Part shown: in pieces, positions 1 through 52,395 of the stretch
Numbering within the stretch: the stretch's first letter is position 1
Layout of the letters: each line of letters begins with the position of its first letter
Origin: an uncultured Verrucomicrobia subdivision 3 bacterium
GTDB taxonomy: Bacteria; Verrucomicrobiota; Verrucomicrobiia; Limisphaerales; UBA11358
Reading direction: 5' to 3'
Length of the DNA stretch: 52,395 nucleotides
Assembly: GCA_903870815.1 (NCBI GenBank)
Contig: CAIQEI010000067.1
Span: 1 to 52,395 of the forward strand
The notes under the pieces: generated by a model
Database searches by the model: none
The model's input: the letters and a program-made list of their open reading frames with translations, nothing else
What the model was told of the DNA's origin: nothing
Position numbers and translations under genes: made by a program

Positions 1-72
1 TCCCCCTGGCGTATGGCTTGGTCTCGAGCCTGCCGCCGACGCTGGAGTTTGTCGTGCAGGGGCAAAAGAATT

Positions 73-525
73 TCAATCCAAAATCTCTATCTGGTAATCG
101 TAGCCGTGCTTCTTGAGGAAAACTTCCAATTCCTCGCGAAAATTTTTCTTCCGGTGATGTTCCTCCTGCGTCTGGATGTAATGAATCGTGTCGTCCACGC
201 CCGACACGCCGATGCTGAACGCGCCAAATCCTTCCTGCCACGCGAAACCTTGCGCCCGGAGTTCGGGAAAATTCTCGCGCAACCATTTCGACGAATTACC
301 TTTCAATAATTGCATCGCTTTGGAAACGGAGAGAGCCGCGGGCAGGCTCAAAAGCAGATGCACATGATCCGCGACGCCGCCGATGGTCAGCGCCTTCATG
401 TCGTTCTCGCGTGCGATGCCGCCGAGATATGGCCAGAGCCGTTCGCGGACGGCGGGTGCAAGCCATGGACGCCGCTCCTTGGTGGAGAAAACGCAATGCA
501 TCAGGCAGGAACTGAAAGAGTGCAT
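73..525 (-). CDS. REP-associated tyrosine transposase (RAYT, Y1/IS200-like)
   Basis: A 150-residue HUH-type single-strand transposase of the Y1/IS200 superfamily, in the RAYT subgroup that is thought to move or maintain REP hairpins. The HUH histidines are visible in DHVHLLL, and the candidate catalytic tyrosine is in IHYIQTQEEHH, a signature shared with the second RAYT at 4235-4681. I start at the ATG at 525 (MHSFSSCLMHCVF) because the family begins just before the 'HCVFSTKERRP' strand. The 35 residues possible further upstream look like read-through of repeat DNA. A cluster of REP-like hairpins lies 5' of the gene (596-747), as expected for a RAYT. Known of the family: host-domesticated, usually single copy per REP type. 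Inference: this copy acts on the adjacent hairpins. Confidence 0.9.
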   Translation of the reverse strand: MHSFSSCLMHCVFSTKERRPWLAPAVRERLWPYLGGIARENDMKALTIGGVADHVHLLLSLPAALSVSKAMQLLKGNSSKWLRENFPELRAQGFAWQEGFGAFSIGVSGVDDTIHYIQTQEEHHRKKNFREELEVFLKKHGYDYQIEILD

Positions 526-595
526 GGTGCTTTCAAAGTAATCAGGGTGGAATTTGAAATCAATGTTTGGATTAAAATGTTCCGATTGAAAATAG

Positions 596-747
596 CCCAG
601 CCATTCATGGCTGGGATCCACGCAACCCAAATATCAAAAGTCCCGTTAGGGACGGCAGAAGAATTTGGTGGCCGTCCGTAAGGACCTTTCGTCCCTGGCG
701 GGACTTTGGAGGTTTGGGACAACTATTCCCAGCGTTGAAACGCTGGG
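596..747. repeat. REP-like hairpin cluster beside RAYT
   Basis: Five short palindromes lie within 152 bp upstream of the RAYT. 596-615 pairs CCCAGCCAT with ATGGCTGGG; 640-653 is GTCCC-GTTA-GGGAC; 674-685 is GTCC-GTAA-GGAC; 691-704 is GTCCC-TGGC-GGGAC; 728-747 pairs CCCAGCGTT with AACGCTGGG. The outer two share the CCCAGC/GCTGGG stem ends and the inner three share GTCC/GGAC stems, so the cluster is an ordered array rather than random palindromes. No gene is supported across it. Confidence 0.85.
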
Positions 748-868
748 CTATTGTCAAAATCCCTTGAGCGCGGATTTTTAAGGGGACGGCGGACGATGCT
801 CCGGCTGCGCGCGGACTGGCCGCTAGAAACCATTTGCCGTGTGGCAACAACAGGGCTACATTCACGCC

Positions 869-1129
869 ATGAGCAAAACCGCCACCATCCGCACCCGCAT
901 CGAACCCGGCTTGAAAAGCGAGGTGGAGGATATTCTGGCACATTTGGGGCTGACGGCCTCCGAGACGGTGCATCTGCTTTACCGGCAGATCAAGCTGCAG
1001 CGTGGCCTGCCGTTTGACGTGCGGATTCCGAACGCGCTGACGGCGCGCACGCTCAACGCGAGCCAGGCCGGCCGGGGCGTCAAACGCTTTGGCAGCAAAA
1101 AGGAACTTTACGCCGATTTGGGCCTGTGA
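869..1129 (+). CDS. RelB/DinJ-family antitoxin
   Basis: An 86-residue antitoxin. The N-terminus MSKTATIRTRIEPGLKSEVE is the ribbon-helix-helix DNA-binding part typical of RelB/DinJ proteins, followed by 'LTASETVHLLYRQI', the second helix of that fold. The C-terminal half (roughly residues 45-86) would wrap the toxin. I start at ATG 869; ten more in-frame residues upstream are not family-like. The stop overlaps the GTG start of the toxin by 4 bp (GTGA), so the pair is translationally coupled. Expected role: it neutralises the downstream endoribonuclease and represses its own promoter. Confidence 0.9.
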   Translation: MSKTATIRTRIEPGLKSEVEDILAHLGLTASETVHLLYRQIKLQRGLPFDVRIPNALTARTLNASQAGRGVKRFGSKKELYADLGL

Positions 1130-1401
1130 GGACGTTCAGCCGGACGACTCAGTTCAAAAAGGATATCAAACTGGCCGGCAAGCGCGGCCAGGATTTGGAA
1201 AAGCTCAAGGCCGTACTTGATCAGCTGATTGCCGGTGCTGACCTGCCGGCGCAATTCAAGGATCACCCGCTACGCGGCAATTTTGCCGGCAGCCGCGACT
1301 GCCACATTGAACCCGACTGGCTTCTGATCTACACGCTCACCGAAAACGGGAACCATGTCCGGCTGGAACGCACCGGCTCGCATAGTGATTTATTCCGCTA
1401 A
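1126..1401 (+). CDS. YafQ-family mRNA interferase toxin
   Basis: A 91-residue RelE-superfamily toxin that would cleave mRNA in the ribosome. YafQ hallmarks are visible: 'HPLRGNFAGSRDCHIEPDWLLIY', giving the conserved His before PL, the His-x-x-x-Asp-Trp block, and a C-terminal 'GSHSDLF' with the catalytic-type His and terminal Phe. The start is GTG at 1126, overlapping the antitoxin stop. Length matches YafQ (~92). The set of catalytic residues appears complete, so it is probably active. Confidence 0.9.
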   Translation: MRTFSRTTQFKKDIKLAGKRGQDLEKLKAVLDQLIAGADLPAQFKDHPLRGNFAGSRDCHIEPDWLLIYTLTENGNHVRLERTGSHSDLFR

Positions 1402-1460
1402 TGATTTAGCCTTTCCCAGGGCCTTTGCGTTTTAAGACTTTGTTTTTGTACCCTCCGCGC

Positions 1461-1500
1461 TCTTTCCAACTCTTCAACTCTTCAACCCTTCAACGTTTCA
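1461..1500. repeat. Octamer tandem tract upstream of rpsA
   Basis: Five consecutive 8-bp units lie in the gap between the toxin gene and rpsA: TCTTTCCA, ACTCTTCA, ACTCTTCA, ACCCTTCA, ACGTTTCA. They vary mostly at positions 2-5 and keep the T-C-A end. The rest of 1402-1651 shows no convincing gene or RNA; it must hold the rpsA promoter and leader, but I cannot place a -10/-35 pair with confidence. Confidence 0.6.
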
Positions 1501-1651
1501 TTTCCCCCTTGCCATTCTTCGCGTTTTCCCTATGCTTCACCCTGCCTGAACGCCGCGTGTGCGGATGTTCGATTAAGGCTGAGAAAAAACCGTTAAACCA
1601 ACAACCTAATCTTTAACCTCCGTTGCCCCGGCAGCGTTCGTTAGTTAGGCA

Positions 1652-3382
1652 ATGGAGTCTTCCCGTTCCATTTGGAACGAAAAGCCTCCCGCAGTCCAGT
1701 CCCGTAAAGTTATGCTAACCATGGAAGAGGCTCTGAAACAGAGCCACAAGCAGATCGTCGCCCAGGGCGAAATCGTCAAAGGCACCGTCATCGAAGTCCG
1801 TCCCAAGGAAGTCCTCGTGGACATCGGCTACAAAAGCGAAGGCATCGTCCCGCTCAGTGAATTTCTGGAACCCGCCTCCGTCCTGGTCGGCAGCCAGATC
1901 GACGTGCTGATCGAGAAGCTCGAAAACAAGGAAGGCACCGTCGTCCTCTCGCACGAGAAGGCGGAGTTCAAGAAGAACTGGGAGCGCATCCTCACGATCT
2001 GCAACGAGGGCGGCCGCGTCAGCGGCAAGGTCAAGGCGGTCGTCAAGGGCGGCCTCATCGTCAACGTCGGCGTCGAGGCGTTTCTGCCGTCGTCGCAGCT
2101 CGATGTCATCACGCCGAAGAATCTCCAGTCGTTCGTGGGCAACACCTACGAATTCAAGGTCGTCAAGATCAACCAGGAACGCCAGAACATCGTTCTCTCC
2201 CGCCGCGAACTCATCGAGGCCGAACGCAGCGAGAAGCGCGCCGCGCTCCTGGCCGAGATGGTGCCCGGCGATATCCGCAAGGGCACGGTCAAGAACATCA
2301 CCGATTTCGGCGCGTTCATTGATTTGAACGGCCTCGACGGCTTGCTCCACATCACCGACATGAGCTGGGGCCGCCTCGGCCATCCGTCGGAGATTCTCAA
2401 AGTTGGTCAGGAGCTCGACGTGGTCGTCCTCGACGTGAACAAGGAAAAGGAACGCGTCAGCCTCGGCCTCAAGCAGAAGCTCGCCAATCCGTGGGACCAG
2501 ATCGAAACCAAGTTCCCGATCGGCACCAAGGTCAAAGGCAAGGTCGTCAGCCTCGTGCCTTACGGCGCGTTTGTGCAGCTCGAACCCGGCGTGGAAGGCC
2601 TCGTCCATGTCACCGAACTGTCCTGGACCAAGCGCATCGCCAAGCCCAGCGACGTCCTCAAGCAGGACCAGGAAATCGAAGCCGTCGTCCTCGGCATCAA
2701 CCGCGAGGAACAGAAAATTTCCCTCGGCATCCGCCAGTTGGAAAGCAATCCGTGGGACGGCGCGGCGGCGAAATACACCGTCGGCACCAAGGTCAAGGGC
2801 CAGGTACGCAACCTCACCAGCTACGGCGCCTTCGTCGAACTGGAAGAGGGCATCGACGGAATGGTGCACGTTTCCGACATGTCCTGGACGCGCAAGATCA
2901 ATCATCCTTCGGAAATGATGAAGAAGGGCGACGTGGTCGAAGCCACCGTCCTCGAAGTGGATCGCGCCAACCAGCGCATCGCGCTCGGCATGAAACAGCT
3001 CGGCACCGATCCCTGGGCCAATATCGAGACGATCTACAAGGTCGGCGACCTCGTGCAGGGCAAGGTCACCAAGCTCGCCAGCTTCGGCGCGTTTGTCGGC
3101 TTGCAGCATGAAATTGACGGCCTGGTGCACATCTCGCAGATCAGCGAGGAGCGCGTGGACAAGATCAAGAACGTCCTCAAGCCCGGCCAGGAAGTCAGCG
3201 CCCGCGTTGTGAAAATCGACCGCAACGAGCGCCGCATCGGCCTGTCCATCAAGGCCGCCAGCTACACCGACGAGCAGATCAAGGAAGAGCAGAAGATCCT
3301 CGACGCGCTCAAGCCCGGCGAAGACCTGGTGGCCCTGCAGCACGCCTTCGACGCCCTCGACGACGTCAAGACGGCGGAATAA
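1652..3382 (+). CDS. rpsA: 30S ribosomal protein S1
   Basis: A 576-residue ribosomal protein S1, which binds mRNA and helps load it on the 30S subunit. Six S1 RNA-binding domains can be counted, starting near residues 38, 125, 205, 289, 376 and 463. Domains 3-6 carry the canonical 'G-x-V-x-G-x-V ... YGAFV-x-L ... GLVH-x-S/T-x-(M/L)SW' pattern; the first two are more diverged, as in other bacterial S1 proteins. The 576-residue start (MESSRSIW) is the longest option; ATG at 1712 or 1721 (MEEALKQSHKQI) fits the family start equally well, and no Shine-Dalgarno site decides it. A strong terminator follows immediately, so the gene is probably monocistronic. Confidence 0.96.
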   Translation: MESSRSIWNEKPPAVQSRKVMLTMEEALKQSHKQIVAQGEIVKGTVIEVRPKEVLVDIGYKSEGIVPLSEFLEPASVLVGSQIDVLIEKLENKEGTVVLSHEKAEFKKNWERILTICNEGGRVSGKVKAVVKGGLIVNVGVEAFLPSSQLDVITPKNLQSFVGNTYEFKVVKINQERQNIVLSRRELIEAERSEKRAALLAEMVPGDIRKGTVKNITDFGAFIDLNGLDGLLHITDMSWGRLGHPSEILKVGQELDVVVLDVNKEKERVSLGLKQKLANPWDQIETKFPIGTKVKGKVVSLVPYGAFVQLEPGVEGLVHVTELSWTKRIAKPSDVLKQDQEIEAVVLGINREEQKISLGIRQLESNPWDGAAAKYTVGTKVKGQVRNLTSYGAFVELEEGIDGMVHVSDMSWTRKINHPSEMMKKGDVVEATVLEVDRANQRIALGMKQLGTDPWANIETIYKVGDLVQGKVTKLASFGAFVGLQHEIDGLVHISQISEERVDKIKNVLKPGQEVSARVVKIDRNERRIGLSIKAASYTDEQIKEEQKILDALKPGEDLVALQHAFDALDDVKTAE

Positions 3383-3400
3383 TTCCCGCAGTAAAATTCA

Positions 3401-3435
3401 AACCGGCGGACTGGCAACAGTCCGCCGGTTTTTTT
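3401..3435 (+). terminator. Rho-independent terminator of rpsA
   Basis: A perfect 13-bp stem (AACCGGCGGACTG at 3401-3413 with CAGTCCGCCGGTT at 3418-3430) closed by a GCAA tetraloop, whose 3' arm runs into a run of T. It sits 18 bp after the rpsA stop. This is the cleanest intrinsic terminator in the window. Confidence 0.95.
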
Positions 3436-3447
3436 GATGTAGAAGAC

Positions 3448-3502
3448 GACGTGAGGAGTCTCTGACTTTTCTGAAAGGAAATTTGAGACTCGTCACCACG
3501 TC
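3448..3502. repeat. Imperfect inverted repeat between rpsA and folA
   Basis: The left arm 3448-3462 (GACGTG...GAGTCTC) and right arm 3485-3502 (GAGACTC...CACGTC) match at both ends, with a three-base difference inside, and enclose 22 bp. It lies downstream of both convergent genes, rpsA and folA. It could be a small mobile repeat or a terminator for folA; the sequence alone does not decide. Confidence 0.5.
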
Positions 3503-3511
3503 ACCTACAAA

Positions 3512-4105
3512 TCATTCCAGAGAAAACAGCGACTTGTGCCGGTAATGCAGAATCTTGAACTCCGGCTCGTCGCGCAGCGTTTCTATCAGGTCAAACTTGT
3601 CCTCGAACACCGGAAAAAAGGCGTCGCCGCCTTCCACCTCGCGTTTCACCAGCGTCAGGTAGAGGTCGGAACATAGTGGCAGCGCCTGTTCATAAATCTG
3701 CGCGCCGCCGGCGATGTAAAACTCCAGCGGCGAGCTGGCCGGGTCGAGCTTCAGCACGTCCTTGATGATGCGCAAATCCACCGTGGCCGCGCCGCCGACC
3801 TTGGGCAGCTCGAACTGATGCGGCCGGTCGGGCAGGTGCGTCTTGCCGCGCCCGACCCAGGCGTTGCCGAAGGCCTCCGGGAAATTCTTTTGCAATTTCC
3901 CCGGATGCCGGCTCAGCACGATGTTGATGCGGTTCGGCAGCGGTTTACCGAGGCTCTCAAACGTCTTGCGCCCCATGATGACCACGTTGCCGGAGGTCAG
4001 TTGCTTAAACCATTTGAAATCCTCCGGCAGGTGCCACGGGATTTTGTTGCCCGCGCCGATCACCCGGTTCAGCGACATCGCGGCAATGGCTTTGAAGTGT
4101 TTCAT
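3512..4105 (-). CDS. folA: Dihydrofolate reductase
   Basis: A 197-residue DHFR that reduces dihydrofolate to tetrahydrofolate with NADPH, regenerating the cofactor consumed by thymidylate synthase. The N-terminal block MKHFKAIAAMSLNRVIGAGNKIPWHLPEDF holds the Met20-loop 'NxIPWxLPED' with the substrate-binding acid. 'VIMGRKTFESLGKPLPNRINIVLSR' is the NADPH-binding segment and 'FYIAGGAQIYEQAL' the G-G-x-x-(I/V)-Y motif. It is ~35 residues longer than the usual ~160; the extra length lies between 'IVLSRHPGK' and 'FYIAGGAQ' (about residues 70-125). It reads in the same direction as thyA upstream, but a RAYT and two hairpin clusters now lie between them. Confidence 0.94.
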   Translation of the reverse strand: MKHFKAIAAMSLNRVIGAGNKIPWHLPEDFKWFKQLTSGNVVIMGRKTFESLGKPLPNRINIVLSRHPGKLQKNFPEAFGNAWVGRGKTHLPDRPHQFELPKVGGAATVDLRIIKDVLKLDPASSPLEFYIAGGAQIYEQALPLCSDLYLTLVKREVEGGDAFFPVFEDKFDLIETLRDEPEFKILHYRHKSLFSLE

Positions 4106-4126
4106 GCCGTGATTTTCCTTGGTCCG

Positions 4127-4209
4127 CTGTCCGAAGGACAGTTACACGGATAGCCGTGGGTGAAACCCACGGGCATGGTGAAAACAATTCCACGACCCCA
4201 TCGGGGTCG
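4127..4209. repeat. REP hairpin cluster, downstream side of the second RAYT
   Basis: Three palindromes in 83 bp: 4127-4141 (CTGTCC-GAA-GGACAG), 4154-4172 (CCGTGGGT-GAA-ACCCACGG) and 4193-4209 (CGACCCC-ATC-GGGGTCG). The CGACCC/GGGTCG stem recurs in the cluster at 4702-4718 on the other side of the RAYT, so the two clusters belong together. Confidence 0.85.
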
Positions 4210-4234
4210 CACCCGACCGCCGCCCGGCATAAAT

Positions 4235-4681
4235 TCACAGCAAATATTTTTCATCAAATTCAACCTGTGCATCTTTCAATAATCTGCGGTATTCATCCAG
4301 AAAATCCACGCCCCGGTGATGTTCCTCCTGATTTTTGATGTATTCAATCAACCCATCCTTTTCGCGGACGGAATGGGTGAACGCGCCATAACCCTCCTGC
4401 CAATGGCCGAAGCGCGGGAACACATTGTTTTCCTTGATCCATTTCGCGCTGCCGGTTTTGACCGCCTTGACCAGGTCCGCCAGGGCAACTGTGGGATGAA
4501 TCGAAGTCAAAATATGGATGTGGTCTTCGACGCCGTTGATTCGGAACACATGACCATCATGGTTTTTGACAATGCCCGAGATGTAACGGAACAAATCATC
4601 GCGGCGCGGCTGATCCAAAACCCGCTCGCGATGTTTTGTCGCGAAAACAATGTGGTAAATGATTTGATTGTAGGTGGCCAA
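4235..4681 (-). CDS. REP-associated tyrosine transposase (RAYT)
   Basis: A 148-residue Y1/HUH transposase. The HUH pair is in DHIHILT and the candidate catalytic tyrosine in IEYIKNQEEHH, with 'FGHWQEGYGAFTHSV' between them as in other RAYTs. The start is inferred as TTG at 4681, giving MATYNQIIYHIVFATKHRERVL, which matches the family N-terminus. An upstream ATG at 4750 would add 23 residues encoded by REP hairpins and is less likely. REP hairpins flank it on both sides (4127-4209 and 4702-4782). It sits between thyA and folA, all three on the minus strand. It shares the QEEHH signature with the RAYT at 73-525 but is not a close copy. Confidence 0.9.
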   Translation of the reverse strand: MATYNQIIYHIVFATKHRERVLDQPRRDDLFRYISGIVKNHDGHVFRINGVEDHIHILTSIHPTVALADLVKAVKTGSAKWIKENNVFPRFGHWQEGYGAFTHSVREKDGLIEYIKNQEEHHRGVDFLDEYRRLLKDAQVEFDEKYLL

Positions 4682-4701
4682 AATGCTCTGCGGGTTTTGT
4701 T

Positions 4702-4782
4702 CGACCCTTTCCGGGTCGTGGTTTTTATCGTCGTCAACCGCAGGTTGCACCTGCGGCTATCCAGGTTTTGACCCTGCGGGTC
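4702..4782. repeat. REP hairpin cluster, upstream side of the second RAYT
   Basis: Three palindromes in 81 bp: 4702-4718 (CGACCC-TTTCC-GGGTCG), 4738-4756 (CCGCAGGT-TGC-ACCTGCGG) and 4770-4782 (GACCC-TGC-GGGTC). The last one ends 7 bp before the thyA stop codon, so the cluster could also end thyA transcription. Confidence 0.85.
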
Positions 4783-4789
4783 ACTAAAA

Positions 4790-5584
4790 TCACACCGCCA
4801 CCGGCGCCTTAATGGCCGGGTGCGGATCGTAGCCGAGCAGCTCAAAATCCTCGAACTTGAATTCATGGATGTCCTGCACCGCCGGGTTCAATTTCATCTG
4901 CGGCAGCGGACGCGGCTCGCGCGATAGTTGCAGCTTGGCCTGTTCGACATGGTTCGCATAGAGGTGCAGGTCGCCGAACGTGTGGACGAAATCGCCCGGC
5001 TTCAGCCCGCAAACCTGCGCGACCATCAGTGTCAGCAGCGCATAGCTGGCGATGTTGAAGGGCACGCCGAGGAAGATGTCCGCGCTGCGCTGGTAAAGCT
5101 GGCAGCTCAGCTCGCCTTCGCTCACGTAAAACTGGAACAGCGTGTGGCACGGCGGCAGCGCCATCGTCTCCAGCTCACCCGGATTCCACGCAGTGACGAT
5201 GAGCCGGCGGCTGTCGGGATTCTTCTTGATGGACGCGATGACCTGGTCGATCTGGTTGAGCGAACGGCCATCGGCGGTGCGCCAGTCCGTCCATTGCGCG
5301 CCATAAACGCGGCCGAGGTTGCCCTCGGCATTCGCCCATTCGTTCCAGATGGAGACGCCATGTTCATTCAGCCATTTGATGTTCGTGTCGCCGCGCAGGA
5401 ACCAGAGCAGCTCGTAGATGATGGACTTGGTGTGGACTTTCTTGGTGGTGAGCAGCGGAAAGGAGTCGCGCAGCGGACAGCGGATTTGCGCGCCGAACAG
5501 GGAATAAGTGCCGGTGCCGGTGCGGTCGGCCTTGAACTTGCCGTGTTCGAGGACATGCCGGAGCAAATCGAGGTATTGAATCAT
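4790..5584 (-). CDS. thyA: Thymidylate synthase
   Basis: A 264-residue thymidylate synthase, the same length as the E. coli enzyme. It methylates dUMP to dTMP using methylenetetrahydrofolate, producing dihydrofolate for FolA. Visible landmarks are the phosphate-binding Arg in '[14 protein letters not shown]', the catalytic cysteine in '[13 protein letters not shown]' (about residue 146), '[20 protein letters not shown]' for substrate and folate binding, and 'GDLHLYANH'. No truncation is seen. The short intergenic space to the upstream DUF5615 gene is only ~50 bp. Confidence 0.97.
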
Positions 5585-5635
5585 CGCGGAAAAAATTTAA
5601 CCACGAAAGGCGCGCGGGAAAAAGAAATTTAGATT

Positions 5636-5974
5636 TTACAAATCGCCGATCTCAACCAAATCCTCGCCGGAATCGAGCAGCCGGATTGCTTCCGGCAGCG
5701 CGGATGAAAGAATATGTTTCAACGCCGCTTCCGAGGTGTTGCCGCAGGTGAGCCAGATGATTTTCGGCGGTCGTCCATGCCGTTCGAGCAAATCCACAAA
5801 ATCGCTGTCTTTGGTGATGACAATGGCATTGGCGCTTCGCGCCGCGAAGAAAATCTGGTCGTCTTCCGATTCCCGTAAGTTGAGGTCGCGCACCGGCGTT
5901 GCCTCGCAGCCAAAAGTTTCCGAAACCCAGCGGGCGATTCGCGGCGAAAGATGCGCGTCCAGCCACAGCGTCAT
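5636..5974 (-). CDS. DUF5615 PIN-like toxin candidate
   Basis: A 112-residue protein with the DUF5615 (PIN-like nuclease) layout. 'LWLDAHLSP' at the N-terminus gives the first acidic residue, 'ESEDDQIFFAAR' and 'VITKDSDFVDLLERHG' give the next acidic cluster, and 'PKIIWLTCGNTS' the late strand. Such proteins are commonly paired with DUF433 proteins and proposed as toxin-antitoxin modules. That pairing is present here with a 4-bp ATGA overlap with the upstream gene. Nuclease activity is inferred from the fold, not demonstrated. Confidence 0.85.
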   Translation of the reverse strand: MTLWLDAHLSPRIARWVSETFGCEATPVRDLNLRESEDDQIFFAARSANAIVITKDSDFVDLLERHGRPPKIIWLTCGNTSEAALKHILSSALPEAIRLLDSGEDLVEIGDL

Positions 5975-6192
5975 ACCGCCAGCACGGGATGGTCAATGCG
6001 GCGGCGCGCATAAACCATGCACGCCTTCACATCATCCGGTTCGAGGTCGGGCAGTTCGTCGAGGATTTTCTCGGCGGTCAGGCCGGCGGCGAACAAGTCC
6101 AGCACATCGCTCACGCGAATCCGCATTCCCCGGATGCACGGACGCCCGCCGCATTGCTTCGGGTTGACGGTGATGCGCTCTAAAAGACTCAT
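5971..6192 (-). CDS. DUF433 antitoxin candidate
   Basis: A 73-residue DUF433 protein: 'ITVNPKQCGGRPCIRGMRIRVSDVLDLFAAGLTAEKILDELPDLEPDDVKACMVYARR' is the diagnostic helix-turn-helix-like core. I start at ATG 6192 (MSLLERITVNP); an ATG 12 codons upstream adds a non-family sequence. Its stop overlaps the start of the DUF5615 gene, so the pair is coupled with the putative antitoxin first, the usual order. Confidence 0.87.
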   Translation of the reverse strand: MSLLERITVNPKQCGGRPCIRGMRIRVSDVLDLFAAGLTAEKILDELPDLEPDDVKACMVYARRRIDHPVLAV

Positions 6193-6392
6193 GCAAGCAA
6201 TTTCACGCCAGAACCACCGCAAAGTCAAGCGGGCGAAGGTGGTTTTCCCGGACCTGACGGAGCAGATCTAGGGATACAATCAGCGCGGGAAAGAGTTAGA
6301 CACGAATTTCAGGATTAACACGAATTCAATTTGTGAAAATTCGGGCAATTCGTGTCATTGAATTTTTCTGCGTTTGCGGCAGACTGCCCGCC

Positions 6393-6800
6393 ATGCGAAT
6401 CCTCGCCCTTGATCACGGAACCAAGCGCATCGGCGTCGCCGTCAGCGACGAGACCAAAACCATCGCGCAGCCGCTGGAATATATTCTCGCGGAGCCGTTC
6501 GGCCCGTTTCTGGACCGGCTCAAGCAAATCCTCACCACGAAGGAGATCGACCTTATCCTCATCGGCCATCCGCGCAACATGGACGGAAGCTACGGCCCGG
6601 CGGCGCAAAAGGTGGATACCTTTGTCGCCGTGCTGAAATCCGCCATCACTGTGCCCATCAAACTGTGGGACGAGCGGCTGACGAGTTCGCAAGCGAACAA
6701 GCTGCTGATCCAGGGCGGCGTCCGCCGCGACCAGCGCAAGGAGAAGGTGGACAAGATGGCCGCGGCGATCCTGTTGCAAAGCTATCTGGACGGAATGTGA
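6393..6800 (+). CDS. ruvX: YqgF/RuvX Holliday-junction resolvase-like nuclease
   Basis: A 135-residue YqgF-family RNase-H-fold protein, implicated in pre-16S rRNA 5' maturation. Motifs: MRILALDHGTKRIGVAVSDE with the first catalytic Asp, 'IDLILIGHPRNMDGSYG' with the (I/V)G-x-P-x-x-x-(D/N)G loop, 'LWDERLTSSQAN' with the Glu, and a C-terminal 'KVDKMAAAILLQSYL' with the last Asp. The ATG at 6393 is chosen because the family begins directly with the first strand. The gap before it (6229-6392) shows nothing I can name. Confidence 0.94.
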   Translation: MRILALDHGTKRIGVAVSDETKTIAQPLEYILAEPFGPFLDRLKQILTTKEIDLILIGHPRNMDGSYGPAAQKVDTFVAVLKSAITVPIKLWDERLTSSQANKLLIQGGVRRDQRKEKVDKMAAAILLQSYLDGM

Positions 6801-6810
6801 TTGGTTGCAG

Positions 6811-6875
6811 TGTTAAAGGGTTGAATCGTTTAATCGAAAACGGTTTAACAATTTAACCATTCAACGATTTAACCA
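6811..6875. repeat. TTTAAC/TTCAAC tandem tract between ruvX and truA
   Basis: An AT-rich 65-bp tract made of 8-9 bp units. The right arm reads CGGTTTAAC, AATTTAACC, ATTCAACG, ATTTAACC. The left arm (GTTAAAGGG, TTGAATCGT, TTAATCG) is the same motif in reverse orientation, so the whole forms an imperfect inverted repeat around AAAA. It occupies nearly the whole ruvX-truA gap and abuts the truA start. The same motif occurs before fabI at 9193-9225. Confidence 0.6.
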
Positions 6876-6877
6876 GA

Positions 6878-7678
6878 GTGATATTCAAACTGACCATCGC
6901 CTACGACGGCACGGCTTACCAGGGCTGGCAGTGGCAGCGCATCGGTCTTGGCGTGCAGCAGCGCGTGGAGGAGGCGCTGGCGAAATTGTTCCCCAGCGCG
7001 CCGCGCCTGCATAGTTCCAGCCGCACGGACACCGGCGTCCACGCGCTCGGCATGGTCGCGCATTTCGAGGTGCCGGCTGTCGAGATGCGGCGGCTGACGT
7101 CCGCGCGGCTGCCCATCGCCATCAATTCGCTGCTGCCGCACGACATCCGCGTTCAGTCGGCCGTGCGCAAGCCGGCGAAGTTCCACGCGCGTTTCGACGC
7201 CACCCGCAAGCAGTATCGCTACTTCGTCTGGAATCACGTCGGCATGAACCCGCTCCTGCGCCACACCGCGTGGCACGTTCCGCGCAAACTGGATTTTGCG
7301 GCGATGCGCGCGGCGGCAAAACTGTTTCTCGGCGAGCAGGACTTTCAATCCTTCGCGTCCAATCCCGGCTACAAGCGGACGACGACCGTGCGCCACCTGA
7401 CGCGCTGCGAGTTCAAGAAATCCGGCGCGCAGCTCACCTTCATCATCGAGGGCGACGGTTTTCTCTACAAGATGTGTCGCGGCATTGTCGGGACGATTGT
7501 GCAGGTGGGCATGGGCAAATTCACTCCGGGCGAAGTCGCCGCGATGCTCGCCAAGGCCGACCGCCGCGTGGCCGGCATGAGCGCGCCCGCGCACGGCTTG
7601 GTGTTGTGGAAAGTTTATTATTCAACGCCCGGTCGCCAAGCCGCCAAGGCGCGGAATCAGGCGGAGCCTGAAGAATGA
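6878..7678 (+). CDS. truA: tRNA pseudouridine(38-40) synthase
   Basis: A 266-residue TruA, which isomerises U38-U40 in tRNA anticodon arms. The start is GTG at 6878 (MIFKLTIAYDGTAYQGWQWQ, the family opening). The catalytic aspartate lies in 'SSRTDTGVHALG' (about residue 52). Downstream are 'ARFDATRKQYRYFVWN', 'DFQSFASNPGYKRTTTVRHL' and 'FLYKMCRGIVGTIVQVG', all standard TruA blocks. No Shine-Dalgarno is visible between the repeat tract and the GTG. Confidence 0.95.
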   Translation: MIFKLTIAYDGTAYQGWQWQRIGLGVQQRVEEALAKLFPSAPRLHSSSRTDTGVHALGMVAHFEVPAVEMRRLTSARLPIAINSLLPHDIRVQSAVRKPAKFHARFDATRKQYRYFVWNHVGMNPLLRHTAWHVPRKLDFAAMRAAAKLFLGEQDFQSFASNPGYKRTTTVRHLTRCEFKKSGAQLTFIIEGDGFLYKMCRGIVGTIVQVGMGKFTPGEVAAMLAKADRRVAGMSAPAHGLVLWKVYYSTPGRQAAKARNQAEPEE

Positions 7679-7737
7679 ATCGTTGGGCTAGTTGTTTGCG
7701 GCTTTGCCTCTTCGCGCCCTGGCGCTAAAAATTTGAA

Positions 7738-8205
7738 ATGAACATTGTTCTGCTTGAACCGGAGATTCCGCCGAACACGGGTAACGTGGCGCGGCTGTGC
7801 GCGGCCACGAAATCCACCCTGCATCTCATCGAGCCGTTTGGTTTCAAGCTGGACGATACGCAGCTCAAGCGCGCCGGGATGGATTACTGGCAGCAGGTCG
7901 TGTGGCATCGCTGGAAGAGCTGGTCGGCGTTTGCGGAGAAGCTGCCGGCCAATGCGCGGCTCTGGTTCGTGGAATCCAGCGGCCCGAAAACTTACAGCGA
8001 GGTGAAATTTTCGACAGATGATTATCTGGTCTTCGGCCGCGAGACGGCGGGTTTGCCGAAACAGCTTTTGGAAGAGTACCGCGATAGCTGGCTGCGCATC
8101 CCGATGTTCAATCCGGAATCGCGTTCGCTGAACCTGTCGAACTGCGTGGCGATGGTGTTGTTCGAGGCGCTGCGGCAGCAAGGATTCGCCGGGGAGATTT
8201 TCTGA
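7738..8205 (+). CDS. trmL: tRNA (cytidine/uridine-34 2'-O)-methyltransferase TrmL
   Basis: A 155-residue SPOUT (trefoil-knot) methyltransferase that 2'-O-methylates the wobble base of tRNA-Leu in E. coli. The opening 'MNIVLLEPEIPPNTGNVARLCAAT' and knot motifs 'LVFGRETAGLP' and 'SLNLSNCVAMVLFEALRQQ' are diagnostic, and the length is typical (~157). It lies 59 bp after truA and probably shares its transcript, grouping two tRNA modification genes. A MITE-like repeat starts 9 bp after its stop. Confidence 0.94.
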   Translation: MNIVLLEPEIPPNTGNVARLCAATKSTLHLIEPFGFKLDDTQLKRAGMDYWQQVVWHRWKSWSAFAEKLPANARLWFVESSGPKTYSEVKFSTDDYLVFGRETAGLPKQLLEEYRDSWLRIPMFNPESRSLNLSNCVAMVLFEALRQQGFAGEIF

Positions 8206-8214
8206 AACGGCGGA

Positions 8215-8400
8215 TTAGAGCATTGACAGAAAAGGTGTAGCGATGGGCAGCGAGGATTTTTGTTTTTTTTGGCGAGGCTTCAGCGAAGGCGCAGGTTCGA
8301 AAAACCCTGTAACTGAGCTGAAACGAACCCAAAAACCAAAAAGACCGCTGTCCGCTAGGACCATTAGCCCATCGCTATATATTTGATGGAAATGCTCTAA
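8215..8400. repeat. MITE-like repeat, intact copy A (186 bp)
   Basis: The repeat is bounded by perfect 10-bp terminal inverted repeats, TTAGAGCATT at 8215-8224 and AATGCTCTAA at 8391-8400. A second inverted match lies at equal distance inside (TAGCGATGGGC at 8238-8248 and its complement GCCCATCGCTA at 8367-8377), giving 34-bp imperfect ends. No coding sequence is inside. The same element occurs in two halves around the IS110 element (10006-10098 and 11705-11798). It fills the space between the convergent genes trmL and the M50 protease, and its right end supplies the TAG stop of the protease. T-runs on both strands near the middle may end transcription. Confidence 0.85.
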
Positions 8401-9047
8401 TTCAGCGCGATTCTCACACCGAAGGTTCGCACCAGCAACTCCAGCGTGCCATAAGTCACGAATCCCAACGCATTGCGGACCGGCGGAACTTGCAGCAGTA
8501 CGATGATGATGATAAACCCGAACCGCGCAAAGTTGGCGTAGGTCTCATGGCTCATCCCGGTCGCTACGCGCAAAATGTGCGAGCCGTCCAGCGGCGGCAC
8601 CGGAATCAGGTTGAAAAAACAAAGGATCAAACTCAACCCCGCCGCCCGCAAACACAACTCGATCATCTGATCCGATTGAAACATCATGCCGACCCGCGCC
8701 AGCGCCACCAGGCCGATGGCGAGCAGGAGATTCATCCCCGGCCCGGCCAGCGTCACGAGGATGTCATCGCGCTTCGGATGGTTGAGATTGTAGGGATTGA
8801 CCGGCACGGGCTTCGCCCAGCCGATCAGAAAACGTCCCGCGCCCGGCATGAAAATCATCAGCAGCGGCAGCAGCACCGTGCCGATGGGGTCGATGTGCAC
8901 GACGGGGTTCAGGGAGACGCGGCCCTGCAGGCGCGCCGTGTCGTCGCCGCATTTCCACGCCGTCCACGCGTGGCCGTATTCGTGAAAGGTCAGCAGCGCC
9001 ACCAGCATCAGATACTGGATCAGTCCGTCGGCTATGTTTGGGTCCAT
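8397..9047 (-). CDS. Site-2 protease family (M50) membrane metallopeptidase
   Basis: A 216-residue polytopic protein of the short M50 group. The zinc motif HEYGH lies in the first helix ('LVALLTFHEYGHAWTAWKCGDDTA') and the distal ligand region is 'CFFNLIPVPPLDGSHIL'. Between them are 'LNPVVHIDPIGTVLLPLLMIF' and 'GWAKPVPVNPYNL', which are characteristic of this subfamily. About five hydrophobic segments are visible. I start at ATG 9047 (MDPNIADGLIQ); 20 more residues upstream are polar and non-conserved. The last codons and the TAG stop lie at the end of the repeat at 8215-8400, so its 3' end may have been altered by that insertion. The substrate is unknown. Confidence 0.9.
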   Translation of the reverse strand: MDPNIADGLIQYLMLVALLTFHEYGHAWTAWKCGDDTARLQGRVSLNPVVHIDPIGTVLLPLLMIFMPGAGRFLIGWAKPVPVNPYNLNHPKRDDILVTLAGPGMNLLLAIGLVALARVGMMFQSDQMIELCLRAAGLSLILCFFNLIPVPPLDGSHILRVATGMSHETYANFARFGFIIIIVLLQVPPVRNALGFVTYGTLELLVRTFGVRIALN

Positions 9048-9192
9048 CGCCCCCAGTCTAAACCGTTCGCCGCCGGTGAGTCGAGGCTGTGAATCGTTGG
9101 AGTTCAAGCTTTAGCTTGTCGGCGACCTCAAGCGGGAATGCCCATGTGAATTTGCTTTGCGCGGACGGACCAAAACACTTTAACATCGCCGC

Positions 9193-9225
9193 GGTTCAAT
9201 GATTTAACTGTTCAACGATTTACGC
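9193..9225. repeat. TTCAAC/TTTAAC tract upstream of fabI
   Basis: Short AT-rich units GGTTCAATG, ATTTAACTG, TTCAACG, ATTTACG occupy the 33 bp before the fabI start. The 'TTCAACGATTTA' string is shared with the tract before truA (6811-6875). Function unknown; the position suggests leader or promoter DNA. Confidence 0.5.
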
Positions 9226-9229
9226 ACTT

Positions 9230-10000
9230 ATGCCACAACTTGAAGGAAAAACCGGTATCGTCTTCGGCGTCGCCAACAAACGCTCCATCGCCTGGGCCAT
9301 CGCGCAGGCCTGGGCCCGGGAAGGCGCGAAGCTGGCGTTTACCTACCAGGGCGAACGCGTGAAGGAAAATGTCGAGGAGCTGGCCGGCACCTTCGGTGCG
9401 GACACGCTGATCCTGCCCTGCGACGTGACCAAGGACGAGGACATCGACCGCGTGTTCAGTGAGGTCGGCGCGAAGTTTGGCAAATTAAACCTGCTCCTGC
9501 ATTCCGTGGCGTTCGCGCCGAAGGCCGCGCTCGAAGGCGAATTTGTGAACACCACCCGCGAAGCTTACCGCGTGGCGCACGATGTCAGCGCCTATTCGCT
9601 GGTGGCGCTGGCCCGGGCCGCGGCGCCGTTGATGACCGACGGCGGCAGCATCATGGCCATGAGTTATTTCGGCGCGGAAAAAGTCGTGCCGCATTACAAC
9701 GTCATGGGGGTGGCCAAGGCGTCCCTCGAAGCCAGTACGCGCTATCTCGCCTACGATCTCGGCCCGAAAAAAATTCGGGTGAACTGCATCAGCGCCGGCC
9801 CGGTCAACACGCTCGCCGCGCGCGGCATCGCCGGCTTCATGGAAATGCTCAAGACCTACGAGCAGCGGTCGCCCTTGAAGCGCAACCTGGTGCCCGAAGA
9901 ACTCGGGGCCACCGGTGTGTTCCTGGCCAGCGACGGCGCGGCCTGCATCACCGGCCAGGTGATCTACGTGGACGGCGGCTACTCGATCATGGGGATGTGA
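9230..10000 (+). CDS. fabI: Enoyl-[acyl-carrier-protein] reductase (NADH)
   Basis: A 256-residue FabI, the last step of each fatty-acid elongation round. The divergent SDR features of FabI are present: 'GKTGIVFGVANKRSIAWAIAQAW' as nucleotide-binding loop, 'LLHSVAFAPK', and the catalytic Tyr-x6-Lys in 'YNVMGVAKASLEASTRYLAYDLG', followed by 'RVNCISAGPVNTLAARGI'. The C-terminus 'GVFLASDGAACITGQVIYVDGGYSIMGM' is complete. It stands alone, downstream of a short repeat tract; 5 bp after its stop begins the second MITE copy. Confidence 0.97.
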   Translation: MPQLEGKTGIVFGVANKRSIAWAIAQAWAREGAKLAFTYQGERVKENVEELAGTFGADTLILPCDVTKDEDIDRVFSEVGAKFGKLNLLLHSVAFAPKAALEGEFVNTTREAYRVAHDVSAYSLVALARAAAPLMTDGGSIMAMSYFGAEKVVPHYNVMGVAKASLEASTRYLAYDLGPKKIRVNCISAGPVNTLAARGIAGFMEMLKTYEQRSPLKRNLVPEELGATGVFLASDGAACITGQVIYVDGGYSIMGM

Positions 10001-10005
10001 TCCGG

Positions 10006-10098
10006 TTGGAGCGTTTGAAGAAATGCTGTAGCCCTTCGGAGCGAGGATTTTTGGATTTTGGCGAGGCTTTGGCGAAGGAGCAGGTTCGAAGCAACCCT
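10006..10098. repeat. MITE-like repeat copy B, left half
   Basis: The left 93 bp of the repeat seen intact at 8215-8400. The end TTGGAGCGTTT is a diverged form of TTAGAGCATT, and the interior shares 'GCGAGGATTTTTG', 'TTTGGCGAGGCTT' and 'GCAGGTTCGAA' with copy A. Similarity stops after AACCCT at 10098, exactly where the IS110 element begins. Together with 11707-11798 it rebuilds a 185-bp element, one base shorter than copy A. Confidence 0.82.
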
Positions 10099-10113
10099 TC
10101 CCATGAACTACCT

Positions 10114-11460
10114 CTATGTACTGGTCGAAGGCGTCTCTTTGGGTTGGAAATTTGGAATGACGACATGGCCGAGTTGTCTGGCCAGACGCACCAAGGCTCG
10201 CCGTTTAGTTTCCAGGACCTGCTCTTCGTATTTTGCCAGGCCTTGCTCGACGTAGCTGCCTCCATGCACCATCAAGCGCCAGAACCAGACGGCCAGTTTT
10301 CTGGCCAGCGCCACGTTCGCCAGCAGGCCTCCCCGCCGAGCCGCCATGCGGCGGTAAAAACCGCCTAAAGCCAGATGCTTGCTGCGCGCCAGGCTCCGCG
10401 CTATGACGCAAAATATCCGACCCGTGCGATTGCGTTTGCGTCCGATCGAGCGCCGATATTTTCCACTCTGATGACTTCCCGGCACCAACCCGGCCCAAGC
10501 CGTGAAGTGCTTCTCGGTGGGCCACGCTTTCAGGTCCGTCCCCACTTCGCCCAGAAGCTGCAACCAGCTATAGTCAGTGTGGGCAGGCAACACGGTCACG
10601 TCTTTACCGCCACACCAACGCACCAGCAGGCCATGCAAGTCCGCGATGTCAGGGGCATTGACGCCGGGCTTTCGCAATGACCGCTTCGGCTCGTCGGTTT
10701 GGGTGGGCGGCCCGTTGATCTCACGCAAGACATTCGCAATCTCCTGATCACACGCCGCGATGAGTTGCTGGTAATGTTTCCAGCTTTCCTTTGCCTGCTT
10801 CAAGGCAAAGAGATGCTGTTCCTGCCAGTTTCCGCGCAACGATTCGATGACTCGGACCCGCTTGTTTTCGCGAATGCTGTGGTCGCAAAGCTCTAGCAAC
10901 CGCTCCGGGTTGCGTTCCCCGGCGAGGATGCCCTCAATGACCCTCTGCCCGCTCACCCCCGAAAGACTGCTGATCACGTCATGGAGCTTGATATTCATTC
11001 GCTCCAAAGCTTTTTGCTGGAGTTGAATGCAACTGGCGGCATTGGCAATGTGATCGCACCGGAGACGTAAATAATCCTGCAATCGCCGCACGTGCTCCGG
11101 CGGGACAAAGCCCGCGCGCAACAAACCATGAGCGTGCAAGGTCGCCCCCCACTGGCAATCCTGCATATCGCTCTTGCGCCCCGGCAGATTGCGCGTCTGC
11201 TTGCCATTGACCATCATTACAGCAAACCCCGCCGCTTCCAACACGCTATAGAGCGGCAGCCAGTACACTCCTGTGGCCTCCATCGCCACCGCCTGCGCCC
11301 CCTGGCTTTTCAACCAGTCCCGCAACCGATGCAACTCGGCCGTGACAGCACCAAACACCTCCGGCGTACCCCCGGCGATGGACACGTGAAGCTTTTCGCT
11401 GCCCACGTCGACAAAAGCAGCATGCTCATCGAGCAGATTCAATTTGACCGCTTGATTCAT
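10114..11460 (-). CDS. IS110-family transposase/recombinase
   Basis: A 448-residue IS110 recombinase. The N-terminal RuvC-like DEDD domain shows Asp18 in 'FVDVGSEKLHVSI', Glu61 in 'AVAMEATGVYW', and the acidic pair in 'GRKSDMQDCQW' near residues 100-103. The C-terminal Tnp_20 domain has 'FTAWAGLVPGSHQSGKYRRSIGRKRNR', containing the serine nucleophile region. A coiled-coil stretch links them (about residues 155-275). No frameshift or stop is seen, so it is probably functional. Known of the family: it works with a structured non-coding bridge RNA to pair donor and target DNA. It is somewhat longer than typical members (~330-400). Confidence 0.93.
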   Translation of the reverse strand: MNQAVKLNLLDEHAAFVDVGSEKLHVSIAGGTPEVFGAVTAELHRLRDWLKSQGAQAVAMEATGVYWLPLYSVLEAAGFAVMMVNGKQTRNLPGRKSDMQDCQWGATLHAHGLLRAGFVPPEHVRRLQDYLRLRCDHIANAASCIQLQQKALERMNIKLHDVISSLSGVSGQRVIEGILAGERNPERLLELCDHSIRENKRVRVIESLRGNWQEQHLFALKQAKESWKHYQQLIAACDQEIANVLREINGPPTQTDEPKRSLRKPGVNAPDIADLHGLLVRWCGGKDVTVLPAHTDYSWLQLLGEVGTDLKAWPTEKHFTAWAGLVPGSHQSGKYRRSIGRKRNRTGRIFCVIARSLARSKHLALGGFYRRMAARRGGLLANVALARKLAVWFWRLMVHGGSYVEQGLAKYEEQVLETKRRALVRLARQLGHVVIPNFQPKETPSTST

Positions 11461-11706
11461 AGGGTTTTCCTTTCATCGCCGCTGGCCATAAGCCCAAAGG
11501 CAGAATCTGGAAGAAGATAAATCTTCCCAACGGGAAAACCCTTTCGGGCCTCACCAAAATGTGCACCAGCCAGCCTTCAGAACCATCCTGTGACACGGGC
11601 TCAAAGCACCATAATGCTGTACGGTTATATTTGCTCATGGCCAACGACTAACAAGACTCTACCCAGTTCATGGGCCGTGAGCAGTTTCAAATTGAAACTG
11701 GAAGCT
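11461..11706 (-). ncRNA. Candidate IS110 bridge RNA region (non-coding upstream end)
   Basis: This is the 246-bp non-coding part between the element end and the transposase ATG. By analogy with IS110-group elements such as IS621, the bridge RNA should be transcribed from here in the transposase direction. Read that way, it contains GTCACAGG (complement of 11587-11594), which pairs over 8 nt with the rebuilt target CCTGTGAC spanning the CT core. It also holds AGGGTTTT (complement of 11535-11542), resembling the other half of the target. The strong stem CAGTTTCAA/TTGAAACTG lies at 11682-11700. No transcript boundary can be seen; the assignment is inference. Confidence 0.45.
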
Positions 11707-11798
11707 GTGACTGAGCCGAAACGAAGCCAAAACCTAAAAAGACCGCCCTCTTACTTCAGCCAAACCGAACGGCTACAGTTATTTTGAAAATGCTCTAA
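11707..11798. repeat. MITE-like repeat copy B, right half
   Basis: The right 92 bp of the repeat. It shares 'ACTGAGC(C/T)GAAACGAA', 'AAAAAGACCGC' and the terminal AATGCTCTAA (11789-11798) with copy A. As in copy A, the terminal repeat provides the TAG stop codon of the convergent minus-strand gene, here the flavin reductase (stop at 11795-11797). Confidence 0.82.
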
Positions 11799-12397
11799 TC
11801 CGGCCGCTTCAGCTCAAACCGATCGCTGGTCTTGCAATACCAGTGCGGCGACGCCATCCGGCCGATGGTTAGAAGTTTTTCCGTGCGCACCCGCTTCTTC
11901 TCCGCGTCAAACAGTTCATCGCGGAGGTGAATGCGCTTGATTAGGCCGATGACCACGCGGTTGCCGCCGATCTGCAACGTGCCCCATTCCACACATTCCA
12001 GACTCGCCGGCGCCTCGGCGATGCGCGGCGGCTTCACCCCGGTCGACGGCGCCGCGTGCAATCCGGCGCGCTTCAGCTCATTTTCCCCGAACGGCAGCGA
12101 CGCGGCGCACTGGTTCATGGCTTCGGCGATGGCTTCGTCCACGAGGTTCACAACGAATTCGTGCGTGGCGCGGACATTGAGCGCGGTGTCCTTCGGCGTG
12201 CCGTTGTCGCGGTCGCCGGGCGCAAAGGCGCAGATCGGCGGGTTCGCCCCCAGCAGGTTGAAGAAGCTGAACGGCGCGGCGTTCACCCGGCCGTCGGCGC
12301 TCAGGGTGGTCACCAGCGCGATGGGGCGGGGCGTGACGAGGCTGGCCAGGATCGGATAAGCGCGGTCGGCGTATTCTTTTTCGAGATCAAGTTCCAT
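11795..12397 (-). CDS. Flavin reductase family protein (FMN-binding split barrel)
   Basis: A 200-residue protein with the flavin-reductase-like split-barrel pattern. The opening 'YPILASLVTPRPIALVTTLSADGRVNAAPFSFFNLLGANPPICAFAPG' gives the FMN phosphate-binding 'PRPIALVTT-x-x-x-DG-x-x-N-x-APFS' block, and 'KDTALNVRATHEFVVNLV' is the next conserved strand-helix unit. The partner and substrate cannot be told; members reduce flavins for oxygenases or act as oxidoreductases. It lies 9 bp downstream of rsmB and is probably cotranscribed. Its stop codon lies in the adjacent repeat. Confidence 0.88.
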   Translation of the reverse strand: MELDLEKEYADRAYPILASLVTPRPIALVTTLSADGRVNAAPFSFFNLLGANPPICAFAPGDRDNGTPKDTALNVRATHEFVVNLVDEAIAEAMNQCAASLPFGENELKRAGLHAAPSTGVKPPRIAEAPASLECVEWGTLQIGGNRVVIGLIKRIHLRDELFDAEKKRVRTEKLLTIGRMASPHWYCKTSDRFELKRPD

Positions 12398-12406
12398 GGT
12401 TTAAAA

Positions 12407-13705
12407 TCAGGTTGAAAGTTTTAGGCGCGCAACATACGCCCCATCCACGCCGTCCGCAAACGGCAGCAGCTGGCGTTCGGTCTCTAGCTGGAAATTTTTG
12501 TGCGCGTGCAGAAAGTCTTTCACCACCCCGGAATTTTCCGCCGGTTCCAGGCTACACGTGCTGTAAACCAGGACGCCGCCGGGCTTCAGCTTGGTCGCGA
12601 CCCGCTCGAGCAGGTCCAGCTGCGTGCGTTTCAGCCGCGAAATTTCCTCCGGGGAAATCCGCCAGCGCAAATCCACGCGCCGCCGCATGACGCCGGTGTT
12701 GGAGCACGGCGCGTCCAGCAGGATGCGGTCAAAAATCGGCGGTTGCTGTTGGAGGATGGCAGGCAGGACCGTTTCCACGATGGTGATGCCAAGGCGGGCG
12801 CAATTTTCCTGCACTAGCTTCAACCGGTTCTCGTCCAGGTCGCCGGCGATGATTTTACCGGTGTGGTTCATCCCTTGCGCCATCAGCGTCGTCTTGCCGC
12901 CGGGCGCGGCGCACGCGTCGAGAATGATTTCGCCCGGCTGCGGATTCAATTCGCGCACGGCCAGCAGCGTGCTCGGGTCTTGAATGTAAAACCAGCCGTC
13001 CCGGAAACTGGGCAGCGAGCCCAGCGGCGGATGCGACTTCAGCTCAAAGGCGACGTTCTCGCCGGTCCAATCGCGCGTGAAAAAATCGTACTCCACCTCT
13101 TCCTCGCGCCAGCGGGCGACGAGTTTGGCCGCGTCGGTCTTGAGCGTGTTGACGCGGGCGTAAGTTTTGGGCGGGGTGTTGTTCCATTCCAGCAGCGACC
13201 GGGTGTGCTCGTCGCCGAACTGTTTTTGCCATTGGTCCACGAGCCATTCGGGATGCGACCAGCCCAGCGCGGGCTGGGAGATCTTCATGTCGGCGAGGAT
13301 TTTCCGGATTGCGCCGGTTTCGCGCAGGTAGCCGCGCAGTACGGCGTTGATGAAGCCGGCCTGCGCCCCGTAGCCGGAGCGCTTGGCCAGCTCGACGGTT
13401 TCATGGACGGCGGCGTGCGGCGGGATGCGGTCGAGCCAGAAGATCTGGTAAAGCCCGAGCCGCAGCAGGTTTTTCAAAGCGGGCCGCGGTTCGCGGCCGG
13501 GCGTGGTCTTGCGCGCGATGAGGCAGTCGAGCGTGGCCTGCCAGCGGACCACGCCGCAGACGAGCTCGTGGCCGAGGCCGCGGTCGGCGGGCGAAAGCCG
13601 CGCGTGGGCGAGGGCGGTTTCCAGGAGATTCTCCGTGAATTCCCCGCTCGTGAGGCGTTGCGACAAAATTCGCGCCGCAATTTGTCTTGGATTTTGGCTG
13701 TTCAA
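12407..13705 (-). CDS. rsmB: 16S rRNA (cytosine-967-C5)-methyltransferase
   Basis: A 432-residue RsmB. The N-terminal ~140 residues are a NusB-like RNA-binding domain ('ADRGLGHELVCGVVRWQATLDCLIARK', 'AVHETVELAKRSGYGAQAGFINAVLRGYLRE'). The Rossmann methyltransferase domain follows, with SAM loop 'ILDACAAPGGKTTLMAQ', the release cysteine in 'LLDAPCSNTGVMRRRVDLRW' and the nucleophile cysteine in 'VYSTCSLEPAENSGVV'. Full length compared with E. coli (429). It is divergent from the greA-like gene, with only 48 bp between the starts, so that gap must hold both promoters. Confidence 0.95.
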   Translation of the reverse strand: MNSQNPRQIAARILSQRLTSGEFTENLLETALAHARLSPADRGLGHELVCGVVRWQATLDCLIARKTTPGREPRPALKNLLRLGLYQIFWLDRIPPHAAVHETVELAKRSGYGAQAGFINAVLRGYLRETGAIRKILADMKISQPALGWSHPEWLVDQWQKQFGDEHTRSLLEWNNTPPKTYARVNTLKTDAAKLVARWREEEVEYDFFTRDWTGENVAFELKSHPPLGSLPSFRDGWFYIQDPSTLLAVRELNPQPGEIILDACAAPGGKTTLMAQGMNHTGKIIAGDLDENRLKLVQENCARLGITIVETVLPAILQQQPPIFDRILLDAPCSNTGVMRRRVDLRWRISPEEISRLKRTQLDLLERVATKLKPGGVLVYSTCSLEPAENSGVVKDFLHAHKNFQLETERQLLPFADGVDGAYVARLKLST

Positions 13706-13753
13706 CTACTTTAATAAAGGGATACCTGTCGCGGGAAGCGAGAGAAAAAATTT

Positions 13754-15595
13754 ATGAAAGCTGAATTCGAAAAACTGGCGGCTGCGGGAAAAATCGAGGG
13801 CCGGCATGTTCCGGCGCTGGCGCAACTGGCCGAGGCCGGCTGCTGTACGCACCGGAGCTGGGGTTTCGGACGCATCAAGACGGTGGACACGGTGTTCGCC
13901 CGCTTCACGATTGATTTCCCGGGCAAGCCCGGCCATCCCATGGATCTGGCCTTTGCCGCCGAATCCCTCAAGCCGGTTCCGAAAGACCACATCCTCGCGC
14001 GCAAAGCGACGGACCTCGACGCCGTCCGTCATCTCGCGGCGCACCACCTTGATTTGATCAAAATCGTCCTGAACAGCTTCGGCGGCAAGGCGACGACCGA
14101 CCAGATCCAGCAGGTGCTGGTGCCGGACGTCATCACGGAGGACTGGAAGAAATGGTGGGAGACGACCAAGCGGGAAATGAAAAAAGACGGGCACTTTATC
14201 GTGCCGATCAAAAAGACGGATCCCGTCGTCTACCAGGTGCAGGAAACCTCGCTGCAAGACCGCCTGCTCGCGGATTTCCGCAAGGCCAAAGGTCTCAAGG
14301 CCCGCGTCGTGGTCGTGTCGGAAATAATCAAGGTGATTGCCGATTTGAAGGACCAGGCGGCGGCGGCGACCGAAGTCATCAATTCCCTGAATCCCGACAT
14401 CGTGTCGTATCAGCGCACGCAGCCGGGAGTGGCGTTGGAGGCGATTTTTGCGCGCGACGAATTGCGCGAGGCGGCCGGCTTGCAAACCGGCACCATGGAA
14501 ATTTCCGTCGCCTCGGTCTGGGCGCAGGAGGGCATCAAGTTTGGCCCGCTCATCGAGAGCATTCCCGCCGCGAAACATCACCGGGCGCTGGAATCGTTCA
14601 AGGCCGCCAATCCCGACCGGTGGGTGGAGGTGTTCCGCACCGCGCTGAATTTCACCTCCGCGAAGCTCGTCAAGGAAATCGCCAGTGTGCTTGTCGGCAA
14701 CGGCAAACTTGATCTGCTCAAGGAAACGCTCGCCAAACACATCAACCAGCACAGCGCCAGCACCGAGCTGCTCCTGTGGTTCGGCCGCGAGCGCAACGAG
14801 GATTTCGTGGACATCCTTGGCCCGGAAGTTTTCCGCGCGATGATGACCGCGATGGAACGCGACCAGTTCAACGAGAAGCGCTCCAACCGCCTGCGCGATT
14901 TCATCCTCGAAGACCAGGCGTTGATCGCCGAGCTGACCGCCACGGCGGACATCGAGGTCGTCAAGGATTTGACCCGCGCGCTGAAGCTATCGCCCGTGTT
15001 TGATGACATGGACAAGCGTTCGCTGCTCGCGCGGCTCGTCAAGGCGCATCCCGCCGTGCAGTCGCTCGTCAGCGGCGAGCAAACCAAGCAGGACGCCGGC
15101 CTGCTTGTCTCGTGGGAAAGCCTCGAGCGCCGCCGCAAGGAATACGAGGAGCTGGTCCAGAAAAAAATCCCCGCGAACTCCAAGGAGATCGCCATCGCCC
15201 GCAGCTACGGCGATTTGCGCGAAAACCACGAATACAAGGCCGCCAAGGAGATGCAGAAAATCCTCATGCGACAGAAGGAGGATCTCGAAGCCGCACTCAC
15301 CCGCGCCCGCGGCCAGGATTTTGCCAATGCCCGGACCGACGTCGTCGGCGCAGGCACCGTGGTGGTGGCCACCGACCTCACGACCAGCCAGACGGAAACC
15401 TTCACCATTCTCGGCGCGTGGGATTCCGATCCCGACCGGGGCATCATCAGCTACCTCACGCCCATCGCGATGGCGCTGGTGAACCGCAAGGTCGGCGACG
15501 AGGTGGAGTTCGAACTGCACGGCGGCAAGCGTCGCCACCGTATCGAAAAGATTGAGGCGTGGAAAACGGAAGTCCCCGCCGCCCAGCCGGCCTGA
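13754..15595 (+). CDS. greA: Transcription elongation factor GreA with long N-terminal extension
   Basis: A 613-residue protein. The last ~150 residues are GreA: the coiled-coil hairpin tip 'IARSYGDLRENHEYKAAKEMQ' keeps the Asp and Glu (D-x-x-E) that position Mg2+ in the RNA polymerase active site. The C-terminal FKBP-like domain 'GAGTVVVATDLTTSQTETFTILGAWDSDPDRGIISYLTPIAMALVNRKVGDEVEF' follows. The ~450 residues before it are mostly helical with no named domain, although the first 90 ('GCCTHRSWGFGRIKTVDTVFARFTIDF') look like a small beta domain. GreA is normally ~158 residues; a long-extension GreA is known in Chlamydiae. Expected role: rescue of backtracked polymerase, with the extension perhaps docking another factor (inference). 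Confidence 0.9.
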   Translation: MKAEFEKLAAAGKIEGRHVPALAQLAEAGCCTHRSWGFGRIKTVDTVFARFTIDFPGKPGHPMDLAFAAESLKPVPKDHILARKATDLDAVRHLAAHHLDLIKIVLNSFGGKATTDQIQQVLVPDVITEDWKKWWETTKREMKKDGHFIVPIKKTDPVVYQVQETSLQDRLLADFRKAKGLKARVVVVSEIIKVIADLKDQAAAATEVINSLNPDIVSYQRTQPGVALEAIFARDELREAAGLQTGTMEISVASVWAQEGIKFGPLIESIPAAKHHRALESFKAANPDRWVEVFRTALNFTSAKLVKEIASVLVGNGKLDLLKETLAKHINQHSASTELLLWFGRERNEDFVDILGPEVFRAMMTAMERDQFNEKRSNRLRDFILEDQALIAELTATADIEVVKDLTRALKLSPVFDDMDKRSLLARLVKAHPAVQSLVSGEQTKQDAGLLVSWESLERRRKEYEELVQKKIPANSKEIAIARSYGDLRENHEYKAAKEMQKILMRQKEDLEAALTRARGQDFANARTDVVGAGTVVVATDLTTSQTETFTILGAWDSDPDRGIISYLTPIAMALVNRKVGDEVEFELHGGKRRHRIEKIEAWKTEVPAAQPA

Positions 15596-16103
15596 TTTCC
15601 AAAATCAAAACAGGCACGGAGCCATTGCTTACCGCGCGTTCAAACCATTACGGTTGACCATGGTTTTAGGCTCGTGGCCAGGCGGGAAAATTAGAATGAC
15701 GAAAAGTCTGCGACGCTATTCAAACTCGCCAGCTCGCACCGGCTAGCCGCCGCTAGTTGGTGCTGTGAATTGTGATTGTAGAGAGCGGTTAGGACCATTG
15801 GGACATCGCCCGCGCCACCTGCTTGAAGTTGGTGATGCGCCAATTGGCGCCGCCGCCCACCAGTGAAGCCCGTTGTTGCAAACTTGCTGCCGCTCGGGAG
15901 TTGCGTCTGGCCTGCCGCACCGCCGCCATGCGGTTGCGCGATTCCTGCCGCTTTATTGCGTTGTAATCCACCGGCTTCACCAGACAACAGATACCGCAGT
16001 CGTCGCTCAGAAGCAAGTTTCTGGTTCCCTTCCTGGTTGTCCAGTCACACCTTGTATGGGGAAAGTATTCAATCTCTTCCCAGGCGATGATTGAAACGCC
16101 AAG
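15596..16103 (-). other. Gene-poor gap with an unassigned open stretch
   Basis: This 508-bp gap separates the GreA gene from the exporter operon. From 16103 down to 15789 the minus strand stays open in the same frame as, and immediately after, the TGA stop of the adaptor gene. It reads LGVSIIAWEEIEYF... and includes 'LLSDDCGICCLVKPVDYNAIKRQ' and a basic 'RNRMAAVRQARRNSRAA' segment. I recognise no family. It could be a decayed gene fragment or chance; it has no convincing start of its own. Nothing is identified in 15596-15788. Confidence 0.3.
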
Positions 16104-17096
16104 TCAGTCCTTGCCGCCGTCTTTTAAAAAATCCACCCGGGCGCTCAATTGCGGGGTTAGAAATTTGTCCGGATCCACAATCTGCACCTTGATCTGCAGG
16201 GTACCTTTCGCGCGGTCCGCTTCCGGCGCGATTTCCGCCACGTATCCGCTGTAGGTCTTGTCGGGATACGCCTCGGGGCTGACCCGGCATCGCTGTTTCA
16301 GTGAAATTTTGGAGAGGTCGGCTTCGTTCACGTCAATTTCCACCTGCAAATCCTTCAAGTCCGCCACGGCCAGCAGCGCGGTGCTGGGCCCGCCGGCACC
16401 GCCGAAGCTTTGCGGCAGCACCAGTTCGCCGGGGCTCACCAGCTTTTCCAGGACGACGCCGTTGATCGGCGCGCGGATGGTGCACCAGTTCAAAAAAGTT
16501 TGCGCTAGGTCACGGGTGCCTTGCGCCGCCTTGAGCGTGGCGCGGTCGGCTTCGAGCGTCAGGCGCGCGTTGTCGGCGGACTGCTTGGATTCGATGTCCG
16601 TGCGCGACAGGTTCTGGACGCGCTCGTAGTTCAGCTCATCCCGCGCGGCTGTGGCCTGCGCGGCAGCGAGCTGGCCCTCCGCCTCCTGCAATCGCGCGCG
16701 ATACTCGGTGTCGTCCAAGGTCACGACCACCTGGCCGTTGGTCACGGCGTCGCCTTTTTTTACGCCGATCCACGTCACGACGCCCAGAAACCGCGGGCTG
16801 ATTTCAATGCGCTCGCGGTTGATGATGTAGCCGTTCACGGTCAGCATCTTACCGCTGGAATCCGAGGCGGACGCCCGGGTCGCCGTCGGGGCGGTTGAGG
16901 GCGGATTCGTCAATGCTGGATTGCCGGCGGGATCGGCTTTAGCCGTGGCGCGACTGTCTTTGGCCCACGGCCGGGCAAAAAGCAGGGTGGCCAAAATCAC
17001 GGCGACAACCGTGATAATGATGCTCCAGAAGGTCTTCTGCGTCCGCTGCCGCTGTTGCGGCTGGATTTTCAGGTCGTTTAATTTGTCAGTGTTCAT
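16104..17096 (-). CDS. HlyD/RND-type periplasmic adaptor of ABC exporter
   Basis: A 330-residue membrane-fusion protein. One N-terminal transmembrane helix (about residues 24-42) is followed by a Pro/Ala-rich linker. The first half of the lipoyl domain is 'ISPRFLGVVTWIGVKKGDAVTNGQVVVTLDD', then comes a helical hairpin ('LQEAEGQLAAAQATAARDELNYERVQ', to ~205), and then the returning lipoyl half 'CTIRAPINGVVLEKLVSPGELV' and a beta-barrel ('LQVEIDVNEADLSKI'). It is the last gene of a leftward operon with two FtsX-like permeases and an ATPase, the DevBCA/MacAB arrangement. Role: link the inner-membrane pump to the envelope; the substrate is not evident. Confidence 0.92.
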   Translation of the reverse strand: MNTDKLNDLKIQPQQRQRTQKTFWSIIITVVAVILATLLFARPWAKDSRATAKADPAGNPALTNPPSTAPTATRASASDSSGKMLTVNGYIINRERIEISPRFLGVVTWIGVKKGDAVTNGQVVVTLDDTEYRARLQEAEGQLAAAQATAARDELNYERVQNLSRTDIESKQSADNARLTLEADRATLKAAQGTRDLAQTFLNWCTIRAPINGVVLEKLVSPGELVLPQSFGGAGGPSTALLAVADLKDLQVEIDVNEADLSKISLKQRCRVSPEAYPDKTYSGYVAEIAPEADRAKGTLQIKVQIVDPDKFLTPQLSARVDFLKDGGKD

Positions 17097-17102
17097 GAGG
17101 GT

Positions 17103-18266
17103 TCAAACGGACTTCAAGGCGGCGATCACCGGCAGGCGCGAGGCGCGGAGCGCCGGCAGCAGGCTGCCGATGACGCCGACGACGATGGAAAAAATCATTC
17201 CTTTCGTCGCCAGCCACGGCGTGATGCGGAATTCAAAAACAGTTTCGCTGAAGGAATTAAAACTCATCGTGCCCGTGGAATAGCCGTCCAGCGGCAGCGA
17301 CAGCAGGCAGCCCAGCACGCCGCCGATGGCCGCCAGCAGCGCGCCTTCGAGGATGAAGCCGGCGAGCACCGACCGGCGCCGGAAGCCCAGCACCCGCAAG
17401 GTGCCGATCTCGCGCGTCCGGGCGCCGACGCTGGCGTACATGGTGTTCATCGCCGCAAACACCGCGCCGACGGACATCGCCGTGGCCAGAAAATTGCCGA
17501 GGATGCGGATCGGCAGCGCCGTCGCGGTCTGGTCGCCGTAATACTTCACCTCCGCCTCGGCCCGGAGCGGCAGGCGCTTGTCGCTTTCGACGCGTGCCAG
17601 GAGCTCCTGCGCCGCCGTCGGGCCGGTCACGCGCACCAGCAGGCTCGAATAATTCTCCCGGTCAAACAGCGAGCGCGCCTCGTCGGCATCCATCCAGACC
17701 TCGGAATCGAACGCGCTGTTGCCGCCGTCGAATTCGCCGACGACCGTCAAATCGTTGCCGGCGGTATGAAACGTGTCGCCGACATGGAACCCGGTGAAAC
17801 GACGCGCCATTTTTTCACTGACGGCCACCTCGCGTTGGCCCGGGGTGAACCAGCGTCCCGCCACTAGTTTCACCTGCGGCCGCAGTTGCCGGCCCAGGGG
17901 CGTGAGGCCGCGCACGGAGACATTCGCCTCGCCCCGCCCGTCGATACGCGGCTGGCTGATCAGCGTGATGACATCGGCGGAGATGAGCGGCGCTCCGTTT
18001 TCATCGTGAGCCACCTGCGGCCAGTAGCGGATGGTTTGGAACTGGGCGAGCGAAACCTGACTGCTGGATTCGGCGGTGGCGCCTTTGCGGACGATCATCA
18101 CGTTGCGCGGGTCGCCGGTGTTGCCGGCGGATTTTTCCAGGCCGACCGCGAGCGCCTGCACTAGCACATACACGGCCACCACCAGCGCAATGCCCAGGAT
18201 GGTCGCCAGCGTCGCCCGCCAGCGGACCAGGACGTTGCGGAAATTATATTTCAGCGGGAGGGCCAT
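17103..18266 (-). CDS. ABC transporter permease (FtsX/MacB type)
   Basis: A 387-residue permease with the MacB/FtsX topology: one N-terminal helix ('ATLATILGIALVVAVYVLVQALAVGL'), a ~200-residue periplasmic domain, then three C-terminal helices. 'LRVLGFRRRSVLAGFILEGALLAAIGGVLGCLLSL' is the FtsX signature, ending in 'LLPALRASRLPVIAALKSV'. It begins one base after the stop of the second permease and ends 6 bp before the adaptor gene, so the operon is tightly packed. The two permeases are distinct genes and probably form a heterodimer. Confidence 0.92.
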   Translation of the reverse strand: MALPLKYNFRNVLVRWRATLATILGIALVVAVYVLVQALAVGLEKSAGNTGDPRNVMIVRKGATAESSSQVSLAQFQTIRYWPQVAHDENGAPLISADVITLISQPRIDGRGEANVSVRGLTPLGRQLRPQVKLVAGRWFTPGQREVAVSEKMARRFTGFHVGDTFHTAGNDLTVVGEFDGGNSAFDSEVWMDADEARSLFDRENYSSLLVRVTGPTAAQELLARVESDKRLPLRAEAEVKYYGDQTATALPIRILGNFLATAMSVGAVFAAMNTMYASVGARTREIGTLRVLGFRRRSVLAGFILEGALLAAIGGVLGCLLSLPLDGYSTGTMSFNSFSETVFEFRITPWLATKGMIFSIVVGVIGSLLPALRASRLPVIAALKSV

Positions 18267-19412
18267 TTAATCCAGGGTTTTCAGGCCGTCTACCACGCTC
18301 GTCCGCGCCACGGCCAGCGCCGGTGCCACGGCGGAAATGACGCCCAGTACCGCCGCCACCAGCGCCGCCAGGCCCATGATGCGCGGCGTGACCTCGAACG
18401 AAACGAAAATCCCGTGCGTCATTTTGCTGATGTTGCCAAACGTGTAGGCGACATAAGCCGTGCCGATGCCCAGCAACGCGCCGGCGGCGGCCAGCCCGAA
18501 ACTTTCCGCGAGGATGAAGACAAACAGTTCGCGCCGGCGGAAACCCAGCGCCTTGAGGATGGCCAGTTCCCGGAAGCGCTCGCGGACCGCCATGCTCATC
18601 GTGCTGGCTGTCACCAGCACCAGCGTGAACACCACCACCGTGCTGATGGACGCGATCAGCGTCTTGATGTTGCCGAGCATCGAGATGAAGCCGAGCTGAA
18701 AGGCGCGTTCGCTTTCCGCGCGGACCTCGGCGGCGGTGTTGGCGAACGCTTGGTTGATGGCGGCGATCACGCGTGGCATGTCGTCGGCGGTCTTAACCTT
18801 CAGCCACCACATGCCGACCAGGCCGGGCGTGCCGATGGAATCATCCAGATAATCCTGGTGAAACAGCATCATCCGGTCGTCGGCCGTGCCGGAGAATATC
18901 CCGGCGATGGTGAACTCCAGCGCGCCGGGATATACCGTGCTGTTCAGCGTGATGTGGTCGCCGGCCTTGAAATGGTATTTGTCCGCCGTGATTTTGCCGA
19001 TGATCGCGGCGGTTTTTCCCGTTTGAAACCTCGCCAGTTCGGCGTCGGACAATTTGAAGTCGGTGAACACCCGCCGCGTCTCCTTCGGATCCATCGCAAA
19101 CTGCGCGAACGTCATCGCCCCCTCGTTTTGATACTGGCCGCCGAACCAGGTGAACGGCGTGACGCCCTCGACGCCGGGGATTCGTTCGATGATCGGACGC
19201 TGCCGCGCCGGCAGCGGGTTGGTGAGCGAAACCTTGTTGCGCGCGCAAACCCGGAGTTCCGCCCCGGGGCTTTCTACCGGCAGCGTGAGTTCCCGCAGCG
19301 CGACTTGCAGCGTCACCAGCAAGAACAGGCTCACGGCGACGCTGGATACGGAAAGCAGCGCCCGCCGCTTGTTGCGCAGGGCGTTTTTGATGATGAACGT
19401 CGGTAGGGTCAC
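18267..19412 (-). CDS. ABC transporter permease (FtsX/MacB type)
   Basis: A 381-residue permease, the paralogous partner of the gene downstream. The N-terminal helix is '[24 protein letters not shown]'. A periplasmic domain follows, then '[66 protein letters not shown]', the classic 'RE-x-AILKALGF' block, and a final helix ending in '[19 protein letters not shown]'. The start overlaps the ATPase stop by 4 bp, so it is translationally coupled to the ATPase. Confidence 0.92.
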
Positions 19413-20089
19413 GCGCTTAATTCGCCTTTCTCCAGGTGAATCTGCCGGGTGCCGAAGGCCGCCGCCTTGGGATCATGCGTGACCATGATGATCGTCTTGC
19501 CCGCGTCGCGCCGCAGCGATTGCAGCGCGGTGAGGACTTCCTGCGCGCTGTGCGAATCGAGATTGCCCGTCGGTTCGTCGGCCACGATCAATTTCGGATC
19601 GGTCACCAGCGCGCGGGCGATGGCCACGCGCTGTTCCTGGCCGCCGGATAGCTGGCGCGGCAGATGTTTCGCGCGGTCGCCAAGGCCGACAACTTCGAGC
19701 GCCATTTCCACTTGCTGGCGGCGCTGGCGGCGGTCCAGTTGCGTGAGCAGCAGGGGCAGTTCCACGTTTTCGGCTGCGGTCAGAACGGGAATCAAATTAA
19801 AGGTCTGAAAAATGAAGCCGACGTTTTGGTTCCGCCAGTCGGCGAGCTGCGTTTCGTTCAGCTTGGTCACGTCCACGCCCTGCACCAGGCATTCGCCGCT
19901 GGTCGGGCGGTCCACGCCGGCGATGATGTGGAGCAGGGTGGATTTGCCGGAGCCGGACGGCCCCATGAGCGCCAGAAATTCCCCCGCGGCGATGTCCAGG
20001 GTGATGTGGTCCAGCGCCGTAACCTGGATTTCGCCTTGGGCGTAGATTTTGGTCAGCTCGCGGATTTTAACAATGGTTTCAGCCACCAT
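19409..20089 (-). CDS. ABC transporter ATP-binding protein (MacB/LolD/DevA type)
   Basis: A 226-residue ATPase. Walker A is GPSGSGKST, the Q-loop lies in '[24 protein letters not shown]', the signature is [15 protein letters not shown], Walker B is '[13 protein letters not shown]' and the H-loop is '[11 protein letters not shown]'. The start is taken at ATG 20089 ([20 protein letters not shown]) because the family opens there; 18 further residues upstream are not family-like. It is the first gene of the exporter operon and overlaps the next gene by 4 bp. The intergenic space 20090-20306 separates it from the divergent ECF sigma gene and should hold both promoters. Confidence 0.94.
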
Positions 20090-20306
20090 CCTTCCATTAA
20101 AGCGGCAGTCTGGATGAAAACAATCCCAATTTGCCATGCGCAATGGGTCATTGGCGGTTGTGTTCAGCGGTGCGGTTGAATGATTCAGCCCTTGCGCTAT
20201 CCGATTTCTACTAATAAACCTTCCGCTCGCGTGTCATTACTCATGAACACGATGTCCTTCGGGACCAAATGGCAGTTCCCAGGTAGAAAATGAAGATTCG
20301 CCAGGA

Positions 20307-20864
20307 ATGGCAGTGATGCGACCCGACGAAACCAGCGCAAAGCCGCCCGGGTGGGAAACGATCGAGGAGCTGTTCGCAGCTCTGGAGGCGCCGCTTTTGG
20401 GTTATGCGCTGCGTTACACCGGCGAAGCGGGGTTGGCGGAAGACGTCGTTCAGGAAGCGTTCATGAAACTTCACGCCCAGTTTGGATCTGTCGAAAAGCC
20501 GCGCCCGTGGCTTTATCGCACCGTCCATAACCTCGCGCTCAACCAGCGGCGCGCGGCGGGCCGGACGGTTTCGCTCGATCAATTTCTGGAAGCGGACCAT
20601 TCTCCCGCCGCCGACCCCGCCGATCCCGCGCCGCTGCCCGATGAGCAGATCATCCGCCTTGAAGGCATCGGCCAGGTGCGCTTGAGCCTGGAAACACTGG
20701 ACCCGCGCAGTCGCGAATTGATCCGGCTGAAATTCAACGAAAACCTCTCCTACAAGGACATCGGCGCCCGCACCGGCCTGACCATCGGTCATGTGGGTAA
20801 TATTCTACACCACGCGCTGAAGAACATCGCCGGCGAGCTGGCCAGAACGGGGGTTGTACCATGA
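20307..20864 (+). CDS. ECF-type RNA polymerase sigma factor
   Basis: A 185-residue sigma-70-family ECF factor. Region 2 is 'PLLGYALRYTGEAGLAEDVVQEAFMKLHAQFGSVEKPRPWLYRTVHNLALNQRR' (about residues 28-82), and region 4 is 'LDPRSRELIRLKFNENLSYKDIGARTGLTIGHVGNILHHALKNI' (about 132-176). A linker rich in Pro/Ala/Asp lies between. ATG 20307 or 20316 could be the start. Its stop overlaps the next gene by 4 bp (ATGA), so the two are translationally coupled, the usual sign of a sigma factor with its own regulator. Its target promoters are not identifiable from one locus; the two large downstream genes are the obvious candidates. Confidence 0.94.
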   Translation: MAVMRPDETSAKPPGWETIEELFAALEAPLLGYALRYTGEAGLAEDVVQEAFMKLHAQFGSVEKPRPWLYRTVHNLALNQRRAAGRTVSLDQFLEADHSPAADPADPAPLPDEQIIRLEGIGQVRLSLETLDPRSRELIRLKFNENLSYKDIGARTGLTIGHVGNILHHALKNIAGELARTGVVP

Positions 20865-23800
20865 ACCCGGATTCACCCAAACCTTCACGCGAAGAAATCG
20901 AGGCGAAGCTGACCGCCCTGCTGCTGGGCGAACTGCCCGCCGAGGAGGCCGCGCTGCTGCGCTGGACCATTGCGCAGGACGTCGGGTTGGCCCAATTGCA
21001 TGACCGCCTGAAAGTCACCATCGGCTTCGTTCGCGAAGTCGCTGCCAATCCCACGGAGCCGGCCGCGCTGCCGGCCGCTCCGCTGAAACTTTCCGAAGCC
21101 AAGCGGGAAATACTGCTCGCCCATTTCAAGTTGATTGCCCCGCGAGCGGTCGGTCCGAACGTCCTTGCGCCGGCGAAACGCCGGGTGATGCCTTCCCTCT
21201 ATACACTGGCGGCAATGGTGGCGATGATGGCAGTGCTGGCTGCTTTGATGTTGCCGGCCTTAAGCAAGGCGAAGAACAAGGCGCGACGGGTCCAAATGAT
21301 TTCCATGACCATGGCCAAGAGTGAAAACAAGCCCACACCGTCTCCTTTACCTCAAGATGGAAGGGAAAAACAATTCGTATCCGACGCAGCGTTTGATAAA
21401 AACAGTCTCCCGTCCATCGGAAATGGCCAGCAAAGTTCAATGCCGGTTGTCACTGTCGTCCCCCCGGAACCGGTGATCGCACCGCCACCATCGCCGATTG
21501 TTCTGCCCCAATCAGGTTCACCAGCGGTCCCGTCTGGACCCGCCGAAGAACCGGCCACGGCAACTTTTGCGACTGCGACTCCACTAGGGGGCCGCTCAGC
21601 CGTTCAAAGTGATTTCAGTTTTATAGCTGGCAAAGAGCAAGCAACTTTTGCGAAGAACCAGCCAGCCAAGCCGGAAACCACCGATCAATTGCCGACCGCG
21701 GCACCTCCCGAATTAACTCTGACCGTAAGCGGCACCCTGCCGGAGAAACGTTATAACGGCGGAAATGCCGGCGGCTATCTTGGTGGAGAAATGAAACAGC
21801 AGATTGTGGGAGCTGTGCGGCAATCAGTCCCCGACGAATATGTGTTTGCTGCCACGCCACCTCATGCGCTCGATTCGGGCGGTGGCCAATGGGTCCGCAA
21901 ACGGGACGGTGTCGTCGTGGCACCGGCTGAGGTAGAGGCTTTGCGAACTACGCAGACTCGGGCCCCCGGAATTAGTGGCGCAATCGCGGGCCCAATCGCG
22001 GGCCAACCCAAGGACAGGGCGGAGGACGGTCCGTCATTTCAGCAGTTACTTGATTCCGTCCAACAACGCGCAGGTGCGGGCAGTGGCGGTTCATTGGCCT
22101 TTAATGATTCGGACAGCCGAAATGGATACCGGCTTCAAAAAGATGAAAGTTTCTCTGTCGCCGCCGGTGCTGACAAAGTTCCGATGGCGGGTGGTTCGTC
22201 TGATGTGGCACAGAATAATATTATCAGTGTCAATAAGCTAGGTGTCATCGTTGCCGCCAATGATTCCCAGTCGTTAGAGAATTCACCAATCGACATCAAT
22301 GGCAAAAATGTTGGCGTGGTGAACGGATTTTTTGATAACAGGGTATTACGCAATAACAGCGGTCAGAACGATGGTGGCACCGGAACTCCAACCGGCGCGG
22401 CGGTTTTGGGTAATTCGGGTGATGCCTGGAACGGCACGCTGGCCGTCAACAATTCCGGACAAATCAATCGTGGCCTAAGCTTAGATCAAAATGGAATTGC
22501 TTCACCGGTCTTCTCATCACTAGGTAATGCACCTCGAGTTGGAGACACAACTTTTGCTATCAACGCTGGCAAATTTTATTCCGGCCTCACCAGTGATGAT
22601 ATGGGTATTCAGCATTATTGTATAGCCACTAATGCGGTAAACTTTGAAACGTCACCCCTGCCACAGTTCTCTCCGGTTAATAACATGGATACGGGGAAGG
22701 CCGGGGGCGAGCATGATTATCAAGCGGCCAAGCGCAATCTGGAACAATTGCGCGACCTGCACAAACTGCTTTATTCAAAAATCGAGGCCGAAAAACTGGA
22801 TGCAGACATTCCGAAAAGCACCATGGTTCAAATCACTGATTTGGCACAGCCGGCCAAGAGCCAGACACTTTGGCAAAAAATCAAAGGCGACTATGAAAGC
22901 AATACCCGCATCAAGGTGGAAAACGATGTCAACGACAGTGGCGGAGGTCTTGCCGCAGTACCTTCGATGATGCCGTATGACCCCTATTTCATTCAGACCA
23001 CTTTTGAAATCATCCAGTCCGACGCCGTGCTCGGCAATGCGGTGGATGCGTTGAAGCTGGATGACGCCTGGGAAAAAAATCATGGCGGCGAGAAGTTGAC
23101 AAAAAAGGAAGCCATTGCCTTACTCAAAAAGCGGCTGGATTTGAAGCCGGTGCGAAATACCAAACTTATTGAAATTAGCGCCACCAGCGATAATCCGGAA
23201 GAAGCGGCGAAAATTGCCAATGCCGTGGCTGCGGCTTATCAGGCTTATGGCACTGAGACTAGACGCCAAACCACGGCCACCGGACTCAACGTGCTGCAAA
23301 ACCAGTATGCCGACGAAGAAAAACAGTTGAGCCTCGCCCAAGCCGAGGTGGATCGTCTGGCAAAAGATTCGATTAGCGAACAAACCGACGTAGCCATCCG
23401 CAAACCGGTAACAAACGCTCCCGTGCCGCAGCCGGAAATCCTGACGAGCGACAACGCTTTTTCCACCTTCTCGCTCAACGTCAGCGATGTATCGTTTAAG
23501 CTGGCGGCGGCGAGCCTGCAAAACGGCGTCCTGCCGGAAGCCTCATCCATCCGCAGCGAGGAATTCATCAACGCCTTCGATTATCGCGACCCCGAACCGG
23601 CGGCGGGCGTGCCGGTGGCGTTCGTTTCGGAACGCGCGCGCGATCCGTTTGCGCACAACCGGGACCTGCTCCGGTTCTCCATCAAGACTGCCGCCGCCGG
23701 CCGTGAGTCGGGCCGGCCGCTGAACCTCGTTCTGCTCCTCGACAATTCCGGCTCGATGGAGCGGGCCGACCGCGTGGCCATCATACATGAGGCGTTGAAA

Positions 23801-24760
23801 GTTCTGGCTGCGCAGCTCCAGCCGCAGGACACGCTCAGCATCGTCACCTTCGCGCGGACGGCGCGGCTATGGGTGGATGGCGCGTCCGGCGCCCAGGCGG
23901 GCGCGGCGGTTTCCCAAGTCAGTGACCTCGTTCCCGAAGGCGGCACGAATCTGGAAGAAGCCATGAAGCTTGCCTACGCCACCGCGCGTCGTCATTACCT
24001 CGCCAATGGAGGGAACCGCGTCGTCGTGCTTACCGACGGCGCGGCCAATCTCGGCAATGTGGATCCCGAAGCGCTCAAACAAATGGTCGAGGCGCAGCGC
24101 CGTCAGGGCATTGCGCTCGACTGCTTCGGCATCGGCTGGGAAGGCTACAACGACGATCTGCTCGAAGTCCTTTCCAGCAACGGCGACGGTCGCTACGCCT
24201 TCATTAACACGCCGGCGGAAGCGGGAACGGAGTTCGCCGCGAAGCTCGCGGGCGCGCTGCACGTCGCGGCGGAGGGGGTGAAGGTGCAGGTGGAGTTCAA
24301 TCCCCGGCGCGTGACGTCCTATCGCCAGATCGGCTACGCGACGCATCAGCTCACCAAGGAACAGTTCCGCGATAACACCGTGGCCGCCGCCGCCCTGGCC
24401 GCGCGGGAGGCCGGCAACGCGCTTTACACGGTCGAGGTGAATCCGCGGGGCGAAGGCCCGGTGGCGACCGTGCATGTGCGCTACAAAATCCCCGGCAAGT
24501 CGGATTATCGCGAGCAGGCGTGGGACGTGCCGTTTACTGGCAACGCCCCGTCGCTGGAACAATCCGGCGTCGCGATGCGCCTCGCCGCGACTGCCAGCGC
24601 CTTTTCCGAATGGCTCGCGTCCAGCCCGTATGCGCAGGAGGTGACGCCCGACCAGTTGCTGAATTATTTGAGCGGTGTGCCGCAAATTTACGGTGCCGAC
24701 CCGCGTCCGGCAAAACTGGAATGGATGATCCGCGAGGCGAAGAGTTTGTCGGGGAAATGA
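20861..24760 (+). CDS. Chimeric anti-sigma-like / Wzz-like / VWA membrane protein
   Basis: A 1299-residue mosaic. Residues 1-95 ('REEIEAKLTALLLGELPAEEAALLRWTIAQD') look like the cytoplasmic part of a zinc-less anti-sigma factor, fitting the coupled ECF gene. A single membrane helix (about 112-130) ends in 'ALMLPALSKAKNKARR', as in verrucomicrobial pseudopilins. A long Gly/Asn/Ser/Pro-rich stretch follows (about 140-610). Residues ~670-845 resemble the Wzz chain-length periplasmic domain ('PYDPYFIQTTFEIIQSDAVL', 'ALLKKRLDLKPVRNTKLIEI', 'NPEEAAKIANAVAAAYQ'). From ~865 comes a YfbK-like module: VWA N-domain, VWA with MIDAS 'DNSGS' (about 958), 'GGTNLEEA' and 'LTDGAANLG', and the C-terminal domain to 1299. 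Role inferred: an envelope-sensing or scaffolding protein controlling the sigma factor. Confidence 0.85.
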   Translation: MNPDSPKPSREEIEAKLTALLLGELPAEEAALLRWTIAQDVGLAQLHDRLKVTIGFVREVAANPTEPAALPAAPLKLSEAKREILLAHFKLIAPRAVGPNVLAPAKRRVMPSLYTLAAMVAMMAVLAALMLPALSKAKNKARRVQMISMTMAKSENKPTPSPLPQDGREKQFVSDAAFDKNSLPSIGNGQQSSMPVVTVVPPEPVIAPPPSPIVLPQSGSPAVPSGPAEEPATATFATATPLGGRSAVQSDFSFIAGKEQATFAKNQPAKPETTDQLPTAAPPELTLTVSGTLPEKRYNGGNAGGYLGGEMKQQIVGAVRQSVPDEYVFAATPPHALDSGGGQWVRKRDGVVVAPAEVEALRTTQTRAPGISGAIAGPIAGQPKDRAEDGPSFQQLLDSVQQRAGAGSGGSLAFNDSDSRNGYRLQKDESFSVAAGADKVPMAGGSSDVAQNNIISVNKLGVIVAANDSQSLENSPIDINGKNVGVVNGFFDNRVLRNNSGQNDGGTGTPTGAAVLGNSGDAWNGTLAVNNSGQINRGLSLDQNGIASPVFSSLGNAPRVGDTTFAINAGKFYSGLTSDDMGIQHYCIATNAVNFETSPLPQFSPVNNMDTGKAGGEHDYQAAKRNLEQLRDLHKLLYSKIEAEKLDADIPKSTMVQITDLAQPAKSQTLWQKIKGDYESNTRIKVENDVNDSGGGLAAVPSMMPYDPYFIQTTFEIIQSDAVLGNAVDALKLDDAWEKNHGGEKLTKKEAIALLKKRLDLKPVRNTKLIEISATSDNPEEAAKIANAVAAAYQAYGTETRRQTTATGLNVLQNQYADEEKQLSLAQAEVDRLAKDSISEQTDVAIRKPVTNAPVPQPEILTSDNAFSTFSLNVSDVSFKLAAASLQNGVLPEASSIRSEEFINAFDYRDPEPAAGVPVAFVSERARDPFAHNRDLLRFSIKTAAAGRESGRPLNLVLLLDNSGSMERADRVAIIHEALKVLAAQLQPQDTLSIVTFARTARLWVDGASGAQAGAAVSQVSDLVPEGGTNLEEAMKLAYATARRHYLANGGNRVVVLTDGAANLGNVDPEALKQMVEAQRRQGIALDCFGIGWEGYNDDLLEVLSSNGDGRYAFINTPAEAGTEFAAKLAGALHVAAEGVKVQVEFNPRRVTSYRQIGYATHQLTKEQFRDNTVAAAALAAREAGNALYTVEVNPRGEGPVATVHVRYKIPGKSDYREQAWDVPFTGNAPSLEQSGVAMRLAATASAFSEWLASSPYAQEVTPDQLLNYLSGVPQIYGADPRPAKLEWMIREAKSLSGK

Positions 24761-24856
24761 ACTTAAACACGAAGCAAGCATTACAACTTTTTTACAAACC
24801 TTTGACCCGCGCCTGACAACTGGCGGTCGTAGCGACTGCTATAACTGAATTGAATT

Positions 24857-27800
24857 ATGAAAACAAAAATCGCCGCCTCACTTCTCTGCGTCCTGGCATT
24901 CCTCGCCACCTCCTGCGGCACTCTGAATTCGGTGCCCGCGCCGGTGAAAGGTGCGTCGCCCGCCGCCGCCTCGTTGCAGGATTTCAAACTCGTCGGCGTT
25001 TTGGGCGGCGACATTGCAGCGTTCACGCTCACCGCCAATGTGCGGGTGGAAAATCCGGCGGGCGGGACGATTGAACTGCTGGCCGGGCCGGTCGCGCTCA
25101 CTGGCCTCGATACGCATTCCAATTGGAAGATCACTGTGGATCAAAACCGGTTCGTGGCCCGCTTCAGTCGCGCCGGCGTTTTCCCGATCCAAATCAGGTT
25201 CAACGCCGCCGTCAGCCAGAATGACGGCTGGAGCGCGGTGGATTTCCGCGTTGCGCCGAGCATGCTGCAGCCCATCCTGCTGCAAGGCCTTGCGGCAGAC
25301 ACGCAGTTTCAATTCACCGACGCCGCGCGGCCGGAACGCGCCGGCGCCAATTTCACCAGCTTCCTGCCGGTGGACGGCACGGTTAAATTTTCGTGGAAGC
25401 AGGCGCGGCCCGAGGCCGAGGGTAAACTATTTTACGCAGCTGAGATGGAATCGCAGATCAGCATCAGCCCCGGCCTCATGCGGCAGGTTGCACTTCTCGA
25501 CGGCAAGGTGATGCAGGGCGAGATGAACCAAATCACGCTGCGCCTGCACGGCGATGGCGAGGTCACACGCGTGGCGGGCGACGAGGTGCTGGCCTGGAAC
25601 GTGGTGCCGGGGACGAATGCCGCCGATCGCCGGCTCGTGGTGCAGTTCAATCAGCCGCAGAAGGATGATTTTGCGATTCAAGTCCAGATGCAGACGCCGC
25701 TCGGCGCGTTCCCGCAATCGGCCGACGCCATGCAGGTGATCCCGGAAGGCGCGACGCGGTTCGCCGGCCATTTCCGCATCGTAAACGACGGCGCGGTGCG
25801 GCTGGAGGTGTTGCAGGCGAGCGGGCTGTCGCAGATCTCGCCGGAACAATTTCCCGAGAGCGACGCCACGCGCGCGGCGCTGCACCTGACCGGCAGCCAG
25901 CGATTTGCCTACCAGTTTTCCAGCCCCGATTTTGCACTGAAAATCCAGGCGGACCAGATCTTGCCGGAGGTCGCGGTCTCGCAATTGCTCGCCTATAACC
26001 TCGGCGAAAGTGAACTGGCGGTGGACGCGGAGATCGAGCTCGACATCCGCGACGCGCCGTTGCGCGAACTGGTTTTGAATGTGCCCAGGGGCTACGCCGT
26101 CGCGAGCATCAACGCGTCGGGCATGAGCGATTATTTCTTGCGCGAGCCGGATGGTGAGGCGAACGCCGAGCTGCGGCTCGTTTACGGGCAGCCGGTGTCC
26201 GACCGGCAGGTGATCCAGCTCCGCCTCGAACGCAACCAGGCGCTCGGCGAAACGAACTGGACGCTGCCGCACATTGAGGTCACCAAGGCGAAATCCGTGC
26301 GCGGATTCGTCGCGGTGTCGGCGGACGCGGGTTTCCGGCTGACAGCCGGCCGCACTCAGTCGCTGACCGAAATCGCCACGGCGTTTTTTCCGCGCAAGGT
26401 CGCCGGCATCCAGACGGCATTCCGGTTGAGCGACGCCGACTGGCGGGCGACGCTGCGCGTGGAGCGGCTGCCGCAGACCGTCTCGGCGGATGTGTTTCAC
26501 CTGTTTTCCATCGGCGAAGGCATCGCCTATGGCAGCAGCGTGATGAACTATGTCATCAGCGGCGCGCCGGTGTCGGAGTTCCGCGTTGAATTGTCGGCGG
26601 AATATTTCAACGTCGAGTTCACCGGAAAGGATGTGCGCGGCCGGCAGAAGACGACGAACGGTTACATTGTGCAATTGAACACGCCGGTGTCCGGCGCCTA
26701 CACCCTGCTGGCGACCTACGAGCGGCCGTTCAAGCCGGCGGGCGAGACGCTGGCGTTCACCGGCGCGCGGCCGCTGGACGCGCAGTCCGAGCAGGGTCAC
26801 ACCATCATCATCAGCACGTATCAATTCCAAGTGAAGCCGGCGGATGTATCGTCCGGCCTGCTCGCGCTGGAGCCGGCGGAAGTGCCGCCGGAATACCGCC
26901 TGTTTTTCGACGCGCCGATCCTGGCGGCGTATCAGTATTCGGCGCGGCCGTTTGAATTGAAGCTCGCATTAAGTCCGCTGGCGCAGGGGGATTCGCTCAA
27001 CCAGGTCGTGGACCGCGCGTCGCTGGAGACGCATATTTCCAAGGAGGGCCAGGTGCTGACCGACGTGCGCTACTTCGTCAAGACCCGTGGCAACCCCTAT
27101 TTCCGCCTCACGCTGCCGGACGGAACGGACTTGTGGTCGGCCACCGTCAAGGGCCTGGCGGTCGTGCCGTTGATTGACGGCAAGGCCAGCCTCATCCCGC
27201 TGCCGCCGCACGCCGATCCCGACAGCGTCCTGACGATTGATTTGAAACTGGCGACCCGCGCGACCGACGCCAAGCGTGTGTCCATCGCCGCGCCCGTCAT
27301 GAATGCGCCGGTGATGCTCGCGCAATGGAAGCTCACGCCGGACGAAGGTCAGCGGCTGGTCTATCGCCGGGGCTCGCTCATGCCGGTCGGCGGCGTGGCG
27401 GATATGTCCGGGTTCGCGCAACTGGCGCGGCTGTTCCATGGCGACGAAGCCGGCCGGGCGGTGATTTCGTTGTTTGCGACGCTGTTTTTCGTTTTGCTGG
27501 CCCTGCTGGTGTGGCGGTGGGCGGCCGGCGGGGACGTTCAGCGATTCAGCGTCCGCCATCTCCTGGCCACGGTCATCGGCCTGGCGGCGGTGGGTCTGGC
27601 CGCGGCCGCGCTCATCAATCTGGTGGCTGGCGTGGGAGGTGAAAAAATTTCTACCTCGCGCGACGTGACGTTCCTGGCACCCGTGCAGCAGGCCGGCAGC
27701 GCGTTGACCGTCGAAGTGGCGAATCTGGCGCAAACCGCCTCGACGACCAGTCTCATCAGCTGCGCCTGGCCGGTGCCGTTCGCGCTGGTCTGCTGGATTT

Positions 27801-30800
27801 TTGGCTGGTCGCGCACTGGCGCGGCGGCCAAGGCGGCGTGCCGGATCCTCGGCTGGACACTGCTCGCTTGGACGGCCTTGCGCTGGCCCAACGGCGCGGC
27901 GGCATTTTTTGCGGTGATCGCCGTATTCTTGCTATTGCAGGTGGTGATCCCGGCATTGAGACAACTCTGGCGGGTGCCTGAAAAAACGGACTCGGATTTG
28001 CCGCCGTCGGCAAGCGGCCCGGCGACCGCCGCCATGTCTGGTTTGATCGGCTTGCTGTGCGTGGGCGGCGCAATGACCGGGCGGGGAGAAAACCTTTCCG
28101 TGCCCCCGTCAAATCCGCCCGTGCTTGCCGAGACCGTCACGCAACAAATCCGCATCGAGGACCAATTCGCGCTGGCCACGGCGAAAATCCGCTGGGTGGC
28201 GGAGAAAGGCCAGACTCTGCCGCTGCTGTCCGGGACGGCGGTAATGACGCACATCAGTTATCCGGCGGGCGCGCTGACGCTGGTGCAGACTTCCGGCAAT
28301 TCCGGGCGCGCGCAGCAACTGGTTGCGCAAACGAGCGGCACCTTTGACATTGAGTTGCAATACCAGATCCAAGTGACCAAGCGCGACGCCGACAGCGGCT
28401 TCACGTTGCCGGTGCCGGGCGGCCTCATCAATCAACTCAAGCTGACGCTTGTCAACCTCGACGTTGACGTGTTCTCGCCGTCGGCCGTGTCGGTCCGCCG
28501 CGAAGCCGGCGGCACCAACACCGTCGCGGCCCTCGTCCTCGCGCCGGGCAGCGAAATCTGGGTTGGCTGGAAGCCGCGCAGCCGCGACGTAAAAAACGAG
28601 AAGCCGGTTTTCTACGCGGAAATCTCACAGCTCTACGTGCCGGCGGCGGGCGTGATTGAAGGTTCGCATTACGTCTCCATCCGGCCGGCTCAGGGCGAAC
28701 TGGGCGAATTGGTCTTCAACGTGCCCGCCGGCGCGACGATTACGGATGTGACGGGTGATCCAATATTAAATCAGCAATCGCTCGTCTCGCTGTGGCGCTT
28801 TGATCCCGACACGCGCAAGCTGCGGGTGACGTTGAACCCGGCGCAGTCGCGGCCGTTCAATTTGGTCATCCGGTCGCAGGTTGCCACCGGCCCGCTGCCG
28901 TTTGAGCAATCAGTTGGCTTGATTAACGTGGATGGCGCGGCGGGTCAGGTTGGTCTGCTTGGTGTCGCCACCGGCAATGAAGTGCAACTGGACGATGTTG
29001 GCGCGGAAAAATTCTCGGCCATCAACCTCGAGGATTTTCCCAACGGCGTGGTGCAGCCGCTCGCCGCGCAATTTGCCGGACTCGCCGTCCGCCGCGCGTT
29101 CCGCTATTCCGACCTGAGTGCGACCGCGGTGGTGAAAGCCTCGGCGGTCGAGCCGGACGTGCGCGTCGAGACGCAGGACACGCTTTCGCTCGGCGAGGAT
29201 CGCTCCGTTCTGGCTTCGACCGCCAGCGTCACCATCACCCGCGCGGGAATTTTCCGGTTGAGCTTCCTGATGCCCGCCGGCTTTGACGTCGAATCCATCA
29301 GCGGCGCGGCCTTGAGCCACTGGACGGAATTGAAAACCGACGCCGGCCGCGTCATCACGCTGAATCTGTCCGGCAAGACTGTGGGCGGACAGCAGTTCAC
29401 CATCAGCCTGTCCGGGCCGGGCGTGAAGGCGACGACCAACTGGACCGTTCCGCAAATTGTGTTGCGCGAAGCGGGCAAGCAGCGCGGCACCTTGCTGATC
29501 GTGCCGGAACAGGGAATGCGTTTGCAGGTCGTGACGCGCGATGGCGTGACGCAGCTTGACCCGCAGAAGTCCGGTATCCGGCAGCCGGGCGTGCTGGCGT
29601 TTCGTATTCTTCAGTCGCCGTGGAACCTCGCCCTGGCCCTGGAGCAGGTGGATCCGTGGATCCAGGTGACGAGTTTGCAGCACGCCACCATCAATGAAGC
29701 GCAAGTGAAAATCACCGCGAACCTCCAGTATCAAATCGAGAACACCGGCCTCAAGATGTTTCACGTTTTGGTCCCGACCAACGCCGAGAGCGTGCGGTTC
29801 CAGGGCGACCAGGTCGCGGACTTCCTGCCGGTGGCGGGCGCAGTGACAAACGGCTTGCAGGAATGGGAAATCAAATTGCAACGGCGCGTCATCGGCCAGT
29901 ACCTGTTGCAACTGACCTGCCAGACGCTCATGCCCGATCAATCTTCGGAAACAGTTTTGCGCGGCGTGCAGGCCGCGGACGTGAATCTGCAGCGCGGGTT
30001 CGTGACGGTCCAGTCCGCCGGACGCCTGCAGGTACGCGTGGATGACCTGCCCGCATCGCTCCAGCCCGCCGAATGGCAGAGCATCCCGCGCGCGTTGCAA
30101 AAGGACTTGGAGACGGCGTCGGCCAGTTTCGCCTACCGCCTCGTCGAGCCGGATTTTCAACTGCCGCTGAAGCTCGAACGCCACGAGGCCGCGAAACTTC
30201 TGCCGGCACGCGTCAATAACATCACCTTCACCTCCGTGATCTCGGACACGGGCGTCATGCTTACGCAGGCGCGGCTGGAAATCCTCCCCGGCGACAAGCG
30301 GCTGCTCCATCTCACGCTGCCGAAGGACGCGAAATTCTGGTTCGCGTTCGTCAACCAGAACGGCGTGTGGCCCTGGCGCGAGCAGGATCAGATTTTGATC
30401 CCGCTGGAGCAGCCGTCCCACGGCAGCCAGCCCATTCCGGTGGAGATCTATTTCAGCAGCGCGGCCGGTCAGGCGGACGCGGGCGCGCTGGACCTGAAGC
30501 TGCTTGCGCCGAAATTCGACCTGCCGCTGGAGGACATTACCTGGCGCGTGTTCCTCAACGAAAAATGGCGGGTGAAAAAATGGAACGGCACCCTGCAGTT
30601 GCAGCAGTCGGAGGTCGTGTCCAGCCCGGCGGCGGTTGACCTGCAGAGTTATCTGTCGAGCGAATCCAGCTTGCAGCAGCAGAAAACGCAGCAGGCCGAG
30701 CAGATGCTCGCGCTGGGTAATTCCGCGCTGCAAAACGGCGATCCGCAGCAGGCGAGGCGCGCGTTCCAGTCGGCCTACGGTTTGTCGCGCAACGACGCTG

Positions 30801-31285
30801 CGTTCAACGAGGACGCGCGGGTGCAGCTCAACAACCTCAAGGTGCAGCAGGCGCTGGTAGGCCTGAACGCGCGCCAGTCCGCCGTGAACGGCGACATCGA
30901 CGCGCTGGGCGGCAAGTTCCGCGACCTGCGCAACCGGAAGGACAACAATTATACGCAGCAGGATGCGAAGCAGATCATCGACAGTAACAGCGCCGATGAA
31001 AACGCGGCGTACATGAAGCTGGCCGAACGGCTTGTCCAGCAGCAGGACGCCGCCGTGTCCAGCCCCGCCGTCATCCGCGCGAACATTCCCGAACAGGGCC
31101 GCCTGCTCACTTTCAAGCGTTCCGTGGATGTGGACCGGGAGGCGGACTTGAACATCGGGTTGGTGGCGACCATTGCCAAAACCGGGTCGTGGAGCCTGCG
31201 ATTGTTCTGGCTGACGCTCACAGCGTTGGTGCTGGCGGCGTTCAGCTTTATCGCCCGCACCCCGACGAAAACCGGGCGGGCTTGA
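24857..31285 (+). CDS. Giant tandem-duplicated membrane protein, unknown family
   Basis: A 2142-residue protein I cannot assign. An N-terminal signal with a possible lipobox (FLATSC, Cys20) leads into a large beta-rich part. Hydrophobic helices at about 860-1075 ('VISLFATLFFVLLALLVW', 'LLATVIGLAAVGLAAAALINLV', 'FFAVIAVFLLLQVVI') separate it from a second beta-rich part. A Gln/Ala-rich helical stretch (about 1925-2080, TPR-like start 'ALGNSALQNGDPQQARRAFQSAYGL') and a last membrane helix near 2120 close it. Residues ~175-800 and ~1235-1880 align end to end: 'ETNWTLPHIEVTKAKSVRG' with 'TTNWTVPQIVLREAGKQRG', and 'LRELVLNVPRGYAVASINA' with 'IFRLSFLMPAGFDVESISG'. It lies 96 bp after the VWA chimera on the same strand, so probably one operon. 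Confidence 0.8.
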   Translation: MKTKIAASLLCVLAFLATSCGTLNSVPAPVKGASPAAASLQDFKLVGVLGGDIAAFTLTANVRVENPAGGTIELLAGPVALTGLDTHSNWKITVDQNRFVARFSRAGVFPIQIRFNAAVSQNDGWSAVDFRVAPSMLQPILLQGLAADTQFQFTDAARPERAGANFTSFLPVDGTVKFSWKQARPEAEGKLFYAAEMESQISISPGLMRQVALLDGKVMQGEMNQITLRLHGDGEVTRVAGDEVLAWNVVPGTNAADRRLVVQFNQPQKDDFAIQVQMQTPLGAFPQSADAMQVIPEGATRFAGHFRIVNDGAVRLEVLQASGLSQISPEQFPESDATRAALHLTGSQRFAYQFSSPDFALKIQADQILPEVAVSQLLAYNLGESELAVDAEIELDIRDAPLRELVLNVPRGYAVASINASGMSDYFLREPDGEANAELRLVYGQPVSDRQVIQLRLERNQALGETNWTLPHIEVTKAKSVRGFVAVSADAGFRLTAGRTQSLTEIATAFFPRKVAGIQTAFRLSDADWRATLRVERLPQTVSADVFHLFSIGEGIAYGSSVMNYVISGAPVSEFRVELSAEYFNVEFTGKDVRGRQKTTNGYIVQLNTPVSGAYTLLATYERPFKPAGETLAFTGARPLDAQSEQGHTIIISTYQFQVKPADVSSGLLALEPAEVPPEYRLFFDAPILAAYQYSARPFELKLALSPLAQGDSLNQVVDRASLETHISKEGQVLTDVRYFVKTRGNPYFRLTLPDGTDLWSATVKGLAVVPLIDGKASLIPLPPHADPDSVLTIDLKLATRATDAKRVSIAAPVMNAPVMLAQWKLTPDEGQRLVYRRGSLMPVGGVADMSGFAQLARLFHGDEAGRAVISLFATLFFVLLALLVWRWAAGGDVQRFSVRHLLATVIGLAAVGLAAAALINLVAGVGGEKISTSRDVTFLAPVQQAGSALTVEVANLAQTASTTSLISCAWPVPFALVCWIFGWSRTGAAAKAACRILGWTLLAWTALRWPNGAAAFFAVIAVFLLLQVVIPALRQLWRVPEKTDSDLPPSASGPATAAMSGLIGLLCVGGAMTGRGENLSVPPSNPPVLAETVTQQIRIEDQFALATAKIRWVAEKGQTLPLLSGTAVMTHISYPAGALTLVQTSGNSGRAQQLVAQTSGTFDIELQYQIQVTKRDADSGFTLPVPGGLINQLKLTLVNLDVDVFSPSAVSVRREAGGTNTVAALVLAPGSEIWVGWKPRSRDVKNEKPVFYAEISQLYVPAAGVIEGSHYVSIRPAQGELGELVFNVPAGATITDVTGDPILNQQSLVSLWRFDPDTRKLRVTLNPAQSRPFNLVIRSQVATGPLPFEQSVGLINVDGAAGQVGLLGVATGNEVQLDDVGAEKFSAINLEDFPNGVVQPLAAQFAGLAVRRAFRYSDLSATAVVKASAVEPDVRVETQDTLSLGEDRSVLASTASVTITRAGIFRLSFLMPAGFDVESISGAALSHWTELKTDAGRVITLNLSGKTVGGQQFTISLSGPGVKATTNWTVPQIVLREAGKQRGTLLIVPEQGMRLQVVTRDGVTQLDPQKSGIRQPGVLAFRILQSPWNLALALEQVDPWIQVTSLQHATINEAQVKITANLQYQIENTGLKMFHVLVPTNAESVRFQGDQVADFLPVAGAVTNGLQEWEIKLQRRVIGQYLLQLTCQTLMPDQSSETVLRGVQAADVNLQRGFVTVQSAGRLQVRVDDLPASLQPAEWQSIPRALQKDLETASASFAYRLVEPDFQLPLKLERHEAAKLLPARVNNITFTSVISDTGVMLTQARLEILPGDKRLLHLTLPKDAKFWFAFVNQNGVWPWREQDQILIPLEQPSHGSQPIPVEIYFSSAAGQADAGALDLKLLAPKFDLPLEDITWRVFLNEKWRVKKWNGTLQLQQSEVVSSPAAVDLQSYLSSESSLQQQKTQQAEQMLALGNSALQNGDPQQARRAFQSAYGLSRNDAAFNEDARVQLNNLKVQQALVGLNARQSAVNGDIDALGGKFRDLRNRKDNNYTQQDAKQIIDSNSADENAAYMKLAERLVQQQDAAVSSPAVIRANIPEQGRLLTFKRSVDVDREADLNIGLVATIAKTGSWSLRLFWLTLTALVLAAFSFIARTPTKTGRA

Positions 31286-31424
31286 TGGTCCGAAAGCCGC
31301 GCTTGCTCAGGCGGCGTGAGTGAACTGTCTCGCCGGGGTCCAAAACCTCATGCTCGACGGCATCAAAGCCGGGGCAGCGAAATAATTTTCTTTCCGCTAC
31401 GCGCGGAAAATCTATCCTCCGCCC

Positions 31425-31901
31425 ATGGTTCACGTAGGCATCGGCTATGACGTTCATCAACTGGTTGTCGGACGCAAGCTCGTTCTCGGCGGCGTGGAGA
31501 TTCCGCATCCGAAGGGCCTCGACGGCCATTCGGACGCGGACGCTTTGATGCATGCCATCTGCGACGCCGTCCTGGGCGCGCTCGGCGAGGAGGACATCGG
31601 CCACTTCTTCCCGAACACCGACCCGCGCTGGAAAGGTGTGCCGAGCAAGATCTTTTTGGAAGAGGCGGCGAAACAGGTTGACCGGCGCAACGCGAAGATT
31701 GTGAACATTGATGCCACGCTCATTGCGCAGGCGCCGAAGATTTATCCCTACATCGCCGGGATGAAAAAATGCATCGCCGCCGCCCTCGGTATTTCCGGGC
31801 AGCAAGTCGGCATCAAGGCGACGACGAACGAGCTGATGGGTTTCATCGGCCGCGAAGAAGGCATCGCCGCAATGGCGGTCGCGAGCGTGGACTTGCCTTA
31901 A
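31425..31901 (+). CDS. ispF: 2-C-methyl-D-erythritol 2,4-cyclodiphosphate synthase
   Basis: A 158-residue IspF of the MEP isoprenoid pathway. The metal ligands are in 'GIGYDVHQL' (Asp9, His11) and 'GLDGHSDADALMHAICDAVLGA' (His ~34 and ~43). 'DIGHFFPNTDPRWKG' and 'IKATTNELMGFIGREEGIAAMAV' complete the family pattern. It ends 3 bp before the glycosyltransferase gene, so the two are cotranscribed. The 139-bp gap upstream (31286-31424) shows nothing I can name. Confidence 0.96.
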   Translation: MVHVGIGYDVHQLVVGRKLVLGGVEIPHPKGLDGHSDADALMHAICDAVLGALGEEDIGHFFPNTDPRWKGVPSKIFLEEAAKQVDRRNAKIVNIDATLIAQAPKIYPYIAGMKKCIAAALGISGQQVGIKATTNELMGFIGREEGIAAMAVASVDLP

Positions 31902-31904
31902 GTC

Positions 31905-33767
31905 ATGAAGCGCGGTTGCAACTGGCTGGTTGGAGCGGGCTTGTTTCTGGTGACGATGGCCTTGTATTGGCCGGCCACCCATTTCCAGTTCGTTTACTTT
32001 GACGACCCCTGGTATGTCTATCAGAACGCCGAGGTGATGAAGGGGCTTTCCTGGTCCGGCATCAAATGGGCCGCCACTTGTGTCGAGCCATCCAACTGGG
32101 CCCCGCTGACCTTGGTTTCGCACATGACGGACTGTTCGGTGTATGGTTTGTTTCCCGGTGGCCATCACCTGACCAGCATTCTCGTGCATTCGGTCAATGC
32201 GGTATTGCTGTTTTTGCTGCTGGGGCGGATCACCAAAATGTTCTGGCCCAGCGCGCTGGTGGCGGCGCTATTCGCATGGCATCCGTTGAACGTGGAATCA
32301 GTGGCGTGGGTCGCGGAACGAAAAAACGTTTTAAGCACGAGCTTTTGCTTCCTGACCATCTGGGCTTACTGGAGTTATGCGGAAATATCCCGACCCGCAA
32401 AATATTTTTACTACGCCCTCGCGCTCGCCTTTTTTGCGCTGGGCCTGGCGGCCAAATCCATGCTGGTGACCCTGCCGTTCCTGCTCTTGCTGCTCGACGC
32501 CTGGCCGCTGCGGAGGATTTCATTCCCGCAACGCTGGGTCGGACTCCTCCGGCAAAAGCAAACCTGGCGGCTGCTGGCGGAAAAGATTCCGTTCCTGGTT
32601 TTTGCCGTCGCTGATGGAATCATCACCTATCTCGTGCAGAATCAGTCGGGCGCCGTCAAGCCGCTGTCTTTGGTGCCAGTTGAATACCGGTTGTTGAACG
32701 CGCCGGTGGCGTATCTCACTTATTTGGCCAAGCTGGTTTGGCCGGTGAATCTATGCGTCTATTATCCCTTTCCAGATACGCTCCCGACGGTGGCCGGGAT
32801 CAGTTCGCTGGTGTTGCTGGTGGCGGTGACGTTCATGGTTTGGCGCTGGAAAACAAAATTTCCCTGGCTGTTGGTCGGCTGGTTGTGGTTCTTGGTCGCG
32901 CTGGCTCCGGTCATCGGTCTGGTGCAAATTGGCGGGCAAGCCATGGCTGACCGTTATGCTTATCTGCCGTTGATCGGAGTGTTTTTGATCATCGCTTGCG
33001 GCCTGAATGAATGTTTGATCGTCCGGCGGCAACTGCGGCACTTAATTGTGGCGGCGGCGGTGGTTTATCTTGGCATTTGTCTTATTCTTACCGGCCGACA
33101 ACTGCGCTGCTGGCAAGACAGCGTGACGCTGTTTGAGCAGGAGGTCGCGGTGAATCCGGACAACGATACCGCGCAGGATATGTTGGGCTCGGCCTATGCC
33201 AATGTTGGTGAATCCGCAAAGGCCATCGACCATTTTATCGTCGCCGTCCGCCTGCATCCCGGCGTCGCACCGTTGCAATACGATCTTGGCCGCGAGTTGA
33301 TCCGGGCTGGCCGGTTCGCGGAAGCTGAAAAATTTCTGGCCGAAGCGCTGGCCCAGGCGCCGGACAACGGATTGCTCCACAACACGCGCGGTGTGGCCTT
33401 GATGCTGGCCGGCAAAACGGCCGGGGCCAAACTGGAATTTTCCCGGGCCATTGAACTGCAGCCGGATTTGGCCAATGCCTATTTCAATCTGGGCAAGACC
33501 TTGCTGGCCGAAGGACAAAGCCAGCTTGCGATCACAAACTTTATCACCGCCTTGAAGCTGGAACCGGTCTGGCCCGAAGCCTTGGAAAATCTGGCCAGCG
33601 CCTATGCGGCCAGTGGCAACCCGGCCGATGCCGTGGCAACGGCTGGCCGCGCTTTGAAAATCGCGCAGACCAACCAGCAAGCCGCGCTGGCCGACCGCAT
33701 TGCCGCTAAATTAAAGACTTACCAAAACGCCGAAACTCCGCAATCATCGTCGCCACCAAAGAATTGA
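31905..33767 (+). CDS. TMTC-like membrane glycosyltransferase with TPR repeats
   Basis: A 620-residue protein in two halves. Residues 1-~410 are polytopic with ~10 membrane helices and the GT-C-fold first-loop acidic pair 'VYFDDPWYVYQN', followed by 'HLTSILVHSVNAVLLFLLL', 'FAWHPLNVESVAWVAERKNVLS' and 'ADRYAYLPLIGVFLI', all typical of TMTC/DUF1736 O-mannosyltransferase-like proteins. Residues ~420-610 hold about five tetratricopeptide units ('AYANVGESAKAIDHFIVAVRLHPG', 'AYFNLGKTLLAEGQSQLAI', 'NLASAYAASGNPADAVATAGRAL'). Expected role: transfer of a sugar from a lipid donor to exported proteins; acceptor unknown. Confidence 0.88.
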   Translation: MKRGCNWLVGAGLFLVTMALYWPATHFQFVYFDDPWYVYQNAEVMKGLSWSGIKWAATCVEPSNWAPLTLVSHMTDCSVYGLFPGGHHLTSILVHSVNAVLLFLLLGRITKMFWPSALVAALFAWHPLNVESVAWVAERKNVLSTSFCFLTIWAYWSYAEISRPAKYFYYALALAFFALGLAAKSMLVTLPFLLLLLDAWPLRRISFPQRWVGLLRQKQTWRLLAEKIPFLVFAVADGIITYLVQNQSGAVKPLSLVPVEYRLLNAPVAYLTYLAKLVWPVNLCVYYPFPDTLPTVAGISSLVLLVAVTFMVWRWKTKFPWLLVGWLWFLVALAPVIGLVQIGGQAMADRYAYLPLIGVFLIIACGLNECLIVRRQLRHLIVAAAVVYLGICLILTGRQLRCWQDSVTLFEQEVAVNPDNDTAQDMLGSAYANVGESAKAIDHFIVAVRLHPGVAPLQYDLGRELIRAGRFAEAEKFLAEALAQAPDNGLLHNTRGVALMLAGKTAGAKLEFSRAIELQPDLANAYFNLGKTLLAEGQSQLAITNFITALKLEPVWPEALENLASAYAASGNPADAVATAGRALKIAQTNQQAALADRIAAKLKTYQNAETPQSSSPPKN

Positions 33768-33790
33768 CCGGACGCCAATAAATTTAAACC

Positions 33791-34060
33791 ATGCCCAAAG
33801 CCGAAATCAGTTGGAAGCGCGTCACCGGGGAGGGTGAGAAGCTGCAGGTCTATGCCCACCACGTCGGGCACGAATATCATTTTTTCCATCGCGCCAAACG
33901 GTTCGATGTCTGGCAACGCGTGAAGGAACCGCCGCTGGAAGACTGGCTGGAATTACTCGACGCGGTGCAGCGCCTGGTCAACCGCCGGCGCTATATGCCG
34001 GATGACGAGGAGCGATTGCGCGCCCAGATCCGGGAAAAATTTCCGGAGGCGGACATTTGA
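33791..34060 (+). CDS. Small conserved-looking hypothetical protein
   Basis: 89 residues, highly charged, with no signal or membrane segment. 'AEISWKRVTGEGEKLQVYAHHVGHEYHFFHRAKRFDVWQRVKEPPLEDWLELLDAVQRLVNRRRYMPDDEERLRAQIREKFPEADI' is divided here only by description: a His/Phe-rich beta part (to about residue 45) then a helical part. Confidence 0.6.
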   Translation: MPKAEISWKRVTGEGEKLQVYAHHVGHEYHFFHRAKRFDVWQRVKEPPLEDWLELLDAVQRLVNRRRYMPDDEERLRAQIREKFPEADI

Positions 34061-34154
34061 CCGGGTTTGGGGATCGGCCCGGTTCGGGAGGGATGGGTCG
34101 ATCGGTCGCCAAATTTCCCGCTGACAATTTGCCGGAATGCCTTACTTTCGGGGC

Positions 34155-34931
34155 ATGGCAATGAGGCCGTTGATATTAGTCTCCCCCAGCATTGAGAAAA
34201 GCGGTGTCGAGTTTCATGATTTATCCGCCAGCCTCTCGGTGAAATATGATTTGGCGGTGCTGCAAGCCGGGGGCATCCCGGTCACCACGCCCGTCACCAC
34301 AGATCGCGCGGTGCTCGCCGAGACCGTGCGCCGGGTGGAAGGCGTGCTGCTCACCGGCGGCGATGACATCAACCCCGGCCTGTATGACCCCCGGCTGCCC
34401 GCGCGCATCCGCCGCACGGTGGATCAAACCCCTGACGGCGGCGCCCGTGATTTGCGCGAGCTAATCTTGATCGCCGAGACGTTCCGCCAGCGCAAGCCGC
34501 TGCTGGCCATCTGTCGCGGGCATCAACTGCTTAACATCGCCTTCGGCGGGCGGTTGGTGGCGGATATCCGGCAGCAGGTGCCGGGCGCCTTGAACCATCA
34601 GCGGCTCGACCGGGCCTGCGAAATGGTGCACGAAGCGGCGTTGACACCGGACTCATTGCTCGCCAAGATAACCGGAAAGCGGGTTTTGGGTGTCAATAGT
34701 TCGCACCATCAGGCGGTGCAGACGCCCGCGGAACCCTTTGTGGCCACGGCGGTCAGCCCCGACGGATTGGTTGAGGCCATGGAATGGAAGCCGGTGGCCG
34801 GGCGGAAAATGCCGTTCCTGTTGAGCGTGCAGTTTCACCCGGAACGTCTGACGGAGCGGTATGCCGCGCATCGCGCGATTTTTGAAAAGTTCGTTGTGGC
34901 TTGTGCCCGCAAAAATCCTAATAAATCATGA
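34155..34931 (+). CDS. Gamma-glutamyl-gamma-aminobutyrate hydrolase family (peptidase C26)
   Basis: A class-I glutamine-amidotransferase-like hydrolase of the PuuD group, 258 residues from ATG 34155. 'GVLLTGGDDINPGLYDP' is the substrate loop, the nucleophile Cys is in 'LLAICRGHQLLNIAFGG', and the His/Glu pair is in 'LLSVQFHPERL'; 'VNSSHHQAV' matches the PuuD 'N-S-x-H-x-Q' motif. ATGs at 34137 and 34161 are also in frame and the start is not settled. It overlaps the response-regulator gene by 4 bp, so the two are coupled. Substrate uncertain: gamma-glutamyl compounds are the family norm. Confidence 0.9.
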   Translation: MAMRPLILVSPSIEKSGVEFHDLSASLSVKYDLAVLQAGGIPVTTPVTTDRAVLAETVRRVEGVLLTGGDDINPGLYDPRLPARIRRTVDQTPDGGARDLRELILIAETFRQRKPLLAICRGHQLLNIAFGGRLVADIRQQVPGALNHQRLDRACEMVHEAALTPDSLLAKITGKRVLGVNSSHHQAVQTPAEPFVATAVSPDGLVEAMEWKPVAGRKMPFLLSVQFHPERLTERYAAHRAIFEKFVVACARKNPNKS

Positions 34932-36271
34932 AAGGCAAAATTCTAATAGTGGACGACGAGGTGGAGTTGCGGAAACTCCTCAAATCCGTCTTGGAAAACG
35001 ATTACCATGTCACCGAGGCCGACAGCGGCGCGGCCTTGAAAAAGGCCCTCGCCGGCGAGGCCACGGATGTAATCCTGCTGGATTTGAATTTGAAAGACGC
35101 CAACGGCCTTGAACTGTTGCCGCAGATAAAAAAATCCTGGCCTGACACCGAGGTTGTGGTGCTGACCGGCGTGGCGACCTTCGAGGCCGCCGTCGAGGCC
35201 ACCAAGCGCGGCGCGTTTCATTTCATCAACAAGCCGTTCGACACGCAGCAGCTGCTCGTCACGCTTGACCGGGCCATTGAAAACCGCCAGCAGAAGGAGT
35301 CGAACAATTCCCTGCGCCGCGCCCTCTCCACCATGTCCGGCAGCTCCGCGCCGGTGTTCCAGAGCCTGCTCATGCAGAACGTCGTCCGTACGGTTGAGCG
35401 GATCGCGCCCAGCGACGTCACCATTCTCATCACCGGCGAAAGCGGCTCCGGCAAGGAGGTCATTGCCGACCTCATCCACAATTTGAGCCCGCGCAGCAAG
35501 AACAAGATCGTCAAGGTCAACTGCGCCGCGCTGCCCCGGGAACTCATCGAGAGCGAGCTGTTCGGCTCGGTCAAAGGCGCGTTCACCGGCGCCCACAGCG
35601 ACCGCGACGGCCTGTTCCGCCAGGCGGAGGGCGGCACGCTGTTTCTCGACGAAATATCCGAGATGCCCGTGGATACTCAGAGCAAGCTGCTCCGCGTGTT
35701 GCAGGACCAGAAAGTGCGGCCCGTCGGCGGCAAGACCGATTACCAGACCAACTGCCGCATCATCGCCGCCACCAACCGCAAGCCCGAAGAAGCCATCAAG
35801 GACGGCAAGCTTCGTGAAGATTTGTTCTACCGGATCAGCGCCATATCCGTTTACCTGCCGCCGCTGCGCGAACGCCGTGAGGACATCCTGCCGCTCGCCG
35901 TTTCCTTCATGAAACGCTACGCCGCGCAGGCCAACCGCTCGTTGCGCGGGTTCACCCCGGCGGCCGCCGAACGGCTCGCCGCGTTTGATTGGCCGGGCAA
36001 CATCCGCCAGCTCCAGAACGAGATCCAGCGGGCGGTTCTGTTGTGTGAAGGCCCGGATGTGGACGCCGCCGACCTGTCCGTGAGCGACATCCGCATGGTT
36101 CCGTCCGAGGGGCACGACACTAATTTTACGCTGCTGGAAGGCGTCGAGCGCAATGCCATCATCCAAATGCTCCGCGAAACCGCCGGCAACAAGCTGGAAA
36201 CCGCCAAGAAACTCGGCATCGGCCGCCAGACTCTCTACAACAAGATCAAGGCCTACGGCATCGATACTTGA
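34928..36271 (+). CDS. Sigma-54-dependent response regulator (NtrC family)
   Basis: A 447-residue activator. The receiver domain carries the acidic pocket 'ILIVDDE' and phospho-acceptor Asp52 in 'VILLDLNLKDANG', with 'VLTGVATFEAAVEATKRGAFHFINKPFD' ending in the conserved Lys. The AAA+ domain has Walker A 'ITGESGSGKE', the sigma-54-contacting GAFTGA loop in 'VKGAFTGAHSDRDG', Walker B 'GGTLFLDEISEMP' and the arginine-finger region 'REDLFYRISAISVYLPPLRERREDI'. A Fis-type helix-turn-helix closes it ('NKLETAKKLGIGRQTLYNKIKAYGI'). No histidine kinase is adjacent. The gene is translationally coupled to the upstream hydrolase; its targets are unknown, and the downstream secreted-repeat gene is one candidate. 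Confidence 0.95.
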   Translation: MKGKILIVDDEVELRKLLKSVLENDYHVTEADSGAALKKALAGEATDVILLDLNLKDANGLELLPQIKKSWPDTEVVVLTGVATFEAAVEATKRGAFHFINKPFDTQQLLVTLDRAIENRQQKESNNSLRRALSTMSGSSAPVFQSLLMQNVVRTVERIAPSDVTILITGESGSGKEVIADLIHNLSPRSKNKIVKVNCAALPRELIESELFGSVKGAFTGAHSDRDGLFRQAEGGTLFLDEISEMPVDTQSKLLRVLQDQKVRPVGGKTDYQTNCRIIAATNRKPEEAIKDGKLREDLFYRISAISVYLPPLRERREDILPLAVSFMKRYAAQANRSLRGFTPAAAERLAAFDWPGNIRQLQNEIQRAVLLCEGPDVDAADLSVSDIRMVPSEGHDTNFTLLEGVERNAIIQMLRETAGNKLETAKKLGIGRQTLYNKIKAYGIDT

Positions 36272-36358
36272 GTTTTTTCCGGGTGGGTTTTGAACGGTAG
36301 CCGTTGATGGCGTGGCTGGCGTAGCATCGCCTAAATGTTCTGGGGCTATGGGATTTTC

Positions 36359-39300
36359 ATGAAAACCGGCAATTCAGTTTCTAAATCGGTGCTGGTCATC
36401 GTTCTGGCTGGTATTTTTCTATCCGGCGCCATTATTTGGTTCGGTCTGCATCCTCGCGCTAAGCCGGCCGGGCCATCTGCTGCTCCAGCAGTCGCCGGAA
36501 TCCCGCCCGCAAAATCAACTGCTTCCGGTCCGTCAGCACCATCTGGACAGTCCTCCATGACCGCGATCATGGCTGATGGCGGAGTTCTCTCTGTGATCCC
36601 GATCTCGCTGACGAATGTCATCGATGAAACCGAAAACGCATTTCTGTTTAACATTGATCCCGGCCTGAAAACGTTGCCGCAGGGGAAGCTGTTTTTGGGC
36701 GGAATCGAGTTCTGGCTGCAAGGCATGGTTCACGTGCAGGGCCAAGCATCGAGGGACGATGAGCATGGAAATTTCCGGACGAATATCACCGTGCCGCTGA
36801 CTGAAACCAATTTCACCGGCGGGAAAATGACCGTCACGCCCCGCGGCACTAACATCGCCTGCATTTACCTGGTGGCTGGTACGCGGTTCAGCACGCAGCC
36901 GGGAGAAAAATTTGCGGACCTGATCTGGCATTACGCCGACGGCACCGCCCGGCGCAGCGAGATGAAATATAATGTCCAGCTGCGCGATTGGTGGCGGACG
37001 CCCTATGAAGATCCGGCCCAGCTGCCGAACCCGTTGACGAAAGTGGCGTGGAACGGCCTATATCCCGGCCGCGACCACCTTACAATCCGTCTGTATCGGA
37101 TCGGGTTCGTGAATCCGCATCCGGATAAAACCATCGCCGCGCTGGAATTCGCCAGCGCGATGGCGCGGCCGTCGCTGTTCGTGCTGGCGCTCACGCTCGA
37201 CCCGCTCCTGCCCGGCATGCGACCGGATAATCTAACCTCGGAGGAAATTGCCGACCCGGAGTTGAACGGCCAGTTGCAGCTTTTGGTGTTGGATGGCGAG
37301 GGACATCCGCTGCCGAACGCGCAGGTCAATGCGGCTTCGCGCGGCCAGCTGGGTTCCGTAAACCAGAAATTCACCACGGACGCCAACGGATCGGCGCTGG
37401 TGCGTTATCCCGACCCCGGATTGGATTTGCTCGATGTGAGCGCCGCCCACGACGATTATAGCGGCCGCAAGATGCGGTGGGATTTAAAGACGGGCGACAC
37501 GGTGCCGGCTAGCTACACGCTGAAGCTGACCGGGGAAGTGAAAATTGGTGGCGTGGTCGTGGACGGGGAGCACCAACCGGTTTCCAATGCCACCGTCCGG
37601 CTCTACCGCTTCTGGACCGGCAATGAGGGGGACCCGAATAAAAAAGGCGAGCAGGCAAGTTTTTCCATTCAGCAACAGACCACTGATGGTATGGGCCGTT
37701 GGCAGGCCAACGGATTGCCGCCGGAACTGCTGGATCATATCGGATTTGAGGTGACGCATCCGGATTATGTCAGCGCCAGCGGCAACGTCGGTGGCAATGG
37801 CACAACGGAAAAACAGCTTCGCGACGGCAGCTATCAGACGGTTTTACAGCGCGGACAGGATGTGCCGGGCCTCGTCATCGACGATGGCGGCCATCCGGTT
37901 TCCGGCGCGACGGTCTGGGCCGGACGCAAATATACCCGTGATCGCAAGCAGGCGACGACCGATGGCACTGGCCGGTTTTCATTTCACAGCGTGGAAACCG
38001 GCGATGTGTTGTTCAGCGTAATGGCCAAGGCCCACAGCCCGGACAACAAAACCGTCAGCGTCAAGCCGGGCATGGCGGAAATCGTTTTCCAACTTAAGGT
38101 CGGCAGCGTTATCCGCGCCCATGTGCAGGACGAGTCCGGCCAGCCGGTGGCGGATGCTCGCCTGGGCTTGGAAGGCAACTATGGCGAGCCGGCATATGAC
38201 GCCTACGAATTCAACGCGAATACGGACGGCAACGGGGATTTCACTTGGGACAGCGCGCCGGTAGAAGCGATGCCGTTTTACGTTTTTCACGCTGGCTTCG
38301 AGGCGAAGCGCGGCGTGAAGCTCTCGCCGAATCAAGAAAATATTGTCACGATGCGCAAATCGCGCCAGTTGCAGGGGCTGGTCCTGGACGCGACAACGGA
38401 GCAGCCGGTCACAAAATTCACCGTCCGCACCGGCAGGGCTAACGTGGACAACTCGGAGGTCTACGGCGTAATTAGCTTCAAGGATTTCACTGCCGCGGAT
38501 GGGAAATTTACCCTGAGCCTGGAAGAGGAAGAAAATAACGCCGTTGCTGTCTACGCCGACGGCTACGCGGACAAGATTGAAAAATTTCCCGACGCGCAAA
38601 ACGGGATTTTGCAGGTCGTCATCCGGCTCAAGCCGGTGGCGAGTTTGAGCGGTCTCGTGCTCGCGCCGGATGGCACCCCTGTATCGGGTGTCAGCGTGGT
38701 CGCTGTGGCCGACAGCCAGAGCTCCAATGTACAGCTCTCCGGCGGCCGATTGCGTTCCTACGATTCACACACAAAGATTGCCACCACGGACGCCGATGGC
38801 CACTTCAATATTCCTTCGGTTCCCGACGACGGTACGATTGCGGCTGCCGGCGAACCTGGTTTTGCGCGGGTCCCTCTCGCCGAAATTCGCAGCAGTGGTG
38901 TTGTCACGTTGCAGGCGTGGGGACGTATCGAAGGCACGTTGAATATCGGCGGGCAACCGGGCGTGGGCAAGGATTTGTTGTTCAACCTGACCACCTCCGG
39001 CATCGGTACGGATTTCAACGGCTACAAATCCACGACGGACGATCAAGGCCGGTTCACGATGGAAAAAGTTCCGCCGGGTGACGGCGCTATTGTTCGGCTG
39101 ATCAAGACTTCGCCAAACTCTTGGACGCACAGCGACAGTACTTCCGTCACGGTAAAGTCGGGTGGATCCACCCAGGTGTCCCTTGGTGACAATGGCGCGA
39201 TGCTGGTCGGTCGGATTCGTTTTGATAATCCGCCGACGAATAATGCGGCTTTGAGTTTTGAAGGAAATTTATCCGGTGCCATGCCGTCGCAGCCGACTTT

Positions 39301-39589
39301 CAACTCGCCCGCAGAGGCGCAGGCTTTTTACAAATCCGCCGAATGGCAGGCCTTGATGCGATCACACAAAAGTTATTCCATCGAGATGAGGCCGGACGGC
39401 TCGTTCGAGGTGGATGACGTCACGCCCGGAAATTACAGCCTGAATGTCACCGCCCACCGCGCCGGCGATCAGCCCTGGCGATACCCGCCACTGGGCCAGG
39501 GCGGCATTCAAGTCACCGTGCCCGATTCATTCAGCCCCGCTTCACCGATTGACATCGGCGAAGTCGTGCTCCGGCCGCCGCGTCAATGA
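36359..39589 (+). CDS. Carboxypeptidase-regulatory-like repeat protein, membrane-anchored
   Basis: 1076 residues from ATG 36359 (MKTGNSVSKSVLVIVLAG); an in-frame ATG 8 codons upstream is less likely. An N-terminal membrane helix ('SVLVIVLAGIFLSGAIIWFGL') anchors a large periplasmic or surface part. Residues ~70-290 form a unique domain, followed by about eight Ig-like carboxypeptidase-regulatory (CarboxypepD_reg) repeats recognisable by 'G-x-V-x-D-x-x-G-x-P-V-x-x-A-x-V ... T-D-x-x-G-x-F' ('IGGVVVDGEHQPVSNATVRL', 'VPGLVIDDGGHPVSGATVWA', 'LSGLVLAPDGTPVSGVSVVA'). No catalytic domain is seen. The role is probably structural or adhesive at the cell surface. It starts 88 bp after the sigma-54 regulator. 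Confidence 0.85.
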   Translation: MKTGNSVSKSVLVIVLAGIFLSGAIIWFGLHPRAKPAGPSAAPAVAGIPPAKSTASGPSAPSGQSSMTAIMADGGVLSVIPISLTNVIDETENAFLFNIDPGLKTLPQGKLFLGGIEFWLQGMVHVQGQASRDDEHGNFRTNITVPLTETNFTGGKMTVTPRGTNIACIYLVAGTRFSTQPGEKFADLIWHYADGTARRSEMKYNVQLRDWWRTPYEDPAQLPNPLTKVAWNGLYPGRDHLTIRLYRIGFVNPHPDKTIAALEFASAMARPSLFVLALTLDPLLPGMRPDNLTSEEIADPELNGQLQLLVLDGEGHPLPNAQVNAASRGQLGSVNQKFTTDANGSALVRYPDPGLDLLDVSAAHDDYSGRKMRWDLKTGDTVPASYTLKLTGEVKIGGVVVDGEHQPVSNATVRLYRFWTGNEGDPNKKGEQASFSIQQQTTDGMGRWQANGLPPELLDHIGFEVTHPDYVSASGNVGGNGTTEKQLRDGSYQTVLQRGQDVPGLVIDDGGHPVSGATVWAGRKYTRDRKQATTDGTGRFSFHSVETGDVLFSVMAKAHSPDNKTVSVKPGMAEIVFQLKVGSVIRAHVQDESGQPVADARLGLEGNYGEPAYDAYEFNANTDGNGDFTWDSAPVEAMPFYVFHAGFEAKRGVKLSPNQENIVTMRKSRQLQGLVLDATTEQPVTKFTVRTGRANVDNSEVYGVISFKDFTAADGKFTLSLEEEENNAVAVYADGYADKIEKFPDAQNGILQVVIRLKPVASLSGLVLAPDGTPVSGVSVVAVADSQSSNVQLSGGRLRSYDSHTKIATTDADGHFNIPSVPDDGTIAAAGEPGFARVPLAEIRSSGVVTLQAWGRIEGTLNIGGQPGVGKDLLFNLTTSGIGTDFNGYKSTTDDQGRFTMEKVPPGDGAIVRLIKTSPNSWTHSDSTSVTVKSGGSTQVSLGDNGAMLVGRIRFDNPPTNNAALSFEGNLSGAMPSQPTFNSPAEAQAFYKSAEWQALMRSHKSYSIEMRPDGSFEVDDVTPGNYSLNVTAHRAGDQPWRYPPLGQGGIQVTVPDSFSPASPIDIGEVVLRPPRQ

Positions 39590-39595
39590 CCTGAC

Positions 39596-41323
39596 TCAAA
39601 GCTTCTTCAGTTCCGTGCTGGCCAGTTGAATCAGCGGCTTGATCGTCGCGGCATCGAATTGAAAACTGCAGCCGGCGGCATGGAATAATTCCGGCAGCGG
39701 CCGCGAGCCGCCCAGCGCCAGGGATTGTTTGTAATCGGCCAGCGCCTTCGCCTTGTCGCGCCGCGAATTCGCCCACACCTGCAACGCGCCGAGCTGCGCA
39801 ATGCCGTATTCCACGTAGTAAAACGGATGCAGGAAGATGTGGAGTTGTCTTTGCCAGGAATAGGCCCGAGCGGCCTCGCACCCGCTGTAGTCCACGTTGC
39901 CGCCGAAACGGTCCATCAATTGCAGATACGCCGTCTTGCGCTCGGCGCGCGTGTGACCGGCATGCGTGTAAATCCAGTGCTGGAAAGCGTCCACCGTCGC
40001 CATCCACGGGAAAAATCCGATAATGCCTTCGAGATGCGTCTTGCGGGCGCGGTTCGCCTCGGCGGCCGAATAAAATTCTTCAAGAAATTCATTGCCCAGA
40101 AGTTCCATGCTCATCGAGGCGACTTCGCAAAATTCAATCGGCGCGCCGCGATACGCATACAAATCCTCGTCGCGCGTCGCCTGCGCGTGGAACGCATGGC
40201 CGGCCTCGTGCAAAATCGTCTCCACGTCGCGCTGCATGCCGATCGCGTTCATGAAAATGAACGGCACGCGTGCTTCCGACAGCGTGGACTGATAGCCGCC
40301 CGGCGCCTTACCCTTTCGATTATCAAGGTCGAGCAGCTTCAAATTCTGCATCTGCTGGAAACCCGCCGCGAGTTCCGCGTCCAGGTGATTAAAAATCTTT
40401 TGCGTGCGTGCAACCATTTCACCCACATCGGAAAATGGCTTCAACGGTGCGCGGTTCTGCGGATCTACCGCCAAATCCCACGGCTGCAGCTTCTCCAATT
40501 TCAATTGCCGCTTGCGGTCGTCCTGGATTTCGCGGACGGCGGGCATGATTTCTTTTTCCACCGCGTCGTGAAACTGGAAACAATTTTCCGGCGTGTAATC
40601 GAACCGGCCTTTCTGGCGGTGCGCGTAGTCACGATAGTTCTCAAAGCCGGCATTCTTGGCGATTTGTGTGCGCAACTCGATCAGACCATCAAAGATGGCC
40701 TCGCACTTGTCCGCGTCCTGCAAACGGCGCTGGGCGACGAGTTCCCACGCTTCGTGCCGCAAGGCGCGGTCCGGCTCCTCGAGGTATCGGCCCATCTGAA
40801 CCAGTGTTTTTTCCTCGCCGCGAAACTTCACCGTCTGCGCGCCAATGAGTTTCTGATACTGCTGGCAGAGCTTCGCCTCCTCGGTTTCCAGCGCCACGTT
40901 TTCCGGCCGGAACAGTTCGACATGATTCTTCACATCGCGATTGAAGACGTTATAACGCGACTTCGGCAACTGGTTGAATTGCGGATGCGCGACGCAAATC
41001 TTTTCCAGCGCAAACTGGCGCGGCTTGAGCTGCGGCTCGACGTGTTCGACGAAATACAAATACGCCTTCTCCGCGTCCGCGTTATCCGTGTGGCAGGTCA
41101 TGGCGATGTAGCGGCGCGACGCTTCTTCATCGAGCGCGGCGTTGAGTTCGCTCCAGTCAATCAGCCAGCGTTCCAGCTCGGCGGCGGACTTGGCCTGCGC
41201 CGCGCGCGCCTCCAACTGGTCAAAAAGCGGCGCGATCTGCGGCCAGTCGCCGAGCTCAAGGTTTTGGGGAACGAACGTGCGCGGCCGGTGAGCGGCCAGT
41301 TTTCCGAAGGGCAATAAATTCAT
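39596..41323 (-). CDS. M3-family oligoendopeptidase
   Basis: A 575-residue zinc peptidase of the M3/PepF group. The active site is HEAGHAFHAQ (about residues 369-378), with the downstream Glu ligand in 'EFCEVASMSMELLG'. Other family blocks are 'GFENYRDYAHRQKGRFDYTPENC', 'VPFIFMNAIGMQRDVETILHEAGH' and the C-terminal 'QRQLHIFLHPFYYVEYGIAQLGALQVW'. No signal peptide, so cytoplasmic. It is convergent with the repeat protein, with 6 bp between their stops. Role: degradation of oligopeptides. Confidence 0.93.
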   Translation of the reverse strand: MNLLPFGKLAAHRPRTFVPQNLELGDWPQIAPLFDQLEARAAQAKSAAELERWLIDWSELNAALDEEASRRYIAMTCHTDNADAEKAYLYFVEHVEPQLKPRQFALEKICVAHPQFNQLPKSRYNVFNRDVKNHVELFRPENVALETEEAKLCQQYQKLIGAQTVKFRGEEKTLVQMGRYLEEPDRALRHEAWELVAQRRLQDADKCEAIFDGLIELRTQIAKNAGFENYRDYAHRQKGRFDYTPENCFQFHDAVEKEIMPAVREIQDDRKRQLKLEKLQPWDLAVDPQNRAPLKPFSDVGEMVARTQKIFNHLDAELAAGFQQMQNLKLLDLDNRKGKAPGGYQSTLSEARVPFIFMNAIGMQRDVETILHEAGHAFHAQATRDEDLYAYRGAPIEFCEVASMSMELLGNEFLEEFYSAAEANRARKTHLEGIIGFFPWMATVDAFQHWIYTHAGHTRAERKTAYLQLMDRFGGNVDYSGCEAARAYSWQRQLHIFLHPFYYVEYGIAQLGALQVWANSRRDKAKALADYKQSLALGGSRPLPELFHAAGCSFQFDAATIKPLIQLASTELKKL

Positions 41324-41363
41324 GCGTGAAGTCTAGCGAATTCTTATGCGGTGAAAATGAATT

Positions 41364-43640
41364 TCACTTTTGCCGCCAGCGCAACAGTCGCAGCGCGTTG
41401 CCGATGACGATGAGATCGGAAAAGCCCATTGCCGCCGCGCAGAAAATGGGACTGATAATTCCGCACGCCGCCAGTGGCACGCCGAGCGCATTGTAAAAAA
41501 ACGCCCAGAACAGGTTTTGCTTGATCGTCCGCAACGTCGCCCGCGCCAAGCCGAGTGCCTCCGGCACGGCCTCAATTTCCGATTTGAGCAGGATGATGTC
41601 CGCCGCCTCGCGCGCCACGTCGCTGGCGCGGCTCACCGCTATGCCGAGGTCGGCCTGCGTGAGCGCCGGCGCGTCATTGATGCCGTCGCCCACAAACGCC
41701 ACCCGCTCGCCCTGGGCCTGAAGCTGCTTCACGAATTCCACCTTTTGCTCCGGCCGCACCTCGGCATGAACATTTTCCGTCATGATGCCGACCTGTTTGG
41801 CGATGCTCGCCGCGGTGAGCGCATTGTCCCCGGTGAGGAGAAAGGTTTTCAAATCCTGCCGCTGGAGCCGGGCGACTACTTGTGCGGCGTTGGGCTTCAG
41901 CTCATCGCGCACGGCGAAAAGTCCCAGCAAGCTGTTTGCTGAAGCGAGTGCGACGATGGTCGCGCCCTGCGCGGACAATTCCGCGATAAATTTTTCGCCC
42001 GCCGCCAAGTCCACGCCGGTTTCCCGCACCCAGTTCAACGATCCGAGTCGCATTTTGGCGATGGGTGGTTGGGGGTTGGCGGTTGAGGGTTGGAGGTTTG
42101 CCTCAACGCCGTAACCCCGGATTTCCTTCCAATCCGAAAATTTAATCTGCTCGGTGGAAATTTTCGCAATAGCCTGGCTAATCGGATGGGTTGAAAAATG
42201 TGCCAACGCCGCCGCCAGGCTTTGGACGTAGGATTTCGGACCTTGGACGGCCAACGTTTCCGCCAGCACCGGTTTTCCCATCGTCAGCGTGCCGGTCTTG
42301 TCAAAGATGACGGCGGTGATGTGGCCGGCTTTTTCCAGCGCCACGCCGTCGCGGATCAAGATGCCCCGGCGCGCGGCGGTGTTGGCGGCGGCCATGATGG
42401 CGGCAGGGGTGGCCAGGCCCATCGCGCACGGACAGGCGACAATTAATATACCCGACGCAATGACGAGGGCCTTTTCCGCACCCGAATGAATGGCCCAAAA
42501 AATTCCGGCGGCTAGCGCGATGCCGATGATGACCGGTACAAAAACATTACTGATGCGGTCGCCGAGGCGTTGGATGTTAGCGCGGCTGGTCTGGGCGCAT
42601 TGGACGGCGGCGATGATGTGCGCGAGCGCGGTGGCTTCACCGGTGGCGGTGACGCGCAGGACGAGTTGGCCGTTGAGGTTCATGGTGCCGGCAAAAAGTT
42701 CGCTGCCGGATTTCTTGTTAGTGGGGATGGATTCGCCCGTGAGCATGGCTTCGTCCACGGCGGATTCACCTTCCACAGCGATGCCGTCCACGGGCACGCG
42801 GTCGCCGGGCCGAAGCGCGACGTGGTCGCCGATTTTTAGTTCGGAAACCGGCACTTCGACCTCCCTCGTTTGAACGGCGGCGGCCGGTTTGAAACTGCGG
42901 AGGTCAAATTGCTTTGGCTGGACCGGGGCTATGTTTTGAAGGCGTCGCGCGGTTTGCGGCGCGAGGTTTAACAGGGATTTTAACGCGCCGCTGGCCCGGT
43001 CGCTCACGCGGGCTTCAATCCAGTGGCCAGCGCTGATGAGGGAAATGATGGCGGCGGCCTCCATGAAATAGAGGTGCCCGCCGGCGCCGGAAAGCAGCGC
43101 CCACGTGCTGTAGCCGAACGCGATCGTTGAGCCGAGCGCGACGAGCGTGTCCATGTTGGAACTGCCGATTTTGAGCTGCCGCCATGCGCCGCGATAGAAT
43201 TGCGCGCCGGCGAACACCTGCACCACCCCGGCTAGCGCGAACGCGTGCCATTGGAACCACGGCGTCATGGTGAGGTGAAAACCCCATTCGCCTGCCATCA
43301 AGACCGCGGTGACGGTGAGTCCCAGCAGGAGCGACCATGGCCAGCGGCTTGGCTGGGATTCGGAGCCGTCGAGTTTTTCCGGGAAAGTCTCTTTAGCGTT
43401 GTAGCCGGCTTGGGCAACTGCTGCGAGTATCGCGGAAACATTTTTCGCTCCGGCGGAATTCCAACGGACGCTGGCGCGGGATTGTTGCAGGCTGACCGAA
43501 GCACTTTGAACCCCGGCGACGTCTTGGATGGCTTCCGTGACGTGGCGCGCACAGTTGTTGCAGGTCATGCCGCTGACCGAAAGCTCCGTGCCGGCGGAAT
43601 TTTTGCCGATGCCGGAATGAATTGATGCGGAGGCTTCCAT
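41364..43640 (-). CDS. copA: Copper-type P1B ATPase
   Basis: A 758-residue heavy-metal pump. An N-terminal metal-binding domain has 'GMTCNNCARHV' (CxxC). The membrane CPC motif 'IVACPCAMGLATPAAIM' (near residue 403) and phosphorylation site 'DKTGTLT' (near 447) follow, then the N-domain with 'HFSTHPISQAIA', and the hinge 'VAFVGDGINDAPALTQADLGIAV'. 'FWAFFYNALGVPLAACGII' in the last helices supports Cu(I) specificity. The actuator motif is 'DEAMLTGES'. Two degenerate 7-bp tandem tracts are embedded in the N-domain coding region (42064-42098, 42220-42247) without breaking the frame. No copper-responsive regulator or chaperone is adjacent. Confidence 0.95.
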   Translation of the reverse strand: MEASASIHSGIGKNSAGTELSVSGMTCNNCARHVTEAIQDVAGVQSASVSLQQSRASVRWNSAGAKNVSAILAAVAQAGYNAKETFPEKLDGSESQPSRWPWSLLLGLTVTAVLMAGEWGFHLTMTPWFQWHAFALAGVVQVFAGAQFYRGAWRQLKIGSSNMDTLVALGSTIAFGYSTWALLSGAGGHLYFMEAAAIISLISAGHWIEARVSDRASGALKSLLNLAPQTARRLQNIAPVQPKQFDLRSFKPAAAVQTREVEVPVSELKIGDHVALRPGDRVPVDGIAVEGESAVDEAMLTGESIPTNKKSGSELFAGTMNLNGQLVLRVTATGEATALAHIIAAVQCAQTSRANIQRLGDRISNVFVPVIIGIALAAGIFWAIHSGAEKALVIASGILIVACPCAMGLATPAAIMAAANTAARRGILIRDGVALEKAGHITAVIFDKTGTLTMGKPVLAETLAVQGPKSYVQSLAAALAHFSTHPISQAIAKISTEQIKFSDWKEIRGYGVEANLQPSTANPQPPIAKMRLGSLNWVRETGVDLAAGEKFIAELSAQGATIVALASANSLLGLFAVRDELKPNAAQVVARLQRQDLKTFLLTGDNALTAASIAKQVGIMTENVHAEVRPEQKVEFVKQLQAQGERVAFVGDGINDAPALTQADLGIAVSRASDVAREAADIILLKSEIEAVPEALGLARATLRTIKQNLFWAFFYNALGVPLAACGIISPIFCAAAMGFSDLIVIGNALRLLRWRQK
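42064..42098. repeat. Heptamer tandem tract inside copA (five units)
   Basis: Five consecutive 7-bp units on the plus strand: GGTGGTT, GGGGGTT, GGCGGTT, GAGGGTT, GGAGGTT. They encode the low-complexity loop 'LQPSTANPQPPIAK' of the CopA nucleotide-binding domain. 35 bp is not a multiple of three, so any single-unit change would shift the frame. Confidence 0.75.
42220..42247. repeat. Heptamer tandem tract inside copA (four units)
   Basis: Four 7-bp units on the plus strand: CTTTGGA, CGTAGGA, TTTCGGA, CCTTGGA, all ending GGA and all coding for part of 'VQGPKSYVQSL' in the N-domain. More degenerate than the tract at 42064 but with strict spacing. The unit resembles that at 50678-50705 (GGACTTT phase). 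Confidence 0.6.
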
Positions 43641-43815
43641 TTATTTTTCAATTCAATGTTATCAGGTCAGCCGGCTTTGTCGAATCGCGGCTTGGAAACC
43701 GCCAATAATCGGCGGATGAGCTTGCCTTGCGGAATGGCATTGGCAAAATGCGCACATCGAATCGCGTCGTTCATTTTGTTTACCGCAATCGCAAACTGCA
43801 TGGGTCCTGTTCGCT

Positions 43816-45489
43816 ATGGCCGTGGTCTGGTTTGCGCTTTTCTTCCGGCTGGGAAGCCTGCCGTTGCTGCAGCCGGACGAGGGTCGAAACGCGGAAGTCG
43901 CCCGCGAGATGAAGGACTCCGGCGCCTGGCTTTCGCCCAGCTACAACGGCATCGCCTACCTCGACAAACCGGCTTTCTACTTCAAGGCGGTGGCGCTTTC
44001 ACTGGCGGCATTTGGCGACAATGAAACGGCGGCGCGCCTGCCTTCGGCGGTGTTCGGGCTGGCGTTGCTGGCCCTGGTCTATGGCTTTTGCCGGCGGGTG
44101 CATGGTCCGCGTTGCGCGATCATGGCCGTCATCGTCATCGCGACCATGCCGCTGTATCTGGTCAATTCGCGGACGGTGATTTTCGACATCGCCCTGGCAT
44201 TGTTTGTGTCGGCGGCAATTTTCGCCGGGTACCGGGCCGAGGAATGCGAGGGGAAGTCCAGGCGCAATTGGTATCTGCTGGGCGCGCTGGCGGCGGGTCT
44301 GGCGACGCTGGTAAAAGGGCCGGTGGGCTTTCTCATTCCCGGCCTGGTCCTGTTCGTGTTTTACCGCGTCGAAGGCCGGCGCGGCGTCTGGAAACGTTTT
44401 TTTGCGCCGTTAAATCTCTTGGTTTTCTTGGGCGTGACGCTGCCTTGGTTCATCGGGCTTTCGCTGCAGCATCCGGACTTTCCCTATTATGGCCTGATCG
44501 AGGAATCGTTCCACCGGTTTACGACCACGACCTTTCATCGCTCGCAGCCGTTTTATTTTTACGCGTTGATTGTCGCCGCGTTGTTTCTGCCGTGGAGTTT
44601 TATTTTGCCCGAAGCCGGCGTGGCGGCGTGGAAAAACAGGAAATTCATGACGCCCGCCGACCGGCTGTGTCTCGTCTGGGCGGTTGTCGTGGTGATTTTC
44701 TTCTCGCTCTCAAAATCAAAACTTCCCGGCTACATTCTGACCGCAACGGTGGCCTGCGGAATTTTGGTGGCGCGATTTTTTCAGCAGGCAATGGCCAATC
44801 CCGACGGCAAAGCCGCGCGCATCACATCCCGTGCGGCGATCACGCTGGCGGTCTTGTGTTTCATGGTTGCCGCCGCGGCCGTTTATCTTTCGCCGCGCAT
44901 GAACTTGCTGGCCAAGCTACTGCGATTTCCGGTTGAAGAGGCCGATGAACTGGGCCGGCATTTGACGCCGGTGATTATTTTATTGTCCGTGTTTGGCGGG
45001 TTGGGGCTGCTGACCCGTTTTCGTCGCGCTGCCGGCCTTTGCTTTGTCATCTTCGCGGTTTTCCCGCTGCTCCTGTTTACGCTAAACCTCAGCGCGATCC
45101 AGGTGGTTTTCGATACCAAGTCGGCCAGGCCGTTGGCGCAACGGATGCCGCCGCTGTCGGCGGAGACCAGGCTGACTTTTTTGGAATGTTTTCCCAACGG
45201 TTTGCCATTTTATCTCAACCGAACGGCTACTTTGTTGACCAGGGATGGCGGTGAGATAACCAGCTCGAGTAATTACATTTTGTTTCGCCTAAAGAATGAA
45301 CCGGCTTGGCCGGCCAACCTCGTGCCGGTCGCGGAATTCGATCAATGGCTGGCCGGGCGGAAACATCCCGTTTATCTTTTGGCCCGCGCCAGCGACCGGG
45401 TTCGACTTGAATCCGTTGCCGGCATTCAGAAAACCAATATCCAACAGCTGACGCCGCTTTATGTGGGCGTCCTTTTGCCGGCTCCTTGA
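43816..45489 (+). CDS. ArnT-like glycosyltransferase (GT39/GT83 family)
   Basis: A 557-residue polytopic GT-C enzyme. The first periplasmic loop carries the catalytic acidic motif in 'LLQPDEGRNAEVAREMKDSG', and 'PSYNGIAYLDKPAFYFKAVAL' follows as in ArnT/PMT proteins; about ten further hydrophobic helices extend to residue ~410, then a soluble C-terminal part. ATG 43816 leaves only ~15 residues before the motif, so the first helix is short. The frame is open further upstream without an ATG, and a non-ATG start or a sequencing slip at the 5' end is possible. It ends 6 bp before asnB. Role: sugar transfer from a polyprenyl donor to an envelope acceptor. Confidence 0.87.
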   Translation: MAVVWFALFFRLGSLPLLQPDEGRNAEVAREMKDSGAWLSPSYNGIAYLDKPAFYFKAVALSLAAFGDNETAARLPSAVFGLALLALVYGFCRRVHGPRCAIMAVIVIATMPLYLVNSRTVIFDIALALFVSAAIFAGYRAEECEGKSRRNWYLLGALAAGLATLVKGPVGFLIPGLVLFVFYRVEGRRGVWKRFFAPLNLLVFLGVTLPWFIGLSLQHPDFPYYGLIEESFHRFTTTTFHRSQPFYFYALIVAALFLPWSFILPEAGVAAWKNRKFMTPADRLCLVWAVVVVIFFSLSKSKLPGYILTATVACGILVARFFQQAMANPDGKAARITSRAAITLAVLCFMVAAAAVYLSPRMNLLAKLLRFPVEEADELGRHLTPVIILLSVFGGLGLLTRFRRAAGLCFVIFAVFPLLLFTLNLSAIQVVFDTKSARPLAQRMPPLSAETRLTFLECFPNGLPFYLNRTATLLTRDGGEITSSSNYILFRLKNEPAWPANLVPVAEFDQWLAGRKHPVYLLARASDRVRLESVAGIQKTNIQQLTPLYVGVLLPAP

Positions 45490-45495
45490 TTTTCC

Positions 45496-47349
45496 ATGTG
45501 CGGAATTTGCGGCATCGTGAGTATTGCGGGTGAACGCCAGCCGGAATCCGTCCGGCTGCGCGTGAACGCGATGTTGCAGGCGCTGTCGCATCGCGGGCCG
45601 GACGACGTCGGCTCGCACGTTTCGGAATCCGCCGTGCTCGGGGCCACGCGGCTCGCCATCCGCGGCGGCGATGATGGCCGCCAACCGCTCGTGGATGTCG
45701 CCAGCGGCGTGGTCGCGGTCTGCAACGGCGAGATCGATAATCACCGGGAATTGCGCCAATGGCTGGCCGACCGCGGCCGGCCGGTTACCCAGGCCACCGA
45801 CGTGGCGGTGATTCCCGGCCTGTATCTTGAACTTGGCGCCGCGTTTCCGGAAAAACTGGTCGGTGCTTTTGCCATCGCCGTCTGGGATCCGCGCGAAAGC
45901 CAGCTCACCCTGGTGCGTGACCGGGCGGGTGAACGGCCCTTGTTTTTCACGCAAACGACCGACACAGTGATTTTCGCCACGGAGATCGCCAGCCTGGTTT
46001 CCAAGTGCCGGTTGCCGGTGACATTCGACCTCGCTGCTCTGCACCGCTATCTTCGATTCGGATTGTTCGCCGCGCCTAAGTCCCCCTTTGCCGGCATTCA
46101 AAAAGTTCCGCCCGGTGGCCTGGTGCAGATCGACGCGCGCGGCGTGCGGCCCTCGACCTACTGGCGTTGGAATAATGTCGAGACACCAAAACAAAAACCG
46201 TCGCTCGACGCGTTCGATAAAATTTTCCGGGAAACCATCCGGCGGCAAACTGACGTGGATGTGGATTTTGCCGTCTTCTTGAGTGGGGGCGTGGATTCCT
46301 CGCTGGTCTCGGCGGTCACGCGGTCGCTGTATCCCGAACGGTCCTTGAAGGCTTATACGCTGCGCTTCGAGGAAGCGTCGTTTGACGAGGGCGATTTCGC
46401 CGAATCCGTCGCCACTTCCTTGAAGCTCCAGCCGGTGACGGTTTGGGTCCGGCCTGATGATTTGCCGGATGCCCTGTCGCTGTTGATCAAGACCGGCGGC
46501 GAACCGCTTGCGGACCCGGCGTGGCTGCCGACGGCGTTGCTCGCGCGCCGGGCGGCGCAGGATGTGCCTATGGCGCTCGTGGGAGAAGGCGCGGACGAGT
46601 TGTTCGGCGGTTATCCGACTTATATCGGTGCTGGACTCGCCGAACGGTTTGCCTCGTTGCCCGGCTGGGTCGGCGCGGCTATCCGGCGCGGCGTCGAGTC
46701 ATTGCCGGTCAGCGATAAAAAGATGACCGTCTCTTATTTGCTCAAACGGTTTGTTCAGGGCGCGGAACTGGGTGGCCTGACGCGCCATGAATTGTGGATG
46801 TCCAACATCACCCCGCCGATTCTGGCGCGCCTCGGCATTCCGCCGTCGGCCGCGCGGGCCGATGACGCCGGCGGCGGATTACTGCTGGACCGGGTGCAGC
46901 GCTGGGATCTGGAAAATTCCCTCGCCGAGGGTCTGCTGACCAAGGCTGACCGCGCCAGCATGAGTTCCGCCCTCGAATTGCGCGCCCCGTTTCTGGATGA
47001 ATCGGTCATGGCTTTTGCCGCCAGTCTGCCGGTGGCTGACCGGGTTCGGAATTTTTCCACCAAGATTTTCCTGAAGCATTACGCTCTGCGTTATCTGCCC
47101 AAATCCATCGTGCACCGGCGCAAACGCGGCTTATCTGTCCCGATTGGCAGCTGGCTGCGTGGACCGCTCCGGGAATGGGCCGCCCGGAAACTCGCCAACG
47201 AACGGCTGGAACAGATCGGCGTCCGGACTGCGGCCGCGTTGGAACTGTTGTCGGAACACTGCCAGCTTAAGGCCGATTATGCGCGGGCGCTTTGGACCTT
47301 GATCGTCCTGAGCGAATGGCTGGATTGGGCGGCGAACGAAACCGCATGA
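45496..47349 (+). CDS. asnB: Asparagine synthase (glutamine-hydrolysing)
   Basis: A 617-residue AsnB-type enzyme. Cys2 is the glutaminase nucleophile after Met removal (MCGICGIVS). The N-terminal amidotransferase domain has 'LSHRGPDDVGSHV' and 'VCNGEIDNHRELR'. The ATP pyrophosphatase domain has the P-loop 'FAVFLSGGVDSSLVSAV' and 'ALVGEGADELFGGYPTY', and then 'KADRASMSSALELRAPFLDE'. The glutamine-tunnel residues look intact. Located directly after a membrane glycosyltransferase, so it may be a paralogue amidating an envelope component rather than the free-asparagine enzyme (inference). Confidence 0.93.
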   Translation: MCGICGIVSIAGERQPESVRLRVNAMLQALSHRGPDDVGSHVSESAVLGATRLAIRGGDDGRQPLVDVASGVVAVCNGEIDNHRELRQWLADRGRPVTQATDVAVIPGLYLELGAAFPEKLVGAFAIAVWDPRESQLTLVRDRAGERPLFFTQTTDTVIFATEIASLVSKCRLPVTFDLAALHRYLRFGLFAAPKSPFAGIQKVPPGGLVQIDARGVRPSTYWRWNNVETPKQKPSLDAFDKIFRETIRRQTDVDVDFAVFLSGGVDSSLVSAVTRSLYPERSLKAYTLRFEEASFDEGDFAESVATSLKLQPVTVWVRPDDLPDALSLLIKTGGEPLADPAWLPTALLARRAAQDVPMALVGEGADELFGGYPTYIGAGLAERFASLPGWVGAAIRRGVESLPVSDKKMTVSYLLKRFVQGAELGGLTRHELWMSNITPPILARLGIPPSAARADDAGGGLLLDRVQRWDLENSLAEGLLTKADRASMSSALELRAPFLDESVMAFAASLPVADRVRNFSTKIFLKHYALRYLPKSIVHRRKRGLSVPIGSWLRGPLREWAARKLANERLEQIGVRTAAALELLSEHCQLKADYARALWTLIVLSEWLDWAANETA

Positions 47350-47388
47350 TTTCGACCCCGGCCCCAACCGCGGCTCGGCTGTTTTCAG

Positions 47389-48051
47389 TTATGATCTTTT
47401 TACCCGGACGGTTTTCATGCGCCGATGCCAGGCGCGCAAATGCGGCTGGGATTTCGGCAGCGAGTAATGACCGGAGAAAAGGAAATTTTCCAGCATTCCG
47501 AACAGGTCGAAATCCACAAACCGCGGACGTTCGTCCAGCAGAAATTCCGAGTGCGCCAGCATTTGTTCAAACGGGATGAGCGCGTTTTCCAGTTTTTTCA
47601 GCCATTCGTTTTTTTGCGCGCGCCACTGGTCGGTGCAGCCGCGCCCGAACTTGCGCTCCTTGAACCGCAGGTATTGCAACTGGTGGTCGGCCGGGTTGTT
47701 TTCGCGGTAGAAAATGTCGTTGAGCCGGAACGCAGCGCCTTGGATTTCATTTTCAATGTAGCGCAACAGGATTGCTTGAACGCCTTCGTGTTCAGCCGGA
47801 AAGAGCCCGAGTTTCAGTTTCCGGTCCAGATATCTGGCGACCAGCTGCTGGTCGTCGGTGTCGTCAAAAATGATGTTCCGGCCGTCGCGGATGACCGGCA
47901 CCCCGTAATACTTTTGTTTCGTCAATTTCCAGACGCGCGCGCGCTCCTGCGCCGGGACGTTGATGATTTTGAAGTTTGCGCCGGCATACTCCAGGAGGCG
48001 CCGTTGCGGGATGCAAAACGGGCTAAATGGAAATTGGATGAGCTCAAGCAT
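47389..48051 (-). CDS. Glutathione S-transferase family protein
   Basis: A 220-residue GST-fold protein, starting at ATG 48051 (MLELIQFPFSPFCIPQRRLLEYAG), where the thioredoxin-like N-domain begins. 'YYGVPVIRDGRNIIFDDTDDQQLVARYLDRK' holds the cis-Pro and glutathione-binding (D/E)-(D/S) region. The C-terminal all-helical domain ends 'VDFDLFGMLENFLFSGHYSLP'. The Cys in 'SPFC' could be the catalytic thiol (omega-like), which is an inference. Monocistronic; convergent with asnB. Confidence 0.85.
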   Translation of the reverse strand: MLELIQFPFSPFCIPQRRLLEYAGANFKIINVPAQERARVWKLTKQKYYGVPVIRDGRNIIFDDTDDQQLVARYLDRKLKLGLFPAEHEGVQAILLRYIENEIQGAAFRLNDIFYRENNPADHQLQYLRFKERKFGRGCTDQWRAQKNEWLKKLENALIPFEQMLAHSEFLLDERPRFVDFDLFGMLENFLFSGHYSLPKSQPHLRAWHRRMKTVRVKRS

Positions 48052-48133
48052 GCCACCTTTCTGCGTCAATCGGGCTGCGTTGACAAGCGCAAACCCGCTT
48101 TACAGTTTCGCGGCTCGCGTCTAAAGTCGCTGC

Positions 48134-48805
48134 ATGGCTGCCGAATACGATTCAACGGAATTCATTGACACCGATTTCACCGCGCCGCCGTCGCCGTTTG
48201 CCGCGCCCGCACCCGGCCCGCTCCGCGCGCCGACGCGCGAGGACGTGGACCGCAAGGTCGTCGAGGCGCAGCAAAAACTGGTGGAGCTCAAGCGCGCCCA
48301 GGAGGAGTTGGAACGGGAGCGCGCTGGCCTCGAGGAGCTTCGTCGCCGGCAGGGCGAATTTCAGACCGGGCGCCAGGAAATGCTGCAGCAGTTGACCCGC
48401 GGCCTCGGCCTGCTGGAGGAGGCTGAGTTCGCCGCCCGCCGCGAAGCCGAGACGATGTCCAAGACAGTCTCCGATTTTCGCGAAGCCCTCGCCAAGATTC
48501 AGGCCATCCAGGACGAGACCTGGACGAAGGAAAATTTCCAGCTCGAGCTGACTCGCGCGCTGACCACCATTGAAAACGCGCGGATGGAATGGAATTCCGC
48601 CCGGCTCAAGCTGCCCGTGCTCGCCGGTGAACACTCGCCGGCGGCCGTCGCCGAAAAACCATCCGCCGCCCTGACGGCCTCGCCGTCGCTGGCGGATTTG
48701 AACTTCGGCCAGCTTTGCAAAATCGGTCTGGCGATGACCTGGCCGCTGTTGCTGGTGGCGCTCGGTGCGCTGGCAATTTTCATCGCGATCCTCGCGCGAA
48801 AGTGA
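48134..48805 (+). CDS. Coiled-coil membrane protein, unknown
   Basis: 223 residues. A Pro/Ala-rich start (1-30) leads into a long coiled coil (about 35-155: 'VVEAQQKLVELKRAQEELERERAGLEELRRRQGEFQTGRQEM'), a linker, and a single C-terminal membrane helix ('IGLAMTWPLLLVALGALAIFIAIL') ending in ARK, so the coil would face the cytoplasm as a tail-anchored protein. No family recognised. It stands 5 bp before another tail-anchored protein of similar style, and the two probably act together. Confidence 0.75.
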   Translation: MAAEYDSTEFIDTDFTAPPSPFAAPAPGPLRAPTREDVDRKVVEAQQKLVELKRAQEELERERAGLEELRRRQGEFQTGRQEMLQQLTRGLGLLEEAEFAARREAETMSKTVSDFREALAKIQAIQDETWTKENFQLELTRALTTIENARMEWNSARLKLPVLAGEHSPAAVAEKPSAALTASPSLADLNFGQLCKIGLAMTWPLLLVALGALAIFIAILARK

Positions 48806-48810
48806 GGCGC

Positions 48811-49329
48811 ATGGCGTTGACCAAAAAAAAGGCGGATCCGATATCCGACAAGGCGCGCGCTTTGAACGACCGGATTGCCGCGCTTGAGGCCGAGATCAAG
48901 ACGCTCGACACGCAACTGTCGCGCCCGTCCGGCCCGAAGTTCCGTTCCACCGCCACGCCGCCCGGCGAAACTCTTTCCCACCTGACCGAAAAGCCGGTGC
49001 CTGCGCCCCCGTCCAAACCGGTCGAACCGGTTTTTGAAGAAATCAACCGCGCCAAGCTCGCGCCGCGCGGGTCTCCGGACGCCCCGGACCTGTACAACGA
49101 ACTCGGCGTGCGCAAATACGATCTGCCCGCGCTGTGGAACCGGCTACGCAATCATTTTCGCGGCCCGACCACCAGCAATCCGCGGCTCGTGAACTACCTC
49201 GCTGCCGGCGGCGTCCAGGGTCTGCGTCCGCTGCGTTATGAGAAGCGCGTGGCGCGCAACCGCTTCCTGGTGCTGGTCACGGTGGTCACTCTGGTGTTGC
49301 TGGGGCTTTTCCTGATGTTTAGGCATTGA
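48811..49329 (+). CDS. Tail-anchored hypothetical protein, partner of upstream gene
   Basis: 172 residues from ATG 48811 (MALTKKKADPISDKARALNDRIAALEAEIKTL); longer in-frame readings extend into the preceding gene in another frame and are rejected. A short coiled coil (about 14-40), a Pro-rich linker, a helical region ('YNELGVRKYDLPALWNRLRNHFRG') and a C-terminal helix 'NRFLVLVTVVTLVLLGLFLMF' are visible. No family recognised. Spacing and shared design suggest an operon with the gene before it. Confidence 0.75.
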   Translation: MALTKKKADPISDKARALNDRIAALEAEIKTLDTQLSRPSGPKFRSTATPPGETLSHLTEKPVPAPPSKPVEPVFEEINRAKLAPRGSPDAPDLYNELGVRKYDLPALWNRLRNHFRGPTTSNPRLVNYLAAGGVQGLRPLRYEKRVARNRFLVLVTVVTLVLLGLFLMFRH

Positions 49330-49357
49330 GTCGAATCCACCCTCAAATTTCGATCTG

Positions 49358-49852
49358 ATGATGCAAAAAATTGTCACGGCCGACGGTGAATTCATGGCGC
49401 GCTATTCGGAAAAAGGCTTGGCAGAATTAAATTTCCCCGCCCGCGGCCGGGCCCGCGCACCAGTTGGCCGGCACCGCGGCCCGGCCGGAAAAACCTCCGC
49501 AAAGCTTCGCCGCTGGGAGCGGGTCACGAAAGCGGCGCTGATGAGTATCCTGGCCGGACGTGCGCCCGAAAAATTTCCGCCGCTGGATCTGGACGGAACT
49601 GATTTTCAGATAAGGGTCTGGCACGCTTTGTTGAAAATTCCAACTGGCCGCACGAAAAGCTACGGCGAGGTCGCTCGCGCCATCGGCAAGCCGAAGGCCG
49701 TGCGCGCCGTTGGCGGCGCGTGCGGCGCGAATCCGGTCCCGCTGTTGATTCCGTGCCATCGGGTGCTGGCGGCGAACGGCAAAATCGGCGGCTACTCGGG
49801 CGGACTGGACTGGAAGCGCAAGCTGCTGGCGCGCGAAGGCGTGAAGGCTTAA
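49358..49852 (+). CDS. ogt: Methylated-DNA-protein-cysteine methyltransferase (MGMT/Ogt)
   Basis: A 164-residue suicide DNA repair protein removing alkyl groups from O6-guanine. The acceptor cysteine is in 'LLIPCHRVLAANGKIGGYSGGLDWKRKLLAREG' (about residue 133); the helix-turn-helix with the arginine finger is 'GRTKSYGEVARAIGKPKAVRAVGGACGANP'. The N-terminal domain is short and basic ('ARGRARAPVGRHRGPAG'), unlike Ada. Just 28 bp after the membrane protein pair. Confidence 0.93.
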   Translation: MMQKIVTADGEFMARYSEKGLAELNFPARGRARAPVGRHRGPAGKTSAKLRRWERVTKAALMSILAGRAPEKFPPLDLDGTDFQIRVWHALLKIPTGRTKSYGEVARAIGKPKAVRAVGGACGANPVPLLIPCHRVLAANGKIGGYSGGLDWKRKLLAREGVKA

Positions 49853-49928
49853 GCCGGCGGCGCCACCGGTACATTCATCCAATTTCCACCCTTCCTTACC
49901 ACCCAATCAGGCCTTGATAAGCCCGCCG

Positions 49929-49961
49929 CCTGGCTATTTTTGGCCAGGGCTGCCTTTTTTT
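49929..49961 (+). terminator. Possible terminator after ogt
   Basis: A 6-bp stem CCTGGC (49929-49934) / GCCAGG (49943-49948) with an 8-nt loop, followed after 6 bases by a run of seven T (49955-49961). The spacing of the T-run is longer than ideal, so this is only a candidate. It lies between the convergent ogt and reductase genes. Confidence 0.4.
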
Positions 49962-49980
49962 GACGTTTCGGCCAGGAAAT

Positions 49981-50702
49981 TCAACTGGGGCCTCGTTTTT
50001 TGCTGGAAAACACGGTGAATAACTCGCCCCCAAACCGCCTTATGGACTGGATTTGAAATCCTTCTGCGCCCGCCAGCCGCGAACAGCCGCGGCCCTCCGC
50101 CGTCGTCGGCGCCGTGCGGCCGCCGAAAATCTTCGGGCAGATCGTGAGATGAATTTCGTCCACCATGCCGGCCCGGAACAGCGCGTCGTTCAGGTTGCCG
50201 CCGCCTTCGCATAATAGCCGTTTAACCTTCCATTTCGCCCGCAGCCAGCGAAGCGCGGCGGGAAAGTTGATTTCCCTTTCGCCGCAAATTTTCACCTGGT
50301 CAGCCAGTTCGCGCAGCCGCGCCAGCTTGTTTGCGGGAACGCGTTGCGTGGTTAGAATGATGATCGGCGAAAACTTATTTTTGAAGATCCGTGCCCCCGG
50401 ATCAATCGACCCGCTGCCGCTGACGATGATGCGCAGATTGTACTCCGACCGTCCGAGTTTCCGCCGTTGTTTCCTGAATTTTTCGCCGCCGTTGCCCAGG
50501 ATGGTTTGAGAAATCTCCACCGTTCGCGCGCCGCACATCACCGCGTCCGCCGTGGCGCGCAGCTCGTAAAGATGATCCAAGTCGCGCCGGCTTCCGAACG
50601 AGTGGACCGTGCGGTTGGCCGTCGCGATTTTCCCGTCCGCTGTCATCGCCATGTTGACGTAAACGAACGGCCGCTTCGGGCTTTGGGCTTTGGACTTTGG
50701 AC

Positions 50703-50706
<4 letters not shown>
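49981..50706 (-). CDS. RibD C-terminal-domain reductase (dihydrofolate-reductase-like)
   Basis: A 241-residue stand-alone RibD-C domain protein. 'PFVYVNMAMTADGKIATANR', 'LYELRATADAVMCGARTVE' and 'KRLLCEGGGNLNDALFRAGMVDEIHLTICPKIFGGR' are the NADPH- and substrate-binding blocks of the family that reduces ribosylaminopyrimidines in riboflavin synthesis. It lacks a RibD deaminase domain. The first ~10 codons (SPKSKAQSPKRP) derive from a heptamer tract (50678-50705). The start overlaps the queA stop by 4 bp. Specific substrate not determinable. Confidence 0.87.
50678..50705. repeat. Heptamer tandem tract at the 5' end of the reductase gene
   Basis: Four 7-bp units on the plus strand: GGGCTTT, GGGCTTT, GGACTTT, GGACTCA. 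On the coding strand they spell the repetitive 'SPKSKAQSPK' N-terminus and reach the ATG. Same unit length as the two tracts inside copA. Confidence 0.75.
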
Positions 50707-51776
<1,070 letters not shown>

Positions 51777-51886
51777 GGACGGGAGCGTAAAGGAGCGGGG
51801 CAGGGGCTGACAATTCACAGTTAAGACCAATTGTGAATAACTTTTGAATAATTAACGGTTTCGCCACCAGATTTCCGTTGACAGTG

Positions 51887-51921
51887 TGGGTCAATATGGG
51901 TAGAAATGGGTCGTTGTGGGT
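51887..51921 (+). promoter_or_regulatory. MraZ operator: four TGGGT repeats
   Basis: TGGGT occurs at 51887, 51897, 51907 and 51917, that is, exactly every 10 bp with 5-nt spacers (CAATA, AGAAA, CGTTG). MraZ of E. coli is known to bind direct TGGGN repeats with 5-nt spacers upstream of mraZ; three is the described number there and four are present here. The array ends 35 bp before the mraZ ATG, so binding would repress the dcw promoter. Confidence 0.92.
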
Positions 51922-51955
51922 GATTTGAGCCGTTTAGCAAATTGCCGTGAATAAC

Positions 51956-52395
51956 ATGAGCGACGCCAAAACAGTTCCGCCGACTTACTACAATTCGTGC
52001 TTCCGGCACGGAGTGGATGAAAAGCGGCGCGTTCAGATTCCGGCCAAGTGGCGCCCGGAGGACGACGGGGTCGAGTTGACGATGATGCTCTGGCCGAAGC
52101 ATAACGCGGGCATGTGCCTGCGGGTTTTGCCCCCGGCGCAGATGGCGCAGTTGATGGCGGACATTGATGCGATGCCGAAGGGGGACGAGAAGAAAATTTA
52201 TCTGAAACGTTTCATCGGCAGCGAATCGGCCCAGGTGGCGCTCGACAAGGCTGGCCGGATTTGTGTGCCGGACGAAATGGCGCGCAAGGCCGACATTCGG
52301 GACGAGGCGGTGCTGGTCGGCTTGCTGGACCGGTTTGAGATCTGGAACCCGGCCCGTTACGAAAAGGTCAAGGCCTCGGACGCGGTGCTCGCGCA
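51956..52395 (+). CDS. mraZ: Transcriptional regulator MraZ (partial, runs off the end)
   Basis: The first 146 codons of MraZ, the regulator at the head of the division and cell-wall cluster. Two AbrB-like SpoVT folds are visible: 'HGVDEKRRVQIPAKWRP' in the first and 'ALDKAGRICVPDEMARKADI' in the second, with 'VLVGLLDRFEIWNPARYEK' closing. The ATG at 51956 follows an in-frame GTG at 51947 that could serve as an alternative start. It is likely autoregulated through the TGGGT array upstream. The window ends before the stop; rsmH (mraW) would be expected next. Confidence 0.94.
   Translation, partial: MSDAKTVPPTYYNSCFRHGVDEKRRVQIPAKWRPEDDGVELTMMLWPKHNAGMCLRVLPPAQMAQLMADIDAMPKGDEKKIYLKRFIGSESAQVALDKAGRICVPDEMARKADIRDEAVLVGLLDRFEIWNPARYEKVKASDAVLA

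What the first reader, a model, noticed from the sequence alone, without database searches (positions are those of the whole stretch)
8215..8400. 186-bp MITE-like repeat that sits between convergent genes and donates stop codons
Seen: both copies lie 5-9 bp after a plus-strand stop (trmL, fabI), and their right terminal repeat AATGCTCTAA provides the TAG stop of the facing minus-strand gene (M50 protease, flavin reductase). T-runs occur on both strands in the middle. Inference: the element inserts at or near gene ends and may act as a two-way terminator, which would explain its tolerated position.
Basis: partly seen in the sequence, partly recalled or inferred. Interest (0 to 1): 0.66.

Follow-up and report, generated by a model that had tools for sequence, protein, structure and literature searches.

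The report
IS630-type MITE inserted at stop codons
A short, palindromic, non-coding jumping element in a bacterial genome lands on the letters TA, often inside stop codons at gene ends, and because its own first letter is G it turns the hit codon into a working TAG stop; it is a tidy example of a known kind of element, not a new class.

Summary
The 186-bp repeat is real and significant. It is a MITE of the IS630 (Tc1/mariner-like) kind: a 180-bp element, GAGC...GCTC (8218-8397), flanked by a duplicated TA. Its 26-bp ends match ~1.0-kb IS630 elements found in other Verrucomicrobiota and Acidobacteria; none was found in its own genome, which holds about 30 copies or fragments in two subfamilies.

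"Stop donation" has a simple cause. The target is YTAR, the sequence that overlapping convergent TAA/TAG stops make. Insertion duplicates TA and the element supplies G, so a hit in-frame TA becomes TAG from either side. Relatives without the element show the original stops, in two loci as convergent stops sharing the TA.

The bias toward gene ends is supported: 12 of 27 placeable copies lie between convergent genes (13% expected), 0 of 27 between divergent ones (26% expected). The two-way terminator is not supported: terminator-like sites are no commoner than in shuffles. Unexpectedly, the hairpin core shows compensatory changes and is equally conserved across elements with different ends. Pneumococcal BOX/RUP repeats are published precedents for convergent placement, BOX for stop donation.

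The parts
8216..8217 (.). left copy of the TA target duplication
   Evidence: direct sequence; empty sites in relatives
8218..8397 (+). IS630-type MITE, subfamily A, 180 bp, one long imperfect hairpin
8216..8241 (+). left terminal inverted repeat (TAGAGCATTGACAGAAAAGGTGTAGC, TA included)
   Evidence: TIR pattern, 37 matches in the own genome, 0 for the reversed control pattern
8374..8399 (-). right terminal inverted repeat (TAGAGCATTTCCATCAAATATATAGC on the - strand)
   Evidence: 85-88% identical to ends of ~1.0-kb IS630 elements L151, L181, L230
8249..8350 (+). core of the hairpin, conserved across subfamilies with different ends
8398..8399 (.). right copy of the TA target duplication
8397..8399 (-). 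TAG stop of the M50 protease gene: TA from the duplication, G from the element
   Evidence: relatives L090, L091, L094 have TAA at the same codon
7738..8205 (+). SpoU-type RNA methyltransferase (trmL-like)
   Evidence: PF00588 E 2.1e-31
8397..9107 (-). M50 peptidase
   Evidence: PF02163 E 1.7e-17
9230..10000 (+). enoyl-ACP reductase (fabI-like)
   Evidence: PF13561 E 7e-93
10007..10098 (+). left arm of the second copy (subfamily B; TA mutated to TG)
10099..10109 (+). left part of the 55-bp apex module
   Evidence: intact in C66, C117, C111 and C23
10110..11660 (-). IS110-family element inserted in the apex module; CT at both junctions; boundaries ambiguous within CTACC
   Evidence: one search compared with uninterrupted copies
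10114..11460 (-). IS110-family transposase/recombinase
   Evidence: NF033542 E 1.3e-57; PF01548 and PF02371
11661..11704 (+). right part of the 55-bp apex module
11705..11797 (+). right arm of the second copy
11795..11797 (-). TAG stop of the flavin reductase gene, formed by TA plus the element's terminal C/G
11795..12397 (-). flavin reductase-like protein
   Evidence: PF01613 E 2.8e-25

Best explanation
The repeat is a non-autonomous IS630/Tc1-mariner-type element (MITE) of a Verrucomicrobiota subdivision-3 lineage. SHOWN: its 26-bp ends match those of ~1.0-kb IS630 elements in other genomes; it inserts at TA, duplicates TA, and prefers a pyrimidine before the TA seen from outside (YTAR). SHOWN at three loci by relatives without the element: insertions took place in the TA of stop codons, and at two loci the element supplies both stops while relatives' convergent stops share that TA (TTAA). 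FOLLOWS from the sequence: because the element starts with G on both strands, TA+G makes TAG, so an in-frame TA reads as a stop from either side and the protein keeps its length. SHOWN: copies face gene 3' ends in excess and avoid divergent promoter regions. INFERRED: the excess comes from the YTAR preference plus purifying selection against insertions upstream of genes, not from a terminator function. INFERRED: transposition was driven in trans by an IS630 transposase that this assembly lacks. The interior hairpin core is conserved with compensatory changes and independently of which ends it carries; its role (DNA hairpin, RNA stability element, or something needed for spread) is open.
For: TIR pattern: 37 matches in the own genome against 0 for the reversed control; 9 of 9 genomes searched had matches. 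8 of 116 loci with this end in named genomes have the facing end at 997-1009 bp, with reading frames that match NF033545 IS630 transposase (E 8.6e-37, 2.4e-34, 2.8e-28 for the three tested) and PF13358 (five of five DDE-part proteins tested). TA duplication and empty sites. Pyrimidine before TA: own genome 39 of 41 ends, against 654 of 1296 control TA; 100 of 111 ends in genome-contig loci. Stop codon exactly at the TA: own 7 of 39 scored ends vs 27 of 1296 control, Fisher p 3e-5; genome contigs 11 of 102 vs 88 of 3182, p 2e-4. Gene-end facing: own 30 vs 9 (control 690 vs 606, p 0.003); genome contigs 69 vs 33 (control 1517 vs 1665, p 7e-5). Context: 12 of 27 convergent vs 13.1% expected, p 6e-5; 0 of 27 divergent vs 26.1%, p 3e-4; stop-codon elements 7 of 27 vs 12.0% after allowing for YTAR, p 0.036. 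Patchy spread: 12 of 36 genomes of the genus including its own, and 1 of 23 others of the order.
Against: No IS630 transposase with these ends was found in the own genome (0 PF13358 matches), and the few IS630 genes in G002, G010 and G033 do not carry these ends, so mobilisation in trans is inferred. The excess at stop codons beyond the YTAR preference is modest (p 0.036). The 27 contexts rest on a home-made gene finder and were classed by me; 3 of 30 copies or fragments could not be placed, and several of the 27 are fragments. One of the 41 own ends (C9:21425) is a spurious internal match. At C145 the base before the left TA is A, so a shared TTAA there needs one later change. The MITE interior is not found in the IS630 elements, so it is not a simple internal deletion of any IS seen here.
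Confidence: 0.9

Rival explanations
1. The element is kept at convergent gene ends because it works as a bidirectional transcription terminator.
For: Convergent excess; strong hairpin on both strands; T-runs on both strands.
Against: No intrinsic-terminator-like site in the focal copy. Among 44 copies 4 (+) and 4 (-) have one, shuffles give 4.05 and 8.5. T-runs are inside the stem. 15 of 27 copies lie between co-directional genes, where I read element orientation as the same as the genes in 7 and opposite in 8. The convergent excess is equally expected from selection against upstream insertions.
Confidence: 0.12
2. Stop-codon placement is pure neutral tolerance: insertions are random among TA sites, and those that break genes or promoters are lost.
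For: The control of noncoding plus stop TA explains part: 8.9% of such TA and 12.0% of YTAR sites are stop codons.
Against: The base before TA is far from random. The observed stop-codon share, 7 of 27, and two double-stop hits in 27, where 1 of 459 control YTAR sites is a double stop, exceed the expectation, though counts are small.
Confidence: 0.25
3. It is a REP/BIME-type palindrome moved by a RAYT (Y1) transposase.
For: Palindromic, intergenic, repeated, and a target of an IS110-family element, as REPs are (PMC1525189, passages read).
Against: 180 bp with paired 26-bp terminal repeats, TA duplication and IS630 ends, unlike 20-40 bp REPs (size from the abstract start of PMC3733652).
Confidence: 0.02
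4. The unit is a truncated IS110 derivative, since an IS110-family gene lies in one copy.
For: The IS110-family gene lies inside the second copy.
Against: It sits inside a 55-bp apex module that is intact in C66, C117, C111 and C23; a close homologue (E at most 1e-60) occurs once in 50 genomes while the repeat is widespread.
Confidence: 0.01

Closest known systems
IS630-family MITEs and IS630/Tc1-mariner elements (ISY100, PMC2170065, passages read; Tenzen and Ohtsubo 1991, title only in that paper's reference list: preferential transposition to TA in 5'-CTAG-3')
   Same: TA target and TA duplication; terminal inverted repeats shared with an IS630 element; CTAG is one of the four YTAR words.
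   Different: The interior is unrelated to the IS630 elements seen; no partner copy was found in the own genome.
Pneumococcal BOX, RUP and SPRITE repeats (PMC3049150, passages read)
   Same: Over-represented between convergent genes; BOX encodes the stop codon of 36 genes without clear truncation of the protein; RUP is TA-ended (table in PMC2229807).
   Different: Different sequences and hosts; the passages I read do not describe the TA+G rule or insertion into a TA shared by two convergent stops.
Correia/NEMIS and ERIC elements (PMC2229807, passages read)
   Same: Short, with terminal repeats, TA at the ends and long hairpin transcripts; Correia hairpins are proposed RNase III substrates.
   Different: Different sequence family; no RNase III evidence here.
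REP elements as IS110 targets (PMC1525189, passages read)
   Same: An IS110-family element sits in a palindromic repeat, here inside the small hairpin at the apex.
   Different: Only one copy of this IS110 element is available, so target specificity cannot be tested.

Membership tests
IS630-derived MITE | 2-bp TA target duplication | tested here: met
   window flanks TA/TA; empty sites at trmL/M50, TPR/BioD, HK/ProRS in relatives
IS630-derived MITE | terminal inverted repeats shared with an autonomous IS630-family element | tested here: met
   26-bp ends, 85-88% identity to L151/L181/L230 for A (right end); 82-89% over 28-38 bp to L208/L210/L234 for B (right end)
IS630-derived MITE | short and without its own transposase | tested here: met
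   180 bp in the focal copy; the two-ended copies listed are 125-260 bp (which looked for 120-320)
IS630-derived MITE | several to many dispersed copies | tested here: met
   about 30 copies or fragments in the own genome; presence/absence between relatives
IS630-derived MITE | autonomous partner in the same genome | tested here: not met
   0 PF13358 matches in G000; a 96% complete draft in 176 contigs may have lost it. Not a defining requirement for MITEs in general.
IS630-derived MITE | mobilised in trans by the IS630 transposase | not testable with these tools
   needs a transposition assay
intrinsic (Rho-independent) terminator | GC-rich hairpin directly followed by a T-run | tested here: not met
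   0 in the focal element; not above shuffles in 44 copies
REP/BIME | 20-40 bp palindrome with a RAYT partner | tested here: not met
   size, paired 26-bp ends and TA duplication differ; a RAYT gene itself was not searched for
known Rfam RNA family | match to a curated covariance model | tested here: not met
   none up to E 1 in 7900-12000
IS110 family (the insert in the second copy) | DEDD transposase plus Transposase_20 domain | tested here: met
IS110 family (the insert in the second copy) | RNA-guided target choice | not tested
   single copy; a noncoding stretch of about 200 nt precedes the gene

The most novel reading that the evidence does not exclude
The hairpin core is a selected, structured module that moves between different IS630 end sets. 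Core identity between copies with different ends (0.79-0.85) is as high as among copies with the same ends (0.81-0.93), while the outer parts fall from 0.82-0.91 to 0.59-0.64 (A vs C, A vs B) or 0.78 (B vs C). The core has 67 double-change cells against 18.7 in shuffles. The + strand folds better than the - strand in 44 of 44 copies, and G-U exceeds A-C (union of pairs 104 vs 48; on pairs found from both strands 29 vs 18), as expected if a single strand, RNA or ssDNA, of one polarity is what is constrained. It could be an element-encoded RNA or a strand-specific hairpin needed for spread.
Probability: 0.15. Interest if true: 0.6.

Novelty: new member of a known kind. Interest (0 to 1): 0.42.

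Why it matters
It gives a concrete, testable reason why a bacterial MITE sits at, and donates, stop codons: a YTAR target equals two overlapping convergent TAA/TAG stops, and a terminal G rebuilds TAG on both sides. The same reasoning could be tested on other TA-inserting repeats. It also warns annotators that gene ends next to such repeats are borrowed, and offers a family whose conserved core and changing ends could show what a MITE interior is for.

Tried and rejected
Terminator reading: scans of the focal copy, of the second copy's region, and of 44 copies against shuffles. The 2-kb region around the second copy does have 7 terminator-like sites against 2.5 in shuffles; six lie in the IS110 insert and one weak one (5 pairs, 10034-10046) in the left arm; none of this supports a general terminator. 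Rfam: nothing. IS110 origin: rejected. Autonomous partner in the own genome: not found; IS630 genes in three relatives lack these ends. Plasmid and phage records: no match; viral contigs: no exact core match. Phylum sample: 2 of 387 genomes, own and one of the same genus, but only up to 2 candidates per genome were scored. A host-level orientation preference: none seen (7 same, 8 opposite among 15 co-directional copies, read by me). The first pattern search carried one N too many and was useless; the first context script had loci on minus strands wrongly flipped and was redone. Crude end labels call L070 and L073 'AB' because of single substitutions; only L072 looks like a true hybrid. Literature: searches did not show a paper stating the TA+G rule or the shared-stop target; the library holds open-licence papers only, so this is not proof of absence. 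I recall, without a call, that ERIC papers discuss placement near stop codons.

Full report
What is there. The unit at 8215-8400 reads TTAGAGCATT...AATGCTCTAA. The window is contig C67 of a 3.17-Mb draft in 176 contigs. Own-genome blastn finds 27 matches to it, among them copies 96% identical over 185 bp and 85% over 184 bp. A second query from a diverged copy brings 50 matches. Merged by place these are about 30 copies or fragments in two subfamilies: A, like the focal copy, and B (TTAGAGCGTTTGAAGAAATACTG...). The focal copy folds into one long hairpin on either strand (z -9.2 and -7.4). Nothing in Rfam matches 7900-12000. Host: contig number and coordinates of one relative, G002:C336, coincide with a record of the CAIMLG01 series, an uncultured Verrucomicrobia subdivision 3 bacterium (L212); I infer that the window's host is of the same genus.

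The second copy is a composite. The fabI/flavin-reductase copy is a B element whose left arm (10007-10098) and right arm (11705-11797) are parted by a 55-bp apex module, intact in C66, C117, C111 and C23, and by an IS110-family element of about 1551 bp inserted in that module with CT at both junctions. The gene matches NF033542 (E 1.3e-57). A close homologue (E at most 1e-60) occurs once in 50 genomes, so its target rule cannot be tested.

What it is. A 26-letter pattern of the ends gives 37 matches in the own genome and none for the reversed pattern. In 8 of the 116 the facing end lies 997-1009 bp away, enclosing reading frames that match IS630 transposase (NF033545, E 8.6e-37 to 2.8e-28, three tested, the last just under the curated cut-off) and PF13358 (five of five DDE-part proteins tested). 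Focal-type ends are closest to one IS630 group (L151, L181, L230), B-type ends to another (L208, L210, L234); beyond the ends nothing is shared. Own genome: no PF13358 match. So the repeat is a MITE with IS630 ends and without a detected partner at home.

Insertion site. Relatives give empty sites. For trmL/M50, 5 of 20 relatives' loci hold both genes, facing, without the element; in L090, L091 and L094 the M50 stop is TAA at the codon that is TAG in the window, and in L091 the two genes' stops overlap and share the TA. For the TPR-protein/BioD pair on C23, where the element supplies both stops, L307 reads AAAAAT TAATCTTTCACC: both stops share the TA of TTAA. For the histidine-kinase/prolyl-tRNA-synthetase pair on C145, again with both stops in the element, L277 reads GAAAATTAAGCGGC with the same overlap; other relatives at these two loci have gaps of 8 to several hundred nt between the genes, so the overlap is not general. 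Hence the duplication is TA, and the proteins keep their ends. The base before TA is a pyrimidine at 39 of 41 own ends (control 654 of 1296) and at 100 of 111 ends elsewhere. YTAR is what two overlapping convergent TAA/TAG stops spell; TA followed by the element's G spells TAG.

Is the placement more than chance? Own genome: 30 ends face a gene's 3' end and 9 a 5' end, 2 undetermined (control 690 to 606, p 0.003); 7 of 39 scored ends lie exactly in a stop codon (control 27 of 1296, p 3e-5) (one of the 41 ends is a spurious internal match, and ends with more than 3 mismatches, such as two stop-donating ends on C123, are not in this count). Named-genome loci: of 118 ends 69 face 3', 33 face 5', 8 were inside a predicted gene, 7 had under 300 bases of flank, 1 had no gene; 11 of 102 in a stop codon (control 88 of 3182, p 2e-4) (some loci come from the same genome). 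Per element: of 30, 3 could not be placed; of 27, 12 lie between convergent genes, 15 between co-directional, 0 between divergent (classed by me). In 425,596 bases of the same genome YTAR sites in noncoding DNA or stop codons are 13.1% convergent and 26.1% divergent, 12.0% are stop codons and 1 of 459 is a double stop. The binomial p values are 6e-5 (convergent), 3e-4 (divergent), 0.036 (stop codon) and 0.0016 (two double stops). The gene finder is home-made, and several of the 27 are fragments.

How it works. The ends, the TA duplication and the empty sites fix the mechanism of arrival: IS630-type cut-and-paste at TA, preferring YTAR. Restoration of TAG follows from the sequence. I infer that upstream insertions are lost to selection, which leaves the excess at 3' ends. 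A published survey finds IS630 over-represented between convergent genes (PMC9208149, section read), and pneumococcal BOX, RUP and SPRITE behave alike, BOX encoding 36 stop codons (PMC3049150, passages read); that paper offers the same tolerance argument. The terminator reading finds no sequence support: none in the focal element, 4 and 4 of 44 copies on the two strands against shuffled means of 4.05 and 8.5.

What does not fit a plain parasite. On an alignment of 44 copies (chosen from 87 two-ended candidates for similarity and length) a 46-pair hairpin is kept in 94.2% of cells; 188 cells carry changes on both sides against 66.1 in shuffles and at most 51 when the partner is slid. For the core alone it is 67 against 18.7, slid at most 13. 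The structure was derived from the same alignment, and related sequences inflate such counts. The core is as similar between copies with different ends as between copies with the same ends, the outer parts are not. The + strand folds better in 44 of 44, and the consensus energy is -34.0 against -4.9 for the other strand, with G-U cells exceeding A-C cells (104 to 48 on the union of pairs; but 29 to 18 on pairs found from both strands, a weaker bias). Orientation relative to co-directional genes shows no preference (7 and 8). These points are unexplained and carry the novel reading.

Novelty. A new member of a known kind: an IS630-type MITE family with a clear account of its stop-codon habit. 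Convergent placement and stop donation have precedents; the exact coincidence of target, duplication and terminal G I did not find stated in the searches listed.

Noticed in passing
10099-11704: IS110-family element inserted in the small hairpin (CCCATGAAC...GTTCAAGGG) of a 55-bp apex module of a B-type MITE, with CT at both junctions; resembles IS110 elements that target REP palindromes.
   Followed up: partly
A1 alignment; focal core 8249-8350: The core is conserved independently of the ends; L072 has a B-type left end and an A-type right end, a hybrid.
   Followed up: partly
A1 alignment, 44 copies: The + strand folds better than the - strand in 44 of 44 copies and G-U outnumbers A-C, suggesting strand-specific constraint.
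   Followed up: partly
L028 (G000:C66:62609-63631): A predicted gene reads about 86 nt into a B-type copy, so the element may supply a protein C-terminus.
   Followed up: no
L084 (G000:C82:9484-9785): A B copy with another insert at the apex containing the palindrome GCGGCGGTCTATGTCCGCCG.
   Followed up: no
1470-1500, 6841-6879, 9176-9230: Short direct repeats of an 8-nt theme such as ATTTAACC/ATTCAACG between genes.
   Followed up: no
L230, L234, L174: The ~1.0-kb IS630 elements have the helix-turn-helix and DDE parts in two separate or overlapping frames, suggesting programmed frameshifting or decay.
   Followed up: no
L083 (G000:C123:8435-10577): Three copies within about 2.2 kb, two of them supplying the stop of the preceding gene.
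   Followed up: no

What the first reader, a model, noticed from the sequence alone, without database searches (positions are those of the whole stretch)
10006..11798. IS110 element caught inside a MITE, with the empty target site present 1.6 kb upstream
Seen: copy A of the repeat (8215-8400) is uninterrupted at 186 bp. Copy B is split into 93 + 92 bp by a 1608-bp IS110 element, and rejoining the halves at a shared CT dinucleotide rebuilds 185 bp collinear with copy A. Known: IS110 elements recombine at short cores without inverted repeats, and several target REP or other repeats. Inference: this member targets the MITE family, a self-propagating nested arrangement.
Basis: partly seen in the sequence, partly recalled or inferred. 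Interest (0 to 1): 0.75.

Follow-up and report, generated by a model that had tools for sequence, protein, structure and literature searches.

The report
RNA-guided IS110 inside a MITE
A bacterial jumping gene of the RNA-guided IS110 family sits in the middle of a repeated palindromic element, its own guide RNA appears to aim it there, and stripped-down copies of it occupy the same nucleotide in four other copies of that repeat.

Summary
A 1,608-bp IS110 element (10099-11706) splits a 185-bp MITE-like repeat at a CT core. Boundaries are supported by homologs from several phyla with matching ends in unrelated flanks. The left end encodes a predicted bridge RNA: its target guide (GUGUCACAG) matches the repeat beside the core over 7 nt, and its donor loop (UUGGGAAG) matches the element's own right end over 7 nt. 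Across relatives, both guides fit their own target or end far better than mismatched pairings (p = 5e-5 each). So "this member targets the MITE" is supported; targeting follows this element's guide and is not a family habit. Copy A is a diverged sister subfamily without the exact guide match, not the pre-insertion site. New: four other MITE copies hold a 57-bp insert at the same nucleotide, made only of the element's two tips. These guide-less mini-IS110s look younger than the MITEs around them, suggesting movement in trans. A related genome has comparable 93-bp minis, and two IS110s whose guides match each other's right ends, in an A-B-A-B array. Known mechanism; target, minis and array are new variants.

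The parts
10006..10098 (+). left half of MITE copy B, including the CT core at 10097-10098
   Evidence: 92-97% identical to other copies
11707..11798 (+). right half of MITE copy B
10099..11706 (-). IS110 element, 1,608 bp with one CT core (AG on the transposase strand)
   Evidence: ends conserved in homologs with unrelated flanks; donor loop matches the right end
10114..11460 (-). IS110 transposase/recombinase, 448 aa
   Evidence: Pfam PF01548 and PF02371 over cut-off; NCBIfam NF033542 'IS110 family RNA-guided transposase' 195 bits against a cut-off of 140
11461..11706 (-). long left-end non-coding region (246 bp)
   Evidence: conserved in homologs
11488..11640 (-). predicted bridge RNA (conserved core; ends approximate)
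   Evidence: alignment A3 of 18 homologs, consensus of 28 pairs, 13 with changes on both sides; the surrounding non-coding region 11461-11663 folds with z = -2.9
11588..11596 (-). left target guide GUGUCACAG; 7 nt including the AG core match the MITE (CAGTCACAG)
11523..11530 (-). donor loop guide UUGGGAAG; 7 nt match the right end (TTCATGGGAAG)
10100..10109 (+). right-end arm of the 10-bp subterminal inverted repeat CCCATGAACT / AGTTCATGGG
11665..11674 (+). left-end arm of the 10-bp subterminal inverted repeat
10108..10112 (+). CTACC direct repeat, inner copy 1; the 57-bp minis correspond to a deletion between this and 11659-11663
11659..11663 (+). CTACC direct repeat, inner copy 2
8215..8400 (+). 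MITE copy A, uninterrupted, different subfamily, CTGTAAC at the site

Best explanation
An IS110-group insertion sequence with a left-end bridge RNA was inserted by guide-directed recombination into the centre of a MITE. The left target guide GUGUCACAG pairs beside the AG/CT core with the MITE sequence GTCACAG, and the donor loop UUGGGAAG pairs with the element's own right end. The same element type has left 57-bp mini-elements (left tip plus right tip, no transposase, no RNA) at the identical nucleotide in four other MITE copies. These were most likely inserted in trans by recombinase and bridge RNA from a full copy. Shown: boundaries, core, conservation of the ends, the covariation of guide with target and donor with end across homologs, the minis and their identical site. 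Inferred: expression of the RNA, the recombination itself, and trans-mobilisation of the minis.
For: Boundaries and core. Family. Target guide against own flank, 32 loci: mean 6.1 nt matched against 3.3 in mismatched pairs; 26 distinct guides, 6.0 against 3.1, no permutation of 20,000 as good. Donor loop against own right end, 30 loci: 6.6 against 4.0, none of 20,000. Conserved RNA with compensatory changes. All occupied MITE copies have the exact guide match GTCACAG (5/5) against 4/12 empty ones (one-sided p = 0.02). All five insertions are in MITEs although GTCACAGG also occurs at 16 non-MITE sites (p = 0.001 if sites were equal). Minis are more alike than their host MITEs: L021/L023 0/57 against 17/181; L022/L025 1/57 against 38/181 (p = 0.004 and 2e-5 under equal rates). 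L023 and L025 each have an empty MITE as nearest sister (support about 0.97).
Against: Only one full copy in this genome, so target choice rests on one full insertion plus minis. The right target guide could not be identified: covariation not significant (p = 0.26) and no match in this element. A 7-nt match alone does not explain why 16 other GTCACAGG sites are empty. Some relatives show weak guide matches (L076, L099, L107, L112), partly because the boundary search was automatic. No expression or activity data.
Confidence: 0.85

Rival explanations
1. The 57-bp insert arose once by deletion (between the CTACC repeats) inside an IS-bearing MITE and was then copied by MITE transposition or gene conversion, with no mobility of the mini itself.
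For: The mini is exactly what a deletion between the CTACC direct repeats would leave; all four minis share that junction, and the MITE is itself a multicopy element.
Against: Minis differ less than their host MITEs and have empty sister copies. In the related genome G072, 93-bp minis lie in mostly different flanks, nearly all ending in GGAAG as the guide of the full B-type element predicts. Gene conversion restricted to the centre remains possible.
Confidence: 0.35
2. The true IS110 ends are inside, at the CTACC repeats, and the IS inserted into a pre-existing 57-bp palindromic element that already sat in the MITE.
For: The 57-bp sequence exists without the IS in four MITEs, with CTACC at the junction.
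Against: Homologs from several phyla carry the same tips (..CATGAAC / GTTCATGG..AG) in unrelated flanks, and the donor loop covaries with the outer right end TGGGAAG. Target guides match flanks outside the tips.
Confidence: 0.04
3. Chance insertion: the IS110 landed in the MITE without guide specificity and the 7-nt match is coincidence.
For: One full copy only; 7-nt matches are not rare genome-wide.
Against: Five non-core positions matching at a fixed register has probability near 1/1000, the family-wide covariation is strong, and four minis sit at the same nucleotide.
Confidence: 0.05

Closest known systems
IS621 and the IS110 group with left-end bridge RNA (Durrant et al. 2024, PMC11208160)
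   Same: DEDD recombinase, long left end with an RNA carrying target and donor loops, 2-bp core (CT), short right end, insertion into a repeated palindromic sequence (REP for IS621)
   Different: 448-aa recombinase; 10-bp subterminal inverted repeat instead of 2-3 bp; the target is a MITE centre; right target guide not identified; mini-derivatives present
IS1111 group / seekRNA elements such as ISPa11 and ISKpn4 (Siddiquee et al. 2024, PMC11187229)
   Same: RNA-guided, subterminal inverted repeats, right-end extension of about 3 nt, repeat or attC targets
   Different: RNA is upstream of the transposase gene (left end), left-end extension about 30 nt, longer transposase
REP-targeting IS elements ISPpu9, ISPpu10, ISPa11 (Tobes and Pareja 2006, PMC1525189)
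   Same: fixed insertion site in an extragenic palindromic repeat
   Different: the repeat here is a MITE-like element of about 185 bp with inverted ends and 2-bp flanking duplications
IS4321/IS5075 targeting ends of Tn21-type transposons (Partridge and Hall 2003; cited in PMC11208160 and PMC11187229)
   Same: an IS110-family element aimed at another mobile element
   Different: here the target is the MITE centre, or (in the related genome) the right end of another IS110

Membership tests
IS110 family | N-terminal DEDD (RuvC-like) and C-terminal Transposase_20 domains | tested here: met
   PF01548 56.5 bits and PF02371 37.2 bits, both over cut-off; NF033542 195 bits
IS110 family | no terminal inverted repeats, insertion at a 2-bp core | tested here: met
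   CT shared at both junctions; empty copies lack the insert
IS110 group (bridge RNA) | long non-coding left end upstream of the transposase, short right end | tested here: met
   246 bp against 15 bp
IS110 group (bridge RNA) | target loop matches the insertion site, donor loop matches own ends, covarying in relatives | tested here: met
   for the left target and left donor guides
IS110 group (bridge RNA) | right target guide matches the right side of the target | tested here: inconclusive
   p = 0.26; no match in this element
IS110 group (bridge RNA) | short (2-3 bp) subterminal repeat | tested here: not met
   10-bp repeat CCCATGAACT/AGTTCATGGG; long repeats in relatives too; the literature records exceptions in both groups
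IS1111 group | subterminal inverted repeats of 7-17 bp | tested here: met
   10 bp
IS1111 group | long non-coding region downstream of the transposase (right end) | tested here: not met
   right end only 15 bp
IS110 family | circular intermediate and recombinase activity | not testable with these tools
   needs bench work
MITE | short, non-coding, multicopy, inverted ends, short target duplication | tested here: met
   about 185 bp, about 20 copies, ends TAGAGC..GCTCTA, mostly TA duplications
MITE | shared ends with a full transposon that moves it | not tested
   parent transposase not searched for

The most novel reading that the evidence does not exclude
Guide-less mini-IS110 elements of only 57-93 bp, consisting of the two tips, are mobilised in trans by bridge RNA and recombinase of a full copy and so spread to the guide's target. 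In a related genome two IS110s whose guides match each other's right ends extend alternating arrays without limit.
Probability: 0.5. Interest if true: 0.7.

Novelty: new variant of a known kind. Interest (0 to 1): 0.5.

Why it matters
It gives a natural case in which an RNA-guided recombinase is aimed at another mobile element, so the repeat supplies many intergenic landing sites. The minis suggest that the donor need be no more than about 57 bp, which bears on minimal donor design and on how non-autonomous IS110 derivatives arise, for which I found no description in the open papers searched. The reciprocal pair in the related genome is a testable natural example of two guides aimed at each other's ends.

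Tried and rejected
(1) I first placed the IS ends at the inner CTACC repeats, because four MITE copies hold the 57-bp tips without the IS. Homologs with the same tips in unrelated flanks and the donor-loop match to the outer end ruled that out. (2) The right target guide: looked for on the 5' side of the internal loop, no significant covariation. (3) Other IS110s in MITEs of the genus: 14 genomes searched (own plus 13 others with MITEs), 30 IS110 loci checked, only the window element lies in one. (4) A second, different insert in a MITE of G071 (L149) and one in L029 looked like minis at first but do not carry both tips. (5) phmmer against solved structures found nothing at E 0.001, so catalytic residues were not mapped on a structure. 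(6) The file of the whole genome was not available. (7) Literature searches on IS110 with MITE, non-autonomous, tandem or nested found no description of mini-IS110s or reciprocal arrays, but only open papers are held.

Full report
Observation. The repeat halves 10006-10098 and 11707-11798 flank 1,608 bp, share CT at the junctions, and rejoin to 185 bp collinear with copy A. The own-genome search finds about 20 copies of the repeat, and the same repeat occurs in 19 of 49 genomes of the genus. Its ends are inverted (TAGAGC..GCTCTA) with 2-bp flanking repeats, mostly TA, and it folds as one long hairpin with the insertion site close to the apex. Copy A belongs to a diverged subfamily; copy B is closest to L022.

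What the element is. The 448-aa product (10114-11460, minus strand) matches PF01548 and PF02371 and NCBIfam's IS110 family RNA-guided transposase. The long non-coding end (246 bp) lies upstream of the gene and the right end is 15 bp, as in the IS110 group described in PMC11208160. A 10-bp subterminal inverted repeat recalls the IS1111 group; exceptions to that division are already recorded (PMC11187229).

Boundaries. Four other MITE copies (L021, L022, L023, L025) carry a 57-bp insert made of the two tips of this element. That first suggested that the IS had entered a resident 57-bp palindrome.

Guides. In the left-end RNA a variable stretch after a conserved GCCCG ends in AG and matches the left flank of each element's own insertion. 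Over 32 loci the mean match is 6.1 nt against 3.3 in mismatched pairs; over 26 distinct guides 6.0 against 3.1; no permutation of 20,000 reached the observed value. The boundary for this test was chosen as the best match within an 80-base zone, in the same way for true and mismatched pairs. A second variable stretch matches the right end of the same element (6.6 against 4.0 nt, 30 loci, none of 20,000). These are the target and donor loops of a bridge RNA. The consensus structure of 18 sequences has 28 pairs, 13 with changes on both sides, and leaves the target guide in an internal loop. In the window the guide GUGUCACAG (11588-11596) matches the MITE's CAGTCACAG over 7 nt, and the donor loop (11523-11530) matches TGGGAAG of the right end. 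The right target guide was not found (p = 0.26).

Targeting. All five insertions of this element type found in the genome are at one nucleotide of the MITE. The occupied copies all read CTGTGAC; of 12 empty copies four do (one-sided p = 0.02, related copies). The octamer GTCACAGG occurs at 20 places in the genome, one of them the guide itself and three in empty MITEs; the 16 others are not MITEs and are empty. Either further contacts matter, or the minis spread partly with the MITE. In 13 other MITE-bearing genomes of the genus no IS110 was found in a MITE. Relatives hit other sites, among them what look from memory like a REP in a Pseudomonadales MAG (L075) and a common alphaproteobacterial repeat in Bradyrhizobium (L081).

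Minis. L021 and L023 minis are identical over 57 bp while their MITEs differ at 17/181; L022 and L025 differ at 1/57 against 38/181. L023 and L025 have empty MITEs (L034, L036) as nearest sisters, with support about 0.97. This fits separate acquisition of the mini, or precise loss, or gene conversion of the centre. Equal rates were assumed. Movement in trans is inferred, not shown.

Related genome. In the FR_27 Pedosphaerales MAG (G072) two IS110 types carry guides that match each other's right ends: A has guide ..UGGAGAG and right end ..TGGGAAG, B has guide ..UGGGAAG and right end ..TGGAGAG. On C12 they stand as A-B-A-B with each junction at the predicted core. A 93-bp B-type mini without gene or RNA occurs in full about five times, with shorter partial matches at others; the left flanks mostly end in GGAAG, as B's guide predicts.

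Verdict. A new member of a known mechanism with a new kind of target, accompanied by mini-derivatives that I did not find described in the open literature searched.

Noticed in passing
L206 (G072:C12:383500-393000), L207, L208, L210: Two IS110 types with guides matching each other's right ends form an alternating A-B-A-B array with junctions at the predicted cores.
   Followed up: partly
L216-L222 (G072): 93-bp mini-IS110s of B type (plus partial copies), without gene or RNA, with left flanks mostly ending in GGAAG as B's guide predicts.
   Followed up: partly
L090, 3' flank: The right end (TGGGTAG) is followed directly by another IS110 left end whose guide reads UUGGGUAG.
   Followed up: no
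L079, 3' flank: Chlorobiaceae element whose guide (GGCGGAAAG) matches its own right end over 6 nt, followed directly by a second copy of its left end.
   Followed up: no
window 8215-8400 and 10006-11798: Both MITE copies lie between convergent genes (7738-8205 + / 8397-9107 -; 9230-10000 + / 11795-12397 -) and reach the stop codon of the right-hand gene; as long hairpins they could act as two-way terminators.
   Followed up: no
L029 (G000:C82:9380-9900), insert between the MITE halves: A different insert of about 130 bp with its own inverted ends in the centre of a MITE; the start resembles the IS110 left tip in reverse.
   Followed up: no
L149 (G071:C141:59968-60218): A MITE in another genome of the genus with an unrelated insert of roughly 60-70 bp next to the same site.
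   Followed up: no
L094 and L078: Subterminal inverted repeats of 22 and 35 bp in IS110s with a left-end RNA, longer than described for either group.
   Followed up: no
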